In this document: piece by piece, positions 1-64,000 of the stretch | Layout: each line of letters begins with the position of its first letter | Numbering within the stretch: the stretch's first letter is position 1 | Notes under the pieces: generated by a model | Told to the model about the DNA's origin: nothing | Database searches by the model: none | Seen by the model: only the letters and a program-made list of their open reading frames with translations | NCBI GenBank assembly: GCA_951217055.1 | Contig: OX578277.1 | Span: 113,402,514 to 113,466,513, forward strand | Origin: Gerris lacustris | Lineage: Eukaryota > Arthropoda > Insecta > Hemiptera > Gerridae | Reading direction: 5' to 3' | Length of the DNA: 64,000 nucleotides | Program-made: the position numbers and the translations under genes

Positions 1-483
1 AGATATTTGTCAAACACCTAATTTTATGATTTTATGACTAAAGTCATAAAAAGTATAACAAAATTAGTATTTACGTACTATTTTTGTTTCTAATGAAAGA
101 CTTATTCAAACATTTTTTTAATGTCTTGAAACCCGAATTCTAACAAATCAGATCGGGACATTTTTTCACTGTAGTCACGGTTATACCGAATCAAAAAACT
201 TATTGTGAATTTTCTTTTTATTTTTTTACAAGGAAATGTTTTCCTTGCGCGTTGGTTTTTCCTTGATAATTAATAATCACAACTTCCTCTAGTTGCACAA
301 GCTTTCGTTTGCTTCGCCACATTTTTTGATAAACTATAAATTTATAGTCCAATAATGTGTGTTAAATTTTTAAAAAATGATTAATTTATTTATTGTTAAA
401 AGTAAAAGTATTTGAAATTATCTAATAGATAAAAATAATTTTTACTTGATACAATAAATATGTGAACTCATATGTAAGCTATT
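1..483. other. AT-rich flank, no gene seen
   Basis: No ORF, splice-supported exon or repeat structure is recognised here. If the four orphan cysteine exons at 3.4-8.3 kb share a signal-peptide exon, it is not in this stretch and would lie upstream of the window. Confidence 0.5.
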
Positions 484-1736
484 ATACATTTTATTGGAAA
501 TATGACCACTAATATGACATTAAAATAATACATATAAACCTATATTGGTGATGTTTCCAATAATATCACATTAAAATTATACATAATTCACCTACATTGG
601 TGATATTTCCAATAATATCACATTAAAATAATACATATAAACCTACATTGGCGATATTTCCAATAATATCACATTAAAATTATACATATAAACCTACATT
701 GGCGATATTTCCAATAATATCACATTAAAATTATACATAATTCATCTACATTGGTGATATTTCCAATAATATCACTTTTAAATTATACATATAAACCTAC
801 ATTGGCGATATTTCCAAATTTATCACATTAATATAATACATATAAACCTACATTGGTGATATTTCCAATAATATCACATTAAAATAATTCATATAAACCT
901 ATATTGGCGATATTTCCAATAATATTACATTAAAATAATACATATAACCCTACATTGGTGATATTTCCAATAATATTACATTAAAATTATACATATAAAC
1001 CTACATTGGCGATATTTCCAATAATACCACATTAAAATTATACATAATTCACCTACATTGGTGATATTTCCAATAATATCACATTAAAATTATACATAAT
1101 TCACCTACATTGGTGATATTTCCAATAATATCACATTAAAATTATACATAATTCACCTACATTGGTGATATTTCCAATAATATCACATTAAAATTACACA
1201 TAATTCACCTACATTGGTGATATTTCCAATAATATCACATTAAAATTATACATAATTCACCTACATTGGTGATATTTCCAATAATATCACTTTTAAATTA
1301 TACATATAAACCTACATTGGCGATATTTCCAATAATACCACATTAAAATTATACATAATTCACCTACATTGGTGATATTTCCAATAATATTACATTAAAA
1401 TTATACATATAAACCTACATTGGCGATATTTCCAATAATACCACATTAAAATTATACATAATTCACCTACATTGGTGATATTTCCAATAATATCACATTA
1501 AAATTATACATAATTCACCTACATTGGTGATATTTCCAATAATATCACATAAAAATAATAAATATACACCTATATTGGTGATATTTCCAATAATATTACA
1601 TTAAAATTATACATAATTCACCTACATTGGTGATTTTTCCAATATTATCACATTAAAAAAATACATATAAACCTATATTGGTGATATTTCCAATAATATC
1701 ACATTAAAATAATATTTATTACACACCTGCATTACC
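484..1736. repeat. 51-bp tandem satellite, about 24 copies
   Basis: A unit of about 51 bp is repeated with small changes. The core contains CCTACATTGG followed by GTGATATT-TCCAAT-AATATCAC. That last segment is an inverted repeat with 8-nt arms and a 6-nt loop, so every unit can form a small hairpin. Two spacer variants alternate irregularly (ACATATAAA and ACATAATTCA before CCTACATTGG), and GCGATATT sometimes replaces GTGATATT. No coding potential is visible. Confidence 0.93.
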
Positions 1737-2466
1737 AATGGGCTTTTTAATATTTAAATAGTGAAGAACCAATAATGTAGAATCTAGCGAAACATAAATT
1801 AAAACAAGACACTTTTAGGCCGAACTGTAACTCTAAGTAATTTTCTAAGACTGATTAATTTTTAATTAAATTAAATTTCCAATTTACATTAAGAAAAGTA
1901 AAATTTATTTGAAAACTAAATTATTTAATTTTGAAAGAACAAGGGAGTGAGATTAAATAGTTTAGAAAGAATCAATGAAAAGTACCTAAAATACTAGCGG
2001 ACAGGTGGTGCTACAAGCGAGCCGTGGCAACAAATTACACTAATTTCATCAGTAATCTATTTTAATAATAACGTGTAAGCAGCACTTGCTTTCACAAGTT
2101 TTGAGTACTTTTTGAATCTAAGGGTTTACACTTTGAGTTGTGGACATTCTATGAATAAGTTTTTTTCTTCAATGGATCTAAATTCTAAATGGTATAATTT
2201 CTACCCATTTAGTTCCAGGTTGTCTTTTTAGGCAAATTATTATAAGCCTTTGAAGCCTTCTAAATTGTTTGAGGAAGTCAGAAAAAATACTTGCTTAAGC
2301 AAGTTAAGTAGCTGGATTCTCATAGATGGCATTTATTAATGTATTTTTTAATGTTCTTTTATTATTATTATTTTTTTTATTTTTTTTTTTTCCAAAATTC
2401 TATTATTATTTTTGTTTTTATCAAGCTCAACTTAGTATATATGGGGCTCTTTCATAGAAGAACCTA
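1737..2466. other. Non-repetitive AT-rich sequence, no gene seen
   Basis: I searched this for a signal-peptide exon ending Cys-x6 before a GT donor, as in the two complete peptide genes, and saw none. The ATG-initiated ORF from 2339 is Phe/Tyr-rich translation of T-rich DNA and runs into the adjacent repeat. Confidence 0.5.
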
Positions 2467-3342
2467 TAGTCCAGAAGATAGAGTGCAAAAAGAGTCTGAC
2501 AAACATCAAGCTAGAATTTTGTGTATAAGTAAATCTTTTGGTAAGAGGGCTTGGGTGGCTCGGAGGCTAGAGAGCTCGCCTTGCGATAAGGCAAGTTAAG
2601 CAGCATCGAGCCGGCTCAGAAGGTGACGGCAGCTCTGAGTTCGATTCCCGGACCAGGCCCCCCACTCTTTGTCCACCCAGCATTGTTTAAACAAATGGGA
2701 AGCTCCTCGAAACCATGATGAAGACACTCCTGGTTGTAATACAACTAGGAGGGGAGTCATGGTTGACGACCATATCTTCACACGACCGTGTGAAGATTTC
2801 GGTCCCTAACCCGGGTTTGATGGGCCCACCTAAGTGGCCTGCATCTTCGGGTGTTAAAAGCCCCCCGGAATAATTAAAAAAAAAAAAAAAAAATCTTTTG
2901 GTGCCTTTTAAGAATACGTGGCTGGCTAAGTTCGTCTGCGGGACATAACTTGGCATTAGGCATTTGAAAGAAACAAACTGGTAGAGAGCGGCCATGTCCC
3001 GCCCTTTTTGGTGGACAATGTGATTTCCATGATCCTTAGTACGAAATTAGTTAGTAGACCAAAAATCAAGTTGATGATGGTTTGCAACTTAATAGGTTAG
3101 TTAGTCAAATATTACTCCAAATCAAAGAGGCCTCCTATTAAGTGACAAACTAACATCAACTTGATTCTTGGTCTACTAACTAATTTTGTACTCAGGATCA
3201 TGACAAAACATTTTCCACTAAAAAGGGCAGGACATGGCCACTCTACATCGGTTTGTTTTTTCAATTATCCGACCCCATCACAAGGCACCAAAAGATTAAC
3301 TTGATGTAAGTCACTCTTTTTTGCATGCTATCTCCTGGACTA
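2467..3342. mobile_element. Foldback/MITE family A, copy 1 (split by a SINE)
   Basis: A non-coding palindromic element starts TAGTCCAGAAGATAG and ends CTATCTCCTGGACTA. Its long inverted arms carry the shared segments for ACATCAAGCTAGAATTTTG and GTGGACAATGTGATTTTCAT. The left arm is interrupted by the SINE at 2543-2890. The ends and the apparent TA flanks fit a Tc1/mariner-type MITE, which is inference because no transposase is encoded. Five more copies occur in the window. Confidence 0.85.
2543..2890 (+). mobile_element. SINE with 5S-rRNA-like and tRNA B-box-like head
   Basis: The insertion is bounded by a perfect target-site duplication AAATCTTTTGGT (2531-2542 and 2891-2902) and ends in a poly(A) run, as expected for LINE-mobilised retroposition. 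The head contains AAGTTAAGCAGCATCGAGCC, which closely matches the box A region of 5S rRNA. It is followed by GAGTTCGATTCCCGG, a good RNA polymerase III B box. The related copy at 13860 also retains the 5S box C-like GGATGGGTGAC. It inserted into foldback element A. A pure tRNA-derived SINE is the alternative reading. Confidence 0.85.
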
Positions 3343-3400
3343 CTATTAATGTTTAGTATTTAGTGTTGTTTAATTGATATGTTTGGATATTTGGGTTCAG

Positions 3401-3559
3401 TGCTCTTCGGGTAGGGATTGCTGCAGCATGGCATGCTGTTCCAACCTGACCAGCAATGCACATACATGTGGAGAGAACTCTCGTTCGACCATAAAACCCA
3501 ACTCTCTTAACAACAACCGCACCCGAGCTCCAGCAATCGACCCAGACTGTGTTCCCTGA
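3401..3559 (+). CDS. Cysteine-rich knottin-like peptide, terminal exon copy 1
   Basis: This 3′-terminal exon encodes 52 residues and a stop. It opens directly after the acceptor GGGTTCAG in phase 0 on a Cys codon. Cysteines follow C-x5-CC-x3-CC-x9-C-x26-C and the chain ends CVP. The same framework is completed by a signal-peptide exon in the two full genes at 11.4 and 23.4 kb. The conserved block (CSSGRDCCSMACCS) precedes a variable polar linker. About 60 nt of intron before the exon (TTAATTGATATGTTTGGATA) is shared with copies 2-4. Function is unknown; knottin folds occur in toxins, defence peptides and signalling peptides. No exon 1 for this copy is visible, so it may use one upstream of the window or be a relic. 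Confidence 0.75.
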   Translation, partial: CSSGRDCCSMACCSNLTSNAHTCGENSRSTIKPNSLNNNRTRAPAIDPDCVP

Positions 3560-3627
3560 ATCATTCCTTTCCTTACAATAATGCTTAATACCTCCAAAAA
3601 CTGTTTACAAATTATTGTTAATATTTA

Positions 3628-3633
3628 AATAAA
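3628..3633 (+). terminator. Poly(A) signal of cysteine exon copy 1
   Basis: AATAAA lies 69 nt after the stop codon and is followed by a TTTATTTATTGAGTATG-type T/G-rich stretch. The equivalent signal sits at nearly the same distance after copies 2, 3 and 4. Confidence 0.7.
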
Positions 3634-3690
3634 TGTTTTAATTTATTTATTGAGTATGCTTATATTTTTAGTGCAGTTATTTTAATCATA

Positions 3691-4300
3691 ATAAACAGGT
3701 CAAGTGTGTGCTAGTCAGCACACAACGAGGGTCCGTAGGCCACACTGTATAGTTTAAGTAGTACCCTATTGATGGTGTTTTTTAAAATGATAAAAAGCCT
3801 TCTTTGAACTATCCTATGGGCCTGATATTCTCAAAACACATAAACAAACTTCTGATAAAGTATTTATTTGCCACTGAACCGGACTACAACCATATAAATA
3901 CATTGAAAAGACCATAGTTATAAAGAAACGTATTTTGTCAATAAAAAATTAAATAATTTTTTTTTTCGAAATTTCCAAAAAGTGGCATCTTTACTTTTGG
4001 CCAAAGAATGTTCAGGAATTTTTTCAGACTTTTTGCACTTCACATAAGCGAGATAGAAGGGGGCACACGTTTCGCCCTTAAGTTTTTTTACCCTAATTTT
4101 TTTTTTAAGTCGCTATATTTTTAAAATATGTGGGTAGGTACAAGACCGGGTTTTGAGAATATCAGACCCTTAGAATAGTTCAAAGTAAGCTCTTTAGGAT
4201 TTAAAAAAAACACTGTTTACACACTTTACAGTTAAACACTATATAGTGTGGCCTACGGACCCTCGCTGTGTGCTGACTAGCACACACTTGACCTGTTTAT
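3691..4300. mobile_element. 610-bp inverted-repeat (foldback) element
   Basis: The ends ATAAACAGGTCAAGTGTGTG and its complement close a 610-bp element. The terminal arms are long (about 165 bp, including GGGTCCGTAGGCCACACT and GATATTCTCAAAAC). There is no coding capacity. It lies between cysteine exons 1 and 2. Confidence 0.85.
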
Positions 4301-4644
4301 TATAATAACAATTGCATATAAAGTTTGTTCCAACCCCGTTATTTGTAGCGTCCTTTGCATTTGCATCATCCCGTGGATTTGTGGATCGTACAAAAATCTT
4401 TTAGGAAAGTTGTGACTGTAATTCGTACTGTATAAAAACAAACAAAACAGGAAACCTAACAGATTGGAAACCTTCTTGTTGTTGTTATTCGTGAGATTTG
4501 ACATAACTGGGCATGTTGTACAAACTAGAAATGGGTATTGTCTTAGCACCCGACTGTACTGACTTCGGCAATACTCGGAAGTTCCGACTTTAAACGAAGT
4601 GAAGCTTTCAGTTTCTCCCGTGTTCATGACTGCTTGGTCGACCT
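4301..4644 (-). mobile_element. Partial copy of the 592-bp TIR element H
   Basis: This matches the element at 56294-56885 in opposite orientation and keeps one terminal repeat (CATGACTGCTTGGTCGACCT at 4625-4644). The other end is cut at the boundary of the 3691-4300 element. A 116-codon minus-strand ORF is shared by both copies but contains no recognisable domain, so I treat it as chance. Confidence 0.75.
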
Positions 4645-4775
4645 TTAGTCATAGTTATGAAGTGGTACCACAAATTATCAGTCTATATAACTAATTATTT
4701 AAATGGGGCAAAGAAACTAAGCAATATTTAGTATTTATAGTTGTTTAATTGATATGTTTGGATATTTGGGTTCAG

Positions 4776-4931
4776 TGTTCTTCGGGTAGCGATTGCTGCA
4801 GCATGACTTGCTGTTCCAACCTGATCGGCAATTCAAAAACTTGTGGAGAATCCTCCTATTCAACCATGAACCCGAACACACCTGACATCACGCGCAACCG
4901 AACTTCAATCGACCCTGGCTGTGTTCCCTGA
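4776..4931 (+). CDS. Cysteine-rich knottin-like peptide, terminal exon copy 2
   Basis: The exon encodes 51 residues plus a stop and begins after GGGTTCAG on a Cys codon in phase 0. The framework is C-x5-CC-x3-CC-x9-C-x25-C, ending CVP. Relative to copy 1 there are several replacements inside the cysteine block (for example SGSD for SGRD) and many in the linker, while every Cys is kept. That is the pattern expected for a constrained secreted peptide scaffold. No separate exon 1 is visible between copies 1 and 2, where transposons fill the space. It is an alternative terminal exon, an independent gene with an undetected first exon, or a relic. Confidence 0.75.
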   Translation, partial: CSSGSDCCSMTCCSNLIGNSKTCGESSYSTMNPNTPDITRNRTSIDPGCVP

Positions 4932-5001
4932 ATTATTCTTTTCCTTAAAATAATACTTAATACATCAAAAAACTGTTTAAAAAATTATCTTTCAATATTA
5001 A

Positions 5002-5007
5002 AATAAA
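5002..5007 (+). terminator. Poly(A) signal of cysteine exon copy 2
   Basis: AATAAA lies 71 nt after the stop, followed by a TATTGTGTATGTTT GT-rich element that is conserved after copy 3. Confidence 0.7.
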
Positions 5008-5477
5008 TGTTATTTATTTATTGTGTATGTTTATATTTTTCTATCTTTTTACGCTATATATTTAGAATAGGTACAGTAATAACCCGACTACGTAAAATTC
5101 TGAGTCACTTAACACCTGAAACTGCTGCTAAAATTGATAAGGGGTTCGATTCTGTACTTTGAAACCTCCCTTTTCATGTGATTATACACTTACATCAAAA
5201 TTAGATAAGAAGATGGGGCGAAAAATGGGTCGATACCCCCAAAACACAATTTTTCCAAACTTTAGGCGATTTTCTGAGAAAACTGTATGTATAGGAGAAA
5301 TTTCGACTTCAGGTACGGAGTCAGTGACCCCGAAAACATAAGGTTCTGCTAAAATTTTTTTGGAGCCTGAAAATTGTTAAATTTTGCTGTACAGTGTTAT
5401 TTATATGAGACAAAGAAACCAATAAATATTTTGAATTTATAGTTTTTTAATGGATATGTTTGGATATTTGGTGTCAG

Positions 5478-5651
5478 TGTTCTTCGAGTGGGGATTGCTG
5501 CTCTATGGTTTGCTGTTCCAACCCGACCTCCAATGCAAATACATGTGGAGAATCCTCCCGTCCACCCTTACATACGGGCGCACCTGATCATGATCATGGC
5601 CATCACCGCAGAACTATAGCACCTCGCATCGAACCTGGCTGTGTTCCCTGA
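5478..5651 (+). CDS. Cysteine-rich knottin-like peptide, terminal exon copy 3
   Basis: The exon encodes 57 residues plus a stop, starting after TGGTGTCAG on a Cys codon in phase 0. The framework is C-x5-CC-x3-CC-x9-C-x31-C, ending GCVP. The cysteine half is nearly identical in DNA to copy 4. The linker is different and unusually rich in His and Asp (DHDHGHHRR). The open frame continues a little upstream of the acceptor, but the ORF before it is intron sequence shared by all copies. No recognised signal-peptide exon lies nearby. Confidence 0.75.
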   Translation, partial: CSSSGDCCSMVCCSNPTSNANTCGESSRPPLHTGAPDHDHGHHRRTIAPRIEPGCVP

Positions 5652-5720
5652 ATTATTCTTTTCCTTACAATAATACTTAATACATCAAAAAACTGTTTAA
5701 AAATTATATTTCAATATTAA

Positions 5721-5726
5721 AATAAA
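5721..5726 (+). terminator. Poly(A) signal of cysteine exon copy 3
   Basis: AATAAA lies 70 nt after the stop, in the same context as copy 2. Confidence 0.7.
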
Positions 5727-5946
5727 TGTTGTTATTTATTTATTGTGTATGTTTATATTTTTCTATCTTTTTACGCTATATATTTAGAATACAGTAATAA
5801 CCCGACTTACGTTATCACGTACTTACGTAAATTCTGAGTTACGTATAGTTGTAACACCCGATGCTGCTAAAAGTGATAAGGGGTTCGATTCAAAACCTCC
5901 CTTTTAATGTGATTATACTCTTACATCAAAATTAGATAACAAGATG

Positions 5947-6350
5947 CACTGCGCAGCCTGTCAACGTGAATCTACAACTTAATTTGTAGTGAAATAACAG
6001 AAAAATTGATAATTAGTGAGTGTCTAAGTGTATCTAAGTGCATACCCCGACTTCCGTAATTTTGACTTACTTACTTTTGAAATACTTCGCGGTTCAACCT
6101 AATTACGTATGTCCGCGGTATCACTGTATACTACTAACCCATAAAAACAAAAATTTTATTATGAAACCATGATCCCTATAGTCCAGGCAAATTAGTAAAC
6201 AAAACAGCCAATGGATTAACTAAATGATAAAGTTTTTAAACTTTGTGAAAACACTCTTAAGGGGTGTAGAAGTAAGAAACAGTAAAGTTCCCCTTTCCTT
6301 AAAGTCCAAAATTTACTTATTTTTACTTTTTACGCAATACGGTAGAAAAA
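5947..6350. other. No gene recognised
   Basis: AT-rich sequence following the duplicated block. A short ORF at 6224-6412 starts here and runs into repeat E; no domain or splice support is visible. Confidence 0.5.
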
Positions 6351-6535
6351 ACAGGAGAATAGTTATTTATGTAACTAGGCAGCAAAATAGAATATTACTG
6401 ACGAGTGATTAGATTAGCCTCCTAGCCGAAGGCGAGGACAGGCAATGAATAAACGAGGCAGAAATGTTTCCTTTGCTGCCTTGTTGCATACAATATTTTA
6501 TCTACTTGCGGCAGAAAAATGAAGCTGCTAAAATG
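6351..6535 (+). repeat. Interspersed repeat E, copy 1
   Basis: Contains GAGCCGAAGGCGAGGACAGG and CGAGGCAGAAATGTTTCC, shared with copies at 23.7, 24.4 and 39.8 kb. It is non-coding. Confidence 0.75.
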
Positions 6536-6972
6536 TTATCTTCATATAACACAGTTAATAACTTTGTGTCATATTAATAAAGATAATAACGTATGTATTT
6601 AACTAAAATTAATGTTCAAATAAGAAACTTGGGAATAATAACAATAAGTGAAAAGCAAACTCAATCTATAACAACAAAATACAAAACACATGTTTATAAC
6701 ACACATAACTTCTGAATGAATAATGCACGAAATATAAAATATTTATTTATATTTTTACTAAAAAATTAATAAAAGTGTTAAAGATATCTTCTATATTGCT
6801 TAAAAGAAAAGAAGTAACTAGGATACATCAAGTAAAGTAGCTAGTCTCATCTAGAATGACTTCAACAATACAAATAATATGGATGTTCAATGTTTACATG
6901 ACGCTACAGTATAATAGCCAGTGACTCTACTATTTTTTTTTAATTAAAGATCTACTAATAAAAAAAAAAAAA
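6536..6972. other. No gene recognised
   Basis: AT-rich, with a poly(A) run just before the truncated element A copy. No exon with the peptide-gene signature was found. Confidence 0.5.
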
Positions 6973-7389
6973 AACCGGTGGTGAGCGGAAATGTCCCGCC
7001 CTTTTTGGTTTAGTAATTTTGAATACGAAATTAGTTAGTAGACCAAAAATCTGGTTAATGGTAGTTTGTAACTTAATAGTTTAGTTAGTCAAATATTACT
7101 CTAAATCAAAGAGGTCTCCTATTAAGTGACAAACTAACATCAACTTGATTCTTGGCACTACTAACTAATTTTATACTCAGGATCATGAAAATCACATTGT
7201 CCACCAAAATGGGCGGGATATGGTCGCTCTCCACCGGTTTGTTTTTTTCAAACACCTATTGCCAAGCTATGCCCCGCAGACGAACTAAGCAGACCACATA
7301 TTCTTAAAAGGTACCAAAAGATTTACTTGTACATGAAATTCTAGCTTGATGTTAGTCAGACACTTTTTTGCACGCTATCTTCTGGACTA
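6973..7389. mobile_element. Foldback element A, copy 2 (left end truncated)
   Basis: Begins inside the left arm at CCGGTGGTGAGCGG, directly after a poly(A) run, and ends CTATCTTCTGGACTA. The outer part of the left arm is missing. Confidence 0.8.
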
Positions 7390-7742
7390 ACAGTAATTTG
7401 GTTAAAAAACCATTATATTTGTTTTACAATTAGGTGACATACCAAGTCGATAACCTCTCGCTATACCTATCATTCATAATCACTACGATGTTGTATTTTA
7501 TTTTTCAGTCGTTAATAGTTATTTATGTTGCAAAAACTATTATTTATTTATTACATTTTTTTTTTACTTGGGAAATTTAATTTATTTGATTTATATTAGA
7601 TTTTGAAAATTTCCTTTGTGGTGGGAAAATTATAATGGTTGATGCCATTATAGAATTTGTTCAGTGATCTTGAGTCTGTATTTGTATTTACTCCATTTGT
7701 CCAACTTAATAACTATATTAACTGCTTTGAAGATTAAGCTTC

Positions 7743-7864
7743 TATCACAATTGTTGTTTTTGACAGATTTTTTTGGGTGTTGAATTAATAAAAACTCAAA
7801 ACTAGTTTTGAGTTTTTATTAATTCAACACCCAAAAAAATCTGTCAAAAACAACAATTGTGATA
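7743..7864. repeat. Perfect 122-bp palindrome (61-bp arms)
   Basis: The two halves are exact reverse complements with no spacer, centred on ACTAGT. A 20-bp direct repeat, TTTGAAGATTAAGCTTCTAT, occurs on both sides (near 7727 and 7900), suggesting that the palindrome arose by insertion or by a repair event with local duplication. Confidence 0.93.
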
Positions 7865-8177
7865 CTAAGTAAAGAAGGTGTTAATTAAGAACGTCATTTG
7901 AAGATTAAGCTTCTATTTATATTGTTTTCTTTGGTGATGACAAAATCAAACTAAGAATTGTAGCTGATATATTATGACCACTTAAGGCTGGGTTCGAATT
8001 AACTTTCTTCCTTTTGTCATTGTTATGTTCTATTGTTGTATGTGCTACTAGCGCTACCTAGTAGAGAACTTCAAAACTAAAGTAATAATTTACTCTCATT
8101 AATAAAATTTTTCATTGGAATAAGTTTTGTATTGAAAAATAGATTTTTAATTGATATGTTTGGATATTTGGTGTCAG

Positions 8178-8336
8178 TGTTCTTCAAGTGGGGATTGCTG
8201 CTCTATGGTTTGCTGTTCCAACCCGACCTCCAATGCAAATACATGTGGAGAATCCGCCCACCATCGCCATCGTCGCAGCCAAACGACGGCTTTGACTGGT
8301 CCTCCAATCAAAGTCAACCCTGGCTGTGTTCCCTGA
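8178..8336 (+). CDS. Cysteine-rich knottin-like peptide, terminal exon copy 4
   Basis: The exon encodes 52 residues plus a stop, beginning after TGGTGTCAG in phase 0 on a Cys codon. The framework is C-x5-CC-x3-CC-x9-C-x26-C, ending GCVP. The first roughly 75 nt differ from copy 3 by only about one base, as do the preceding 30 nt of intron and the last codons. The linker between is unrelated in sequence (AHHRHRRSQTTA here). No exon 1 is visible between copy 3 and this copy. Confidence 0.75.
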   Translation, partial: CSSSGDCCSMVCCSNPTSNANTCGESAHHRHRRSQTTALTGPPIKVNPGCVP

Positions 8337-8402
8337 ATAATTATCTTTCTAACAATAATACTTAATTCATGAAAATACTTGTTTAAAAATTATTTTTTAA
8401 TA

Positions 8403-8408
8403 AATAAA
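8403..8408 (+). terminator. Poly(A) signal of cysteine exon copy 4
   Basis: AATAAA lies 67 nt after the stop, followed by TTTATTTATTGTTTATG, as in the other copies. Confidence 0.65.
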
Positions 8409-8516
8409 TGTTGTAATTTATTTATTGTTTATGTTTTTCCTCGTTAGCTAGTATAACAGAGATTTTACCTCTCTAATTTAATATATTGTTGAATTTATTC
8501 GAATTGAATTTAATAT

Positions 8517-9090
<574 letters not shown>

Positions 9091-9106
9091 TAATTCATAT
9101 TTATGA

Positions 9107-9136
9107 TACGTTTCAACCCTAAAGGGTCATCTTCAG
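9107..9136 (-). ncRNA. Hammerhead-ribozyme-like motif
   Basis: On the minus strand: CTGAAGA, a GACCC/GGGTT stem with a TTTA loop, then GAAACGTA. This matches the hammerhead core CTGANGA-stem II-GAAA with the self-complementary helix III ACGT known from dimeric hammerheads of Penelope-like elements. One extra T follows CTGAAGA, so activity is uncertain. Confidence 0.45.
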
Positions 9137-9404
9137 TCAGTTTAATAAACTAAAACGAACAAACATATTCCAATTTTACAAAAACCACCGTTGCATAACC
9201 CAATCACAATGGTATCTTAATTAAATTTATAAGCATTGTCTCTAACAATAAAACAAATCAGTTAAATTTAGGTATAATAAATTTACTTACAACATTATGC
9301 TGTTTTATTTTGTTGTGTGTGCAATCAATAAAATAGTCAACAGTGAAAAAATTAATTACTCTCAAAAGAGAGGTGGTCAATAATTAAAATTAAAAAACAA
9401 GTAC

Positions 9405-9520
9405 CAAACTTTGTTACTTTACTTTACTTTATGCAGCGCTACAGCCCGAGATGGGCTTTGGCTTCCCTTACAACATACCTCCATTCATCTCACCTGCCTA
9501 AACTAACAACCTACAAATTT
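9405..9520 (-). mobile_element. LINE 3′-tail fragment
   Basis: TACTTTACTTTATGCAGCGC and CTACAGCCCGAGATGGGCTT resemble the reverse complement of the 3′ end of the LINE remnant at 34.85-35.79 kb. It is a short truncated 3′ end in minus orientation. Confidence 0.5.
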
Positions 9521-9774
9521 AATCTGACACTCTTGATAAATTGAATTTATTTTATTAACATGCAAAAACTATTAAAAATGTGATTGTGGTAACTATGTAA
9601 TTAAATGAATCATTCAAAAATATATAATAAAACAAGCAAACGTCCACAATAAAATTGACAACCATAACATTATAACAAGTTAGTTAGTTATGTAAAGAAA
9701 AAGTATTATATAAGATTTTGAAAGATTTAAATGTTGTGAGTGCTACGTACTTTCCTCAGTTGCCTGTGATGAAG

Positions 9775-10245
9775 AAAATATCAAACCTTATGGCGCCCCT
9801 GAGTCCAAAAAGAGGTTTTTAAAAAATGTCCGTCTCTCGTCTGTCACCAGTCTGTACAGACGCCTGGAGCCTAAACTACTGGGCCGAGTTTGACAAAATT
9901 TGGCATACATGTTCTGAAAATTCATTTCCCCGTGGTAAAATCGAGAAATTAATTTGAGCTCTAAATTTAAGCGCGTTACCCCTTCATAAACTCTAAAAAA
10001 AAAACTTGAAAAATAATTATTGTTTCCTCGTAAACGGTTTCCATAGATTTTATTTAATATTTAAATACAAATCCAACGATATAAGCTGTTTTCCCGGGTA
10101 AAATCTAGTTCTTGAGAAAATAGCTTTAAACGCGAACAGAGTTCGATTCCCCACCGAGGAGAAGTTATTTTTATGATACATTTTGACAAAATGTTCAACA
10201 ATAGTTAAATTTACCTACGAAAACTCGAAAACTAAAAAATGGAAA
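9775..10245 (+). repeat. Interspersed repeat C, copy 1
   Basis: Contains the family hallmarks GCCTGGAGCCTAAACTACTG, GGCATACATGTTCTGAAAA, CCCGGGTAAAATCTAG and a GTTCGATTCCCC B-box-like segment. Non-coding and diverged from the 18.5 kb copies. Confidence 0.8.
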
Positions 10246-10484
10246 ACACTAAGCTTTTTAAATCCCCCCTCCCCCCCCCCAAAAAAATAAATCTAAAACA
10301 TATTTATCTTAGAAACGGTTATAACTACAACATTAATTTCAATGGCAGCCAAATTAAAAAACACCTGGGCCCATTATATTGGTTATCGAACTCGCCCAAT
10401 TTGTTAAATTGCATACAGACCTTTTAAGTGTACTGAATGCACATTTTATAACTGAGCAAATCAATTTTGTTAAATTTATTCATT

Positions 10485-10595
<111 letters not shown>

Positions 10596-11103
10596 TATGG
10601 TAAAATTGTAAGGCACTATCTGTTTAAAATTACTTTATAAAGGTCAAACTGGTTTTTACCTTTAGCTGTCACTATCAACGTTCAAATGATAAACTTTAGT
10701 TAAGCTAATAGTGGTTTAAGCTGGACATAACTTTTAATTGTTGTTAATTTACATAAGGTAAAACCATAAAATATCTTTCTCGTGGTAATAACAGTCACCG
10801 ATAAGATTACTCAAGAGGTGAAAATCACAAGAAACATAATAAAATAACAGTTAATTGATTTTACTTAAGTTTATACCTATGCAATTAACATTTCTTTAAT
10901 TAAGACCCATAAAGTACGAGTCTGTTAGGCAACTACTCTTAGAATAACCTACGCTTGTCCAAATATTGCCGCAACAAATATTATTACTCATGTTTGACTT
11001 TTTTAATTAATCGCTCATAAACTCTAATCAAAGTTATGACATAATATAATTCAAGACATAAATAAATTAAAATATTTTATTTGATGGTGCAATTAAAAAT
11101 TCA

Positions 11104-11104
<1 letters not shown>
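10596..11104. other. No gene recognised; flank 5′ to the first complete peptide gene
   Basis: AT-rich with no coding signal. Any distal promoter elements of the gene starting near 11.3 kb would fall here, but none can be identified by eye. Confidence 0.4.

Positions 11105-11177
<73 letters not shown>
11105..11177. repeat. (TA)n microsatellite
   Basis: Pure TA run about 190 bp upstream of the signal-peptide exon. The long ORF starting at 11081 translates through it, but the biological start is the internal ATG at 11366. Confidence 0.97.
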
Positions 11178-11181
<4 letters not shown>

Positions 11182-11365
11182 ATGTGTGTGCATGCGTATT
11201 TTGTTAATTAAACGCTTTATGGAGTCAGTGTGTAATTACAATTTTTATGCATGGAAATTACCATATAACTGTCCCAGTATAGCGTTAAATAATCAAGAAC
11301 ACGTTGATGTAAGTCAGTTACTGTTTAGATATCCAAGGGACTTGATTGAAGCAGTAAATTTAGAA

Positions 11366-11467
11366 ATGTTTAATGTAAAAGTTTTCTGTTTTTTGTTAAT
11401 TGTTTACACTGTCAGTAATTCATTGTTTGGATCTGCAGCTCAATCATGTAAACAAGATACCGAACCG
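11366..11467 (+). CDS. Knottin-like peptide gene 5, exon 1 (signal peptide)
   Basis: Thirty-four codons run from ATG 11366 to the phase-0 donor CCG|GTAATG at 11467/11468. The start MFNVKVFCFLLIVYTVSNSL is a classic signal peptide: a short basic N-region, then a hydrophobic core, with likely cleavage near Gly22-Gln26. One mature cysteine (Cys28) is followed by six residues ending in Pro. The downstream cysteine exon at 13548 begins in phase 0 on a Cys, giving C-x6-C at the junction. An unrelated minus-strand exon at 23449-23321 ends with the same Cys-x6-Pro and a GTAATT donor, which strongly supports the call. The predicted precursor is about 91 residues, secreted. I chose this ATG because the upstream frame is TA-repeat translation. 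Confidence 0.82.
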
Positions 11468-11511
11468 GTAATGATTCAAATATATTTTCTAATATCATTT
11501 ACATTTTCATG

Positions 11512-11611
11512 TAAAGGCCCACATACACGGTCAAAATGTTTGACGTGTATGGCCTAAATTTTCCCGACACGAGATTTGAGCAAAAATTTTGATCGTGTAT
11601 GGTGGCCTTAA
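11512..11611. mobile_element. Miniature inverted-repeat element, about 100 bp
   Basis: The ends AAGGCCCACATACACGGTCA and the reverse complement of TGATCGTGTATGGTGGCCTT match with few differences, with TAA-like flanks. It lies in the intron of peptide gene 5, 44 bp after the splice donor. Confidence 0.65.
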
Positions 11612-11789
11612 AACAATTGTATGGCATTTTACATGAAACCTATTAAGCTTGGTCCATATTTTTATAAAATCTGCGTACCATGATACGGATGAAAAATATA
11701 ATTTGTACCTGTATCTAATAAATGCATTATTTATTTAGATTTCCAACCTAAGTCTTTGATAATCATTGAGCACATTGTCAGCTTAACAG

Positions 11790-12930
11790 CAGTTGACTGC
11801 TTTTACAAGCCATTATTGTCTAATTTGTTTAATTGTTTCCCCGTTTTTTTAATCAGTCAAAATAGTCCAGGAGATAGCGTGCAAAATAGTGTCTGACTAA
11901 CATCAAGGTAGAATTTTATATACAAGTCAATCTTTTAGCGCCTTTTAAGAATATGTGGTCGACTAAGTTTGTCTGCGGGACATATCTTGTCAATAGGCGT
12001 TTGAAATAAACAAACAGGTGGAGAGCGGCCATGTCTCACCAATTATGGTGGACAATGTGATTTTCATGATCCTGAGTACAGAATTAGTTAGTAGACCAAA
12101 AATCAAGTTGATGTTAGTTTGTCCGTTGACAGGTGATCACGTTGATTTTTAGTAATATTTGAATAACTAACCTATCAAGTGTGAAAATAACATCGACTTG
12201 AGTTTTGGTCTACTAACTAATTCTGTACTCAGGATCATGAAAATTCGGTCTCAGACTAATTCATGAAAATGACTGTCCACCATAATTGGCGAGACATGGC
12301 CGCTCTTCACCGGTTTGTTTTGTACTCCGCCTATTGCCAAGCTATGTCCCACAGACGAACTTAGCCGACCACATATTCTTAAAAGGCGCTAAAAGATTGA
12401 CTTGTATACAAAATTCTAGCTTGATGTTAGTCAGACACTTTTTTGCACGCTATCTCCTGGACTATAATTGTTTTGATTTATTACATGAATTGCATCATTT
12501 TAGCAAAAGTTAAAGAACGCAGACAAGTTTAATCTGGGGGCTATCTGCAGGTTACTTTCGATAAACTATACAAATTTTATACAACTCAAATAAGTACTTT
12601 TGAAGCTTTAGGGGAAAATGAATGTATGTTTGTGCGATTGTGGGAGAGAAACAAATGAGCGCAGAAGGTTGAAACTTATATGCGACCAATAATGAGCTAA
12701 TTATGATCTATCATACAAATTTCATTAAAATCGGACGTCTAATTTATAAAATGTGTTGGTTCGTAAAAATGGAGTGACAGACCGACAGACAGACACGGAA
12801 AATAAAATGTTCCCTGATGTCTGAAACGGATTTCTGTCGTGGAAGTTTTGAAATTGGAGACATAAATAATTTTCGTTCTTGAGAACGATCACATAGCTTC
12901 CGTTATCTTCGGTAAGCTCAGAAGAAATAA
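11790..12930 (-). repeat. Interspersed repeat B, copy in the intron of gene 5 (split)
   Basis: Begins with the reverse complement of family B's 3′ part (CTGCTTTTACAAGCCATTAT) and ends at CTTCGGTAAGCTCAGAAG, the hairpin-bearing 5′ end. Foldback A (11863-12464) is inserted in it, and the 12933 mariner-like element abuts its end. It contains the family's GACAGACAGACA run. Confidence 0.85.
11863..12464. mobile_element. Foldback element A, copy 3 (complete)
   Basis: A full copy from TAGTCCAGGAGATAGCGTGC to its complement, with about 250-300-bp inverted arms. It is nested in repeat B, and comparison with uninterrupted B copies shows a clean insertion with TA at both edges. Confidence 0.88.
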
Positions 12931-12932
12931 TA

Positions 12933-13502
12933 CAGGGTGGAGCGCGGCAGACGTATGAATTTGAAGAGAGGATTGCTCCCTTCATATCGGTCCTAGACGG
13001 TTGAGAGTAGGGTCGTTTGAAAGAGGGGGACGGGAAGTTTGTTCCACGTTTCAGCAGGACGGGGCCACAGCCCACAGCAAGGGTTTGCGTAAACTTTTTG
13101 CAAGACGGATTTCCCGGGCGTCTCATCTCTTTAAGAGGCGATTTAAACTGGCCAGCAAGATCACCTGATTTGGCTTCTTGTGATTTTTTTCTGTGGAGAT
13201 ACCTTAAATCCTTGGTGTACAGCGATCGTCCCAGAACCCTGGAAGCCCTCAAGAACAACATTGCGAGCCAAAATTGCCAAAATTCCTGTGGAAATGTTCG
13301 CAAGAGTGCACAAAAACTTTGAAAAAAGGCTTAATCAGTGTTTGGAGTGTGAGGGGAACCACTTATACGATACTTTGTTTAAATCTAGGTAAATTTAAAT
13401 TTCCCATGTTATTTAATCAGGAAAAAAATTTAAAAAAAAGTTATTTTGTAACATTCTGTGTTGTATTATATTAAATTTATACGTCTGCCGCGCTCCACCC
13501 TG
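12933..13502 (+). mobile_element. Tc1/mariner-like transposon, internally deleted
   Basis: Terminal inverted repeats of about 30 bp start CAGGGTGGAGCGCGGCAGAC, and TA duplications lie at 12931-12932 and 13503-13504. At 570 bp it is far shorter than an autonomous element and keeps only the C-terminal part of a transposase. It lies in the gene 5 intron and ends 45 bp before the exon 2 acceptor. Confidence 0.88.
13046..13392 (+). pseudogene. DDE transposase C-terminal remnant (two frameshifts)
   Basis: In three successive frames the sequence reads TFQQDGATAH, then NWPARSPDLASCDFFLWRYL with the LISLRGDL lead-in, then IAKIPVEMFARVHKNFEKRL. These are typical of a Tc1/mariner-superfamily DDE transposase (QQDGATAH first and SPDL-CDFFLW second Asp regions). 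At least two frameshifts and the lost N-terminal half make it inactive. A 192-codon ORF on the opposite strand (13303-12725) is antisense to it and not a gene. Confidence 0.85.
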
Positions 13503-13547
13503 TATAAGAATACATATAATTCTAATTAATGATTATTTGGATATTAG

Positions 13548-13721
13548 TGCTCGTCTAGCCGGGACTGCTGCTCGGTAGCTTGCTGCTCCGGAGTGACTTC
13601 CGACGCATTGACCTGCGGGGAATCTATAATCTTACGAACACCGCTCCCGGACTTTAGCAACTCCACCTCGTCAGCCGAAGACCAATCTTCAAATCAAGAT
13701 GAATCCAACTGTGTACCTTAA
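13548..13721 (+). CDS. Knottin-like peptide gene 5, exon 2 (cysteine exon)
   Basis: Fifty-seven codons and a TAA follow the acceptor GGATATTAG in phase 0. Cysteines follow C-x5-CC-x3-CC-x9-C-x31-C, ending NCVP. The block CSSSRDCCSVACCS is clearly homologous to the upstream tandem exons, while the linker is Ser/Asp/Glu-rich and acidic. With exon 1, the eight mature cysteines are C-x6-C-x5-CC-x3-CC-x9-C-x31-C. Six of these fit an inhibitor-cystine-knot pattern, with one extra pair; the pairing is inference. The intron is 2,080 bp, nearly all transposon. A toxin-like, antimicrobial or signalling role is possible; the sequence does not decide. Confidence 0.82.
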   Translation, partial: CSSSRDCCSVACCSGVTSDALTCGESIILRTPLPDFSNSTSSAEDQSSNQDESNCVP

Positions 13722-13779
13722 ATCTACAGTGCTTACATACATGTCACGCCCTCCAACAACTGACTGAGCAAACACTCAA

Positions 13780-13785
13780 ATTAAA
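13780..13785 (+). terminator. Possible poly(A) signal of gene 5
   Basis: ATTAAA, a common variant signal, lies 59 nt after the stop. No canonical AATAAA is nearer. Confidence 0.4.
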
Positions 13786-13859
13786 ATTATTACAAAAACG
13801 AATAATATTAATTCAACTCATTTATATTTATTTAAACCTTTTCAAACAATCACTGTGCT

Positions 13860-14036
13860 AAGGGCGCCTGGGTAGCTCCTAGAGAAGAGTGGCTCTTAAT
13901 CAATCAGGTTAAGCAGAATTGGGCATGAAGTTGGATGGGTGACTACAGGAACCTGGGTTCAATTCGTGGACCAGCCTCCCCCCCCCCCCCCCCCATGCTC
14001 AATGTTACACCCAGCATAGCATATACAAATTGGGAG
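13860..14036 (+). mobile_element. SINE with 5S-rRNA-like promoter segment, copy 2
   Basis: Reads GGTTAAGCAGAATTGGGCAT then TTGGATGGGTGACTACAGGA. These align in order with box A and box C of 5S rRNA, followed by CTGGGTTCAATTCGTGG resembling a tRNA B box. A 16-nt poly(C) run interrupts the tail. The order of segments matches the 2543 copy. Confidence 0.75.
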
Positions 14037-14401
14037 CCTATTAGCCTAAACCCGTCAATATCGAGTCTATTAGTGTAAGCCCATCAGAATTGAGCCTATT
14101 TTCATCAGCCAATTAGTATAATCCTATATCACCCTAATCAGCATTGCTCTGTAAAATAATTCTTTAAATATTTTGTTGTTTTATCTTGAATTTTAATGAT
14201 ATTAATACGTGCATATAAAACCGCTAAAATCATATTTTCGCACCATTTAAACAGTTATTAAAATTGGTTTTTATTGACCGATATTTTGAGGTAATCGAAC
14301 ATGATGAAAATTAACAATTGAATAAAACACAAGTTGTTCAAGTTGAAATATATTATATTTGTCCAACCACAATTTACATGTATAACAATCAGACGATCAT
14401 T

Positions 14402-14423
14402 TCAGTGTTTCGACTATCTTCAG
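14402..14423 (-). ncRNA. Degenerate hammerhead-like motif
   Basis: Minus strand CTGAAGATAGTCGAAACACTG has the CTGANGA and GAAA boxes but no clear stem II and no palindromic helix III. Probably a decayed Penelope-like terminal region. Confidence 0.25.
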
Positions 14424-14539
14424 GGACACGTATATATAGACTAAATTGTCAAAACAATTACATAAATGTCTAAATCTATAGTTGATAACTAAAAAGTCCA
14501 GTCATGCATCATGACTTAATGAGCGAATTTTCAAAGAAA

Positions 14540-14900
14540 TCTGCGTATTATTGGCTTATGATAATATAGGAAAATTTTGGTTTAGAATTTGCATGGGTGA
14601 AAAAAAAATTTCGTACACAGGGGTACGAGGTACAAAAGTCAAAATCGTATTTACCCTTTAAGATGCATGTCGTTGGAAAGCTCTTTAAGAGTACAGTAAT
14701 TGTTGTTATGTACACTTTTATCATATTTTCATATAAAAGGGGGGTAAAATGGAAAAAACACGGTTTTATGCTATTTTTGACCCTACATTGTAAAAATTTG
14801 ACCCCTAAATGAACTCCAAAAATTCTGGCCAACGAACTCATCCTTTTTTTTGATATTATTGGCATTTTAAAATTTATTTGAAATTTTTAAGTGCATCCTA
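14540..14900 (+). repeat. Interspersed repeat G, copy 1
   Basis: Shares GATGCATGTCGTTGGAAAGC, TGTTATGTACAC and AAAAGGGGGGT with 51.55-51.67 kb. Overlapping ORFs on both strands are by-products. Confidence 0.7.
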
Positions 14901-15530
14901 AGGGGAGATATCGTCTGGAGTGACACATATATACATACATACATAAAAAAAAGTGTTAAATTTTAGGAATCGATTTAGAATGGTCTAAAACGGATTTCCA
15001 TGGAAATTTTTTTCAAAAATTCGCATTACAAAAATTTTGAAGCCATTGCAATACCGTAATTTTCTTTGAAAATTCGCTAAAATGTAGTGTACATAATAAT
15101 ATCTAGGAAGGTGTTGGACAAGGTAAGTGGTGTTGGATTGTAGAAGATGTCTACAACTATTGTAGAGGCTTGAACAGGATTGAGTTGTTTAGATTGCGGT
15201 TCTTTCATTGAAACATTCTAGACACGGTGTGTTTAAGGCTCTGTGAATCTCTAAGTTCTCTAATTAGTCTAGTTTTTTACCTTTTCCACCAATAATTTTA
15301 TCTATGATTGATACGGAGTATAAACATTTTATCTCTGTTTAGATGCGTAGAAAGTGATTCTTTTCGTAGTTGTATTCATGCGCGTATCATAAACCTCACT
15401 CACCTTATCCCACGATTAGCGTGTTTGTTTACATTCAACAACACCAATTTGCTGTTTGTTTAATTAAAGTAACTGTTTTCTGCTGTATTTATTATTAAAA
15501 TCCAACAATCGTAGATAAAGTATGGTACGC
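14901..15530. other. No gene recognised
   Basis: AT-rich intergenic sequence without repeats I can name. Confidence 0.45.
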
Positions 15531-15640
15531 AACTCGTGCGAAAACGGCATTTTGCTTTGCTCGTGTGGTTTTTCTACCCTCGCTGTCGCTCGGGTGCAAA
15601 CTCCACACTCGCATGCAAAATGCTACTTTCCGCACTAAAC
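15531..15640. repeat. Imperfect hairpin repeat
   Basis: GTGCGAAAACGGCATTTTGC and the complement of GCAAAATGCTACTTTCCGCAC pair across a short loop; CGTGTGG pairs with CCACACTCG. The 62-codon ORF over it is not supported as a gene. Confidence 0.6.
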
Positions 15641-15801
15641 GGTGTAATGTATTATTCTTTTATAAAAAAGATTGGAGTGTATATTATTGATAGCATATTT
15701 GGATTCTACGGAGAAGAATTATAAAATTTTACTGGAATTTTTTTTTCTTTCTCCAATATTTTACCCTCTATAGAGGGGCAAATATAGAAAAATAACCTTA
15801 A

Positions 15802-16432
15802 CCCTTAACTAGTCGCAACCACATAAATGCATATAAGGTCGCGTCGGGTCATATGGACCCAACATTATTATATGCTCAATCATACGCCATAAACATGTTA
15901 TAAAGGTTATAATAATAATAAAAACACGTAAATATAATCAGTTTCTATTTCAGAAGATTCACTATCTTCTATAGGCTCTTCCTCTTCTTGTCGGCGGAAC
16001 TCCGCCAGTATATCTTCGTCTGTATAAAATAATTTAGACATTGCAAAGTCAAAACTCGAACAAATTACAATACAATAACTCTTCCGGGAGACAATAGGAA
16101 TAAAAAAAAACAATAGAATAAGTTGCGAGTCTTGTCAAGACACTGTAAAATAAATTTAACTTCTAATAAAAAATGTAAGAAAACACTGAACAATAAAATT
16201 CACGTTGGGTCACTGTACATAAAATAGTCAAGACACTGAAAGTCGCGTCGGGTCAGAATGGTGATTTCACAAAATATGTTTATGCAACGACTGCTAATGA
16301 CTCACTGATAGATAAGTCGAAAGAAAGTAGGAAACTAGATAAGATGGCAGCACCTGTTCAAGGCCAAGTGGGATGTTATCTTAACATTAGATAGAGGTCG
16401 GGTCATTATGACCCGACGCGACTAGTTAAGGG
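15802..16432 (-). mobile_element. piggyBac-type MITE, copy 1
   Basis: The termini are CCCTTAACTAGTCGC and its complement, followed inside by TCGGGTCA-type repeats. Target duplications are TTAA at 15798-15801 and CTAA (mutated TTAA) at 16433-16436. TTAA insertion and CCCT ends are hallmarks of the piggyBac superfamily. The 631-bp element is almost identical to the copy at 53151-53778 and in opposite orientation. Confidence 0.9.
15907..16041 (-). pseudogene. piggyBac-like transposase N-terminal remnant
   Basis: Forty-four codons start MSKLFYTDEDILAEF and continue with an acidic stretch rich in Glu, Ser and Asp, then a short Leu-rich tail. An acidic N-terminal region is usual in piggyBac transposases. 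The catalytic domain is absent because of internal deletion, so only the first coding stretch remains. The other copy differs at residue 2 (Pro for Ser). Confidence 0.7.
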
Positions 16433-16436
16433 CTAA

Positions 16437-17938
16437 GAATACTGGGAAGTTGGCTAACAGACACGTAGTTTATGGGTCCTAATAATAATCGCCGAGGTAA
16501 ACTGAAGTTAAATCAATTAACTGTTATTTTATTATGCACTTTCTACCTGTTTCGTATTTCAATGCAAGGCTTTGATGGTGAATAGGTTTTAGATTCTTTA
16601 TTAGTTAATGTTTAAATATGTTTCTATTTATATACTTCAAGGAAAATACGAAAAGTAGTGTAACCTTTATATTGAGCTTGGTGGGAAGAAGAAATATTGA
16701 TGAACTACTATAAAATTAATGGAGGGGCTGTTAAATCCCACGCCTTTGCATTGTTCATATAAAATTAAATATTTTACTGATTTTAGCTGATGCCACGGTA
16801 AAGTAACACACTTCACTAAGAACTAAGTCTTCCTGATGAGAAATACATATAATTTATAATACAATATTAAAAAGTTTAGTAAATTAACAAAAAAATAGAT
16901 AAGCTGAGATCCACTCTTTAGCACACATAATATCCTCACTCACCGTTATTGTGTATTTGAGTATATAGAGCATATGAATATATGAAATACATTTCAGCTG
17001 CAGTTAGTTGATACAGTCGGTTCACGTACTTTTACAATATACAATCATATAATAGATAGAAGAAAAATAATACATTTTAAAAAAACTTTCCCTTGTTTTC
17101 TTATATTTGTTGTTAGTTTTGTATTCTCTTGCAGCAGTAAAGCAGTAGAGGGACTTTCTTTCATAAAAACCATATAATCCTATTCTAATCCTTTTGTTTT
17201 ACTGAATTATTCTCGGAGTAAGAAGTTGAGATATTACGCTTTGAATTCTTATCTGGAGTTTCATTATATATCGAGGGTTGATAATCCGGCTCTACCTCAA
17301 GGTAGCAATATACAAGAAAATATAATAGACTGTGGAATAAGAATTAACTCTATCTCCTACATACGTGAAAAGAATGCAACATTATTTTATAAATAATTTT
17401 AAAATAAGTTTTACACATTATATTATACTTAGTTCATTTTGAGTTAAGATCGAATATGTGTATAGCAAATTTCTATTAAAATCGATTATATTTTCCTTCT
17501 TTGCAGACAACTTGATTATAATGATAATATATATTTCCACTAAATCAAAGAACATTTACAGTAAAATATAAGAAAAAAACAACAATATACAAACAGCATA
17601 ACAACATACAACAATAACATACGGATATAAATATATTAACCCTGCATATTTTTTATGCTTATCTAATAAGAATATAAAGGCCAGAAAAGACAAAGTTGTT
17701 AATTTTTGCAATAATTATTATATTGTATGAAGAAAAAATAAATATTAATGTAAAAAAAGATATACATTATAGTATATAAATCAAGTATAAAAATAAAAGG
17801 TTTTGACATAATTCCAGTTTAATAAGTAAAATTTATATATTATAGTGCTGTGTGTACCCTGTAGTAATAGTTCTTAATGAGAAGGTGGATCCTTAAGGGT
17901 AAGAAGAAATGAAGACTAAATCGTGTAGTGTGGCAACT
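16437..17938. other. 1.5 kb AT-rich sequence, no gene seen
   Basis: No ORF over 60 codons, no recognised repeat and no splice-supported exon. Confidence 0.5.
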
Positions 17939-17986
17939 TTTCGGCTGCACGAGCCATTTTCCCGAAAATGGCTCGTGCAGCCGAAA
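17939..17986. repeat. Perfect hairpin, 22-bp arms, 4-nt loop
   Basis: TCGGCTGCACGAGCCATTTT and its exact complement flank CCCG. The right half followed by AGCCGAAACGTT resembles the stem II-GAAACGT part of the hammerhead-like motifs elsewhere, with a mutated CTGANGA box. Confidence 0.9.
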
Positions 17987-17993
17987 CGTTAAA

Positions 17994-18051
17994 GCTTACA
18001 ATAAACTTAATATGTTTAGGCTCGCCTAAACATATTAAGTTTATTGTAAGC
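17994..18051. repeat. Perfect hairpin, 28-bp arms, 2-nt loop
   Basis: GCTTACAATAAACTTAATAT continues to TTTAGGC, then TC, then the exact complement. It lies 7 bp after the preceding perfect hairpin. Confidence 0.92.
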
Positions 18052-18324
18052 AATGTCATACACAGTAACTGAGGAGCAATAATTAATAGATCAATTTATT
18101 TATATATCTTTCTAGTTAATGAATAATTTTAATTATTTAAATCATTTGCATTGAATTGCCATTATGTCGAGTCCATTGTGTGTTCGCAACTTGCTTGAAA
18201 CGAGGCCTAAATATTTACATGTTTACATAAAGGTCTATAATTCATGCAAATACCTTGTTATAAAGCGATGAAGATTTCCCGGAAAAATTTAATTTACCTT
18301 GCTGTCATTACCGATTAAAAAACA

Positions 18325-18365
18325 TTGTGACAACCCCGGGGGATCGAACCAGGGACCCTCTTATT
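18325..18365 (-). repeat. Short tRNA/SINE T-arm-like fragment
   Basis: On the minus strand, GGTCCCTGGTTCGATCCCCC contains a perfect RNA polymerase III B box. Nothing else of a tRNA or SINE is intact beside it. Confidence 0.4.
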
Positions 18366-18536
18366 ATTTTTTTTTTTTTTTCTTTTGAGCCTTTTCCCCT
18401 AAATTTATTTATAAATTTTTATTTTCATACAGAGCAGGATGGGGAAATAAAAAAATGTTATTTCATAATGAAAACGTAGGTACATTAGGTACATGCTTAA
18501 TAATCTACGAAATCCTAAGGTGCAAGTAATAATAAT

Positions 18537-19160
18537 AAAAATCGGTCCGAGACAACTCAGACAAACTTTCTCATATATGAGTTTATAATTACTTAGCCCA
18601 GTGTTTCCATTTATTAGTTTTCAAATGTACATTTAAATATTATTGAACATTTCATCAAAATTTATCATAAAAATAACTTCTCCTGGTCGGGGAATCGAAC
18701 CCGGGCTCTCTCCGTCCGCGTTTTAAGCTAATATCTCAGGAACTAGATTTTTCCCGGGAAAACGGCTTATATCGTTGGATTTGTATTCAAATGGACTACA
18801 TTTTAGAATTTTTTAATCAAAATCGTCGGAACCGTTTTCGAGAAATAATTTTTTTTCATGTTTTTTCAGAGTTTTTGGGGGGTAGCGCCCCCAAATTTAG
18901 AGCTAAAATTCATTTCTCGATTTCGCCTCGGGGTATGATTTTTCTGAACATGTATGCCAAATTTCGTCAAAATCGGCCCAGTAGTTTGGGCTCCAGGCGT
19001 CTGCACAGACGACAGACAGACGACAGACGACAGACGACAGACAGACATTTTTTAAAAACCACTTTTTTGGACTCAGGGGACCTCAAAACGTGTAAATCCA
19101 TCAAAATCTCAAAATCGAATTTTCGCGCCATCACAATACTTTCTCTTTATATGAGAAAGT
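18537..19160 (-). repeat. Interspersed repeat C, tandem copy 1
   Basis: Runs from AAAAATCGGTCCGAGACAAC to CTTTATATGAGAAAGT. On the minus strand it includes CCCGGGTTCGATTCCCC, a B-box-like segment. Directly followed by a second near-identical copy, so this is a tandem duplication. It includes a GACAGACGACAGAC microsatellite; the 123-codon ORF across it is not a gene. Confidence 0.88.
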
Positions 19161-19806
19161 AAAAATCGGTCCGAGACAACTCAGACAAACTTTCTCATAT
19201 ATGAGTTCATAATTACTTAGCCCAGTGTTTCCACTTATTAGTTTTCAAATGTACATTTAAATATTATTGAACATTTCATCAAAATTTATCATAAAAATAA
19301 CTTCTCCTGGGCGGGGAATCGAACCCGGGCTCTCTCCATCCGCGTTTTAAGCTAATTTCTCAGGAACTAGATTTTTCCCGGGAAAACGGCTTATATCGTT
19401 GGATTTGTATTCAAATGGACTACATTTAAGAATTTTTTAATCAAAATCGTCGGAACCGTTTTCGAGAAATAATTTTTTTTCAGGTTTTTTCAGAGTTTTT
19501 GGGGGGTGGCGCCCCCCAAATTAAAGCTAAAATTCATTTCTCGATTTCGCCTCGGGGTATGATTTTTCTGAACATGTATGCCAAATTTCGTCAAAATCGG
19601 CCCAGTAGTTTAGGCTCCAGGCGTCTGCACAGACGACAGACGACAGACGACAGACGACAGACGACAGACGACAGACGACAGACAGACAGACATTTTTTAA
19701 AAACCACTTTTTTGGACTCAGGGGACCTCAAAACGTGTAAATCCATCAAAATCTCAAAATCGAATTTTCGCGCCATCACAATACTTTCTCTTTATATGAG
19801 AAAGTA
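19161..19806 (-). repeat. Interspersed repeat C, tandem copy 2
   Basis: Nearly identical to the preceding 624 bp, differing mainly by a longer CAGACGA array and scattered substitutions. The head-to-tail junction has no intervening sequence. Confidence 0.88.
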
Positions 19807-19990
19807 ATAATAATAATGGCATTATTTATTCATACATAATTGTGACATAAATATACTGGATCCAAAAAAAGCCTCTACTTCAGGGCTTCTAAAGCCGTCA
19901 GAAGGAGGGTTACATTCATTTATCTAAGTACTCTATTAAAGGAATAACAAAAATCGTCTCTCCACGTAAATTTAAACTGGTTTATTTAAC

Positions 19991-20025
19991 AAAGCAGCTT
20001 TCAGCCTTCATAAGGCCATCATCAG
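19991..20025 (-). ncRNA. Hammerhead-like motif, left arm
   Basis: CTGATGA-T-GGCC-loop-GGCT-GAAAGCTGCTT on the minus strand. The helix III candidate AGC-T-GCT is self-complementary except at its centre. Confidence 0.4.
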
Positions 20026-20143
20026 TGCCGATTGAGAAAGAAAAGAGTTACATGGACAAGTTAGAAAAAGATTATTGAGAGGTGTGCCTATACCATGTCG
20101 GAGATCGACATGACCATGTAACTCTTTTCTTTCTCAATCGGCA

Positions 20144-20178
20144 CTGATGATGGCCTTATGAAGGCTGAAAGCTGCTTT
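20144..20178 (+). ncRNA. Hammerhead-like motif, right arm
   Basis: The mirror copy of the left-arm motif, with core boxes CTGATGA and GAAA intact. Confidence 0.4.
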
Positions 20179-20348
20179 GTTAAATAAACCAGTTTAAATT
20201 TACATGGAGAGACTATTTTTGTTATTCCTTTAAGATGAACTCCATAGACGCTCCTATATCTAACAAGTACTCCATTGTTTGGTTATTTGGTTAATTGATT
20301 TATTCATTTTTTCAATGCTGTCATTTTTTTTTTTTTTTTTAGTCGTAG

Positions 20349-20690
20349 TTAAATTTCTTGGTGAGCATTGCCCTGTACCCACATATTTCTCTCAAATAGG
20401 AAGGGAATTGTGAGCACTCCTCCACAGTGTTGCACTCCAGCCTTTGGAGATATTCCTCTTTGGAAAAGTACCCTTAGCAAAGAAGGACACTCGATACTCA
20501 GCGAGTACAGGACAGACAGCAACAAAGTGGAAGTTGTCTTCAACTGCATTTAAATTACAGAGAGAGCATCTGTGGTCTTCTCGTCCATGACAAAAATTTA
20601 CTTTTAGAAGCTGACCCCTGGCTTTAAACATCCAACCTGCTATAAACCTATCCTCTATTTTGCTAAGATACTTGGGGGGGGGGGGGGGGG
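20349..20690 (-). pseudogene. LINE reverse transcriptase C-terminal fragment
   Basis: The minus-strand reading includes HGREDHRCSLCNLNAVEDNF followed by HFVAVCPVLAEYR. This is the C-x2-C-x(n)-H-x(n)-C region found at the C-terminus of jockey/RTE-like LINE polyproteins. The fragment is about 80 codons long, ends near 20392 without the rest of the ORF, and abuts a 17-nt poly(G) run at 20674-20690. Confidence 0.7.
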
Positions 20691-20936
20691 TGGTTTGTTG
20701 TCGACTAGTTCTATATATAAGGGATGGAATTGTGAGTTTGTTGCGTTTTGAAAAGCTTTAAGTCTGTCTGTCACTTCTACCCTTGCTACAATTTTCATTA
20801 ATTGGCCTCTGAGTTCCTCACACATTTATGTTAATTCCCAAGTCATGCGCAAATTTTTCCCATTCTGCAAACCAAAATATATTTTTTTTTTATCACCTCT
20901 TTTGCTAAAAGATTTGTAAGTCTGTAAGAAAAGTGT

Positions 20937-21472
20937 TCAATTTGGAAAACGAAAAAATTGTATGTCTCCGATTTTAAAAATTCCAAGACAGAAATCCGTT
21001 TCAGAATTCGGGAAACATTTTTGGTCTCGTGTCTGTCTATGTCCGCGAATCCTGAAACATGTGACGATAACTTGAGTAAATTTCGACCGATTTTGATGAA
21101 ATTTTGTAGACATGTTCATTTTACCAATGCCTAGAGCGAGTTCGTTGTACAACGTTATCCGTCCAAGCGTTCACGCTCAACGCTCGCGTAAACGTGAATT
21201 TCAAATTGGAATTTTAGGTCGGGAAAAAAATCAAACTTCATCTTATCAATGAGACAACAAATTTTTACAAATTACAATTTTGTAGTAAAACCAACAATGA
21301 CACCGCTATGAAGTGTTAACGATCGCTAAAACTATTAATAGTTTTTACATAATAAACAATATATAACAATAAAGTAATATAACAATAATATTAATGTTAA
21401 TATAACAATAAAGTACATGGTAGGATGCGAGGAAGCTATGTGCCACACTAATTGGCAGTCTATTTTTTATTT
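20937..21472 (+). repeat. Interspersed repeat B (subfamily 2), 5′ truncated
   Basis: Carries CCAAGACAGAAATCCGTTTC, ACGCTCGCGTAAACGTGA and ends GAGGAAGCTATGTGCCACAC TAATTGGCAG, like the 26.5 and 41.4 kb copies. Confidence 0.85.
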
Positions 21473-21697
21473 TTTGTTAAAGAGAATTATAGTTACAATA
21501 TACAAGGCAATGGTTCGCACAATGGTAACTTATGGATGCGAGTTACGGACAGTGAATAATATTGTTTAGGGAATTCTTTAAAAGATTTTAAGATGGGAAA
21601 TAATGTGAATAATTGATGGACCAATCAGAGAAGAAGAAAACTGACAACAAAGGATCAAAAGAGAGACTGAGGATTTCTTGCAACGTGAAATCTTGTG

Positions 21698-22104
21698 TCC
21701 TCCTCTTTTTGGTGGACAATGTGATTTTCATGATCCTGATGAGTACGAAATTAGTTAGTAGACCAATAATCAAGTTAGTTTGTCACTTAATAGCTTAGTT
21801 AGTCAAATATTACTCCAAATCAAATAAGTCACCTATAAAGTGACAAACTACCATTAACTTGATTTTTGGTCAACTAACTAAGATAGTACTCAGGATCATG
21901 AAAATCACATTGTCCACCGAAAAAGGGCAGGACATGGCTGCTCTCCTCAGGGTTTTTTTTATCAAATGCCTATCGCCAAGCTGTGTCCCCAGACGAACAT
22001 AGCCGACCAAATATTCTTAAATAAGGCACCAAAGTATTTACTTATAAACAAAATTCTAGCTTGATGTTAGTCAGACACTTTTTTGCACGCTATCTCCTGG
22101 ACTA
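21698..22104. mobile_element. Foldback element A, copy 4 (left arm truncated)
   Basis: Begins at CTCTTTTTGGTGGACAATGT and ends CTATCTCCTGGACTA. It lies 62 bp beyond the stop codon of the minus-strand peptide gene, in its 3′ region. Confidence 0.82.
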
Positions 22105-22166
22105 TTAGTTGTACAGAAATCGGCATAAATTGGCTATTAACTTAAATTTGATGAAAAGCTGTGTAT

Positions 22167-22370
22167 TTACTGGCAGTCATCAATGAACTGAGAGGTTCGT
22201 TGGCGCAGGATCAAGTCTCTAAACAGACGAGAAGTCATGTGCTTAGTAAAGAGGCGGGACTGACGGACAGATGAAGTTAGTAAGTCGATACCTTTATCTG
22301 CACACTGCTTCGCGCTTGTAGTCAAGTCTGTGCAGCAAACCAGCGAGCAGCAATCCAGGTGAGTCAAGCA
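22167..22370 (-). CDS. Knottin-like peptide gene 6, exon 2 (cysteine exon)
   Basis: On the minus strand, 67 codons and a stop follow the acceptor GTGTTTAAG in phase 0, opening on Cys. The framework is C-x5-CC-x3-CC-x9-C-x42-C, ending CQ. The block CLTHLDCCSLVCCTDLTTSA is a distant paralogue of the plus-strand exons: identical spacing but few identical residues apart from Cys and DCCS. Its linker is the longest of the set and basic (several Arg), lacking the CVP end. The exon 1 partner lies 950 bp upstream on this strand. No AATAAA is seen before foldback A starts 62 bp downstream, so the original 3′ UTR may have been disrupted. Confidence 0.8.
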   Translation of the reverse strand, partial: CLTHLDCCSLVCCTDLTTSAKQCADKGIDLLTSSVRQSRLFTKHMTSRLFRDLILRQRTSQFIDDCQ

Positions 22371-22519
22371 CTTAAACACCCATGTAAGACAACAACATGA
22401 AAAATAAATAATAAAAAGCAAAAATTAATATTTGTATATGTAGATATTTGAAAGGTAAAATATTTAAATTTAAACAATCATCATATCATCATTCTCAGGT
22501 ATTACAGTTACCTAACTAA

Positions 22520-23001
22520 AAATCGATCCGAGACAACTCAGACAAACTTTCTCAAGAACAAGATCATAAAAATTTTATCAAAATAATCATTAAATTACTT
22601 CACCTCGGCGGGGAATCGAACCCGGCCTTCTCTGTCCGCTTTTAAAGCTTTTTAAGATTTTTCCCGGGAAAACGGCTTATATTGGTAGATTCTTAAATAA
22701 ATGGACCTTATATTAGACATTTTTTAATCAAAATCGTCCAAAGCTTTGTCGAGAAATGATTTTTTTCAAATTATTGCAGCTAAAATTCATTTCTCAATGA
22801 TTTTTCTGAACATGTATGCCAATTTCGACAAAATATGTCCAGTAGTTTAGGCTCCACGCGCGTGCTCAGACGACAGACGGACAGACATTTTTTAAAAACT
22901 ACTTTTTTTGGAATCAGGCGACCCCAAAACGTGTAAATTCATCAAAATCTCAAAATCGATTTTTTTGCCATCTCAATACTTTCTCTCTATATGAGGAAAT
23001 A
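22520..23001 (-). repeat. Interspersed repeat C in the intron of gene 6
   Basis: Same family as 18.5 kb (GAGACAACTCAGACAAACTT through CTCTCTATATGAG), internally shortened. The B-box-like segment reads GGGTTCGATTCCCCGCC on the minus strand. Confidence 0.85.
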
Positions 23002-23320
23002 AAAACCTTTGTACGCGCTTTTTACTTTACTTGTTCATGAATATCTTGTACTCTAATTTCCAGCCACTCCCTGAATGCTTAGAAACCTAAAATTTGCACA
23101 GAATATGTATTGGTATTGACGATGACAATACTATAATCAATCATTAGTTTTACAAAATGTTTATAAAAATGTGTCATCAAAAAACAATTTTCTTGTGAGC
23201 TTTATACATTATAAGAAAATTCTACAATAAGCTTTGTTGGAGTTGAAACAATTAAACTATTAATTCAAGAAATAATTAATTACAGGTTGTAATTAAATAC
23301 AAAAAAATATAATTAATTAC

Positions 23321-23449
23321 CGGTTTTCCATCATTGCTGCAAGTTTGAGTAAATTTTTCTGAATTTACCGGACCTCTTGTAACTTGTAAGGAAATGACTT
23401 TGGTTAACACAAAACCAATTATAAACAAATGTAAGGTTAGTTTCGTCAT
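23321..23449 (-). CDS. Knottin-like peptide gene 6, exon 1 (signal peptide)
   Basis: On the minus strand, 43 codons from ATG 23449 end at the phase-0 donor CCG|GTAATT. MTKLTLHLFIIGFVLTKVIS forms a signal peptide, followed by about 16 residues that may be a short propeptide, then the first mature Cys (residue 37), six residues and the junction Pro. This ending matches exon 1 of gene 5 in Cys spacing, final Pro codon and donor, although the sequences are otherwise unrelated. A two-codon upstream ORF (ATGCAATGA) overlaps the start codon and could lower initiation. A TATA-rich stretch lies near 23587-23605. The predicted precursor is about 110 residues. Confidence 0.8.
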
Positions 23450-23683
23450 TGCATTTCACTTAACAGATTCTACTTGGTCCCTTATTCCACTACGTCATCA
23501 AATTATCAAGTTAAACCCTGGTAAAGCCTCCTTACGTAATCTAGATAAGTAAATAAGACAAAGAAAACAATACATTATTATTTCTTATATAACATATATA
23601 AATTGAATTACTTTCTATTAAAAAGTAACTTTATAACGGCGCAATTAATCATTAGTCGCAAACTAAGTAATTAATAAAGGGGG

Positions 23684-23965
23684 AATAGTTATTTATGTTA
23701 CTAGACAGCAAAATGGAATTTGTTGACATGTTGACAAGTATTTTAAGTTTTAGTTCCGAGCCGAAGGCGAGGATAGGCTAAACAAATTTACTGCAGAGGT
23801 TAAGCCGAGGCAGGAAATTTATTATTTTAATGACGAGGCGAAGCCGAGGCAGGCAAATGTTAATTACCTGGTAAGGTGTAACCGAAGCAGGTAATCTTTA
23901 AATGAGTCTGGAATGTTTCCTTTGCTGCATAGTTACATACAATATTTTATCTACAAATGGCAGAA
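23684..23965 (+). repeat. Interspersed repeat E, copy 2
   Basis: The longest copy of this family, with internal near-repeats of GAGGCGAAGCCGAGGCAGG. An inverted copy at 24340-24480 makes the pair able to fold back over about 800 bp. Confidence 0.75.
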
Positions 23966-24339
23966 AAATTTCACTAATTATTATATTCCCTTTTTAATAT
24001 ATAAAAGATTTAAAGAAATTAAATTTGTAAAAAAACGAAAGTTTGAGTCATCAAGAAAACAAAACAAAGGCAAAACAATTCAGGGTTGCCACTTTTTTTT
24101 TATTAACAGCTTTTTTATATCTCAATTTTTAGCGATTTTTTTTAAATAATCACTGTAAAATAATAATATGTATCTTATTACTAAAATTATTTAAGTTATT
24201 TTCAAAAAAAGATTAAATATTTAGCGGAATATTACTTTCGCTTAAATGTATACAAATGAACAATGTGGAAGAGTTTATAACCTGCGATGTAGTAACCTTT
24301 TTGCAGTGAAATTTTCTTAAAATGTTACAGCCTGTTTGT

Positions 24340-24480
24340 TATTTTGCTGAAACTTTAAACTTTTGCTGACACTAATTTCCTGCCTCGGCTTCGCCTTTGC
24401 AGTAAATTTGTTTTGCCTATCCTTGCCTTCGCCACGGAACTAAAACTTAAAAACTTGTCAGCAAAATTCCATTTTGCACC
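24340..24480 (-). repeat. Interspersed repeat E, copy 3 (inverted)
   Basis: Reverse complement of the family core (CCTGCCTCGGCTTCGCC, CTTGCCTTCGCCACGGAAC). Confidence 0.7.
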
Positions 24481-24524
24481 TATATTATTTGAAAATAATA
24501 GGTTTTAAAAAAAAAAAAAAATAA

Positions 24525-24870
24525 AATATAGTATACGAAGGAGTGTGCGAGGAAGCTATTTGCCACACTAATGGACAGTCATTTCTTTAAAATCTTTCAA
24601 AATTGTTTTGATTTTTTACAGGAATATAAGTATCAATTTAGCAATTAAAGAATGATATTATATTAGGAACGTTTGTAATGCTACTTTCGACAAACCATCT
24701 ACATTTTTTTAAACTTAGACAAATACTTTTAGATATATGTATATAAAAATCTATGTATGTGTTGTATGTGGAAGAGAAAAAAAATACGAACAAAGTGAGT
24801 TATTTTTAAGATATATTTGTTCGCAAAAATTGAACGACAAAATTTTAGACGTGAGATACGATATATTTAA
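24525..24870. repeat. Repeat B fragments, one 3′ end and one inverted body
   Basis: GCGAGGAAGCTATTTGCCAC at 24550 is the family 3′ end. It is followed by an inverted, decayed family body with TACTTTCGACAAACC. Confidence 0.6.
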
Positions 24871-25252
24871 TACAAAAATGTAATCTTTGTACATTACCTG
24901 GAAAAGATTGAATAGCTGTTAGAAAATTGATTGAATTTATTATGATGAATTCTTTGTATAATATTGACAATTTCAACCTAACTAACACTGAGTTAGTTTT
25001 CTTAGCCACATTTCCCTATTATTTCTATCTTATCTACACTCATGTCTTATCTATTTCACTTTACCGTTTAGTACACCATGTGAAATTTTAATTGAATGGC
25101 AAATAATAACTTTGTAAAAATAATTATACAATACTCACTAATCAATACAATAGATTACCGTGCTTCGCTACTGAGAATGTTATTTTTTTTTTTTAGATAT
25201 TTCAGTTTTATGGATTAATAAACAATTGCGGAAAAGTATTGAAATAATATCA
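24871..25252. other. No gene recognised
   Basis: AT-rich, no supported feature. Confidence 0.45.
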
Positions 25253-25847
25253 AAAAATCGGTCAGAGACAATTCAGACTAACTTTCTCTTATACGAGTTT
25301 ATAATTACTTGGCCCAGTGTTTTCCATTTGTTAGTTTTCGTTGGTACATTTAATTATTATTGAACATTAAATGTTTTGATCATATTTTGATCAAAATATA
25401 TCATAAAAATAATTTCTCCTCGGCGGGGAATCAAACCCGGCCTCTATCCCTCCGCTTTTAAAGCTATTTTCTCAGGAACTAGATTTTTCCCGGGAAAAAT
25501 GTTTATATCGTTAGATTCGTATTTAAATGGACTACATTTTAGAATTTTTTAATCAAAATTGTCAGAACCGTTTGCGAGAAATATTTTTTTTTCACGTTTT
25601 TTGAGCTAAAATTCATTTCTCGATTTCGCCTCGGGGTATGATTTTTCTGAACATGTATGCCAAATTTCGTCAAACTCGACCCGCAAGTTTAGGCTCCAGG
25701 CGTCTGCATAGACAGACGACAGACAGACATTTTTTAAAAACCACTTTTTTGGACTTAGGGGACCTCAAAACGTGTAAATCCATCAAAATCTCAAAATCGA
25801 ATTTTCGCGCCATCACAATACTTTCTCTTTATATGAGAAATTAAAAA
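25253..25847 (-). repeat. Interspersed repeat C, copy
   Basis: Runs from AATCGGTCAGAGACAATTCA to CTTTATATGAGAAATT, with the B-box-like GGTTTGATTCCCCGCC on the minus strand. Confidence 0.85.
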
Positions 25848-26470
25848 ACAAAAAATATCCTGATGCCATAAAATTCTCCCCCCCCCCTTATTTTTATACC
25901 CCCCTCTCTCATGAATTAATTATAATTTGCAGAAATCCTAAATAACTATTTGATTCCGACATATTATGGAGGATTCAGTTGAGCTTTTTAAATATTAACA
26001 TTCCGGAAATAGCAGAGGCATAACCCCATAAATAAATACTTGCGCCCTAAAGTGATACCTTGGCTCAATTCCCGCATTTGTTTTTTACTTTGCTCTGTCA
26101 CTGATAACATTTTCGAAAAAATCCCTATTGTATATTTTACCGTATAAAAGAAGTGGTTATAGTTATATTAGTGAGGATACATGGTTTAAATATTTATTAG
26201 GCCACCATTCCAAAATGGGCGGTTAAAAAAACCGTTTTACTGATTTTAGTAAAAGGAAGCAAATTTAAATTTTTAATGTGCTAGTGCAATTAGTCCGGAG
26301 ATATTGCACTGGCATTGTTTGACGTTTAAATTCTTGGGTTGGAAAAAGTCACTTTTTTTCTCCCCTTAAGTGCAAGGCCTATCAGTATGGGGGCTATTTC
26401 TTTGATCAATTATTCTATTAATAATAACTAATGAGTGTTTATTAAAATTACAGCAAATATAAATGAAAAA
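25848..26470. other. No gene recognised
   Basis: Contains a poly(C) run near 25880 and mixed sequence; no ORF or known repeat. Confidence 0.45.
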
Positions 26471-27015
26471 TAGACTGCCAATTAGTGTGGCACATAGCTT
26501 CCTCGCATCCTATAATGTACTTTATTGTTATATTAACATTAAAATTATAGTTATATTACATTATTCTTATATTGTTTATAATGTAAAAACTATAAATAGT
26601 TTTAGCGATCTTTAACGTTTAACGTTGTCTCATTGAATAGCTGAAGTTAGATTTTATTCCCGACCTAAAATTCCAATTTTAAATTTGAAGTTCACGTTTA
26701 CGCGAGCGTTGCTCGTGAACGCTTGGACGGATAACGTTGTCCAACAAACTCGTCCTGGGCATTGGTAAAATGAACATGTCTACCAAATTTCATCAAAATC
26801 GATCGACATTTACTCAAGTTATCGTCGCACGTTTTATAATTCGCGGACACACAGACCGACTGACAGACAGACAGACAGACAGACACGAGACCAATAATGT
26901 TCCCTGATGTCTGAAACGGATTTCTGTCTTGGAATTTTTAAAATCGTAGGCATAAAAGTTTTTCGTTCTCAAAAGTGAACACAATGCTTCCGTTACCTTC
27001 GGTAAGCTCGGAAGC
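26471..27015 (-). repeat. Interspersed repeat B (subfamily 2), full length
   Basis: Starts with the inverted 3′ end ATAGACTGCCAATTAGTGTG and ends at TACCTTCGGTAAGCTCGGAAG, with a CAGACAGACAGA run inside. ORFs over it are repeat translation. Confidence 0.88.
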
Positions 27016-27164
27016 AAAAATAATAATTAAGGTAAACAAATTATAAAAGTTACGAGTTTGTAGAGTTTAATTAGATTATATTGACGCTGCAGTTCTAATA
27101 CCTCGTAACCAAATAAATAATATCTTATAATATCTTCAGATTAAAGTTTGAAATATATTAAGAA

Positions 27165-28380
27165 TTAATATATTTCCTTTTACCGATATCTTACGTTCTA
27201 ACGAAACGATTTTAATAGAACTTCATATGCATCGTCTAAAGTACAATTGAAATAAGTATGTGAAATTTCAACTTGATACAAGCAGTAGTATTTGAGTTAT
27301 GAAGTGATACATTTATAATATTAGTTTAAAAGCTATTACGGGTGGTTAAGATTCTTATAGTCGTGTTGTGTGTAGGTTAGTTTAGGAAGTAAAGCTTTGT
27401 ACCGAGTACCCCCACTCTACCTCACACTACCCTCTTCCACTTATCTTCAACTGACATTCATCATGAGTAATAAATTTCAATATTCAGTATTTTATTACAA
27501 TACATTCGCTTCAATGATAGAGCCACGTGATGCCTAGTTTATGAACAGTTACCTCGGGTTCAAATATAAGTGGTGGTTGAATTATTTTATTAATATTATC
27601 TGTACTCCTTGCTATGACTACTAATAATAAAATTATATTGGTGTGTGTAATTAAAAACACTCACAGTAAGGTCTCGGATACGATACAATCTAGTTTTATT
27701 ATTAGAAAACATAGCAAGGAATACAGACAAAATTAATTAAATAAATAAAATAATTCAAGCACGACTTATATTTGAACCCGAGATACCTATGTTTCTCTAA
27801 AACTATAACCCCTATTTAAAATGTTTTGAAAATATATCAATTTGAATTGAAGTTAGTTTCAGTTTTAATAGCAGTAAACAGGAATTGTGTACCCACTTTT
27901 ACGAACAATGACGATTTTTGACAAATATTGACTCATTTGAAATTTATTTTGACAATTTGACAATTAATGTGACATCTATCTTGTTCCTGGGTAACTATCG
28001 TCACAAATGTCGTGTTCCTCTAGTTTGTACCTGGCAGAGTTAAGGAAAAATTAAAAGAAAATCATTATTTGTATCATTAAAGCAAGCGTCTTACTATAAA
28101 TATATATTGAATATAAGAAAAAACTTGATCATGATGAGTTTATAGTTAAAGAGTATGTTTGTTAAAGGATGTTGGATTGAAATAGGACTGTTTTCAATTT
28201 ACCCGGCCTACTAATTTACAATATACCTCTTCCCTACTTTAAAGCTTCTGCTTGTATCAGGTTGAAATTTTACACGCCTGTTTTAATTGTACTTTAGGCA
28301 ATGTGTAAGAAGTTTTATTAAAATCGTTATACGTTAGAACGGAAGATATCGGTAAAAACGTTGTTTTCTTTATTTTAAAC
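27165..28380. mobile_element. Large foldback built on repeat D arms
   Basis: The left arm (27170-27310) and right arm (28235-28375) are inverted copies containing TACCGATATCTTACGTTCTA and TGCTTGTATCAGGTTGAAAT. The 900-bp interior carries another foldback and non-coding sequence. Confidence 0.65.
27551..27787. repeat. Inner foldback, 237 bp
   Basis: ACCTCGGGTTCAAATATAAG at the left and its near-complement at the right, continuing through TTGAATTATTTTATT. CCTTGCTATG and CATAGCAAGG pair further in. Confidence 0.8.
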
Positions 28381-28386
28381 GTTTAA

Positions 28387-28458
28387 TCTGGGTTTACACG
28401 ATCCAAGTTGACTTGGACCTAATCAGTTTTGACTTTATATTGACGCTACTTGGATCGT
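28387..28458. repeat. Small inverted repeat
   Basis: GGGTTTACACGATCCAAG pairs with CTTGGATCGTGTAAAC. Several CCAAGTTGACTTGGA half-palindromes follow to 28540. Confidence 0.7.
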
Positions 28459-28689
28459 GTAAACAAGTTATCAAAGTCAACTTGGACATCCAAGTTGAGT
28501 TGGTCGTTATTTGATCTAAGTAGACTTGGATAGCGTCAACCATATGATTATGACAAGAAAGCTGTCAAAAATGAGAAAAGACGTGAAAAGTTGTGACGGA
28601 TTTGTCTATAAGAAGGTTGATAAGAAAAGAAAACACTTTTACTTGTTCAATAATTTTATTATCAAACCATAAATATATTTTGACTTACA

Positions 28690-28720
28690 TACCGGTTTCG
28701 ACTTATTCAGTCATCGTCAG
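28690..28720 (-). ncRNA. Hammerhead-like motif with palindromic helix III
   Basis: On the minus strand: CTGACGA, T, GACT-loop-AGTC, GAAACCGGTA. ACCGGT is fully self-complementary, as expected for dimer-forming minimal hammerheads. A 21-nt perfect inverted repeat continues to 28748, but that arm lacks GAAA. Confidence 0.45.
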
Positions 28721-28759
28721 TGTAATGATTACACTGACGATGACTGAATAATAGTCCAG

Positions 28760-30253
28760 TCACCAGCGGTAAAAAAATGCAAAACCTCTAAATTTTGGGA
28801 ATCAACATCGATTTTCGTAAACTTTTGGATTTTGAGCTTCACTTACCCTCTACTTAAAAATCTACCCTGTGCCGAACCGGGCTTTTAATTTTTTAGGGAT
28901 AAAAACTACCCTTAACTGGAAAAAAAAAAAAAATCGTTGGGTCTAGCGTGTAATTGGTTAAAATAAAGTTTAAATGTATTATTTGTAGATCTCTTGACAT
29001 TCTCGAACAAGTTTATGATTAATCAAAATGGTTTAACCCCTTTGAATCATCCCCTGAGGGCAATAATTTCCAAATCTAGTTTTAAAGATATGTATTATAA
29101 CTAGAAATGATTTAAAAGTGCGTCATATTAAGTTTGAATTATTTTATTTAAATTGACGCTTCAACCCTTATTCCTGAGAATATAACCTCCCCTAAGAATA
29201 TTAATTATTAAAAAATAATGTCAACGATTTTTATTAAACATTAGCCAGAAGTGCATTTATATTGACTCATTTGAAATTTATTTTGTTAGATAATAGGGAA
29301 ATTGAAAATCAACCTGGATACACATTTTGAAGCTTTAGAAAATGATATCGGGGAACGAGTGAAAATTCCCCACCAATTGGAGGGTAATTAGAACTGCTAG
29401 ACTTGGTTACCGATACGGCTATAAATATTTATAATTTGGGTTGAGTCGATTGAACCGTCTGCATTACCATTTCCACCGGGGGGAATTCCCTCCGATGATT
29501 TGAAATCCGTGGTGACTCATTCCCTCACGAATGTTCGCGTCTCATTTTCGAAACGCTTTTGTACGGGTCGAGAAGCTTAGTTATGAAGTAAGGAAGATAT
29601 CACGTTGGAACTCTAGGTACGTGGCAGACGACAATACGTGACTATAACAATTACCAGTTTACATTAACTTGCGGGAACACCTCCGGGAACAATGGACCTA
29701 GATTACTCTATCAAGGGTAGCTTTGGGGACGTCTAAAATGGGTAGATGTGGGGACGTATAGAGGTAGGTAAAGGGACATATGGCCTAGGTGCCCGCGTAC
29801 CTACTATGCTCTGAAGCCAGATATAGGATATGTGCATAATAGACGGGCTGGGGACGTCTCACCTTCCTAACAGGGACCGCATTCACTCCCACCTCACTCC
29901 CTATATTGATTATTACGCCCCCCCCCCCCCACATTCCATTACTTTGTTAATATCCTTTGGCTTTATTAGATAGCGGTGAGGAGGCTGTGCAAGGAGCACT
30001 ATGTGACGCTTTCTCACACGGGCAACGCAACATTGAAAATTTCATTAAAACCATTCTCACACCCTTCCCCCCTCCCCTCTCCACCTCTCCAACCCATCTC
30101 CATTAAATTTAAGCAAAAATCAATTTTCAAAGACATAAAATTTTAACTTGTAGCAGAGAATGACTTCTTTTAAAACATAATCAACAAATATTATTCGTTT
30201 TCATACTTCAACAGGTTACTTTTTTTTTTTTGTTTATTTAAAATATATAATTT
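28760..30253. other. 1.5 kb without a recognised gene
   Basis: Mixed composition, less AT-rich around 29.3-29.9 kb, with a short internal series of GGGGACGT-type motifs near 29.73-29.87 kb and a poly(C) run near 29.92 kb. No open frame above 60 codons. Confidence 0.5.
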
Positions 30254-30852
30254 TGCTTCCGAGCTTACCGAAGGTAACGGAAGCTATGTGATCGTTCTGA
30301 AGAACGAATCAATTTTAGGTCTCCGATTTCAAAAATTCCAAAACAGAAATCCGTTTCAGACATCAGGGATCATTTTCGGTTCCGTGTCTGTCTGTCAGTC
30401 TGTCGTTCAATTTTCGCGAACCAACATATCTAAAAAACTACACGTGCAATTTTAATGAAATTTGGGTGGTAGGTCATAATTAGCCCATTGTTGGTCCCAT
30501 ATAAGTTTCAACCTTCTGCGCCTATTTGTTGCTCCTCCACATGCGCACAAACATACATTTATTTACACCTATAGGCTACAAAAGTACTAATCCGATTTGA
30601 ATGAAACTTTTATAGTTTATCGAAAGTTACCCGCAGATAGCCCCAGATTAATATGAACCCTCTGCGCTCTTTTTTTTTTTTGCTAAATTCATACTTTAAT
30701 TCGTCTAAAAACACAATACAATTTTGACAGATTAAAAAAAACGGGGGAAACTTTAAATCAATTAGACAATAATGGATGTGAAAGCATTTAATCAATAAAG
30801 TACGTAGATAAGATGCGAGGAAGCTATTTGCCACACCAATTGGCAGTCTAAT
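30254..30852 (+). repeat. Interspersed repeat B (subfamily 1), full length
   Basis: Begins GCTTCCGAGCTTACCGAAGG, which folds as a hairpin with TAACGGAAGC, and ends GCGAGGAAGCTATTTGCCAC ACCAATTGGC. Matches 54249-54846 end to end. Confidence 0.9.
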
Positions 30853-31330
30853 TTTTATCAAACCTGGTAATTTCCAAGTAATAAATTATTTCATCTCCAG
30901 TAGGGGAAAAAAGTTATGATTTTGAATTAGTTTAGAGGGACTAAAGTAAGCCTTTTCATCCCTGAACTCAAAAAGTAGGGAGAAAAAGTAAAAGTAGGGC
31001 GAAATAGTAAAGTAGAGCAAAAAAGTAAAGATTGCAACTTAATTATTTTATACATAGTAGAAAATGAATGGCTAATGTAATGAAGTTGTCGAAATCAGGT
31101 TGGCGGCACTGCTTTTTCGACCTTGATTATCTTCGTTTATAACCTTCATCTAAATAACCTTCTATTTGAGTTTAATTCCAATTCTTTTTTTTTTTATTAT
31201 TGAATCTCTTATATCTGCTATTAAAAGTGCTAATAATTATTGTTATTTATAGAACTAGACCGGGAATTAACGCTTATAATTATAAAGTACTCATTTAGTA
31301 CCTGTACCTAGTACAATCAATTAGAAATTA

Positions 31331-31610
31331 AAATTTTTAAGTTTTAGGTAGTATTCATACTACGAAAAGATTAAATTTTACTTTAAATCAAATTAATTTG
31401 TATCGGTAACGACAGAGAAAAATCATTCTCCAGTGTAGCTCAGTTGGTAAGAGCGCCTGTAACGGATATGTAGGAGGCCCTTGGTTCAAGTCCTGGTGCT
31501 GGGGTCTATTTTTCTCTGAATGTCTCCCGTAGTTAATGATAATTATAATTTGATTTAAAGTAAAATTTAATATTCCCGTAGTATGAATACTACCTAAAAC
31601 TTAAAAATTT
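31331..31610. mobile_element. Foldback element enclosing a tRNA-like sequence
   Basis: Arms of about 64 bp (AAATTTTTAAGTTTTAGGTA to ...ACTTTAAATCAAATT and the near-complement) surround the tRNA-like segment at 31429-31503. An inner pair GACAGAGAAAAAT/ATTTTTCTCTG also pairs. Nothing else is coded. Confidence 0.75.
31429..31503 (+). tRNA. tRNA-like sequence (probable tRNA-derived element)
   Basis: A seven-pair acceptor stem can form, and the A box is canonical (TAGCTCAGTTGG), as is the B box (GGTTCAAGTCC). The anticodon arm CTGTA/TGTAG encloses a loop with GGA at the anticodon place, but position 33 is C instead of U and the T stem has a mismatch. I read it as a tRNA-derived repeat or pseudogene, not a working tRNA. 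Confidence 0.5.
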
Positions 31611-32684
31611 GAGTATGTATTATGACTTATTTATTATGGTTAATAATTATTATTGAGTTCTATCCACTGTTTAATATTTGTATTTATATTAAAAAGTCTT
31701 TGTGTTATTTTTTTTACTCTTTCTTTAATTTTACTAATCCTAATAATATAGATTTCTGACAATTTCAAAGATTTAAAATATGATTAATAAGGCTTAGTAG
31801 TTTATAATTTATTACCTTATATTATTATTTGGCGGTATGCTTTGTTTTAACTCAGTGTTCATTTGTTGGGAGGGGTTTACAATGGAGGGGTAGGCAGGGG
31901 GGAGGGAGGGGGCGAAGGCACCGAATTACCCTGGATTTCGGTTTGAATAAGGAGCCCCGAACATAACCTAACTATCTTGAGCAGCACCGATTTCTCCTGT
32001 TTTCAGAGCCTTTACCCCCTCCCATCGCAATCTAGCCTACGTTGAGAAGCATCTCCCCTCTCTCGACCGATGGAAATGAAGATCAGACAATTCCGGAGAA
32101 GTAAATCCTGCGAGCTAAATTTCTCGGAGGGTTCTGGCTTGGAGCTAAGAGTGGGTGGCCCGGAATTTCTGGCACCGAACCAATTGGCAATGCGAGATCA
32201 AGAGCCGAGTTGTTTCCTCGACCCTCTCCATACTGTTCGAAATTTTGAACAATAGAGAAAGTTTATAACAGCTGGAGAGCCAACTTCTCTACAAATTTCA
32301 TTTCTTTTAAGCTCCAGGTTATCACAATGTGATATCGGTCTATAATATAAAAGTAGATACCTTAATGGCTTAATAAGTAGCAAGATTCTCTTTTTATCTA
32401 ACGTAACCTATTCTTCTTAATACAGCAGACCCCTATCTTTCGTGACTTGGTCTATTCGAGAGAACTAATTTGCGACTTAATTTTATAATTCTCGCACCCA
32501 CCTTCCTTATTTACGTAGATATAGCTTTTTTAAATAAAAATATAACTTCATAACATTCATAACATCCAGGACCCATTTTTGTAGCAGGTCATTATGCAGT
32601 ATTGATAACCACTGCAAAGAAAACAACCTGTGTGTTTAGAGTTAACTAAATTCAACATGGAGACTTTATCAAATTACAAATAAA
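31611..32684. other. No gene recognised
   Basis: GC-richer between 31.85 and 32.3 kb with overlapping 61-codon ORFs on both strands; none shows a motif or splice support. Could be a piece of an intron or UTR of a distant gene. Confidence 0.4.
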
Positions 32685-32955
32685 AAACAACTCAGACAAA
32701 CTTTCTCATATAATATACTAGATCATATTTACTTAGCCCAGTATTTTCCATTTATTAGTTTTCATAGATGCATTGAATTGATCATTTTTATCAAAATGTA
32801 TCATAAAAATAACTTCTCCTCTGTGAGGAATCGAACCCGGTCTCTCTCCGTCCACATTTTAAGCTATTTTCTCTCTAAAAGGAACTAGATTTTTACCGGG
32901 AAACAGCTTATATCGTTAGATTTGTATTTAAATAGACTACATATTATAATTGAAC
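32685..32955 (-). repeat. Interspersed repeat C, partial
   Basis: Contains ACTCAGACAAACTTTCTCAT and GAGGAATCGAACCCGGTCTC; truncated before the microsatellite part. Confidence 0.75.
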
Positions 32956-34290
32956 TTAGCTTTTATCATTTCCTAGCTTATTAACAGCGTATAAGTAAAC
33001 AACAAGAGATATCAAGTCATGTTATTTCATTAGTATTCTATTAATATAAGTTAAATTAATTTGAAATTAAATTTAATATTCATTATAATCAGATGACTGA
33101 TCATATTTTTAACTTTTTTTTCTGAAAAAAAAAAATAAATTTATAATTGTATATTTTTGCTCCGATAAGGCTAATTTTGATTAAATATAATTTAGATTAA
33201 GTGTCTTATATTTTTAATGGATTACAAGTTATGTTTTATCTTTAATTCGATTAAACCCGGCAGCTTTTGATGAAAAAATCAGGATACTTTTAGACGGTTA
33301 GAAACTTTTCTTTTATCAACTTTGGGTTTTCATGAAACTTTTAATAATTAACGTGTTTGTAAGGAGTTGAAATGTAAGTTCTGAGGAGTTCGGTCAAGTT
33401 TTGAGTTTGTTATAAAGAATTTGAGCGATGTAAGAGAAGTTCCGTACGAGTGTTTTGAGTCGATAGTTTTCACAGAGGTTTTTCTATTTTAGAGAAAAGC
33501 CGAGATTTCCAAACTGAGGATGAAAAACTCTCGAACCTTCTAATTCCCAGGTTGTTTTTTTTTACTTTCCCATCGTTGCCAACTGCACAAAGTGAAAACT
33601 CGGTCGGTCAAGAGAAAAGTAGGGAGAGGGAAAGCTTTCCCTCGGTCCTATTCCTTCTCTTTTTTCGTGGGCATTTTCCTCTCAGAATGTCATCGATCCG
33701 TGGCCGAACTCCGTGGCGTCATTTCATCACCCGTGAGAATAGAGAACGTATCAGACTTAATACCCAATAACTTGGGTGTTCTCGTTCCGTCAGCTGGAAG
33801 GCCGTCTCAAAGCCGCTTTCTTCATTTCAACCACCATTATTAGTTTTGTTACCCGGTATGAAATAAAAAGAGAATTTTCCGACAACAGGAAAATCGTACC
33901 GTTTACTTCCACATTTCACGAAAATTCCTTAAAAAATATACGTCAATAATAAGGAGTTTTTTCCAGGTGAAAATTCCTGTTAAATTCCAACTTTTTGAAG
34001 TAAAACTTCTATTGCCGTGGTCAAGAAAAAATTGGGCTGGATGAAACGAAGTTTGTGTTTCAAGACTCGTCCAAGTGATAGATTTTTTATCAACTCCCGG
34101 CTTAAGTCGGCAATGTTGTTTTCATGTTTGTTTTTCATTATTCCCTAAAACATTATGAAAATATTTTATTAATTAAACTTATGTTTGTTTGAGAAGTTAT
34201 CTGATTGCGGTGGCATTGTAAACTCTTATTTATAATTTAAATCAAATTATAATTATTATTCACTACGGGAAACAGACAGTGAAAAATACA
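32956..34290. other. No gene recognised; single-copy looking
   Basis: Two overlapping ORFs (33552-33770 and 33592-33843) lie in moderately GC-rich sequence, with no domain, signal peptide or family match. Lack of repeats suggests host single-copy DNA, possibly UTR or intron. Confidence 0.35.
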
Positions 34291-34367
34291 CTCCAGCGCC
34301 GGGATTTGAACCACGGGTCTCCTGTATTTCCAGTACAGATGCTCTTGCCAACTAAGCTACGCAGGAG
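34291..34367 (-). tRNA. tRNA-like sequence, second copy of the family
   Basis: On the minus strand it has A box TAGCTTAGTTGG, a perfect five-pair anticodon stem CTGTA/TACAG with loop CTGGAAA (GGA at the anticodon place), and B box GGTTCAAATCC. The T stem pairs poorly. Flanks resemble those of the 31429 copy (CAGTGAAAAAT, TTATAATTTGATTTAAA), so both belong to one tRNA-derived repeat family. Confidence 0.5.
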
Positions 34368-34849
34368 AATGATTTCTCACTGCCGTAATCGATAACTAGT
34401 CCCGAATCCAAGCTTTCAATATTCATATACATTTAGACAGTCAATATTTATTACATTAGAACTAAACCAAGAATTAACGCTTATAATTATAAAGTACTCA
34501 ATTTATAATTTTGTATTTTGCGTATTTAATAAATGATTTATATAATATGCTCTACCTAAATAAGGTTTATTGTGCTATTTCATTATTAATTGAATCTATG
34601 TAATAACAATTCTAGTGTTTTCTTTATCTTGGAACCAACAAATCCTCATTTTAATGAACATAGTATAGAAGTGGAGCAATTTGATTTGATATGCGAGTAA
34701 AATTGAGTTACGTGCTTCTTCTAGCAACGAGTTAAACTCTTATTTATATAATGATATTATATTAATATGAAGGAGGGAACATAAAATCAACTGTTTCTAG
34801 AACTTAAGGTTTTCTTCTAATGCGTGAGAGTCTCACAAATTTGTTAATG
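34368..34849. other. No gene recognised
   Basis: AT-rich; contains GAATTAACGCTTATAATTAT, also present at 31.27 kb near the first tRNA-like copy. Confidence 0.45.
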
Positions 34850-35785
34850 CGGTAAAGGAAACGTTAAAACTAATGCTCTACAAATCTCTTGTAAGACCAG
34901 TAGTATTTTATGGATCTGAAACATGGGTTTTACTTAGTAAAGAAATAACACCCCATAAAGAAAAAGAAGAAGAAGAGAAAGAGGAGTAATTATAAAAACC
35001 AGTATTGAAGTAGATGATTTTCTCGGCCATGATGACATTATCAGATTCATAAAAAGCATGAGGATAAGATGGTTAGGGTCATGTATTGAGAACACAGGAA
35101 AGAGAAGTAAAAAGCATGAGGATAAGATGGTTAGGGTCATGTAATGAGAACACAGGAAAGAGAAGTAAAAAGCATGAGGATAAGATGGTTAGGGTCATGT
35201 ATTGAGAACACAGGAAAGAGAAGTAAAAAGCATGAGGATAAGATGGTTAGGGTCATGTAATGAGAACACAGGAAAGAGAAGTAAAAAGCATGAGGATAAG
35301 ATGGTTAGGGTCATGTATTGAGAACACAGGAAAGAGAAGTAAAAAGCATGAGGATAAGATGGTTAGGGTCATGTATTGAGAACACAGGAAAGAGAAGTAA
35401 AAAGCATGAGGATAAGATGGTTAGGGTCATGTAATGAGAACACAGGAAAGAGAAGTAAAAAGCATGAGGATAAGATAGTTAGGGTCATGTATTGAGAACA
35501 CAGGAAAGAGAAGTAAAAAGCATGAGGATAAGATGGTTAGGGTCATGTAACGAGAACACAGGAAAGAGAAGTAAAAAGCATTCTGGAAGCAGAAATGGAA
35601 GGAAAAAGAAGAAGGGGAAGACCTAGAAGCAGATGGCTGGACGATTTCAGGGATGACTTACAAACCCTCGGAGTTGTTGCTTGGAGAACTGTGGTCCAGA
35701 ATAAGGGGTAAATGGCGAGAAATGGTTTGAGAGGCCAGGGTCCACCTAGGACTGTAGAGCCGGTGAAATTAAGAAAGTAAAGTAT
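34850..35785 (+). pseudogene. LINE reverse transcriptase C-terminal remnant
   Basis: Readable pieces are LYKSLVRPVVFYGSETWVLL, then KSMRIRWLGSCIENTGKRSK, then KRRRGRPRSRWLDDFRDDLQ. These are the conserved end of insect non-LTR retrotransposon polyproteins. The middle has been expanded by a 58-bp tandem repeat, which shifts the frame each time. The 3′ end carries a CTGTAGAGCCGGTGAAATTA-type tail also seen inverted at 9.4 kb. Confidence 0.8.
35051..35580 (+). repeat. 58-bp tandem repeat inside the LINE remnant, 9 copies
   Basis: Unit AAAAAGCATGAGGATAAGAT ... GAACACAGGAAAGAGAAGT. TGTATTGAG and TGTAATGAG versions partly alternate, suggesting amplification of a two-unit block. Confidence 0.95.
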
Positions 35786-36375
35786 GTAGGAAAACTTTAA
35801 ATTTGATGTTGAAGGTTTGAAAGATTTTTGTATTACTCTTATTTTTGTCGATGTGATAACGAGTGAAGAATAAGCCGAATCTTGTTATAAAAGCAACATT
35901 TTCTTTTTAGAAAAGACATTAAGAATACGAAGTAACTGGAATATACATGATTCCTAGATCCTCGTTAATGAGGGCTCCTATTCCAACTAAAGTATTATTC
36001 CACTAAATGTTCTCTATTTATTTTCCACGGTTATTATTCCTTTGAACATTAAGGAAAATTCCTTCTAATAAACACTCCATTCACATTAAATCCATTTATA
36101 CACCCTATCTCTCCATTTGACTTTACCTTACATTCCCTTGTAATATACTATTCCCTTTTGTACTCAGCAGGTATTATAAAGACATTTTTAATACTTAAAT
36201 AAAGTAATACAAATAAAATATAAATATTATGATACAAGAAAATCAAATGAATGACGATGAGTCCTGATGATTCGAGCCAAGGTGGAGCATGAAAGCACAA
36301 ACATTTAAATTTTCTTTCATAATAATATTGTTTTGCTGCTTATTGATAATTAAGGGATCAGGTAGCTCGTATAAG
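35786..36375. other. No gene recognised
   Basis: AT-rich; a 67-codon minus ORF overlaps the following minisatellite and is not supported. Confidence 0.4.
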
Positions 36376-36740
36376 AGGGCAGTTGACTCTTCTAACGGCA
36401 GTTGACCTCTAACCATCTCTAACCACCTTAAATCACCTCTAACCACCTCTAATCACCTCTTACCCCCCTCCAACTATCTCTAACTAACTCTAACACCCTC
36501 AAACCATCTCTAACCACCTCTAACCACCTCCAACCATCTCTAAACATCTCTGTACATCTCTAATCGCCTCTAACCACCTCCAACCATCTCTAACAATCTC
36601 AAACTCCTCTAACTACCTCCTACCATCTCTAACCATCTCTAACCACCTTTACCATCTCTAACCATCTCTAACCACCTCTAACTACCTTCAACCATCTCTA
36701 ACTATCTCTAACCACCTTTACCATCTCTAATCACCAATTG
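36376..36740. repeat. 10-bp-based minisatellite, block 1
   Basis: Degenerate repeats of CTCTAACCAC / CTCTAACCAT, more diverged than block 2. Confidence 0.88.
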
Positions 36741-37404
36741 TTAAGCCATACGGAGGGCAAAGAGTTGGCACCTCAAAATTCTCGACTTATGGCAGGCGCT
36801 GATACAAAGGACCACCTCCTGGTGGAAGAAAATAAAAGGGGAAAAAGGTGAAAACTAAATAAAGAATAAGACAACTATTTTAGGTGAAAAAAGATGTAAT
36901 AAATAAAGATAACCTTTTGGTGACATAAATATAAAGAGGAAAAGAGGTAATAAAAACCTGTGATTGTAGTAGAAAAGTGGTCCTAGATGAGACTGCCCCT
37001 TCCTGCCCTTTTGCTGCTCTCCAAGCTTGTGAAGGAGGTGAGATGTGGAGGCCTTCTATCACTACTTCGCACTACACTACACAGGTAGAAGAAAAGTAGT
37101 TTTCTAGGGAACAGAGCGTCCCTAAATGAAGTTTGAGTACGTTACTATGAGCGAGTTGTGGACAAGTCTGTCCTAGTGAAGCCACTGCAGTGTACTCAGC
37201 TGTATTAAGGTAGAAGGGCTGGTGCAGGTGGCTTTAGATTTGTCAACCATTGAAGCTTTAAGGAAAAAGAGATCAATGGCTGCCAAATCCAATTAAGGAT
37301 CCAGTAGAAGTCAGGCAGCAGTCTAAATAATTCTATTACCTCAATTCCATAAAAAGGACAAATTTAAAATAAACAGATAATTATTGGTGGCCTAAACACC
37401 AATA
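36741..37404. other. Unique spacer between minisatellite blocks
   Basis: Mixed sequence without a gene; a 60-codon minus ORF at 36880-37062 has no recognised motif. Confidence 0.45.
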
Positions 37405-38230
37405 ACCTCTAACAACCTCCAACCATCTCAAACCACCTCTAACCACCTCCAACCACCACTAACCATCTCTAACCACCTCTAACCACCTCCAACCATCTCA
37501 AACCACCTCTAACCACCTCCAACCATCTCAAACCACCTCTAACCACCTCCAACCACCTCCAACCATCTCAAACCACCTCTAACAACCTCCAACCATCTCA
37601 AACCACCTCCAACCACCACTAACCATCTCAAACCACCTCTAACCACCTCCAACCATCTCAAACCACCTCTTACCACCTCCAACCACCTCCAACCATCTCA
37701 AACCACCTCTAACCACCTCCAACCATCTCAAACCACCTCTAACCACCTCTAATCACCTCCAACCATCTCAAACCACCTCTAACCACCTCCAACCATCTCA
37801 AACCACCTCTAACCACCTCCAACCACCTCTAACCACCTCCAACCATCTCAAACCACCTCTAACCACCTCCAACCACCTCCAACCATCTCAAACTACTTCT
37901 AACCACCTCCAACCATCTCAAACCACCTCTAAGCACCTCTAACCACCTCCAACCATCTCAAACCACCTCTAACCACCTCCAACCATCTCAAACCACCTCT
38001 AAACACCTCCAACCACCTCTAACCACCTCCAACCATCTCAAACCACCTCTAACCACCTCCAACCACCTCCAACCATCACAAACCACTTCTAACCACCTCC
38101 AACCATCTCAAACCACCTCTAAGCACCTCTAACCACCTCCAACCATCTCAAACCACCTCTAACCACCTCCAACCATCTCAAACCACCTCTAAACACCTCC
38201 AACCATCTCCAGCCATTTCTAGCCACCTCT
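37405..38230. repeat. 10-bp-based minisatellite, block 2, with higher-order units
   Basis: About 80 decamers of AACCACCTCT, AACCACCTCC and AACCATCTCA, arranged mostly as a 30-bp unit of those three in order. Longer blocks of about 120-190 bp also recur (for example ACTTCTAACC and AAGCACCTCT positions). Confidence 0.95.
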
Positions 38231-38231
38231 A

Positions 38232-38345
38232 ACACTAACAGTAAGGTTAAGCATGCGTGGTCACATCTTGGAGGAGTGACCTGGGTTTATCTCGGACTGC
38301 CCCCCCCCCTCACGGTGTCCACCAAGCATCGCCATTTATATACTT
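38232..38345 (+). mobile_element. SINE fragment of the 5S-like family
   Basis: AGGTTAAGCATGCGTGGTC, CTTGGAGGAGTGACCTGGGT and GTGTCCACCAAGCATCGCC parallel the 13860 and 2543 copies in order. It is decayed and contains a poly(C) run. Confidence 0.55.
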
Positions 38346-39790
38346 GCTTGTACATTGCTTACATTGGGATGTACGTCAAAATCGAGCCGAAATTTCAAAA
38401 TTACTAGAACATGACAATTAGATACTGCTCTTTGTGGTTTCTCTTGACCTCCAAAAGACCGAGCCACCTCGGCTATTGTAATCCGATAAAGCTAATGAGT
38501 CCAATTGAAGCATAAGCATTACTTTATTTATATTAATATTTACAAAACTGTTAGTCATATCATACTTTAGAGTAATTTATTTCATTTAGTGAAATCAAAA
38601 CTTTTTATTTTAAACAAACCATATAAATGGAATTACGATAAATAAAATAAAATTGTTAAAAATTAACCAAATAAAGGAATATTTTTAAAGCGATGAATAA
38701 GTTTAGAAAGATGCCGAAAGACGTGAGAAGAATTAAGTTAGTATACTGGAGAGAGAGCTTATTGCTTGAATTATGCTCGACGTTAGTTCGACGTCGTATA
38801 GATATCAGCGAGTCGTCCACTAATTCAGTGGGAATTTGAAGCCCTCGAGGGCTTGGATAAGTCGAGCTCTTCATGACGCCGATAATACTTTATCTCGGGG
38901 GCAACACCGCTCCAACCCCCGGGGGCAGAACGTGATCCGTCCGACATTCCACCTCGGTAATAAAATAAAATACTTGCACCGAGCTTGGTTTTCTTCTTTA
39001 CTCTGCCTATCTTATACAAAAAGAAAAAAGGAAGAAAATTGTACGCTGTGTGAAAACCCGGGGAGAAAAGTTTATTAACAGGTAACTCTCGGTGTAGAAT
39101 GTGATTTGACCGAGTTTTCTCTGAGCCGACAAGATTTACGATGGGATTTTTAAGCTGCTCCGCAGTCGTCAAAAAGTTGTTTTCTTCTGCTCGCGACTTC
39201 TAGTTGAAGTTTTCACTTGATTTTCTTTATGTAGACTCCCTCAGGGAGGAATTTCCCTATTCATTTGATCTTTACAAGTGTGAAAATGCAAATTGAGAAT
39301 TAAATCTTATCAAGTAGCGTGAAACAAGGCTCCTATTAACCTAGTTACACTTGCTTTAGTTCTAACTCTTTTTCTCATCGTATTTTACTGTTTCTCTTAA
39401 GATATCATTTTAAATATATTTATTCAAGAACGTGAAATTCCATCTGAGAAATATTATTAAAATATACTTTATTATTAAAATATATGCATTAGTGCATTAT
39501 TATACAAGTATAATGCAAATCAGCATAACTTAGCACATACTTTCCACGCGTACTATCGCATTTACTGCACTTATGTTATGCTATTACGACCCATAATTGT
39601 GTATATTTATTAATTCCCCCACCCCTTTTTAACAAATATAAATATTTGCCACATCTTTATAATATATGGTAAAATTTAATATGTGGAGATGGTTGAAATA
39701 AGAATGGAAGCATCTCTAGACCTTATCGACGAACCATCAAAATTTCTTAAAAATCTCATAAGTATTTTTCTAGATATAAGTGTTAATAAC
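38346..39790. other. No gene recognised; includes a GC-richer island
   Basis: Between 38.82 and 39.17 kb ORFs of 115 (minus) and 80 (plus) codons overlap. They lack signal peptides, domains and splice support, and one is a shadow of the other. It looks single-copy. Confidence 0.35.
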
Positions 39791-39827
39791 ATTTTTTTGG
39801 GGGGGGGGGGTGTAGGGAAGCAAAATG

Positions 39828-39985
39828 GAATTTTACTGACGAGAGATTAGATTCGCCTCCGAGCCGAAGGCGAGGACAGGTTATGATAATTAACTGCCGA
39901 GGCGAAGCCGTGGCAGGCAATGAATAAACGAGGCAGAAATGTTTCCTTTGCTGCCTTGTTGCATACAATATTTTACTACTCACTC
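39828..39985 (+). repeat. Interspersed repeat E, copy 4
   Basis: GAGCCGAAGGCGAGGACAGG, GCCGAGGCGAAGCCGTGGCA and AAATGTTTCCTTTGCTGCC match the 6.35 kb copy closely. Confidence 0.78.
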
Positions 39986-40440
39986 TATGCAGATAAAAAT
40001 GGAAGCTTAGGAAGAGTTTGAGATTAATCGTCAATAAACCCAAACCAAAACAAGTCGTGCTCCAGTGTTGCCACTTCTTACTCGAGATTCATTATATTCA
40101 AAGACCTACAATTAAAATACTTTTTTAGCTTATCATTTTTAAACTTTTAAATAATAATAATATTATTTATACATTAATAGTATTACACTGCTTTGTAATA
40201 ATACAAGTATGAAACTGAATTAAAATAATACAAATTAAAATAAAACTAAACACAAACAAAATGAGAGGTTACAGCACGCACTGGTAAACACTGAACTTTC
40301 TCTACAGCTTTTAATATTTCCCTGCCTAGGCAGAGAAAGTTTTTTCCTGACTGTTTGAACTACTTTCCTGCCTGTTTTTTAATATTTTTTTTGACAAATC
40401 AGCGAAATAGTACTTTCCAGCCTAAAAACAGTGAAGTAAT
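39986..40440. other. No gene recognised
   Basis: AT-rich, no feature. Confidence 0.45.
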
Positions 40441-40680
40441 GTTTAATTTTGCTGCCGTGAGTAGATAAAATGTTTCCTGGTGTCTGAAACAGTTTTCTGT
40501 CTTGGGATTTTTGAATTTAGGAGCAATTTAAAAATGTCAGTTCATTAGAACGATCACATAGCTACTGTAAACTTAGAAAAGTTCGATAGCAAATAACTTG
40601 GATAATTTCGGTAACAGAAAACTTGGGTAAGTTCGGTAACAGAAAACTTGGGTAAGTTCGGTTGCAAAAGCAGCTTTTCG
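40441..40680 (-). repeat. Repeat B fragment with short tandem duplication
   Basis: TGTCTGAAACAGTTTTCTGTC and AACGATCACATAGCTAC are family B. They are followed by about three copies of AACTTGGGTAAGTTCGGTAA. Confidence 0.6.
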
Positions 40681-41039
40681 ATCCTTGGATATATTTTGTT
40701 AGTGAAATTTCCTTACTTTACCTGGTAAATTAAAAAATACCAAATATTTTTAAAAGGCGTATCTATAAGGGCAATTTTTTTTTAATTATCTTTCGGAATT
40801 TTGTTCAGATTTTATAAAACTTAATCGAACAAATCGATAAAGTTTTGATAGAATTTGTTCAGAACTAGTGAGTTATAGTTGAGTCAGTAGCGACTTGTGT
40901 CCCTCGATGATTCCTGCGGTCTGTTTAAATTCATATAATTTCAAATACAGTAGACCATCGATTATCCGAACGTCAGTTGTCTGAACGCTCTATCATCCGA
41001 ACTGGCTTCATGGGAAAAAAGCAATAATCACTTATTAAT

Positions 41040-41385
41040 TTATTCTTAAAAAGAGCGTTTTAAGCTTTATAGCTTGATAGGTTAGTTATTTAAATATTAC
41101 TCCAGACCAAAGTGTCAAAGTGGTGCCTATCAAGTGACAAACTGCCATCAACTTGATTTTTGGTCTACTAATTAATTTCTTACTTAAGATCATGAAAATC
41201 ACATTGTCCACCTTAATTTTCGGGATATTATGGCCACTCTCAACCGGTTTTTTTTTTCAAATGCCTATTACCAAGTTATGTCCCACAGACAAACTTAGCC
41301 GACCACATATTCTTAAAAGGCACCAAAAGATTTACTAATACACAATTCTAGCTTGATGTTAGTCAGACACTTTTTTGCAAAATAA
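41040..41385. mobile_element. Foldback element A, copy 5 (partial)
   Basis: Right arm and centre only (CATCAACTTGATTTTTGGTC through TAGTCAGACACTTTTTTGC). The end is replaced by repeat B at 41391. Confidence 0.75.
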
Positions 41386-41390
41386 AAAAA

Positions 41391-41958
41391 AATAGACTGC
41401 CAATTAGTGTGGCACATAGCTTCCTCGCATCCTATCATGTACTTAATGTTATAATGTTTATTGTGTAAAAACTAAATAAATAAATAAAACTATTAATAGT
41501 TTTAGCGATCTTTAACACTTCATAACGGTGTCGCTGTTGGTTTTTCTGAAAAATTGTATTTGTATAAAATGTTTGTCTCATTGAATAGATGAAGTTAGAT
41601 TTTTTTCCTGACCTAAAATTCCAATTTTAAATTTGAAGTTCACGTTTACGCGAGCGTTGCTCGTGAACGCTTGGACGGATAACTTTGTCCAACGAACTCG
41701 TCCTGGGCATTGGTAAAATGAACATGTCTACCAAATTTAATCAAAATCGGTTGACATTTACTCAAGTTATCGTCGCACGTTTCATAATTCACACACAGAC
41801 CGACAGACAGACAGACAGACAGACACCAGACCAAAAATGTTCCCTGATGTCTGAAACGGATTTCTGTCTTGGAATTTTTAAAATCGGAGGCATAAAAGTT
41901 TTTCGTTCTCAAAAGTGAACACAATGCTTCCGTTACCTTCGGTAAGCTCGGAAGCAAA
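41391..41958 (-). repeat. Interspersed repeat B (subfamily 2), full length
   Basis: Near-identical over its length to 26471-27015, including CGCGAGCGTTGCTCGTGAAC and CTTCGGTAAGCTCGGAAGC. Confidence 0.88.
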
Positions 41959-42004
41959 AACAATGAAATATTAAAAAAAACACAAGTAAATAAATTTGAC
42001 AATA

Positions 42005-42086
42005 CTGGTTTGTAAAAGTATAAAATTAATAAAGTACGTGATAGGATGCGAGGAAGCTATGTGCCACACCAATTGGCAGTCTATTT
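42005..42086 (+). repeat. Repeat B 3′-end fragment
   Basis: AGTACGTGATAGGATGCGAG followed by GAAGCTATGTGCCACACC. Confidence 0.75.
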
Positions 42087-43315
42087 TCACTATGCACTGT
42101 AGATATATAAACAAAGGTGCTCTTTGTACAAATCTGATTTATTTCTTTTTACAAGCTTTTATTAACTTTGAATGTTTGTAGTCGAATCTTGCAACTTAAT
42201 TTTAAAGCAGTTATCCTCAACCGAATGAATTGAAATTTTGCATTCACGTTTAGTTTGGATGACAATGCATGGTTAGCTAAGTGACATCATTCTAAATCCA
42301 ATATGGCGGACATTCCAAGATGGTGGACTAGTTATTTTTTATGTACGCCCATGATATGGGTATCAAATGAAAGGGTTTGCCGAGAAGAATACGAATAATA
42401 AAATGGTTTCACTATAAATCCAATATGGTAAATGGCACAAGATAAAAGCTTGTTTTTAATTTTTTTATTTTACTAGTAATTTTCTTCTTTTATTTAATTA
42501 TGAGAACCACCCTACTCAACATTAGCTCGGATAGCGAACTATAGTTTATTACCCCAAAACTCAGGTCGCGAAATTCAACTTTCTTTAGAATTTGTTGTTA
42601 CTATGTTACAAAAATTAGAGACGGGAAAAGGGGGGAAAATTGACATTTCTTTTGCGTATTTATCAAATGTTCCGTTAGAGAATTTTGAAATCTTGAAAAC
42701 GACACGTAATCCTACTGAAGAGGCGAGGAAATGTTTGAAAACTTATAATTCAAAGAGGGAAATTTCAACTGAAGAGACTCCTAAAGTCAAATTATATTCA
42801 ATTAAGATCTCTGTTGGGAGTGAAGGGGGGGGGGGGCGCTTGTCGAAATCAAGTAGGCTCAAGATAAGGGAGGGGGAAGTGAGAGAAAATTGTAGGCACG
42901 GGAGCCGAGCACCTACACCCTTCATGTTTCTCAAAACTTTGATAATTCACTCTTAGCTAAATTTTAGGCATGGAAATAACAAGCAAGTGTTGCCGTAGCT
43001 ACGTTAAGCCTAAATAATATGGACGGGGAATGAACCAAGTGGAAAATATAGCGTTAAATTCAAACCCTAACTTCACCCTCCATGATTTCAAATACCATAA
43101 CATTGGAAACATTTTAATCATTAATAAATTACTTTATTTCAACTTATTAAAAACTTTCTTTTTTTAATCTCTGATTTAACAAGATTTTACGATCAGACCA
43201 TTTATTTATTTTGAATATAAAATTGTATTATAAATTAAAATTTATTATTATTTTCTGAGGGAAATTCGACAATATTAATAGGGTTCCCGTATATTTGTTA
43301 AAAAAAAAGAAAAGA
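42087..43315. other. No gene recognised
   Basis: A 117-codon plus ORF (42603-42956) has no recognised domain, crosses a 13-nt poly(G) run coding Gly, and lacks splice or promoter support. I do not call it a gene. Confidence 0.35.
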
Positions 43316-43535
43316 AAATCCTGGTATTATACAATTTAGCAAATAAGTATAAAGTACAATTTAGCAAATAAGTATAAATTACAAATTAGCAAATAAGTAT
43401 AAAGTACAATTTAGCAAATAAGTATAAAGTACAATTTAGCAAATAAGTATAAAGTACAATTTAGCAAATAAGTATAAAGTACAATTTAGCAAATAAGTAT
43501 AAAGTACAATTTAGCAAATAAGTATAAAGTAAATA
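43316..43535. repeat. 25-bp tandem repeat, about 8 copies
   Basis: Unit TACAATTTAGCAAATAAGTA TAAAG, almost without changes. Confidence 0.93.
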
Positions 43536-43554
43536 AGTAGGTAGTATCGTGTGG

Positions 43555-44225
43555 CTCTATCATTGAAGTGAGCATATAGCAATAAACATATTTTGAATAT
43601 TAAGAAAATAGATAATCATGATGAGTTGATAGTTAAAGAGTATGATTGTAGTAGAGAGCCTAGTAGTGGGGGGAAGCCACCCTGCATTCTAACTATTATT
43701 CCACAAACACAAATTTTCTTTACAAATATGATAAAATGTATCACTTCACTTCACAAAAACGTATGGTTGAATAAAGTTGAAATTTTGCATGCCTGTTACA
43801 ATTGTACTTTAGACTACGTATATAAAGTTTTATTAAAATCGTTACGTTAGAACATGAGATATCGATGAAAACGTTGTTTTCTATATTTTAAAATTTAGAT
43901 CAGCTTTAATAGTTTAGACGATCTTTATCACTTCAGTGGTGTTGCTGTTGGTTTTAATAAAAAATGTATTTAAATAAAAAACATTTTTCTCATCAAATAG
44001 GTGATGGTAGAATCTTTTCCCGTCCTGAAATTCAAATTTTACATTTGAAGCTCACGTTTACCCGAGCGTTGCGAGCATTGGATCACGCTGTCCGATGAAC
44101 TTAGCCTGAGTATTAGTAAAGGAACATGCATACTAAATTTCAACTAAATCGGTCAACTTTTACTCTAGTTATCGTCGGACACGTAAACTTTACTGACAGA
44201 CAGACAGGAATCATATTTTGTTGAA
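43555..44225. repeat. Composite of repeats D and B (subfamily 2)
   Basis: GATAATCATGATGAGTTGAT and AATCGTTACGTTAGAACATG are family D; then inverted family B ending in GACAGACAGACAGG. The same D-B order recurs at 58.85-59.49 kb. Confidence 0.7.
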
Positions 44226-44947
44226 TGTGGGCAGTTCGCTTACGCTCGCTTTAATAACTAAGTATGCATATATTTCAAATACGTGTATGAGCGAATCCAG
44301 GGCGTATAACACTTCGACATTCATAAATCTCGAAATTAATGTTTTGTCTGAACCGAACAGAGTTCCATCATGTATGATGTCGTTGACGATGAATTAAAAT
44401 TAGTGTTACTCCAGCAGATTAGGTTTACACGCACGCATGCGTGTTGCTGTTTGTTTCTGGTTTCTTGAATATCTACGTTCGCATTCACGATTATTTTTTA
44501 ATACTGACCAAGAAAAATGAATAGAATTATGTGAGGGAACGCCACGCCGTTGACTTTTTAATTTAGAAGAGAAGCTATTATTTTTTGTATTGTCGTTTTC
44601 TATTTTGCCAAGCAATACTTATAAATTGTTTCGAGGCATTTTGAAATAATTATAATACTTCTGTTGATCGCTGACCGATTTCTTGAACTACGTTCGGAAT
44701 TCTCCGGTTGTCTTCCGTTTTTGTAGCAATGAATTATTAATGAATGTGTCCAAAATTGGCGATGTCAGTTCCTTTAAGCTTTTTTCTTCGTCCAACAGCA
44801 AGGCGATGGGATCACCTGAACAAATTGTTGAAAAACGCGAGAACATCCTCTCTTGCAGAATTTAGAACATACTGGAAGGGTCTGAGTGGACAAAAATTTG
44901 TCAGGGACTACACGAATGATATCATAATATAATATTTTTAAATTAGT
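44226..44947. other. No gene recognised
   Basis: Moderate composition; overlapping short ORFs at 44683-44932 without recognised motif. Confidence 0.35.
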
Positions 44948-45410
44948 AAAAATATTTTAAAATGTCAATTTGAGGTAATTAATTACTCAATTAAGGGCTT
45001 TGATTAGTGATATGTCATCACTTTTTTGGGACATCTTCATACCTGTAGGTATATTTAATGATTAGATCATATATATTTGTATACATAATTAAAAATCACA
45101 AAATATACAGCAATTTAAATTAGTATGGATATTATATAAATATAAATACTTGAGCTTAGTTATATAAAAACAAATGAAATAACAATAGATTAATTTGAAA
45201 AAAGTAATTAATATGACAATAGAAATTTTATTTCTATTGTTATTTTAATAACTTGTGATTTTTAATTATGTGTAAAAAGATATATGATCTAATTATTAAA
45301 TATACTTACAGGTATGAATATGTCCCAAAAAAGGGATGAAATGTCACCAATCAATGTTGTTAATTAAATAATTATTTACCCCAAATTGACGTTTTAATTT
45401 TTTTTAATTA
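44948..45410. mobile_element. Foldback element, about 460 bp
   Basis: Arms of about 150 bp (CAATTTGAGGTAATTAATTA through TTAAAAATCACAA and near-complement) surround a 150-bp AT-rich centre. GGGACATCTTCATACCTGTA pairs with the right-arm equivalent. Non-coding. Confidence 0.82.
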
Positions 45411-46884
<1,474 letters not shown>

Positions 46885-46989
46885 AAGAAATATTGAATCA
46901 TAATTTCAAGATTCTAATGCTCTTGGTTTTGGTGATATCGCCTTGTAACATTTTGCATATTATTAAATTAGCCGTATTGAATAAAGATT

Positions 46990-47410
46990 GTGAATCGTAA
47001 AAACACTCTGCCATTTAGTGTGGCACCTAGCTTCCTCTATTTCGTAAAATTTAATTACTATATGCTTTAACAACTTATTATTATCTAATTAATTTAATTT
47101 TTTTAACTGGTTTTTCAAATCTGTCAAAATTTTGATTTTTTTACATGTACTGAAGAATCAATTTAGCAAATATAAAAAGCACAAAAAAAATTGAAATTTA
47201 TCTGGGGCTATCTGTGGGCTACTTTTGACGAATCATAAAAATAAGATGAGTCCTTTTGAAGAAATAGGTGTAAATATATTATATATATTTGTGCACATGT
47301 GGAAGAGAAACAAATGGCAGCATAAGCTGGAAACATAAATGGGACCAAAAATGATTTAATTATGACCTACCATACAAATTTCAATAAATCGGAAGAGTAG
47401 ATTTTAAGAT
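46990..47410 (-). repeat. Interspersed repeat B (subfamily 1), decayed
   Basis: Starts with inverted 3′ end TGCCATTTAGTGTGGCACCT and carries ATCTGGGGCTATCTGTGGG; the hairpin 5′ end is missing. Confidence 0.75.
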
Positions 47411-49158
47411 ATTGTTTTAATATTATTTAGTAGTAATAATATTTCTACTACTATTAAACCTTAATCGGATAATACGAATATATAAAATAAATGATAATAT
47501 TATGAAATATGAAATAATCTTCTAAAAAGTCTAAAGTATATTAATTTTTAAACTAATTTAGGACTATTTTTAGATGCTGTTAATATTAAAAATTGAATCG
47601 ACTTTGCCATAAAAACAAATTGTATATTAAGTCGTATAAAATTGTTTATCAACATTAATTTTCAATTTTAATTTTTAATTGCTCTAAGGATGGAAAAGAA
47701 AACATTAAATTAAATTATCATGTAAAAATATGCAATAATTAAGTAGACACAAATGAAGGGCTAAATGGAATAATTTGTATAATATTGCCGCTATTCTTAG
47801 GGGGCCCACTTTCAACTCCTACCGTGGTGTCACCATTCGCTTAAATGTTATTTTCTACCGAGAAAACGGCTTTCTCTATTGGCCCGTGTTAAAATTTCAA
47901 CTGCTGTAATTTCAGTGCCGCCGCCGGCGTTAAACGCCGCATTCATTAATGTATTAAGACTAAACCGAGCGTTAAATTCCAAAATAACCTCCCGCCCCCT
48001 TCTTCTTTTAAACTGAGGGGGGCTTTATAAATACAGAGAGGGTTCAGGGCCCCTAAAAACTCGTCTCTTTTTCTCCGTTACCCTTATTTAAAGTCTAGGG
48101 TTTGGGTTTTTTACGTAATTTAAAGAGTTTCCCTTCCATTGTCTCTTTCTACATTGAAAACAGTGGCGGAGCTGTGTGACTACCTTGCGCCACACCGTCC
48201 CACGCTAATCCCGATATACTCGTTATTTCGCTTTCAAAACATTTTCCTTCTTCATTTTTTTAACTTCAAAGTTTTTTTTAAGAAAAATAAAACCCTTTTA
48301 TTCATAAAAACTTAATAATTCGACAATTATATTTAATTATACCTTATCAGGTCTGCTATTAAATAATTAGCTTTAGACATTTAAAAGAATAATTACTATC
48401 CGTTATTACTGCGAAAAAAATAATTAACATTTTAGAAACAGTATCTTTTATTTTTTCTTAAAAAAAAATGCTTTTTTAATCAGTTTATAATTAATACCGG
48501 GAAAATTAATCAAGAAGGTTTTTAATCCTCTTTATTATTCAGATCTTGTTTTTTTTTTAAATATATTTTTATTCTTCGTTTTCACATTGAGTCTGTCAGT
48601 AACATAATTTTTCGAGCAAGATCCAATTTAAATTGCATTTTCCGGGTCAGGGTCGATTAAATTTTATCTTGTTGATTGGATCATGAAATTCCGGTCTATT
48701 AATTCAACTATTAATAAAATTTTAAAAGTCTAATGATTTGTTCAATAATGAAAGAATAATGTTTAAATACTAATTTATTCCTAGAAAATAGACAATATAA
48801 AAATGTATGTAATTTTCCACTTGGTATCAAAGGGTTTTTCAATAATCGATGTTTTTCTCTTATATAGATCAGCTGTTTAAAAACTACATAAGTAATTTTG
48901 CACCAATAATAAAAGCTTATTATATTTATGTTAATAACTTGTAAACCGATAATAAATTTTGTAAACCAATCTGTATTGCATATTATATTATTATCAACTG
49001 TTAATTATTTATCTAAAATGAATTAATGGAAATTGCTCTTCACCTTTTAATACTATTGATATTAAATTAAACGACTATGCAGTAGTAACTTAGTATTAAA
49101 CAGGTATTAACTTAATATCAAATTCATTGTAACATAATAATAAATACATATTAACTTG
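47411..49158. other. 1.7 kb without a recognised gene
   Basis: A less AT-rich stretch at 47.8-48.25 kb is not obviously repetitive and contains no long ORF. The rest is AT-rich. Confidence 0.45.
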
Positions 49159-49704
49159 TAGTCCAGGAGATAGCGTGCAAAAAAGTGTCTCACTAACATC
49201 AAGCTAGAATTTTGTGTACTAGTAAATCTTTTAGTGCATTTTAAAAATGGACAGTTCGTCTGCCGGACATAGATTGGCAATAGGCATTTAAAAACAAACA
49301 AACCGGTGAAGAGCGGCTATATCCCACCCATTATGGTGGAAAATGAGATTTTTCATGATTTTTTGATAGGTGACCACTTCGATTTGGAGTAATATTTGAA
49401 TGACTAACCTATCAATATCAAGTGATTAACAAAAATCAGTTTGACTTTTGGACTACAAACTAATACTGAACTCTGGATCATGAAAAATCACATTGTCCGC
49501 CATAATGGGTGGGATATAGCCGCTCTCCACCGGTTTGTTTATTTTAAATGACTATTGCCAAGCTATATCTAGCAAACGGACTTAGCCGACCACATTTTAT
49601 TAAAAAGCCCCTAAAAAATTACATTACTTTTTTTTTTTTTTTTTTAAGTTGTACACATATTTCTAGCTTGATGTTAGTCAGACACTTTTTTGTATCCTGG
49701 GCTA
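49159..49704. mobile_element. Foldback element A, copy 6 (complete)
   Basis: Begins TAGTCCAGGAGATAGCGTGC and ends TATCCTGGGCTA, with central TGATAGGTGACCACTTCGAT. Confidence 0.85.
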
Positions 49705-50208
49705 TTAGTAACACACACATAATACAAAGTAACTTAGTAGGAAAGTAGTTTAATAAAGTGTATGAAATTAGTTGGTTGCTAATAAACGCTAGTTTTACTC
49801 ATTATTGGTGTGATAGTGCTGCACTCCAGACATCGCTGCGGTTAATTAAAGTACTAAACACAAGTTAATTAGTAGAAAGGTTTTAAGTGACATTTAAACT
49901 GATACTTGGAGCTCAAGTTTGAACAGAGAAAGGAACAGATCTCAGTCGCTTATTAGAGACATGTTTTGAAATGTCTCTTTACACTGGCAATATCTCGTTT
50001 GAAAATCTCAACTATCTCTACGATTCGATTCTGAAACACCTTAAAGTTTTGTCATGAGAGCTCTTTCGTCGCTCTAACTTCAAAAACAAGTCCCTTGTTC
50101 GTCGTCTGCAATATTAAACAGCAATATCAAGTCCCTCTATGTTTTCAACTTGGATAAACAAACCCCAAACTTTCAAATCAACTTAATTAAACTCTCAAAG
50201 TAAACAAC
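49705..50208. other. Probable decayed 5′ flank of the Penelope-like remnant
   Basis: No ORF of note; moderately GC-rich and continuous with the remnant beyond the microsatellite, but I recognise no domain here. Confidence 0.3.
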
Positions 50209-50312
<104 letters not shown>

Positions 50313-50483
50313 GGTATATACAGACCTAATCAGGTCTGTTCTTTACTAATACCAACATCTAACTTATCTCTCGTTCGTCGAAGGTACGACCGTTTAGATA
50401 TGCAAGATTCTCCTAAAACGCGGCATTGGGACTACTTATAACGCTCACATGACCACCAGAAGCCTCCTGAAATCGCCAAAAGA

Positions 50484-50815
50484 CAACCTTCACGCGGTTT
50501 ATACCAAATCCCTTGCAGTTGCGGCAAAAAATACATCTGGCAAACCGGAAGTTTGATCTCAACGTGCCTACAAGATCACGTAAGAGCAGTGATAAACAAC
50601 GATCACAAATCAGCAAAAGCTCAGCATTCTGACGAGACCAGCCATCTCATCAAGTTTGATGACATTCGTGTACTCGTATCTGTCACCAGGTATCACAGCA
50701 TGGTGGTAAGGGAAGCTATTGAGATCAAGTAACAACCAGAGAACTTCAACATAGAGGATGGATTCACTCTTTCCCGGACCTGGAAACCTCTGGTTAGCAC
50801 CTGCGCCAAGCATAA
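50484..50815 (+). pseudogene. Penelope-like element GIY-YIG endonuclease remnant
   Basis: One frame reads RGLYQIPCSCGKKYIWQTGS, then KAQHSDETSHLIKFDDIRVL, then YHSMVVREAIEIK followed by a stop and PENFNIEDGFTLSRTWKPL. This is the GIY-YIG nuclease domain found at the C-terminus of Penelope-like retroelements: GLY and YIW stand for the GIY/YIG halves, and the Glu of REAIEI for the catalytic Glu. The YIG Gly is replaced by Trp and a stop interrupts the end, so it is inactive. No reverse transcriptase remains in the window. Confidence 0.83.
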
Positions 50816-51024
50816 CAAGAGTTTCCCAACTTCATACATCACCTGCCCGACAAAAGAACACCGAAGAAGGCAGCACCTGCCTAATTGCACCATCCCGACA
50901 AAAGAGTATCCCGAGTAAAGGAACCCCCGGGGATTCCAGGTACAATCTATGGTCTAGAATAGTAAACCAGTATAAATACGCCGTTCTTCTCTCCAGTCAT
51001 CAGTATATCTTGTGTTTGACGCTC

Positions 51025-51058
51025 CTGAAGATGCTTCTAGTAGTGGAAGCGAAACGTC
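51025..51058 (+). ncRNA. Hammerhead-like motif downstream of the Penelope-like remnant
   Basis: CTGAAGA, T, GCTTC-loop-GAAGC, GAAACGTC. The five-pair stem II is perfect, and helix III ACGT is self-complementary and followed by C, the preferred cleavage-site nucleotide. Its place 210 bp after the GIY-YIG remnant fits the terminal pseudo-LTR of a Penelope-like element. One extra T before stem II leaves activity uncertain. Confidence 0.55.
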
Positions 51059-51287
51059 GAACTTCAACCCCCTCGTGACGCGGATTTTGCCGGAAAACCA
51101 AGTTTTTGATACGTGCTAATCCGAGGAAGCCTACACTCTAGATCTAACCTTATTTAACTGTTCCTCCGTTAAATAGACAGACAGATAGTCATGATTTTAT
51201 TAAGCTTAATTTTCTTAAAACTACTTGAAACGGGAAAATAAAAAGTATTAGGTAAATCCGAGTAATGTTTTAACAAAATTATTGAGC

Positions 51288-51670
51288 TGAGCGAAGCGAA
51301 GTTCTCTTTGCATTTGTTTGGACGCATACTCCTCTTGAACGGCTGTACCGATCTGCACAAAATTTGGCACGGTCAATATGACCCACCAAAGGAAGGTATA
51401 AATCTGAATTGGTCCAAATTAGTACACATGAGTATGGGTTACGGGGTACAAAAGTTTCCTCCTGAACGGCTTAACTGATCCGCACAAAATTCGGCACGGT
51501 CAATGGGACCAACAACAGGAAGGTATACATTTGAAATGGTCCAAATTGGTACACAGAGGTACGGGGTATATGCCCTTCATGATGCATGTCGTTGGAAAGC
51601 TCTTTAATAACAGTACAGTTATTGCTGTTATGTTCACGTTTGTCATATTTTCATTGAAAAGGGGGGTCAA
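51288..51670 (+). repeat. Interspersed repeat G, copy 2, with internal duplication
   Basis: TCTGCACAAAATTTGGCACG and TCCGCACAAAATTCGGCACG are two near copies about 130 bp apart. It ends with GATGCATGTCGTTGGAAAGC as in 14.66 kb. Confidence 0.72.
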
Positions 51671-53084
51671 GTAGAAAAGCAGGGAAAGCAATGCTTATTT
51701 TAATTAAAAATTAGAAATGACTATTATTGATCCGATTTCCGCTGTTTATAAATAAAAAAGGTTTATTGTTTAAGATTTAAATGCACTCTCAGCTCAATAT
51801 TGCAAGCAGACAACTGCATTGCACACCTAGTGATTGTATATCTGTTTTTTTTATCTTATGTCTATATCTATGTTTATATTTGTATATGTACATATACACA
51901 TAATATACTAAACGTGCTGTTCGTATGTTTTTTAGTTTTAATTATATCCAATTTTGTTGACATGTAAAACAAGTTTTTCATAACTCGTAGAAGTATGAGA
52001 TGATGAGACCCCCCCCCCCCCTTGTTACCTTGTAAAGAAAATGTAGATTAATATTTGTCCAAGTTTCTCCTGTGATATTTAAACCGGAAAATCTACACCC
52101 ATTTCACCTTTATTTTTTGTCCCTATATAAGGTTTTTACCTCGGGACTAGAATATGCGGAATTTCCGAGTCTGGGAAATCCCCCCCCCCCTTCTCCCCTC
52201 TCCGTGTGGAAGTTTTGTGACAACTTGCCAGCGGGTTTCTCACTGTTTAGAATAACAAATGTAGGGGGGGGGGGGATGAGACCGAGCCCCAAAACATTAT
52301 TCAAACACGTTGTTGGTTCTTCGAGAGAAAAACCCTGTCATTGAATTTTCATTGGATGCAGAGAGACTGCTCATTGACTTCTAGATCCCTTATCTCGATT
52401 CTCTCGATATTATAATTCTCCTCGAGAACTGTTATTGTCCGCCCAAGAGTAATCAAAAATAGATCCATGTCACAAAATCAAAGCTTCCTTATCAATTATT
52501 TATGATAACGTTAAATATATATTACTTTTGTTTTCCTCGATTTATTCAACGTTCATTTCTTTGTATATAGAAAGGATATTTATTTACCAGTACAATATTT
52601 TATTTCTACTACAAAAATGTTTTATAGACCAAGCGAATTAGCTTAAAAAAGGGCGTGCCTTGGGGAAAAGAGCGGAGTTCTAGAAGCTTTTGGAATCACA
52701 CGAGTCTCTGATATGAACTTTCCAAGTTTGCTCCTATATCCGAGTGGAGTTTTAGCCGTGTATTTTAAAAAAACTCGATATTATTAATTTTTTTTCGGGG
52801 CTTGCTTAAAATATCTTCTCCAATGGATTAAAGAAAAGTTCTCCAGAGCAGAAAAAAAGTTTTTTTAATACTGTAAATGAAAAAAATTATCCGTCAAAGT
52901 GTTTATGCGCAATTTATGCGCAATGCTTACACAAACTTGTGCGTAAAATTTCATTTTGAAATTTTACATTCCAATGGCATTTTTACATTTTTGATACAAA
53001 TACATTTTTTTTAGTAAAGCCAAAACTGACACTGCTATGAATTGATATAGTTCGTTAAAACTATTCAGCGGAACTAAATGTATA
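51671..53084. other. 1.4 kb without a recognised gene
   Basis: Contains three poly(C)/poly(G) runs (near 52010, 52181 and 52265) in a region with overlapping ORFs on both strands (52072-52344). No domain is seen. Confidence 0.4.
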
Positions 53085-53150
53085 AAATAGAGAAAAACAA
53101 GGTTTTTACCGATATCTTACGTTCTATCTAACGATTTTAGTAAATCTTAA

Positions 53151-53778
53151 CCCTTAACTAGTCGCGTCGGGTCATAATGACCCGACCTCTATCTAATGTT
53201 AAGATAACATCCCACTTGGCCTTGAACAGGTGCTGCCATATTATCTAGTTTCCTACTTTCTTTCGACTTATCTATCAGTGAGTCATTAGCAGTCGTCGCA
53301 TAAATATATTTTGTGAAATCACCATTCTGACCCGACGCGACTTTCAGTGTCTTGACTATTTTATGTACAGTGACCCAACGTGAATTTTATTGTCCAGTGT
53401 TTTCTTACATTTGTATTAGAAGTTAAATTTATTTTACAGTGCCTGATAAGACTCACAACTTATTCTATTGTTTTTTTTATTCCTTTTGTCTCCCGGAAGA
53501 GTTATTGTATTGTAATTTGTTCGAGTTTTGACTTTGCAATGCCTAAATTATTTTATACAGACGAAGATATACTGGCGGAATTCCGCCGACAAGAAGAGGA
53601 AGAGCCTATAGAAGATAGTGAATCTTCTGAAATAGAAACTGATTATATTTACGTGTTTTTATTATTATTATAACCTTTATAACATGTTTATGGCGTATGA
53701 TTGAGCATATAATAATGTTGGGTCCAAATGACCCGACGCGACCTTATGTGCATTTATATGGTTGCGACTAGTTAAGGG
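53151..53778 (+). mobile_element. piggyBac-type MITE, copy 2
   Basis: A 628-bp element with ends CCCTTAACTAGTCGC and complement and perfect TTAA duplications (53147-53150, 53779-53782). Very similar to the inverted copy at 15802-16432, including sub-terminal GTCGGGTCATAATGACCCGAC, a short palindrome. Confidence 0.93.
53539..53673 (+). pseudogene. piggyBac-like transposase N-terminal remnant, copy 2
   Basis: Forty-four codons beginning MPKLFYTDEDILAEF with a Glu/Ser-rich acidic stretch. The rest of the transposase is deleted. Identical to the 15.9 kb copy except near residue 2. Confidence 0.72.
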
Positions 53779-54248
53779 TTAATATACATCGCCTTATGTA
53801 CAATTGAAACAGGCGTGTAACAATTCAACTTTATGCAAGCAGACGTTTCTGTGTAATGAACTAATACAATTTATAATTGTTGAAAGGAAAATGCCAACAT
53901 TGACACTGCTATAAAGTTTTAAAGGTGCCAAATTTATTTAATTGTATCTAAAGGTATTAAAAAAAAAAAAAGTAGAAATGAAAAGAAACGTAAATTTGAT
54001 TATTTTCAATATTGATAATAACTACTGAGTCACTCCGATGAATTGAAACAAATATATTTAGTAAACCCCCAACATTGTCTTGGTTTTTCAAACACCACGG
54101 CTAAAACTCGGCTTGGTAATCGGGGAAAACTCAGATTACTCATATGAGAGCCCTACTTGAGTAATTAAAACAGTTTCCACAGAACTCCACCTATTTTTAA
54201 AAGGCAAACATTTAATTTTCTTGCCTATTATATTTTCCAAGTGTTATT

Positions 54249-54846
54249 GCTTCCGAGCTTACCGAAGGTAACGGAAGCTATGTGATCGTTTCGATGAACG
54301 AAAAATTTTTAGGTCTCCGATTTTAAAAATACCAAGACAGAAATCCGTTTCAGACATCAGGGAACATTTTTGGTTCCGTGTCGGTCTGTCGGTCTGTCGT
54401 TCTATTTTTGCGAACCAACATATCTTAAAAACTACAGGTTCAATTTTTATAAACATTTGGGTGGTTGGTCATAATTAGCCCATTGTTGGTCCCATATAAG
54501 TTTCAACATTCTGCGCCAATTTTTTTTTCTTCCACATGCGCACAAACATACATTTATTTACACCTATAGCTTCAAAATTACTTATCTGATTTGAATGAAA
54601 CTTTTATAGTTTATCGAAAGTAACCCGCAGATGGCCACAAATTAATTTGAACAGTCTACGCTCTTTAACTTTTGCTAAATTGATACTTTAATTCGTGAAA
54701 AAATCTAAACAATTTTAACAGATTAAAAAAAACAGGGGAAACAATTAAACCAATTTGACAATAATGACTTTTAAAAGCATAAAATCAATAAAGTTGGTGG
54801 ATAGGATGCGAGGAAGCTATGTGCCACACCAATTGGCAGTCTATTT
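54249..54846 (+). repeat. Interspersed repeat B (subfamily 1), full length
   Basis: From GCTTCCGAGCTTACCGAAGG to CACACCAATTGGCAGTC. Nearly collinear with 30254-30852 and the best reference for the family consensus. Confidence 0.9.
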
Positions 54847-55159
54847 TTTAATGTTTTCTTACTGTTCTTTATGTTTTTGGCATTTGTTTTACGACCTTCA
54901 TATTTTTTTTTTCATTCCTCGTTCATCTCTTCATATAGATTGTTAACTTATTTTTCCACTATAATTAATTTTCTAAAGCGAAATATTTCTTCATATTCTT
55001 TTATTCATTTTTAGCCACGTCTCTTTTTTCCTTCCTTTTATCTTTCTTGCCTTTGGATTTACTTTTGTTTTCTCCCAAATTCTTTCTATTATGAACATTC
55101 GTTATGCCAACTCTCATTTTATTCTATCTTTCATGTTTTATGTAATAATTTAATTTCAC

Positions 55160-55500
55160 TCTCACCTTTGTTTAACTTTCTCCTGTTATTCTCCTCTCAC
55201 TCTCTTTAAACTTTCTCCTGTTATTCTCCTCTCACTCTCTTAAAACTTTCTCCTGTTATTCTCCTCTCACTCTCTTTAAACTTTCTCCTGTTATTCTCCT
55301 CCCACTCTCTTTAAACTTTCTCCTGTTATTCTCCTCTCACTTTCTTTAAACTTTCTCCTGTTATTCTCCTCCCACTCTCTTTAAACTTTCTTCTGTTATT
55401 CTCCTCCCACTCTCTTTAAACTTTCTCCTGTTATTCTCCTCTCACTCTCTTTCAACTTTCTCCTGTTATTCTCCTCTCACTCTCTTTAAACTTTCTCCTG
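55160..55500. repeat. 35-bp minisatellite, about 10 copies
   Basis: Unit ACTTTCTCCTGTTATTCTCC TCTCACTCTCTTTAA. The array resumes at 56907-56946 beyond the inserted element. Confidence 0.92.
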
Positions 55501-55503
55501 TTA

Positions 55504-56906
55504 AGGCGGAAATACACATGCTAGTTACTCGCACAAAAACATACGAGTAGCTCGCAGAGGAGAGCTACTGGCATTTGTATACTTCAAATAGCATGCGAGT
55601 AAAAAGCATGCGAGTAAATCGCACGAAATTTGATTTTTGTCTTGCCAGTGGCACGAGTCGAGGGGAGGGGGAACTGATAAGGCACGTGTAAACAGGCCTG
55701 CCAGCGAAAGGTTGCTAGTAGCTAGCACGAGTCTCCCTCAGCCCTTCAGTTGCGTTCCTTCCTTTCGCGGGTATCTGAAAACAAATCATCTACTTTCTCC
55801 GGAAGCATTCGCAATTGATTCCAAAAACCATTGACGTCCCCGAACCGCATTTCATTTAGTAGCCACTGACTCGCTCTATGTACCTAATTCCCTTCTAGCT
55901 ATCCAATCTTTACCCACACTCTTCGTGTCTTTTTATTATTTTTCAAATGTTTTAAAACACAGTTTTTGCAACTAACAGAACAATCTGGTTAATTTCATTC
56001 CGCACCGATACATTCATAAGGTACATTGAAACAATTAATAAAACTATCAAAATTAATTAAATCAAATACAATTATTTATTCATTTATTCCGGCTAAAAGA
56101 AGACAAGAAACGATTGCCTGTTTCAAAACTATAACTGTGACTGGAATGTGTATTGTCATGGGCTAGTAGCTCGTACAAGACCGATCATCCGGATGATACT
56201 AACATACTGTTTCACTGGCAAATGTACACAGCGCCTGCAGCATGCCTACTACTGACGTGCTAGTAACTCGCCACTGGCATGCTTTTTTACTAGAGGTCGA
56301 CCAAGAAGTCATGAACACGGGAAAAACTGAAAGCTTAGCTTCGTTTAAAGTCGGAACTTCCGAGTATTGCCGAAGTCAGTACAGTCGGGTGCTAAAACAA
56401 TACCCATTTCTAGTTTGTATGACATGCGCAGTTATGTCAAATCTTACGAATAACAACAAGAAGGTTTCCAATCTGTTAGGTTTCCTGTTTTGTTTGTTTT
56501 TATACAATACGAATTATAGTCACACCTGTCCTAAATCCAAATAAAACTCAGAAATAAAGAGAAAGAAAAAAATAGATTAAGAAAGAAGAAAATCGATTTA
56601 GATTTAAAGAATATTATTATGAATAATCAATAAATAATAATATAAAGATATTATCGTACATTATTAGTGATTACTTATCAGGTGCAGTGTTGCCTGTTGC
56701 AAACAATATTAAAAAAATATAGAAGTTATCAAAAATAAACTTAACATAACTACTTAAAATTAATAACAAAAGAACAACACTGTGTTTTTTGACAGTGGTC
56801 TATTTGATTAAAAACTGACTATACATGGCACCAAAACAACGACACTAGCGCACTCCTCAGATTTCCATGACTTCTTGGTCGACCTCTAGCATGTGTATTT
56901 CCGCCT
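55504..56906. mobile_element. PIF/Harbinger-like non-autonomous TIR element
   Basis: Ends AGGCGGAAATACACATGCTA and complement, with TTA duplicated on both sides (55501-55503, 56907-56909), split the 35-bp minisatellite. Three-base TTA duplications suggest the PIF/Harbinger superfamily; that is inference because no transposase is encoded. Sub-terminal ACTCGC, GCATGC and CTAGTA motifs recur at both ends. Element H is nested at its right end. Confidence 0.82.
56294..56885 (+). mobile_element. 592-bp TIR element H, nested
   Basis: Termini AGGTCGACCAAGAAGTCATG and complement, with CTAG duplications at 56290-56293 and 56886-56889. The 100-codon ORF (56242-56544) spans its left half without any recognised domain. 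A partial copy lies at 4301-4644. Confidence 0.85.
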
Positions 56907-56946
56907 TTATTCTCCTCTTACTCTCATTAAACTTTCTCCTGTTTAA
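56907..56946. repeat. 35-bp minisatellite, remainder after insertion
   Basis: TTATTCTCCTCTTACTCTCA TTAAACTTTCTCCTGTT continues the array interrupted at 55503. Confidence 0.85.
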
Positions 56947-57707
56947 AGTTTCAAATGTCTAGCTACTCGGGAAGTTAGTTTAAAATCAATTACAAGATTT
57001 GTACTTGACAAACAAACAAACAAACAAGAAAGCAAGCTAATAAAACGTAGTAAAAATTTAAACAATTTATTTTCCAATTAAGTTTTTTCTTATTGTTAAA
57101 GATATAATTACATATTTGAATGTTAATTATTTTTTTAAAATATGTTTAGAATAATTCAAGAAAAGGAGATTAAATAATTCCTTCGAGGAACCCCAGTCAT
57201 AAAACTAGTTATTTACTGGCTCCAAGATTAAAGTTTTTCTTTATCAGACAATTATATACTTTAAAAAACCTAGCCTACTTCTTAATATAATGAAGTATTA
57301 AGCGTTGCAGAGCAATTGTATATTATTACTTTAAACAAAAGCCTTGTTTAAAGTCTGTCTATACTTTGAATGTATCGATCGTTTCCACTCTGTAATCAAA
57401 TATATTTTTACATTTGCCAAACAAATGTATTTAATTTGTTGCTTATTCTTCTAATTATATTAAAAAAAGTCCCTCCCTGTTGACTCTTGAGTTATTATAG
57501 TTCTTGGTGAATAATGTCTGTACTTAATTTTACTACAACTTTTAAAAATTAATATCTTATTGAGCTGCTTATATAAAGTGGTGAAAATTTAAGGGTTCTC
57601 TGTGTAGCGTCAGATCGTTGTTCGTGTGGTGATAAACTCGCTGTCTCCCGCTCGGGCGTATTGTTGTCCTACATTGGCCTATCATGGCTTATTTTCATTC
57701 CAAATTT
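56947..57707. other. No gene recognised
   Basis: The first part (GTTTCAAATGTCTAGCTACT, AACAAACAAACAAACAAG) is related to inverted sequence at 63.42-63.66 kb. The rest is unassigned. Confidence 0.45.
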
Positions 57708-58150
57708 TACTTTCTCATATAAAGAGAAAGTATTGTGATGGCGCAAAAATTTTATTATGACACGTTTTGAGCTCCTCTGAGTCCAGAAAATTGTTTAAAA
57801 AAAAAAAAAAAAAAAAATGTTGCAGACGCGTTAGCCTAAACTACTTTTCCAATTTTGACGAAATTTGGCATACCTACATGTTCAGATAAATCATACCCTC
57901 AGTGAAAATCCGGAAATTAATATTAAATGAATAAATTTGGGGGCGCTACCTTCCAAAAACTGTGAGAATACTTAAAAAAAAAAATATATATATTTTTCCA
58001 AAAAAATATTTTTATTTAAAAAATCCAAAATGAAGTCCATTAAATACGAATTGAACGATATAAACCGTTTAGATTATTCCTGTTTTTTAGTTAGATTTAT
58101 TCCGTCCCGGAATAAATCTAGTTTCTGAGATATTGATGTAAATCAATCTG
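57708..58150 (+). repeat. Interspersed repeat C, decayed copy
   Basis: CTTTCTCATATAAAGAGAAAG start and GGGGGCGCTACC in plus orientation; the polymorphic GACAGAC array is replaced by poly(A). Confidence 0.78.
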
Positions 58151-58844
58151 ACTTTGTTGAAAATTGAAAACAAAAGAGTGAACATCAACCTTTTGAACAC
58201 ATTTTAAATTACATATTAACATCGCGGGCTTTTTAATTAAAGTGAGCTTAATGCAATAAATATTTAATATTAAGCAAATTAATAATTAATCATGATGATA
58301 TAGTTCAAAAGGGTGATTTGTGTAGACAGTAGTGCCGGGGTCTGACAGACCCGACCCGTGCACTGCAGGGTTAATCACTACTTTTGGCCAAACTATCTAT
58401 CTATTATTTTTAAATACTGTTTCAAACTTTGAATGTACAATTAAAAACTCCCATTTTCTAATAAATTATTATAAATAATGTTTTGTTTATTTCTGTTTGT
58501 TTCAGGTAAATCAGTTATTTAGAGCTTCCCAGGTCCTTTCAGTTTCATAACAGTAAGCTTTGTATTTGTTCTTTTAATTTTACTTTAATTCAAGTTTGTA
58601 ATACTTATTTGCCTGAAGAAAATTAAACACATTTTGTTCAACAGTTTCTAGTAATGATTTTGGTAAATTAATGTTAACAAACTTCTCAATTTAAAATAAT
58701 TATAATGATTTTATCATATAAATGATAAAATCACAGAGCTAAGTATAACGATGCTAACTATTATTCATGGCGGAGTTAGAAAAGATAAAAAATTAAAAGT
58801 AACTAACTATTTGTACTTAACAGAGTTAAGGCAAAATTAAAATA
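58151..58844. other. No gene recognised
   Basis: AT-rich except near 58330; no feature. Confidence 0.45.
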
Positions 58845-59490
58845 AAAGCATTGTTTTTATCATTGAAGCGACCATCTCGCAATAAATATTAATTTAATAT
58901 TGAGAAAATGGTTGATCATGATGAGTTGATAGTAAAAGAGGATGATTGCAGTACAGAGCCGAGGGAACAGGCCTATTCTTAACCCGCACTGTTATTCCAT
59001 TTAAAATATTATAAAATATATCACTTCAATAAGCAAGAACTTCTCCTTGTATCAAGTTGAAATTTTACAAGCCTGTTTCAATTGTACTGTAGTAGACGAT
59101 GTGTATGAAGTTATATTACAATCGCTACGTTAGAACGTAAGATGTCATTAAAAACGTTATTTCCTATATTTTAAACGTTTAGATCCGTTTTAAAAGTTTT
59201 AGCGATCTTTAACACTTCTTACCGGTGCTGGTGTTGGTTTTACTAAAATGAAGTATTAAAACAGTAATTTGTCTCATTAAATAGATGAAGTTAGCATTTT
59301 TTTCTGTTCCAAAATTCCAATTTTACATTAGATGCTTACGTTTACGCGACCGGTACTCGTGAACGATTGGGCGGATAATGTTGTCCAACGAATTCGCCTT
59401 GGGCATTGGTTAAAAGAGCATATGTAGTAAATTCCAACTAAATCTATCACCTTTTGCTCAAGTTATTGTCAAAGGTGGATTTCGTGACGG
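58845..59490. repeat. Composite of repeats D and B (subfamily 2), second copy
   Basis: GATCATGATGAGTTGATAGT then TGTATCAAGTTGAAATTTTAC then inverted B with GTTTACGCGACCGG. Same order as 43.55-44.23 kb. Confidence 0.7.
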
Positions 59491-59884
59491 TCGGTGATCT
59501 GTATACATTGCTTTTTTTCGGATTTACTGCCGGGCTCCAGACGCTTTAACGTGCCATAAGGAACTTCGTTCTAAATGAACTATAGAAATTATCTAGGAGA
59601 GAAATTTAAATTTAAATTAACATGGTAAACTGTTGAAAGTGAAATCAAAGTCGTACATTGTCTGTGATTAATTTTTTAATGATAATAATCTGGTATTTCA
59701 ATGCAAAATAAGCATTATGGTCAAGGTATAGATTTTGAGGCCACAACTATAGAAAAGAGGAAAATGCAAAATCTGCTCAAAAAACTATGTATTTCCCAGT
59801 TCTACGCCGAAAATACATAATTTATGGTGTCATTTTATTAAACCAGATCATTTTCGAGGGCACCCTGGACCCGCAATGCACTTT

Positions 59885-60436
59885 TTTTTAGCAGTCTTTG
59901 ATCTCAAAAATTCAAAGACAGAAATCTGTTTCAGAAATAACATTTTTGGTTCCTTGTCTGTCTGTCGGTCTGTACCTACTCAATTTTTGTGAATTAATAG
60001 ATCTTAAAAACTAAACGTCCAATTTTAATGAAATTTGTATGATAGGTCACAATTAGCTCATTGTTTGTCCCATGTAAGTTTCAACCTTCTGTGCTCTTTT
60101 GTTTCTCTTCCACATACACCTATATCTTCAAAAGTCTTTATCTGATTTTTATTAAATTTGGATATAATTTGGATATAATTTGGATATAATTTGAATATAA
60201 TTTGGATAGTTTGTCGAAAGGAGCGCACAAATAGCCCTAGATTAATTTCAACCGTCTGCGCTCTTTAAATTTTGCTAATTTGATTCATTAATTCGTTCAA
60301 AATATACAATTTTTTCAGATTTAATAAACAGGGGAAATTAAATAAATTTGACAAAAATAGGTTGTTAAAGTATTAAATTATTAAAATTTACTAAAAAGGA
60401 CGCGAGGAAGCTGTGTGCCACACTAAAACGCCAACT
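59885..60436 (+). repeat. Interspersed repeat B (subfamily 1)
   Basis: CAAAGACAGAAATCTGTTTC to GCGAGGAAGCTGTGTGCCAC, with a local TTTGGATATAA triplication near 60170. Confidence 0.82.
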
Positions 60437-60453
60437 TTTAAATTTATATTTTA

Positions 60454-60925
60454 TTTCGAAAGCTTTGTCGCTTAAACTTTTCTGTAGGGATATCTCTCAG
60501 GTTGTAGTCCTCCCCCCTGACCGTAGAAGTGGCCGTGCTCTATATATTCGAGATCTATCTAATTCTAGTCCTCTGGTTCGCTGTGTTAATTCTTTGAATA
60601 TGTTAGCTATCTCTGTTAATAGTGTCCGTAGTCATATCGAATGTTTCTCCCGTCTTTCCGCCATACTACCTTTTCTTTCCGCTCCCATATCCCATCCCAC
60701 CCTAGGCATACTAAAGTAATAAGCTTTGTTGTGTTTTCGTTTTTTATCTATTATAGCTTTTGTTTTTGTACACACCTTTTACTTTTTTTAATGTTACTAC
60801 TTATATTATTTATATTATTATGTTAATGTAACAAATTGTTATTTCCGCCTTACCAAGAGTGCCTCACTTGTGGCTTGTTGCCGTTGAGGGCTCTTAAAAT
60901 ATGAATAAATAAATAAATAAAAATA
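60454..60925 (+). pseudogene. LINE 3′ end with polyprotein C-terminal fragment
   Basis: An 84-codon frame (60465-60719) includes LPPDRRSGRALYIRDLSNSS and a hydrophobic C-terminus, resembling the poorly conserved tail of CR1/jockey-type polyproteins. It is followed by a 3′ UTR with GTGCCTCACTTGTGGCTTG and a terminal ATGAATAAATAAATAAATAA tract typical of non-LTR 3′ ends. Only the 3′ end is present, as for a 5′-truncated insertion. Confidence 0.6.
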
Positions 60926-61774
60926 AATTTATATTTTTGGAACCTCGCTAATCAATTTTTTTTTTCAAAGTTTTATGACTATGCTATTGATCTGTTTAGT
61001 CCAAAAGTATGGAAATAGATTTGACTAATTTATCTTCATTTTGGCTTAATAAGTGTAAGTAGAAAGTGGCACAAATATTTAGTTCGTTTCCTTTGAATTT
61101 TAATATACCTAATTACTTCTTGCCTATAATTATATAAAATCGATGGAGCACACAAAAAACTACTACTCAAAATATTACGTTTGAACTATACTAACATAAA
61201 AATAATACAAATGGCGACTTAAATTAAAACTGGAAACATATAAATACCCTTTTTTGTTGTTGTTGGACGTCCCATACATCTTTCTGTCTATTGTCCCAGA
61301 TAAAGTTTTTCCTCGTGGTATTGGGAATTTCCAAAGGTTTTACCAGTAGAGTACAGTGGGTGAAATCCCTGTTAGGTATTCGAGACAGGACCGGGCACTT
61401 GGAGGGGGGAGGGGGTGAAGAGGGGGGGGGGGGATTAAACTTAGAGAAAGCCAGGGGGTTTTATCGGGGGTGTATAGGGCTTCTAATATCTCTAACCCCT
61501 TCCAACATTGAGAATTATCACCCTTTGTTTTTGTAAATCCCCCCCCCCTCCTGTAAATGGGCTTGTTTATCTCTCTAATTCCTCACTAAGGGATTAATAA
61601 GTAACCGATAACTGTTACACTTCTAATTATGGGGAGGGGGCACCTGCTTTCTTTATAACACCCCTTCCGAAATTTTATTTTATGAAAAACTTGTTTCCTA
61701 ATCATAGATTTTTTTTTGTTTTTTTTACTTTTCCTCACCTGTCCTGGGTGTTTTTAAGACCTCCAGAGTGGTTT
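60926..61774. other. No gene recognised
   Basis: Includes a poly(G) run near 61425 and poly(C) near 61541. An 81-codon ORF (61291-61536) crosses the poly(G) and is not supported. Confidence 0.4.
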
Positions 61775-61957
61775 TTAGTATGTATGTATGTTTGTATGTG
61801 TGTATGTTATCCTCGTAGCGCCCAAGGTATTTATCCTAGACCTAGAGAGTTGAAACTTGGCAGAAAAATCAGTCCTTACCTGTAGAGATGCCGCCCGGAA
61901 ATATATTAAAATAATGTTTTTTTGAAATAATGATATTAAAAAAAAATCACTCAGTTT

Positions 61958-62022
61958 AAAACGGTCACCCATACATGTACTGACCACGCCCAGTGCTGCT
62001 TCCTGCATCTTCGAAGCAGCAG
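61958..62022 (-). ncRNA. 5S-rRNA-like sequence (pseudogene or SINE head)
   Basis: On the minus strand GGAAGCAGCACTGGGCGTGG then TCAGTACATGTATGGGTGAC follow the order and spacing of 5S rRNA from box A through box C (...GGTTAGTACTTGGATGGGTGACC). The 5′ third and 3′ end of a 5S gene are absent, and a T-rich stretch follows. Either a truncated 5S pseudogene or a 5S-derived SINE. Confidence 0.6.
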
Positions 62023-62106
62023 GAGAGGCCACTTTAGTTTTTTTTATAAATTCTCTTGGAGCTCGCTGTCTCTAGCCAGGATTAGTCAATAGTCAATAAA
62101 ATGTTT

Positions 62107-62405
62107 GTTTCCGAAGTTACCGAAGGTAACGGAAACTATGTGATCGTTCTCAAGAACGAAAATATTTAATGGTTCCGGTTTCAAAAATTCCAAGACAGAA
62201 ATCCGTTTCATACATCAGGGAACATGTGTGTTTCCGTGTGTCAGTCTGTTGGTCTGTCGCTCAATTTTTGTCTCAACCAACATAATATCTTAAAAACTAT
62301 TGATCTGATGTTATTGAAATTTCGATGGTTTGTCGAAAGTAGACCGTTGATAGCACCAGATTAATTTCGACCGTATGCTCTCTTTAACTTTTGCTTAATA
62401 TGTAA
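62107..62405 (+). repeat. Interspersed repeat B (subfamily 1), 5′ part
   Basis: TTTCCGAAGTTACCGAAGGT hairpin start through GACCGTATGCTCTCTTTAAC, internally deleted. Confidence 0.78.
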
Positions 62406-62572
62406 GACGCTCCTCAGCTTGGGGTTGGGAAGCATGGTAATTTTATTGTATTTTATTGACACGTGCCTTGTGTACAGGTCATTTAACTTAGTTTTCTCTT
62501 TGTTTTATAAACAGGATGTAGACTGTCTGAAGTGTAGACGTAGTAGTGTGTCTTTGTGTTTTCTTGGCTTTT

Positions 62573-62925
62573 AGTCCACAGGCCACCATAAGAAGTGAGT
62601 CACTGATTGATAAAGTTTTCTTACCTTATGGAATCGCTTATTTAAGCCTTGTCCACCGATGAATTGGGTAATTGGGTACGATGGCCACCTTTACCACTGT
62701 TTTTTTAAATAATTTATTTAAACGATCCTGTGAAAATCAAAATTTTATCCATTTCTTTTCAATTCCCGCACAAGGGCAAGTTTGGCATGTCAACAAAAAA
62801 GAAATGGCCCAGCGCCCAGTTGCCATATACCCAATTCATCGGTGGACAAGGCATAAATAAGCGATTCCATAAGGTAAGAAAACTTTATCAATCAGCGACT
62901 CACTTCTTATGGTGGCCTGTGGACT
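62573..62925. mobile_element. Foldback element with 98-bp arms
   Basis: The left arm 62573-62670 (AGTCCACAGGCCACCATAAG to GATGAATTGGGTA) and right arm 62828-62925 are near-perfect inverted repeats around a 157-bp centre. ORFs of 62 and 68 codons span centre and right arm without known motif. Confidence 0.88.
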
Positions 62926-62969
62926 GTTTGTGTTAGTAGCTGGGATCGTGGAATCTGCTATTTGGTACT

Positions 62970-63356
62970 TTGTCGACTTGGTTAGTTCAGCACAAAATTG
63001 CTGAACTTGTGCTAAGGAATGAGTTTGCTAGGGTGGGGACTGGTAGTCAGGAGAGGGAGGGGCAAGTTTCCTTTAGGACAGATTACTGTGGATCGAGTCT
63101 CAGAGGAGAACACAGTTTGGTTTTTGGTAATATCCTGCAGAGTTTTGTCTATTATCTCTGTCTAATATCTAGTCTCACTACACTCTTCTCGTATCTTAAC
63201 TTTGTATTATATCGACAGATCCCTCAGACCTCCTTGTTACTTAACTTCTTCTTTGGCCCATTTGTTTTATTATTATATTTACATTTTATTGAGAAGTCTA
63301 TATCTGGTGTTATTTGCAAATTATTCTTCCTCCATTTTCCCAGAGATTTAGTTTGA
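62970..63356 (+). other. Unassigned 128-codon ORF
   Basis: A polar N-terminal half (about residues 1-50) is followed by strongly hydrophobic, Leu/Phe/Tyr-rich sequence that could form two or three membrane segments but may just reflect T-rich DNA. No domain is recognised, there is no promoter or splice support, and it sits next to a foldback element. Possibly a transposon fragment. Confidence 0.2.
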
Positions 63357-63482
63357 GTCACTTTTAAACTCTTACAAATAGATACTTTGATTCATGTAAG
63401 AAATTAAAACATTTTTACTACGTTTTTATTAGCTTGCATTCTTGTTTGTTTGTTGTCCAAATCTTGCAATCGATTTTTTAAC

Positions 63483-63660
63483 TAACCTAGTAGCTAGACA
63501 TTTGAAACTTTCAGAATAGTTTAGAACGCGATGACAATGCATTATTTAAATACTAAAATAATGCACAATACTAACAATGCATTATTTTAATACTAAAATA
63601 ATGCATTGTCATCGTGTTCTGAACTATTCTAAAAGTTTCATATGTCTAGCTACTAGGTTA
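63483..63660. mobile_element. Foldback element, 178 bp
   Basis: TAACCTAGTAGCTAGACAT and complement form the ends. AATGCATTATTT repeats lie in the loop. Part of the same family as the fragment at 56.95 kb. Confidence 0.82.
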
Positions 63661-63834
63661 CTTTGAGCCATCTTTCAGCAGAATTTAATTCGATTTCAGC
63701 CAATTTTGCTATAGGAAAATTAAGTTCGGAAAAAATCCGCAGGTTATTTTTTTTTTTTTTTTTTGACATATCCCATATTTACAATCTTCATTTTGACGGG
63801 TTTCAAATTTATGGTTTATGACTGAAAATTTAAA

Positions 63835-63994
63835 AACGTAGTATATAAAAAGTTCTTTTTATCTTGTAATTATTGACATATTAAACAAACGGGGGAAACA
63901 GTTAAATATATTCGACAATAATGGCTTGTAAAAGCATAAAATCAATAGAGTACGTGATAGGAAGCTATGTGCCACACTAATTGGCTGACTATAT
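63835..63994 (+). repeat. Repeat B 3′ end
   Basis: AAACGGGGGAAACAGTTAAA through GGAAGCTATGTGCCACACTA; a short GATGCGA deletion precedes the terminal motif. Confidence 0.78.
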
Positions 63995-64000
63995 TTAACA

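Follow-up and report, generated by a model that had tools for sequence, protein, structure and literature searches.

Whole-gene duplication is the usual explanation for families of secreted, cysteine-rich peptides. In the honeybee, the genes of the small cysteine-rich peptides apamin and MCD peptide form tandem units with one common 3' exon. Insect serpin-1 genes, among them those of Manduca sexta and Pteromalus puparum, are described as carrying duplicated homologous C-terminal exons that are used alternatively within one gene; 21 alternative exons are given for PpSerpin-1 of P. puparum, the alternative regions are 44-50 aa long, and isoforms are said to have been recruited to venom (PMC10513286, PMC12758981). 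For venom genes of the house spider, alternative last exons are reported to be frequent (30 events, 28.3%), and at a locus with ICK homology four transcripts lead to two predicted proteins, one of which was distinguished in venom (PMC6700725). The parts of that report on which we draw describe no tandem homologous mature exons behind a single leader (PMC6700725).

We analyzed a 64-kb stretch of Gerris lacustris DNA (the window) that contains a tandem array of four knottin-like terminal exons, c1-c4. On our best reading of the sequence, these exons belong to a gene, gene A, that would follow the organization of insect serpin-1 but encode knottin-like peptides. As in serpin-1, homologous terminal exons lie in tandem, each with its own acceptor, stop codon and poly(A) signal, and, judged by sequence only, one compatible upstream exon precedes them without private first exons. 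The two systems differ in how the product would be divided: in gene A the alternative exon would encode the whole mature peptide minus an N-terminal stretch with the first cysteine, and the constant part would be only the leader and this first-cysteine stretch. Gene A would also be the mirror image of the apamin and MCD peptide genes, in which the 3' exon is common, whereas here it would be the 5' exon.

The four exons lie on the plus strand at 3401..3559 (c1, 52 aa and stop), 4776..4931 (c2, 51 aa and stop), 5478..5651 (c3, 57 aa and stop), and 8178..8336 (c4, 52 aa and stop). An earlier note on this DNA had claimed four tandem phase-0 exons opening on Cys, a common cysteine pattern, a poly(A) signal about 70 nt past the stop and about 60 nt of common intron end, and all of this was borne out. 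All four exons are intact with CAG before each, all read C-x5-CC-x3-CC-x9-C-x(n)-C-V-P-stop, AATAAA starts 62-70 nt 3' of the stop in 4/4 exons, and the intron ends are alike across 39-81 nt (51/56 identical for c1/c2, 69/81 for c2/c3, and 37/39 for c3/c4). Judged by eye, the c1-c4 acceptors are without a strong pyrimidine tract. Scanning all six frames of the window for this motif gave, in addition to c1-c4, a fifth exon at 13548 (plus strand) and a sixth at 22370 (minus strand), and no seventh exon of this type.

The duplicated unit at this locus is the mature-peptide exon alone. A plus-strand segment around c2 (4695..5215) is 79% identical to 5397-5946 around c3, and this unit contains acceptor, exon, poly(A) signal, and downstream DNA but no first exon. 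Most of the extra spacing between c1 and c2 comes from an inverted-repeat element (3679..4312, not assigned to a strand; arms 3679-3837 and 4150-4312). Identity among the copies is a mosaic. The cysteine blocks of c3 and c4 are near identical (77/78), and the linkers of c1-c4 show 40-71% identity over the six pairs, with length changes of whole codons; linker identity was 45/63 for c1/c2 and 29/68 for c3/c4, the latter being 27/48 with 51 gap columns in a separate alignment. Coding identity of c2/c3 was 97/141 versus 322/352 in the flanks. We rejected positive selection as a conclusion from this lower coding identity, because the mosaic pattern traces it at least in part to conversion-like exchange. 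The observation that stands once exchange is allowed for is that the linkers are the most different part, even in the exon-grouped pairs c1/c2 and c3/c4. Duplication of a mature-peptide exon alone implies either a choice among alternative last exons or the death of copies.

The earlier note had predicted an exon 5' of base 1 with Cys-x6 before a GTAA donor, and extending the sequence revealed one. This first exon A (-1433..-1353; G000:C2:113401080-113401160; L015:8567-8647) lies 1.4 kb outside the window on the same strand as c1-c4 and carries a predicted signal peptide, Cys-x6 and a GTAATG donor in phase 0, its peptide MLDKLVTLFLLLEAVSQSLQCTPDGQQ being followed directly by GTAATG. In the 64-kb window, a signal-peptide scan for C-x4-8 before GT[AG] gave 7 candidates, and only the first exons of two neighboring genes, B and C, had C-x6 before GTAA. 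The strict scan for C-x6 before GTAA over 204 kb on both strands returned 3 matches, exons A, B, and C, compared with a mean of 0.46 and a maximum of 2 in Markov controls (n=100), and each of the three lies upstream of terminal exons on the right strand (3/3). Within 100 kb upstream of the window, no leader other than exon A has this strict form, and no second copy of exon A was found in the 204 kb. Gene A would have a long intron, whose 3' part would occupy 1..3400 of the plus strand; from the GTAATG donor to the acceptors of c1, c2, c3, and c4 it would span 4753, 6128, 6830, and 9530 nt, respectively. In the interval from exon A to c1, we found no terminal exon.

Gene B has its first exon at 11366..11467 (plus strand; predicted signal peptide, Cys-x6, GTAATG donor) and its terminal exon, the fifth of the motif scan, at 13548..13721 (plus strand), with no AATAAA within 200 nt of the stop. 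Gene C lies on the minus strand, with its first exon at 23321..23449 (predicted signal peptide, Cys-x6, GTAATT donor) and its terminal exon, the sixth of the motif scan, at 22167..22370. A 5'UTR block of exon B (11310..11333, plus strand) is identical at 23/24 positions to -1489..-1466 of exon A, at an equal distance to the ATG in both (blastn E 8e-5 in 204 kb). Its 16-nt core, when at most 2 mismatches are allowed, occurs nowhere else in the 204 kb, and an equally good match was seen in 13 of 40,000 random ATG pairs. The peptides of exons A and B are alike in form only, and it is this block that carries the homology of the two exons. The strict leader scan and the motif scan together therefore put the leader exons at three and the terminal exons at six, with leader A predicted to serve four, B one, and C, on the minus strand, one. 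Genes B and C provide a one-to-one control beside the array. Taken as a whole, the sequence suggests that c1-c4 are probably the alternative last exons of one gene A with one promoter and one leader exon.

The strongest competitor is that use is limited to one exon or a subset of c1-c4, most simply to c1 as the nearest, and that the rest are undecayed recent duplicates or conversion donors. Here the signs of constraint are relevant. In the first 78 nt of c1-c4, 22 columns vary but none of the 12 Cys position-1/2 columns (P 0.013); when the fifth exon is added, 39 columns vary and again 0/12 Cys columns (P 9e-5). All four copies retain acceptor, frame, cysteines, stop, and AATAAA, despite linkers as divergent as described above. 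In simulations with no constraint, every frame and cysteine stayed intact in 0.2-4.5% of runs, and the 4.5% reached at the shallowest divergence tried leaves room for recently dead copies. Recent copying would also yield the near identity of the c3/c4 cysteine block. In the 26-codon cysteine block, on which we computed dN/dS for pairs of c1-c4, dN was below dS in the three c1 pairs and in c3/c4 (0 vs 0.061), about equal to it in c2/c4 (0.238 vs 0.246), and above it in c2/c3 (0.238 vs 0.167). We consider partial use of the array possible but rather unlikely.

It is very unlikely that c1-c4 are separate genes with private first exons of a form that the scans missed, even though the one-to-one genes B and C make a one-to-one history the default of this family. 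Only 546 nt separate c2 from c3, and about two thirds of this stretch is duplicated exon flank. The earlier note had described the array as free of signal-peptide exons between its members, and the scans agreed, finding none of the form used in this gene family. A relaxed first-exon scan that did not ask for the cysteine gave 0 candidates between c1 and c2, 1 between c2 and c3, and 0 between c3 and c4, the lone candidate lying inside the 3'UTR of c2 and having no Cys-x6.

A looser leader scan of the 204 kb (C-x4-8, any GT[AG] donor) gave 22 plus-strand and 9 minus-strand candidates, and 14 of the 22, exon A included, were upstream of the window. Two lie closer to c1 than exon A: -917..-765, with Cys-x6 but a GTAGAC donor, is in an interspersed repeat with 25 more matches in the 204 kb, and -573..-478, with Cys-x5 and GTGTTA, has partial matches at 2 other places. 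That c1-c4 are spliced from another upstream exon (a looser candidate or one more than 100 kb off), with exon A a chance match or relic, is highly improbable: 13 further looser plus-strand candidates do exist upstream of the window and 0.46 strict chance matches are expected per 204 kb on both strands, about 0.01 when scaled to one strand of the 10 kb preceding c1, but exon A has the 5'UTR block in common with gene B, and the nearest competing Cys-x6 candidate belongs to a common repeat.

We also searched for relatives of these exons. In the 937-Mb source genome, the query c3 retrieved, among the best candidates scored, nothing beyond the window's five plus-strand exons; the gene B terminal exon found, among the best candidates scored, the same five and one weak place on another contig (E 0.72, with an inner stop). 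The core pattern GAYTGYTGY-N9-TGYTGY matched the genome 95 times versus 34 for the reversed pattern, and 6 of the 95 matches were the window's own exons. None of the 41 of the other 89 read in context (27 in returned loci and 14 in 12 selected stretches, the other 48 being seen as 24-mers only) had the family cysteine frame behind AG. With the six-exon alignment, a search of 5.8 billion proteins gave 6 candidates, none at E <= 1, and a search of solved structures gave 0 at E <= 10. Viral contigs yielded 8 pattern matches, none confirmed; these three collections thus gave no relative.

The cysteine order of framework XI in the conotoxin I1 superfamily is given as C-C-CC-CC-C-C (PMC4278219). If exon A is spliced to a terminal exon, the products would have this order, with the first cysteine coming from the leader exon. 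A point of difference is the very long loop that precedes the last cysteine here (25-31 residues in c1-c4 and the fifth exon, 42 in the sixth), and the likeness is likely convergence. In a Pfam scan of exons taken separately and hence lacking the first cysteine, c1-c4 scored 11.4-12.3 bits (E 0.19-0.36) against PF17557 Conotoxin_I2, below its gathering score of 27, and the terminal exons of genes B and C did not match it; no serpin match was found among the six terminal exons. An AlphaFold2 model of c1, built from the six-exon alignment and likewise without the first cysteine, had a mean pLDDT of 48 and a pTM of 0.16, and predicted structures of exons alone were unusable as evidence for or against an inhibitor cystine knot (knottin) fold.

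If gene A works as we propose, exon A would supply the 5'UTR, the signal peptide, and the first cysteine, and each of c1-c4 the seven remaining cysteines, a variable loop in front of the final cysteine, a stop codon, and a poly(A) signal of its own. In every primary transcript, exon A would be joined in phase 0 to one acceptor, and the poly(A) site of the chosen exon would mark the 3' end, so that the product would be one of four presumably secreted and folded eight-cysteine peptides, which would differ most in the loop between cysteines seven and eight. The array expanded through tandem duplication of nothing but the terminal exon, and short conversion-like exchange later reshuffled c1-c4. 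We lean slightly toward a single-promoter library of disulfide-rich peptides, in which one leader may feed four whole-peptide exons that are interchangeable. Such an array may renew itself through duplication and conversion confined to the terminal exon, with the 5' regulatory exon kept as a single copy. The array is a small, clean natural test of the survival and diversification of duplicated exons, and of whether splicing can set peptide repertoires. If the proposal is true, the last exon and poly(A) site that are chosen would decide which peptide is made, and RNA processing, as opposed to gene copy number, could thus regulate peptide mixtures.

All four tandem knottin-like terminal exons proposed by the earlier note, here c1-c4, were found at 3401-3559, 4776-4931, 5478-5651, and 8178-8336 on the plus strand, each opening on Cys when translated from its acceptor. 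The translations (51-57 residues) follow the pattern C-x5-CC-x3-CC-x9-C-x(n)-C-V-P-stop, and each copy does carry its own poly(A) signal, with AATAAA starting 62-70 nt past the stop in 4/4. Scanned for the motif in all six frames, the window yielded c1-c4, a fifth exon at 13548 (+), and a more distant sixth at 22370 (-), the terminal exons of two neighbouring one-to-one genes, B and C, respectively; no AATAAA was found within 200 nt of the gene B terminal exon. Across the six exons nine positions are invariant, seven of them cysteines. The variable part of c1-c4 is the loop that separates cysteines seven and eight: c3 and c4 are identical at 77/78 positions of the cysteine block and at 29/68 of this linker.

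The earlier note also held that c1-c4 lack signal-peptide exons of their own. A scan of the window for an ATG, a hydrophobic start, Cys-x4-8, and a phase-0 GT[AG] donor gave seven candidates, only two of which have Cys-x6 before GTAA, namely the first exons of gene B (11366-11467, +), upstream of the 13548 terminal exon, and gene C (23449-23321, -), upstream of the 22370 terminal exon. Even with the cysteine requirement dropped, nothing was detected in the c1/c2 and c3/c4 gaps, and the single match in the c2/c3 gap lies inside the c2 3'UTR. The gene B intron contains an element (12930-13505) whose 33-nt inverted ends match at 97% and which by eye resembles a broken mariner-type element.

The window was located at G000:C2:113402514-113466513 in the 937-Mb genome, and the sequence was extended to 204 kb by adding 100 kb on its 5' side and 40 kb on its 3' side. 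An exon of the kind predicted 5' of base 1, ending Cys-x6 before GTAA, is present at -1433..-1353 (+) as MLDKLVTLFLLLEAVSQSLQCTPDGQQ followed by GTAATG. This exon A consists of a short hydrophobic leader, one cysteine, and six residues, and its six-base donor start is identical to that of gene B. On both strands of the 204 kb, the strict form (Cys-x6 then GTAA) has three matches, A, B, and C, while 100 Markov controls averaged 0.46 and never exceeded 2. A looser leader scan of the 204 kb is less clean, with 22 plus-strand candidates (14 upstream of the window) and nine minus-strand ones; the candidate at -917..-765, also Cys-x6 but before GTAGAC, belongs to an interspersed repeat that matches at 25 more places across the 204 kb. 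Exon A itself has no other match there. A 24-nt block of its 5'UTR is identical to that of gene B at 23/24 nt, at equal distance before the ATG; across the 204 kb the 16-nt core (≤2 mismatches) is confined to those two places, and 13 of 40,000 random ATG pairs matched as closely. With this block, exon A resembles the gene B first exon in more than form. The stretch from exon A to c1 yielded no terminal exon; a ~23-copy array of a 52-nt unit (506-1714) lies inside the proposed intron.

Self-comparison showed c2 with flanks (4695-5215) and c3 with flanks (5397-5946) to be tandem copies at 79%, with a step of 702 nt; the flanks kept by c1 and c4 are shorter. The duplicated unit spans an acceptor, the exon with its poly(A) signal, and DNA downstream of these, and lacks a first exon. 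The longer steps hold inserted elements: an inverted-repeat element between c1 and c2 (3679-4312), and a repeat (6964-7389) and a perfect 122-nt hairpin (7743-7864) between c3 and c4. Among two-against-two diagnostic sites from -43 to +121 around the acceptor, 19/21 pair c1 with c2 and c3 with c4 (linker sites being alignment-dependent), whereas in the flanks (-64 to -58, +235 to +309) 9/9 pair c2 with c3 and c1 with c4. The simplest reading of this mosaic is short exchange between copies.

Elsewhere in the window, two tRNA-Ser (GGA) genes are predicted in opposite orientation ~2.8 kb apart (31428-31506, +; 34290-34367, -), both also matching the Rfam tRNA family. Degenerate arrays at 36405-36735 and 37405-38233, with a ten-base unit like the chromosome-end repeat (CCACCTCTAA, equivalent to TTAGAGGTGG), are interstitial telomere-like blocks ~4.3 Mb from the contig end. 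That end repeat was present at three of four contig ends examined (both ends of C2, the contig of the window, and the start of C3) and absent from the start of C1.

Searches of the protein collection, of solved structures, and of viral contigs returned no homologues of the terminal exons. In the genome itself, this was the one locus at which the peptide family was seen, 41 of 89 other core-pattern matches having been read in context. Eighteen such matches, spaced 1.0-2.8 kb, cluster over 30 kb at G000:C4:26967862-26998221 (-), possibly a simple repeat or Cys-Gly-rich protein array; both matches read in context there sit in Cys/Gly-rich open frames. The cysteine order is that of conotoxin framework XI (PMC4278219); we claim no conotoxin membership because the Pfam score is far below the cut-off. 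The terminal exons had no serpin match by Pfam. In organisation, the proposed gene A (exon A with c1-c4) is like insect serpin-1, for which alternative use of homologous C-terminal exons is reported (PMC10513286; PMC12758981). Alternative last exons are common among venom genes of the house spider, one of which has ICK homology (PMC6700725).

The chief rival to use of all four exons, less likely but plausible, is that only some copies are alive. In a neutral-decay simulation, all frames and cysteines survived in 0.2 to 4.5% of runs, according to the divergence assumed. Within the first 78 nt of c1-c4, 22 columns vary and 0/12 Cys-codon first and second positions do (P 0.013); with the fifth exon added, 39 columns vary and the count is still 0/12 (P 9e-5). 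The dN/dS values had no clear direction.

The sequence itself shows the exons, their signals, the unit of duplication, and the leader exon. We infer that a promoter at exon A would drive one transcript of up to ~10 kb, in which exon A would be spliced to one of four acceptors 4753, 6128, 6830, or 9530 nt away, with the transcript ending at the poly(A) site of the chosen terminal exon. All junctions would be phase 0 and would separate the first two cysteines by six residues, as in genes B and C, and the peptides would presumably be secreted and take a knottin-like fold. One exon A joined to alternative c1-c4 is most likely how gene A works.
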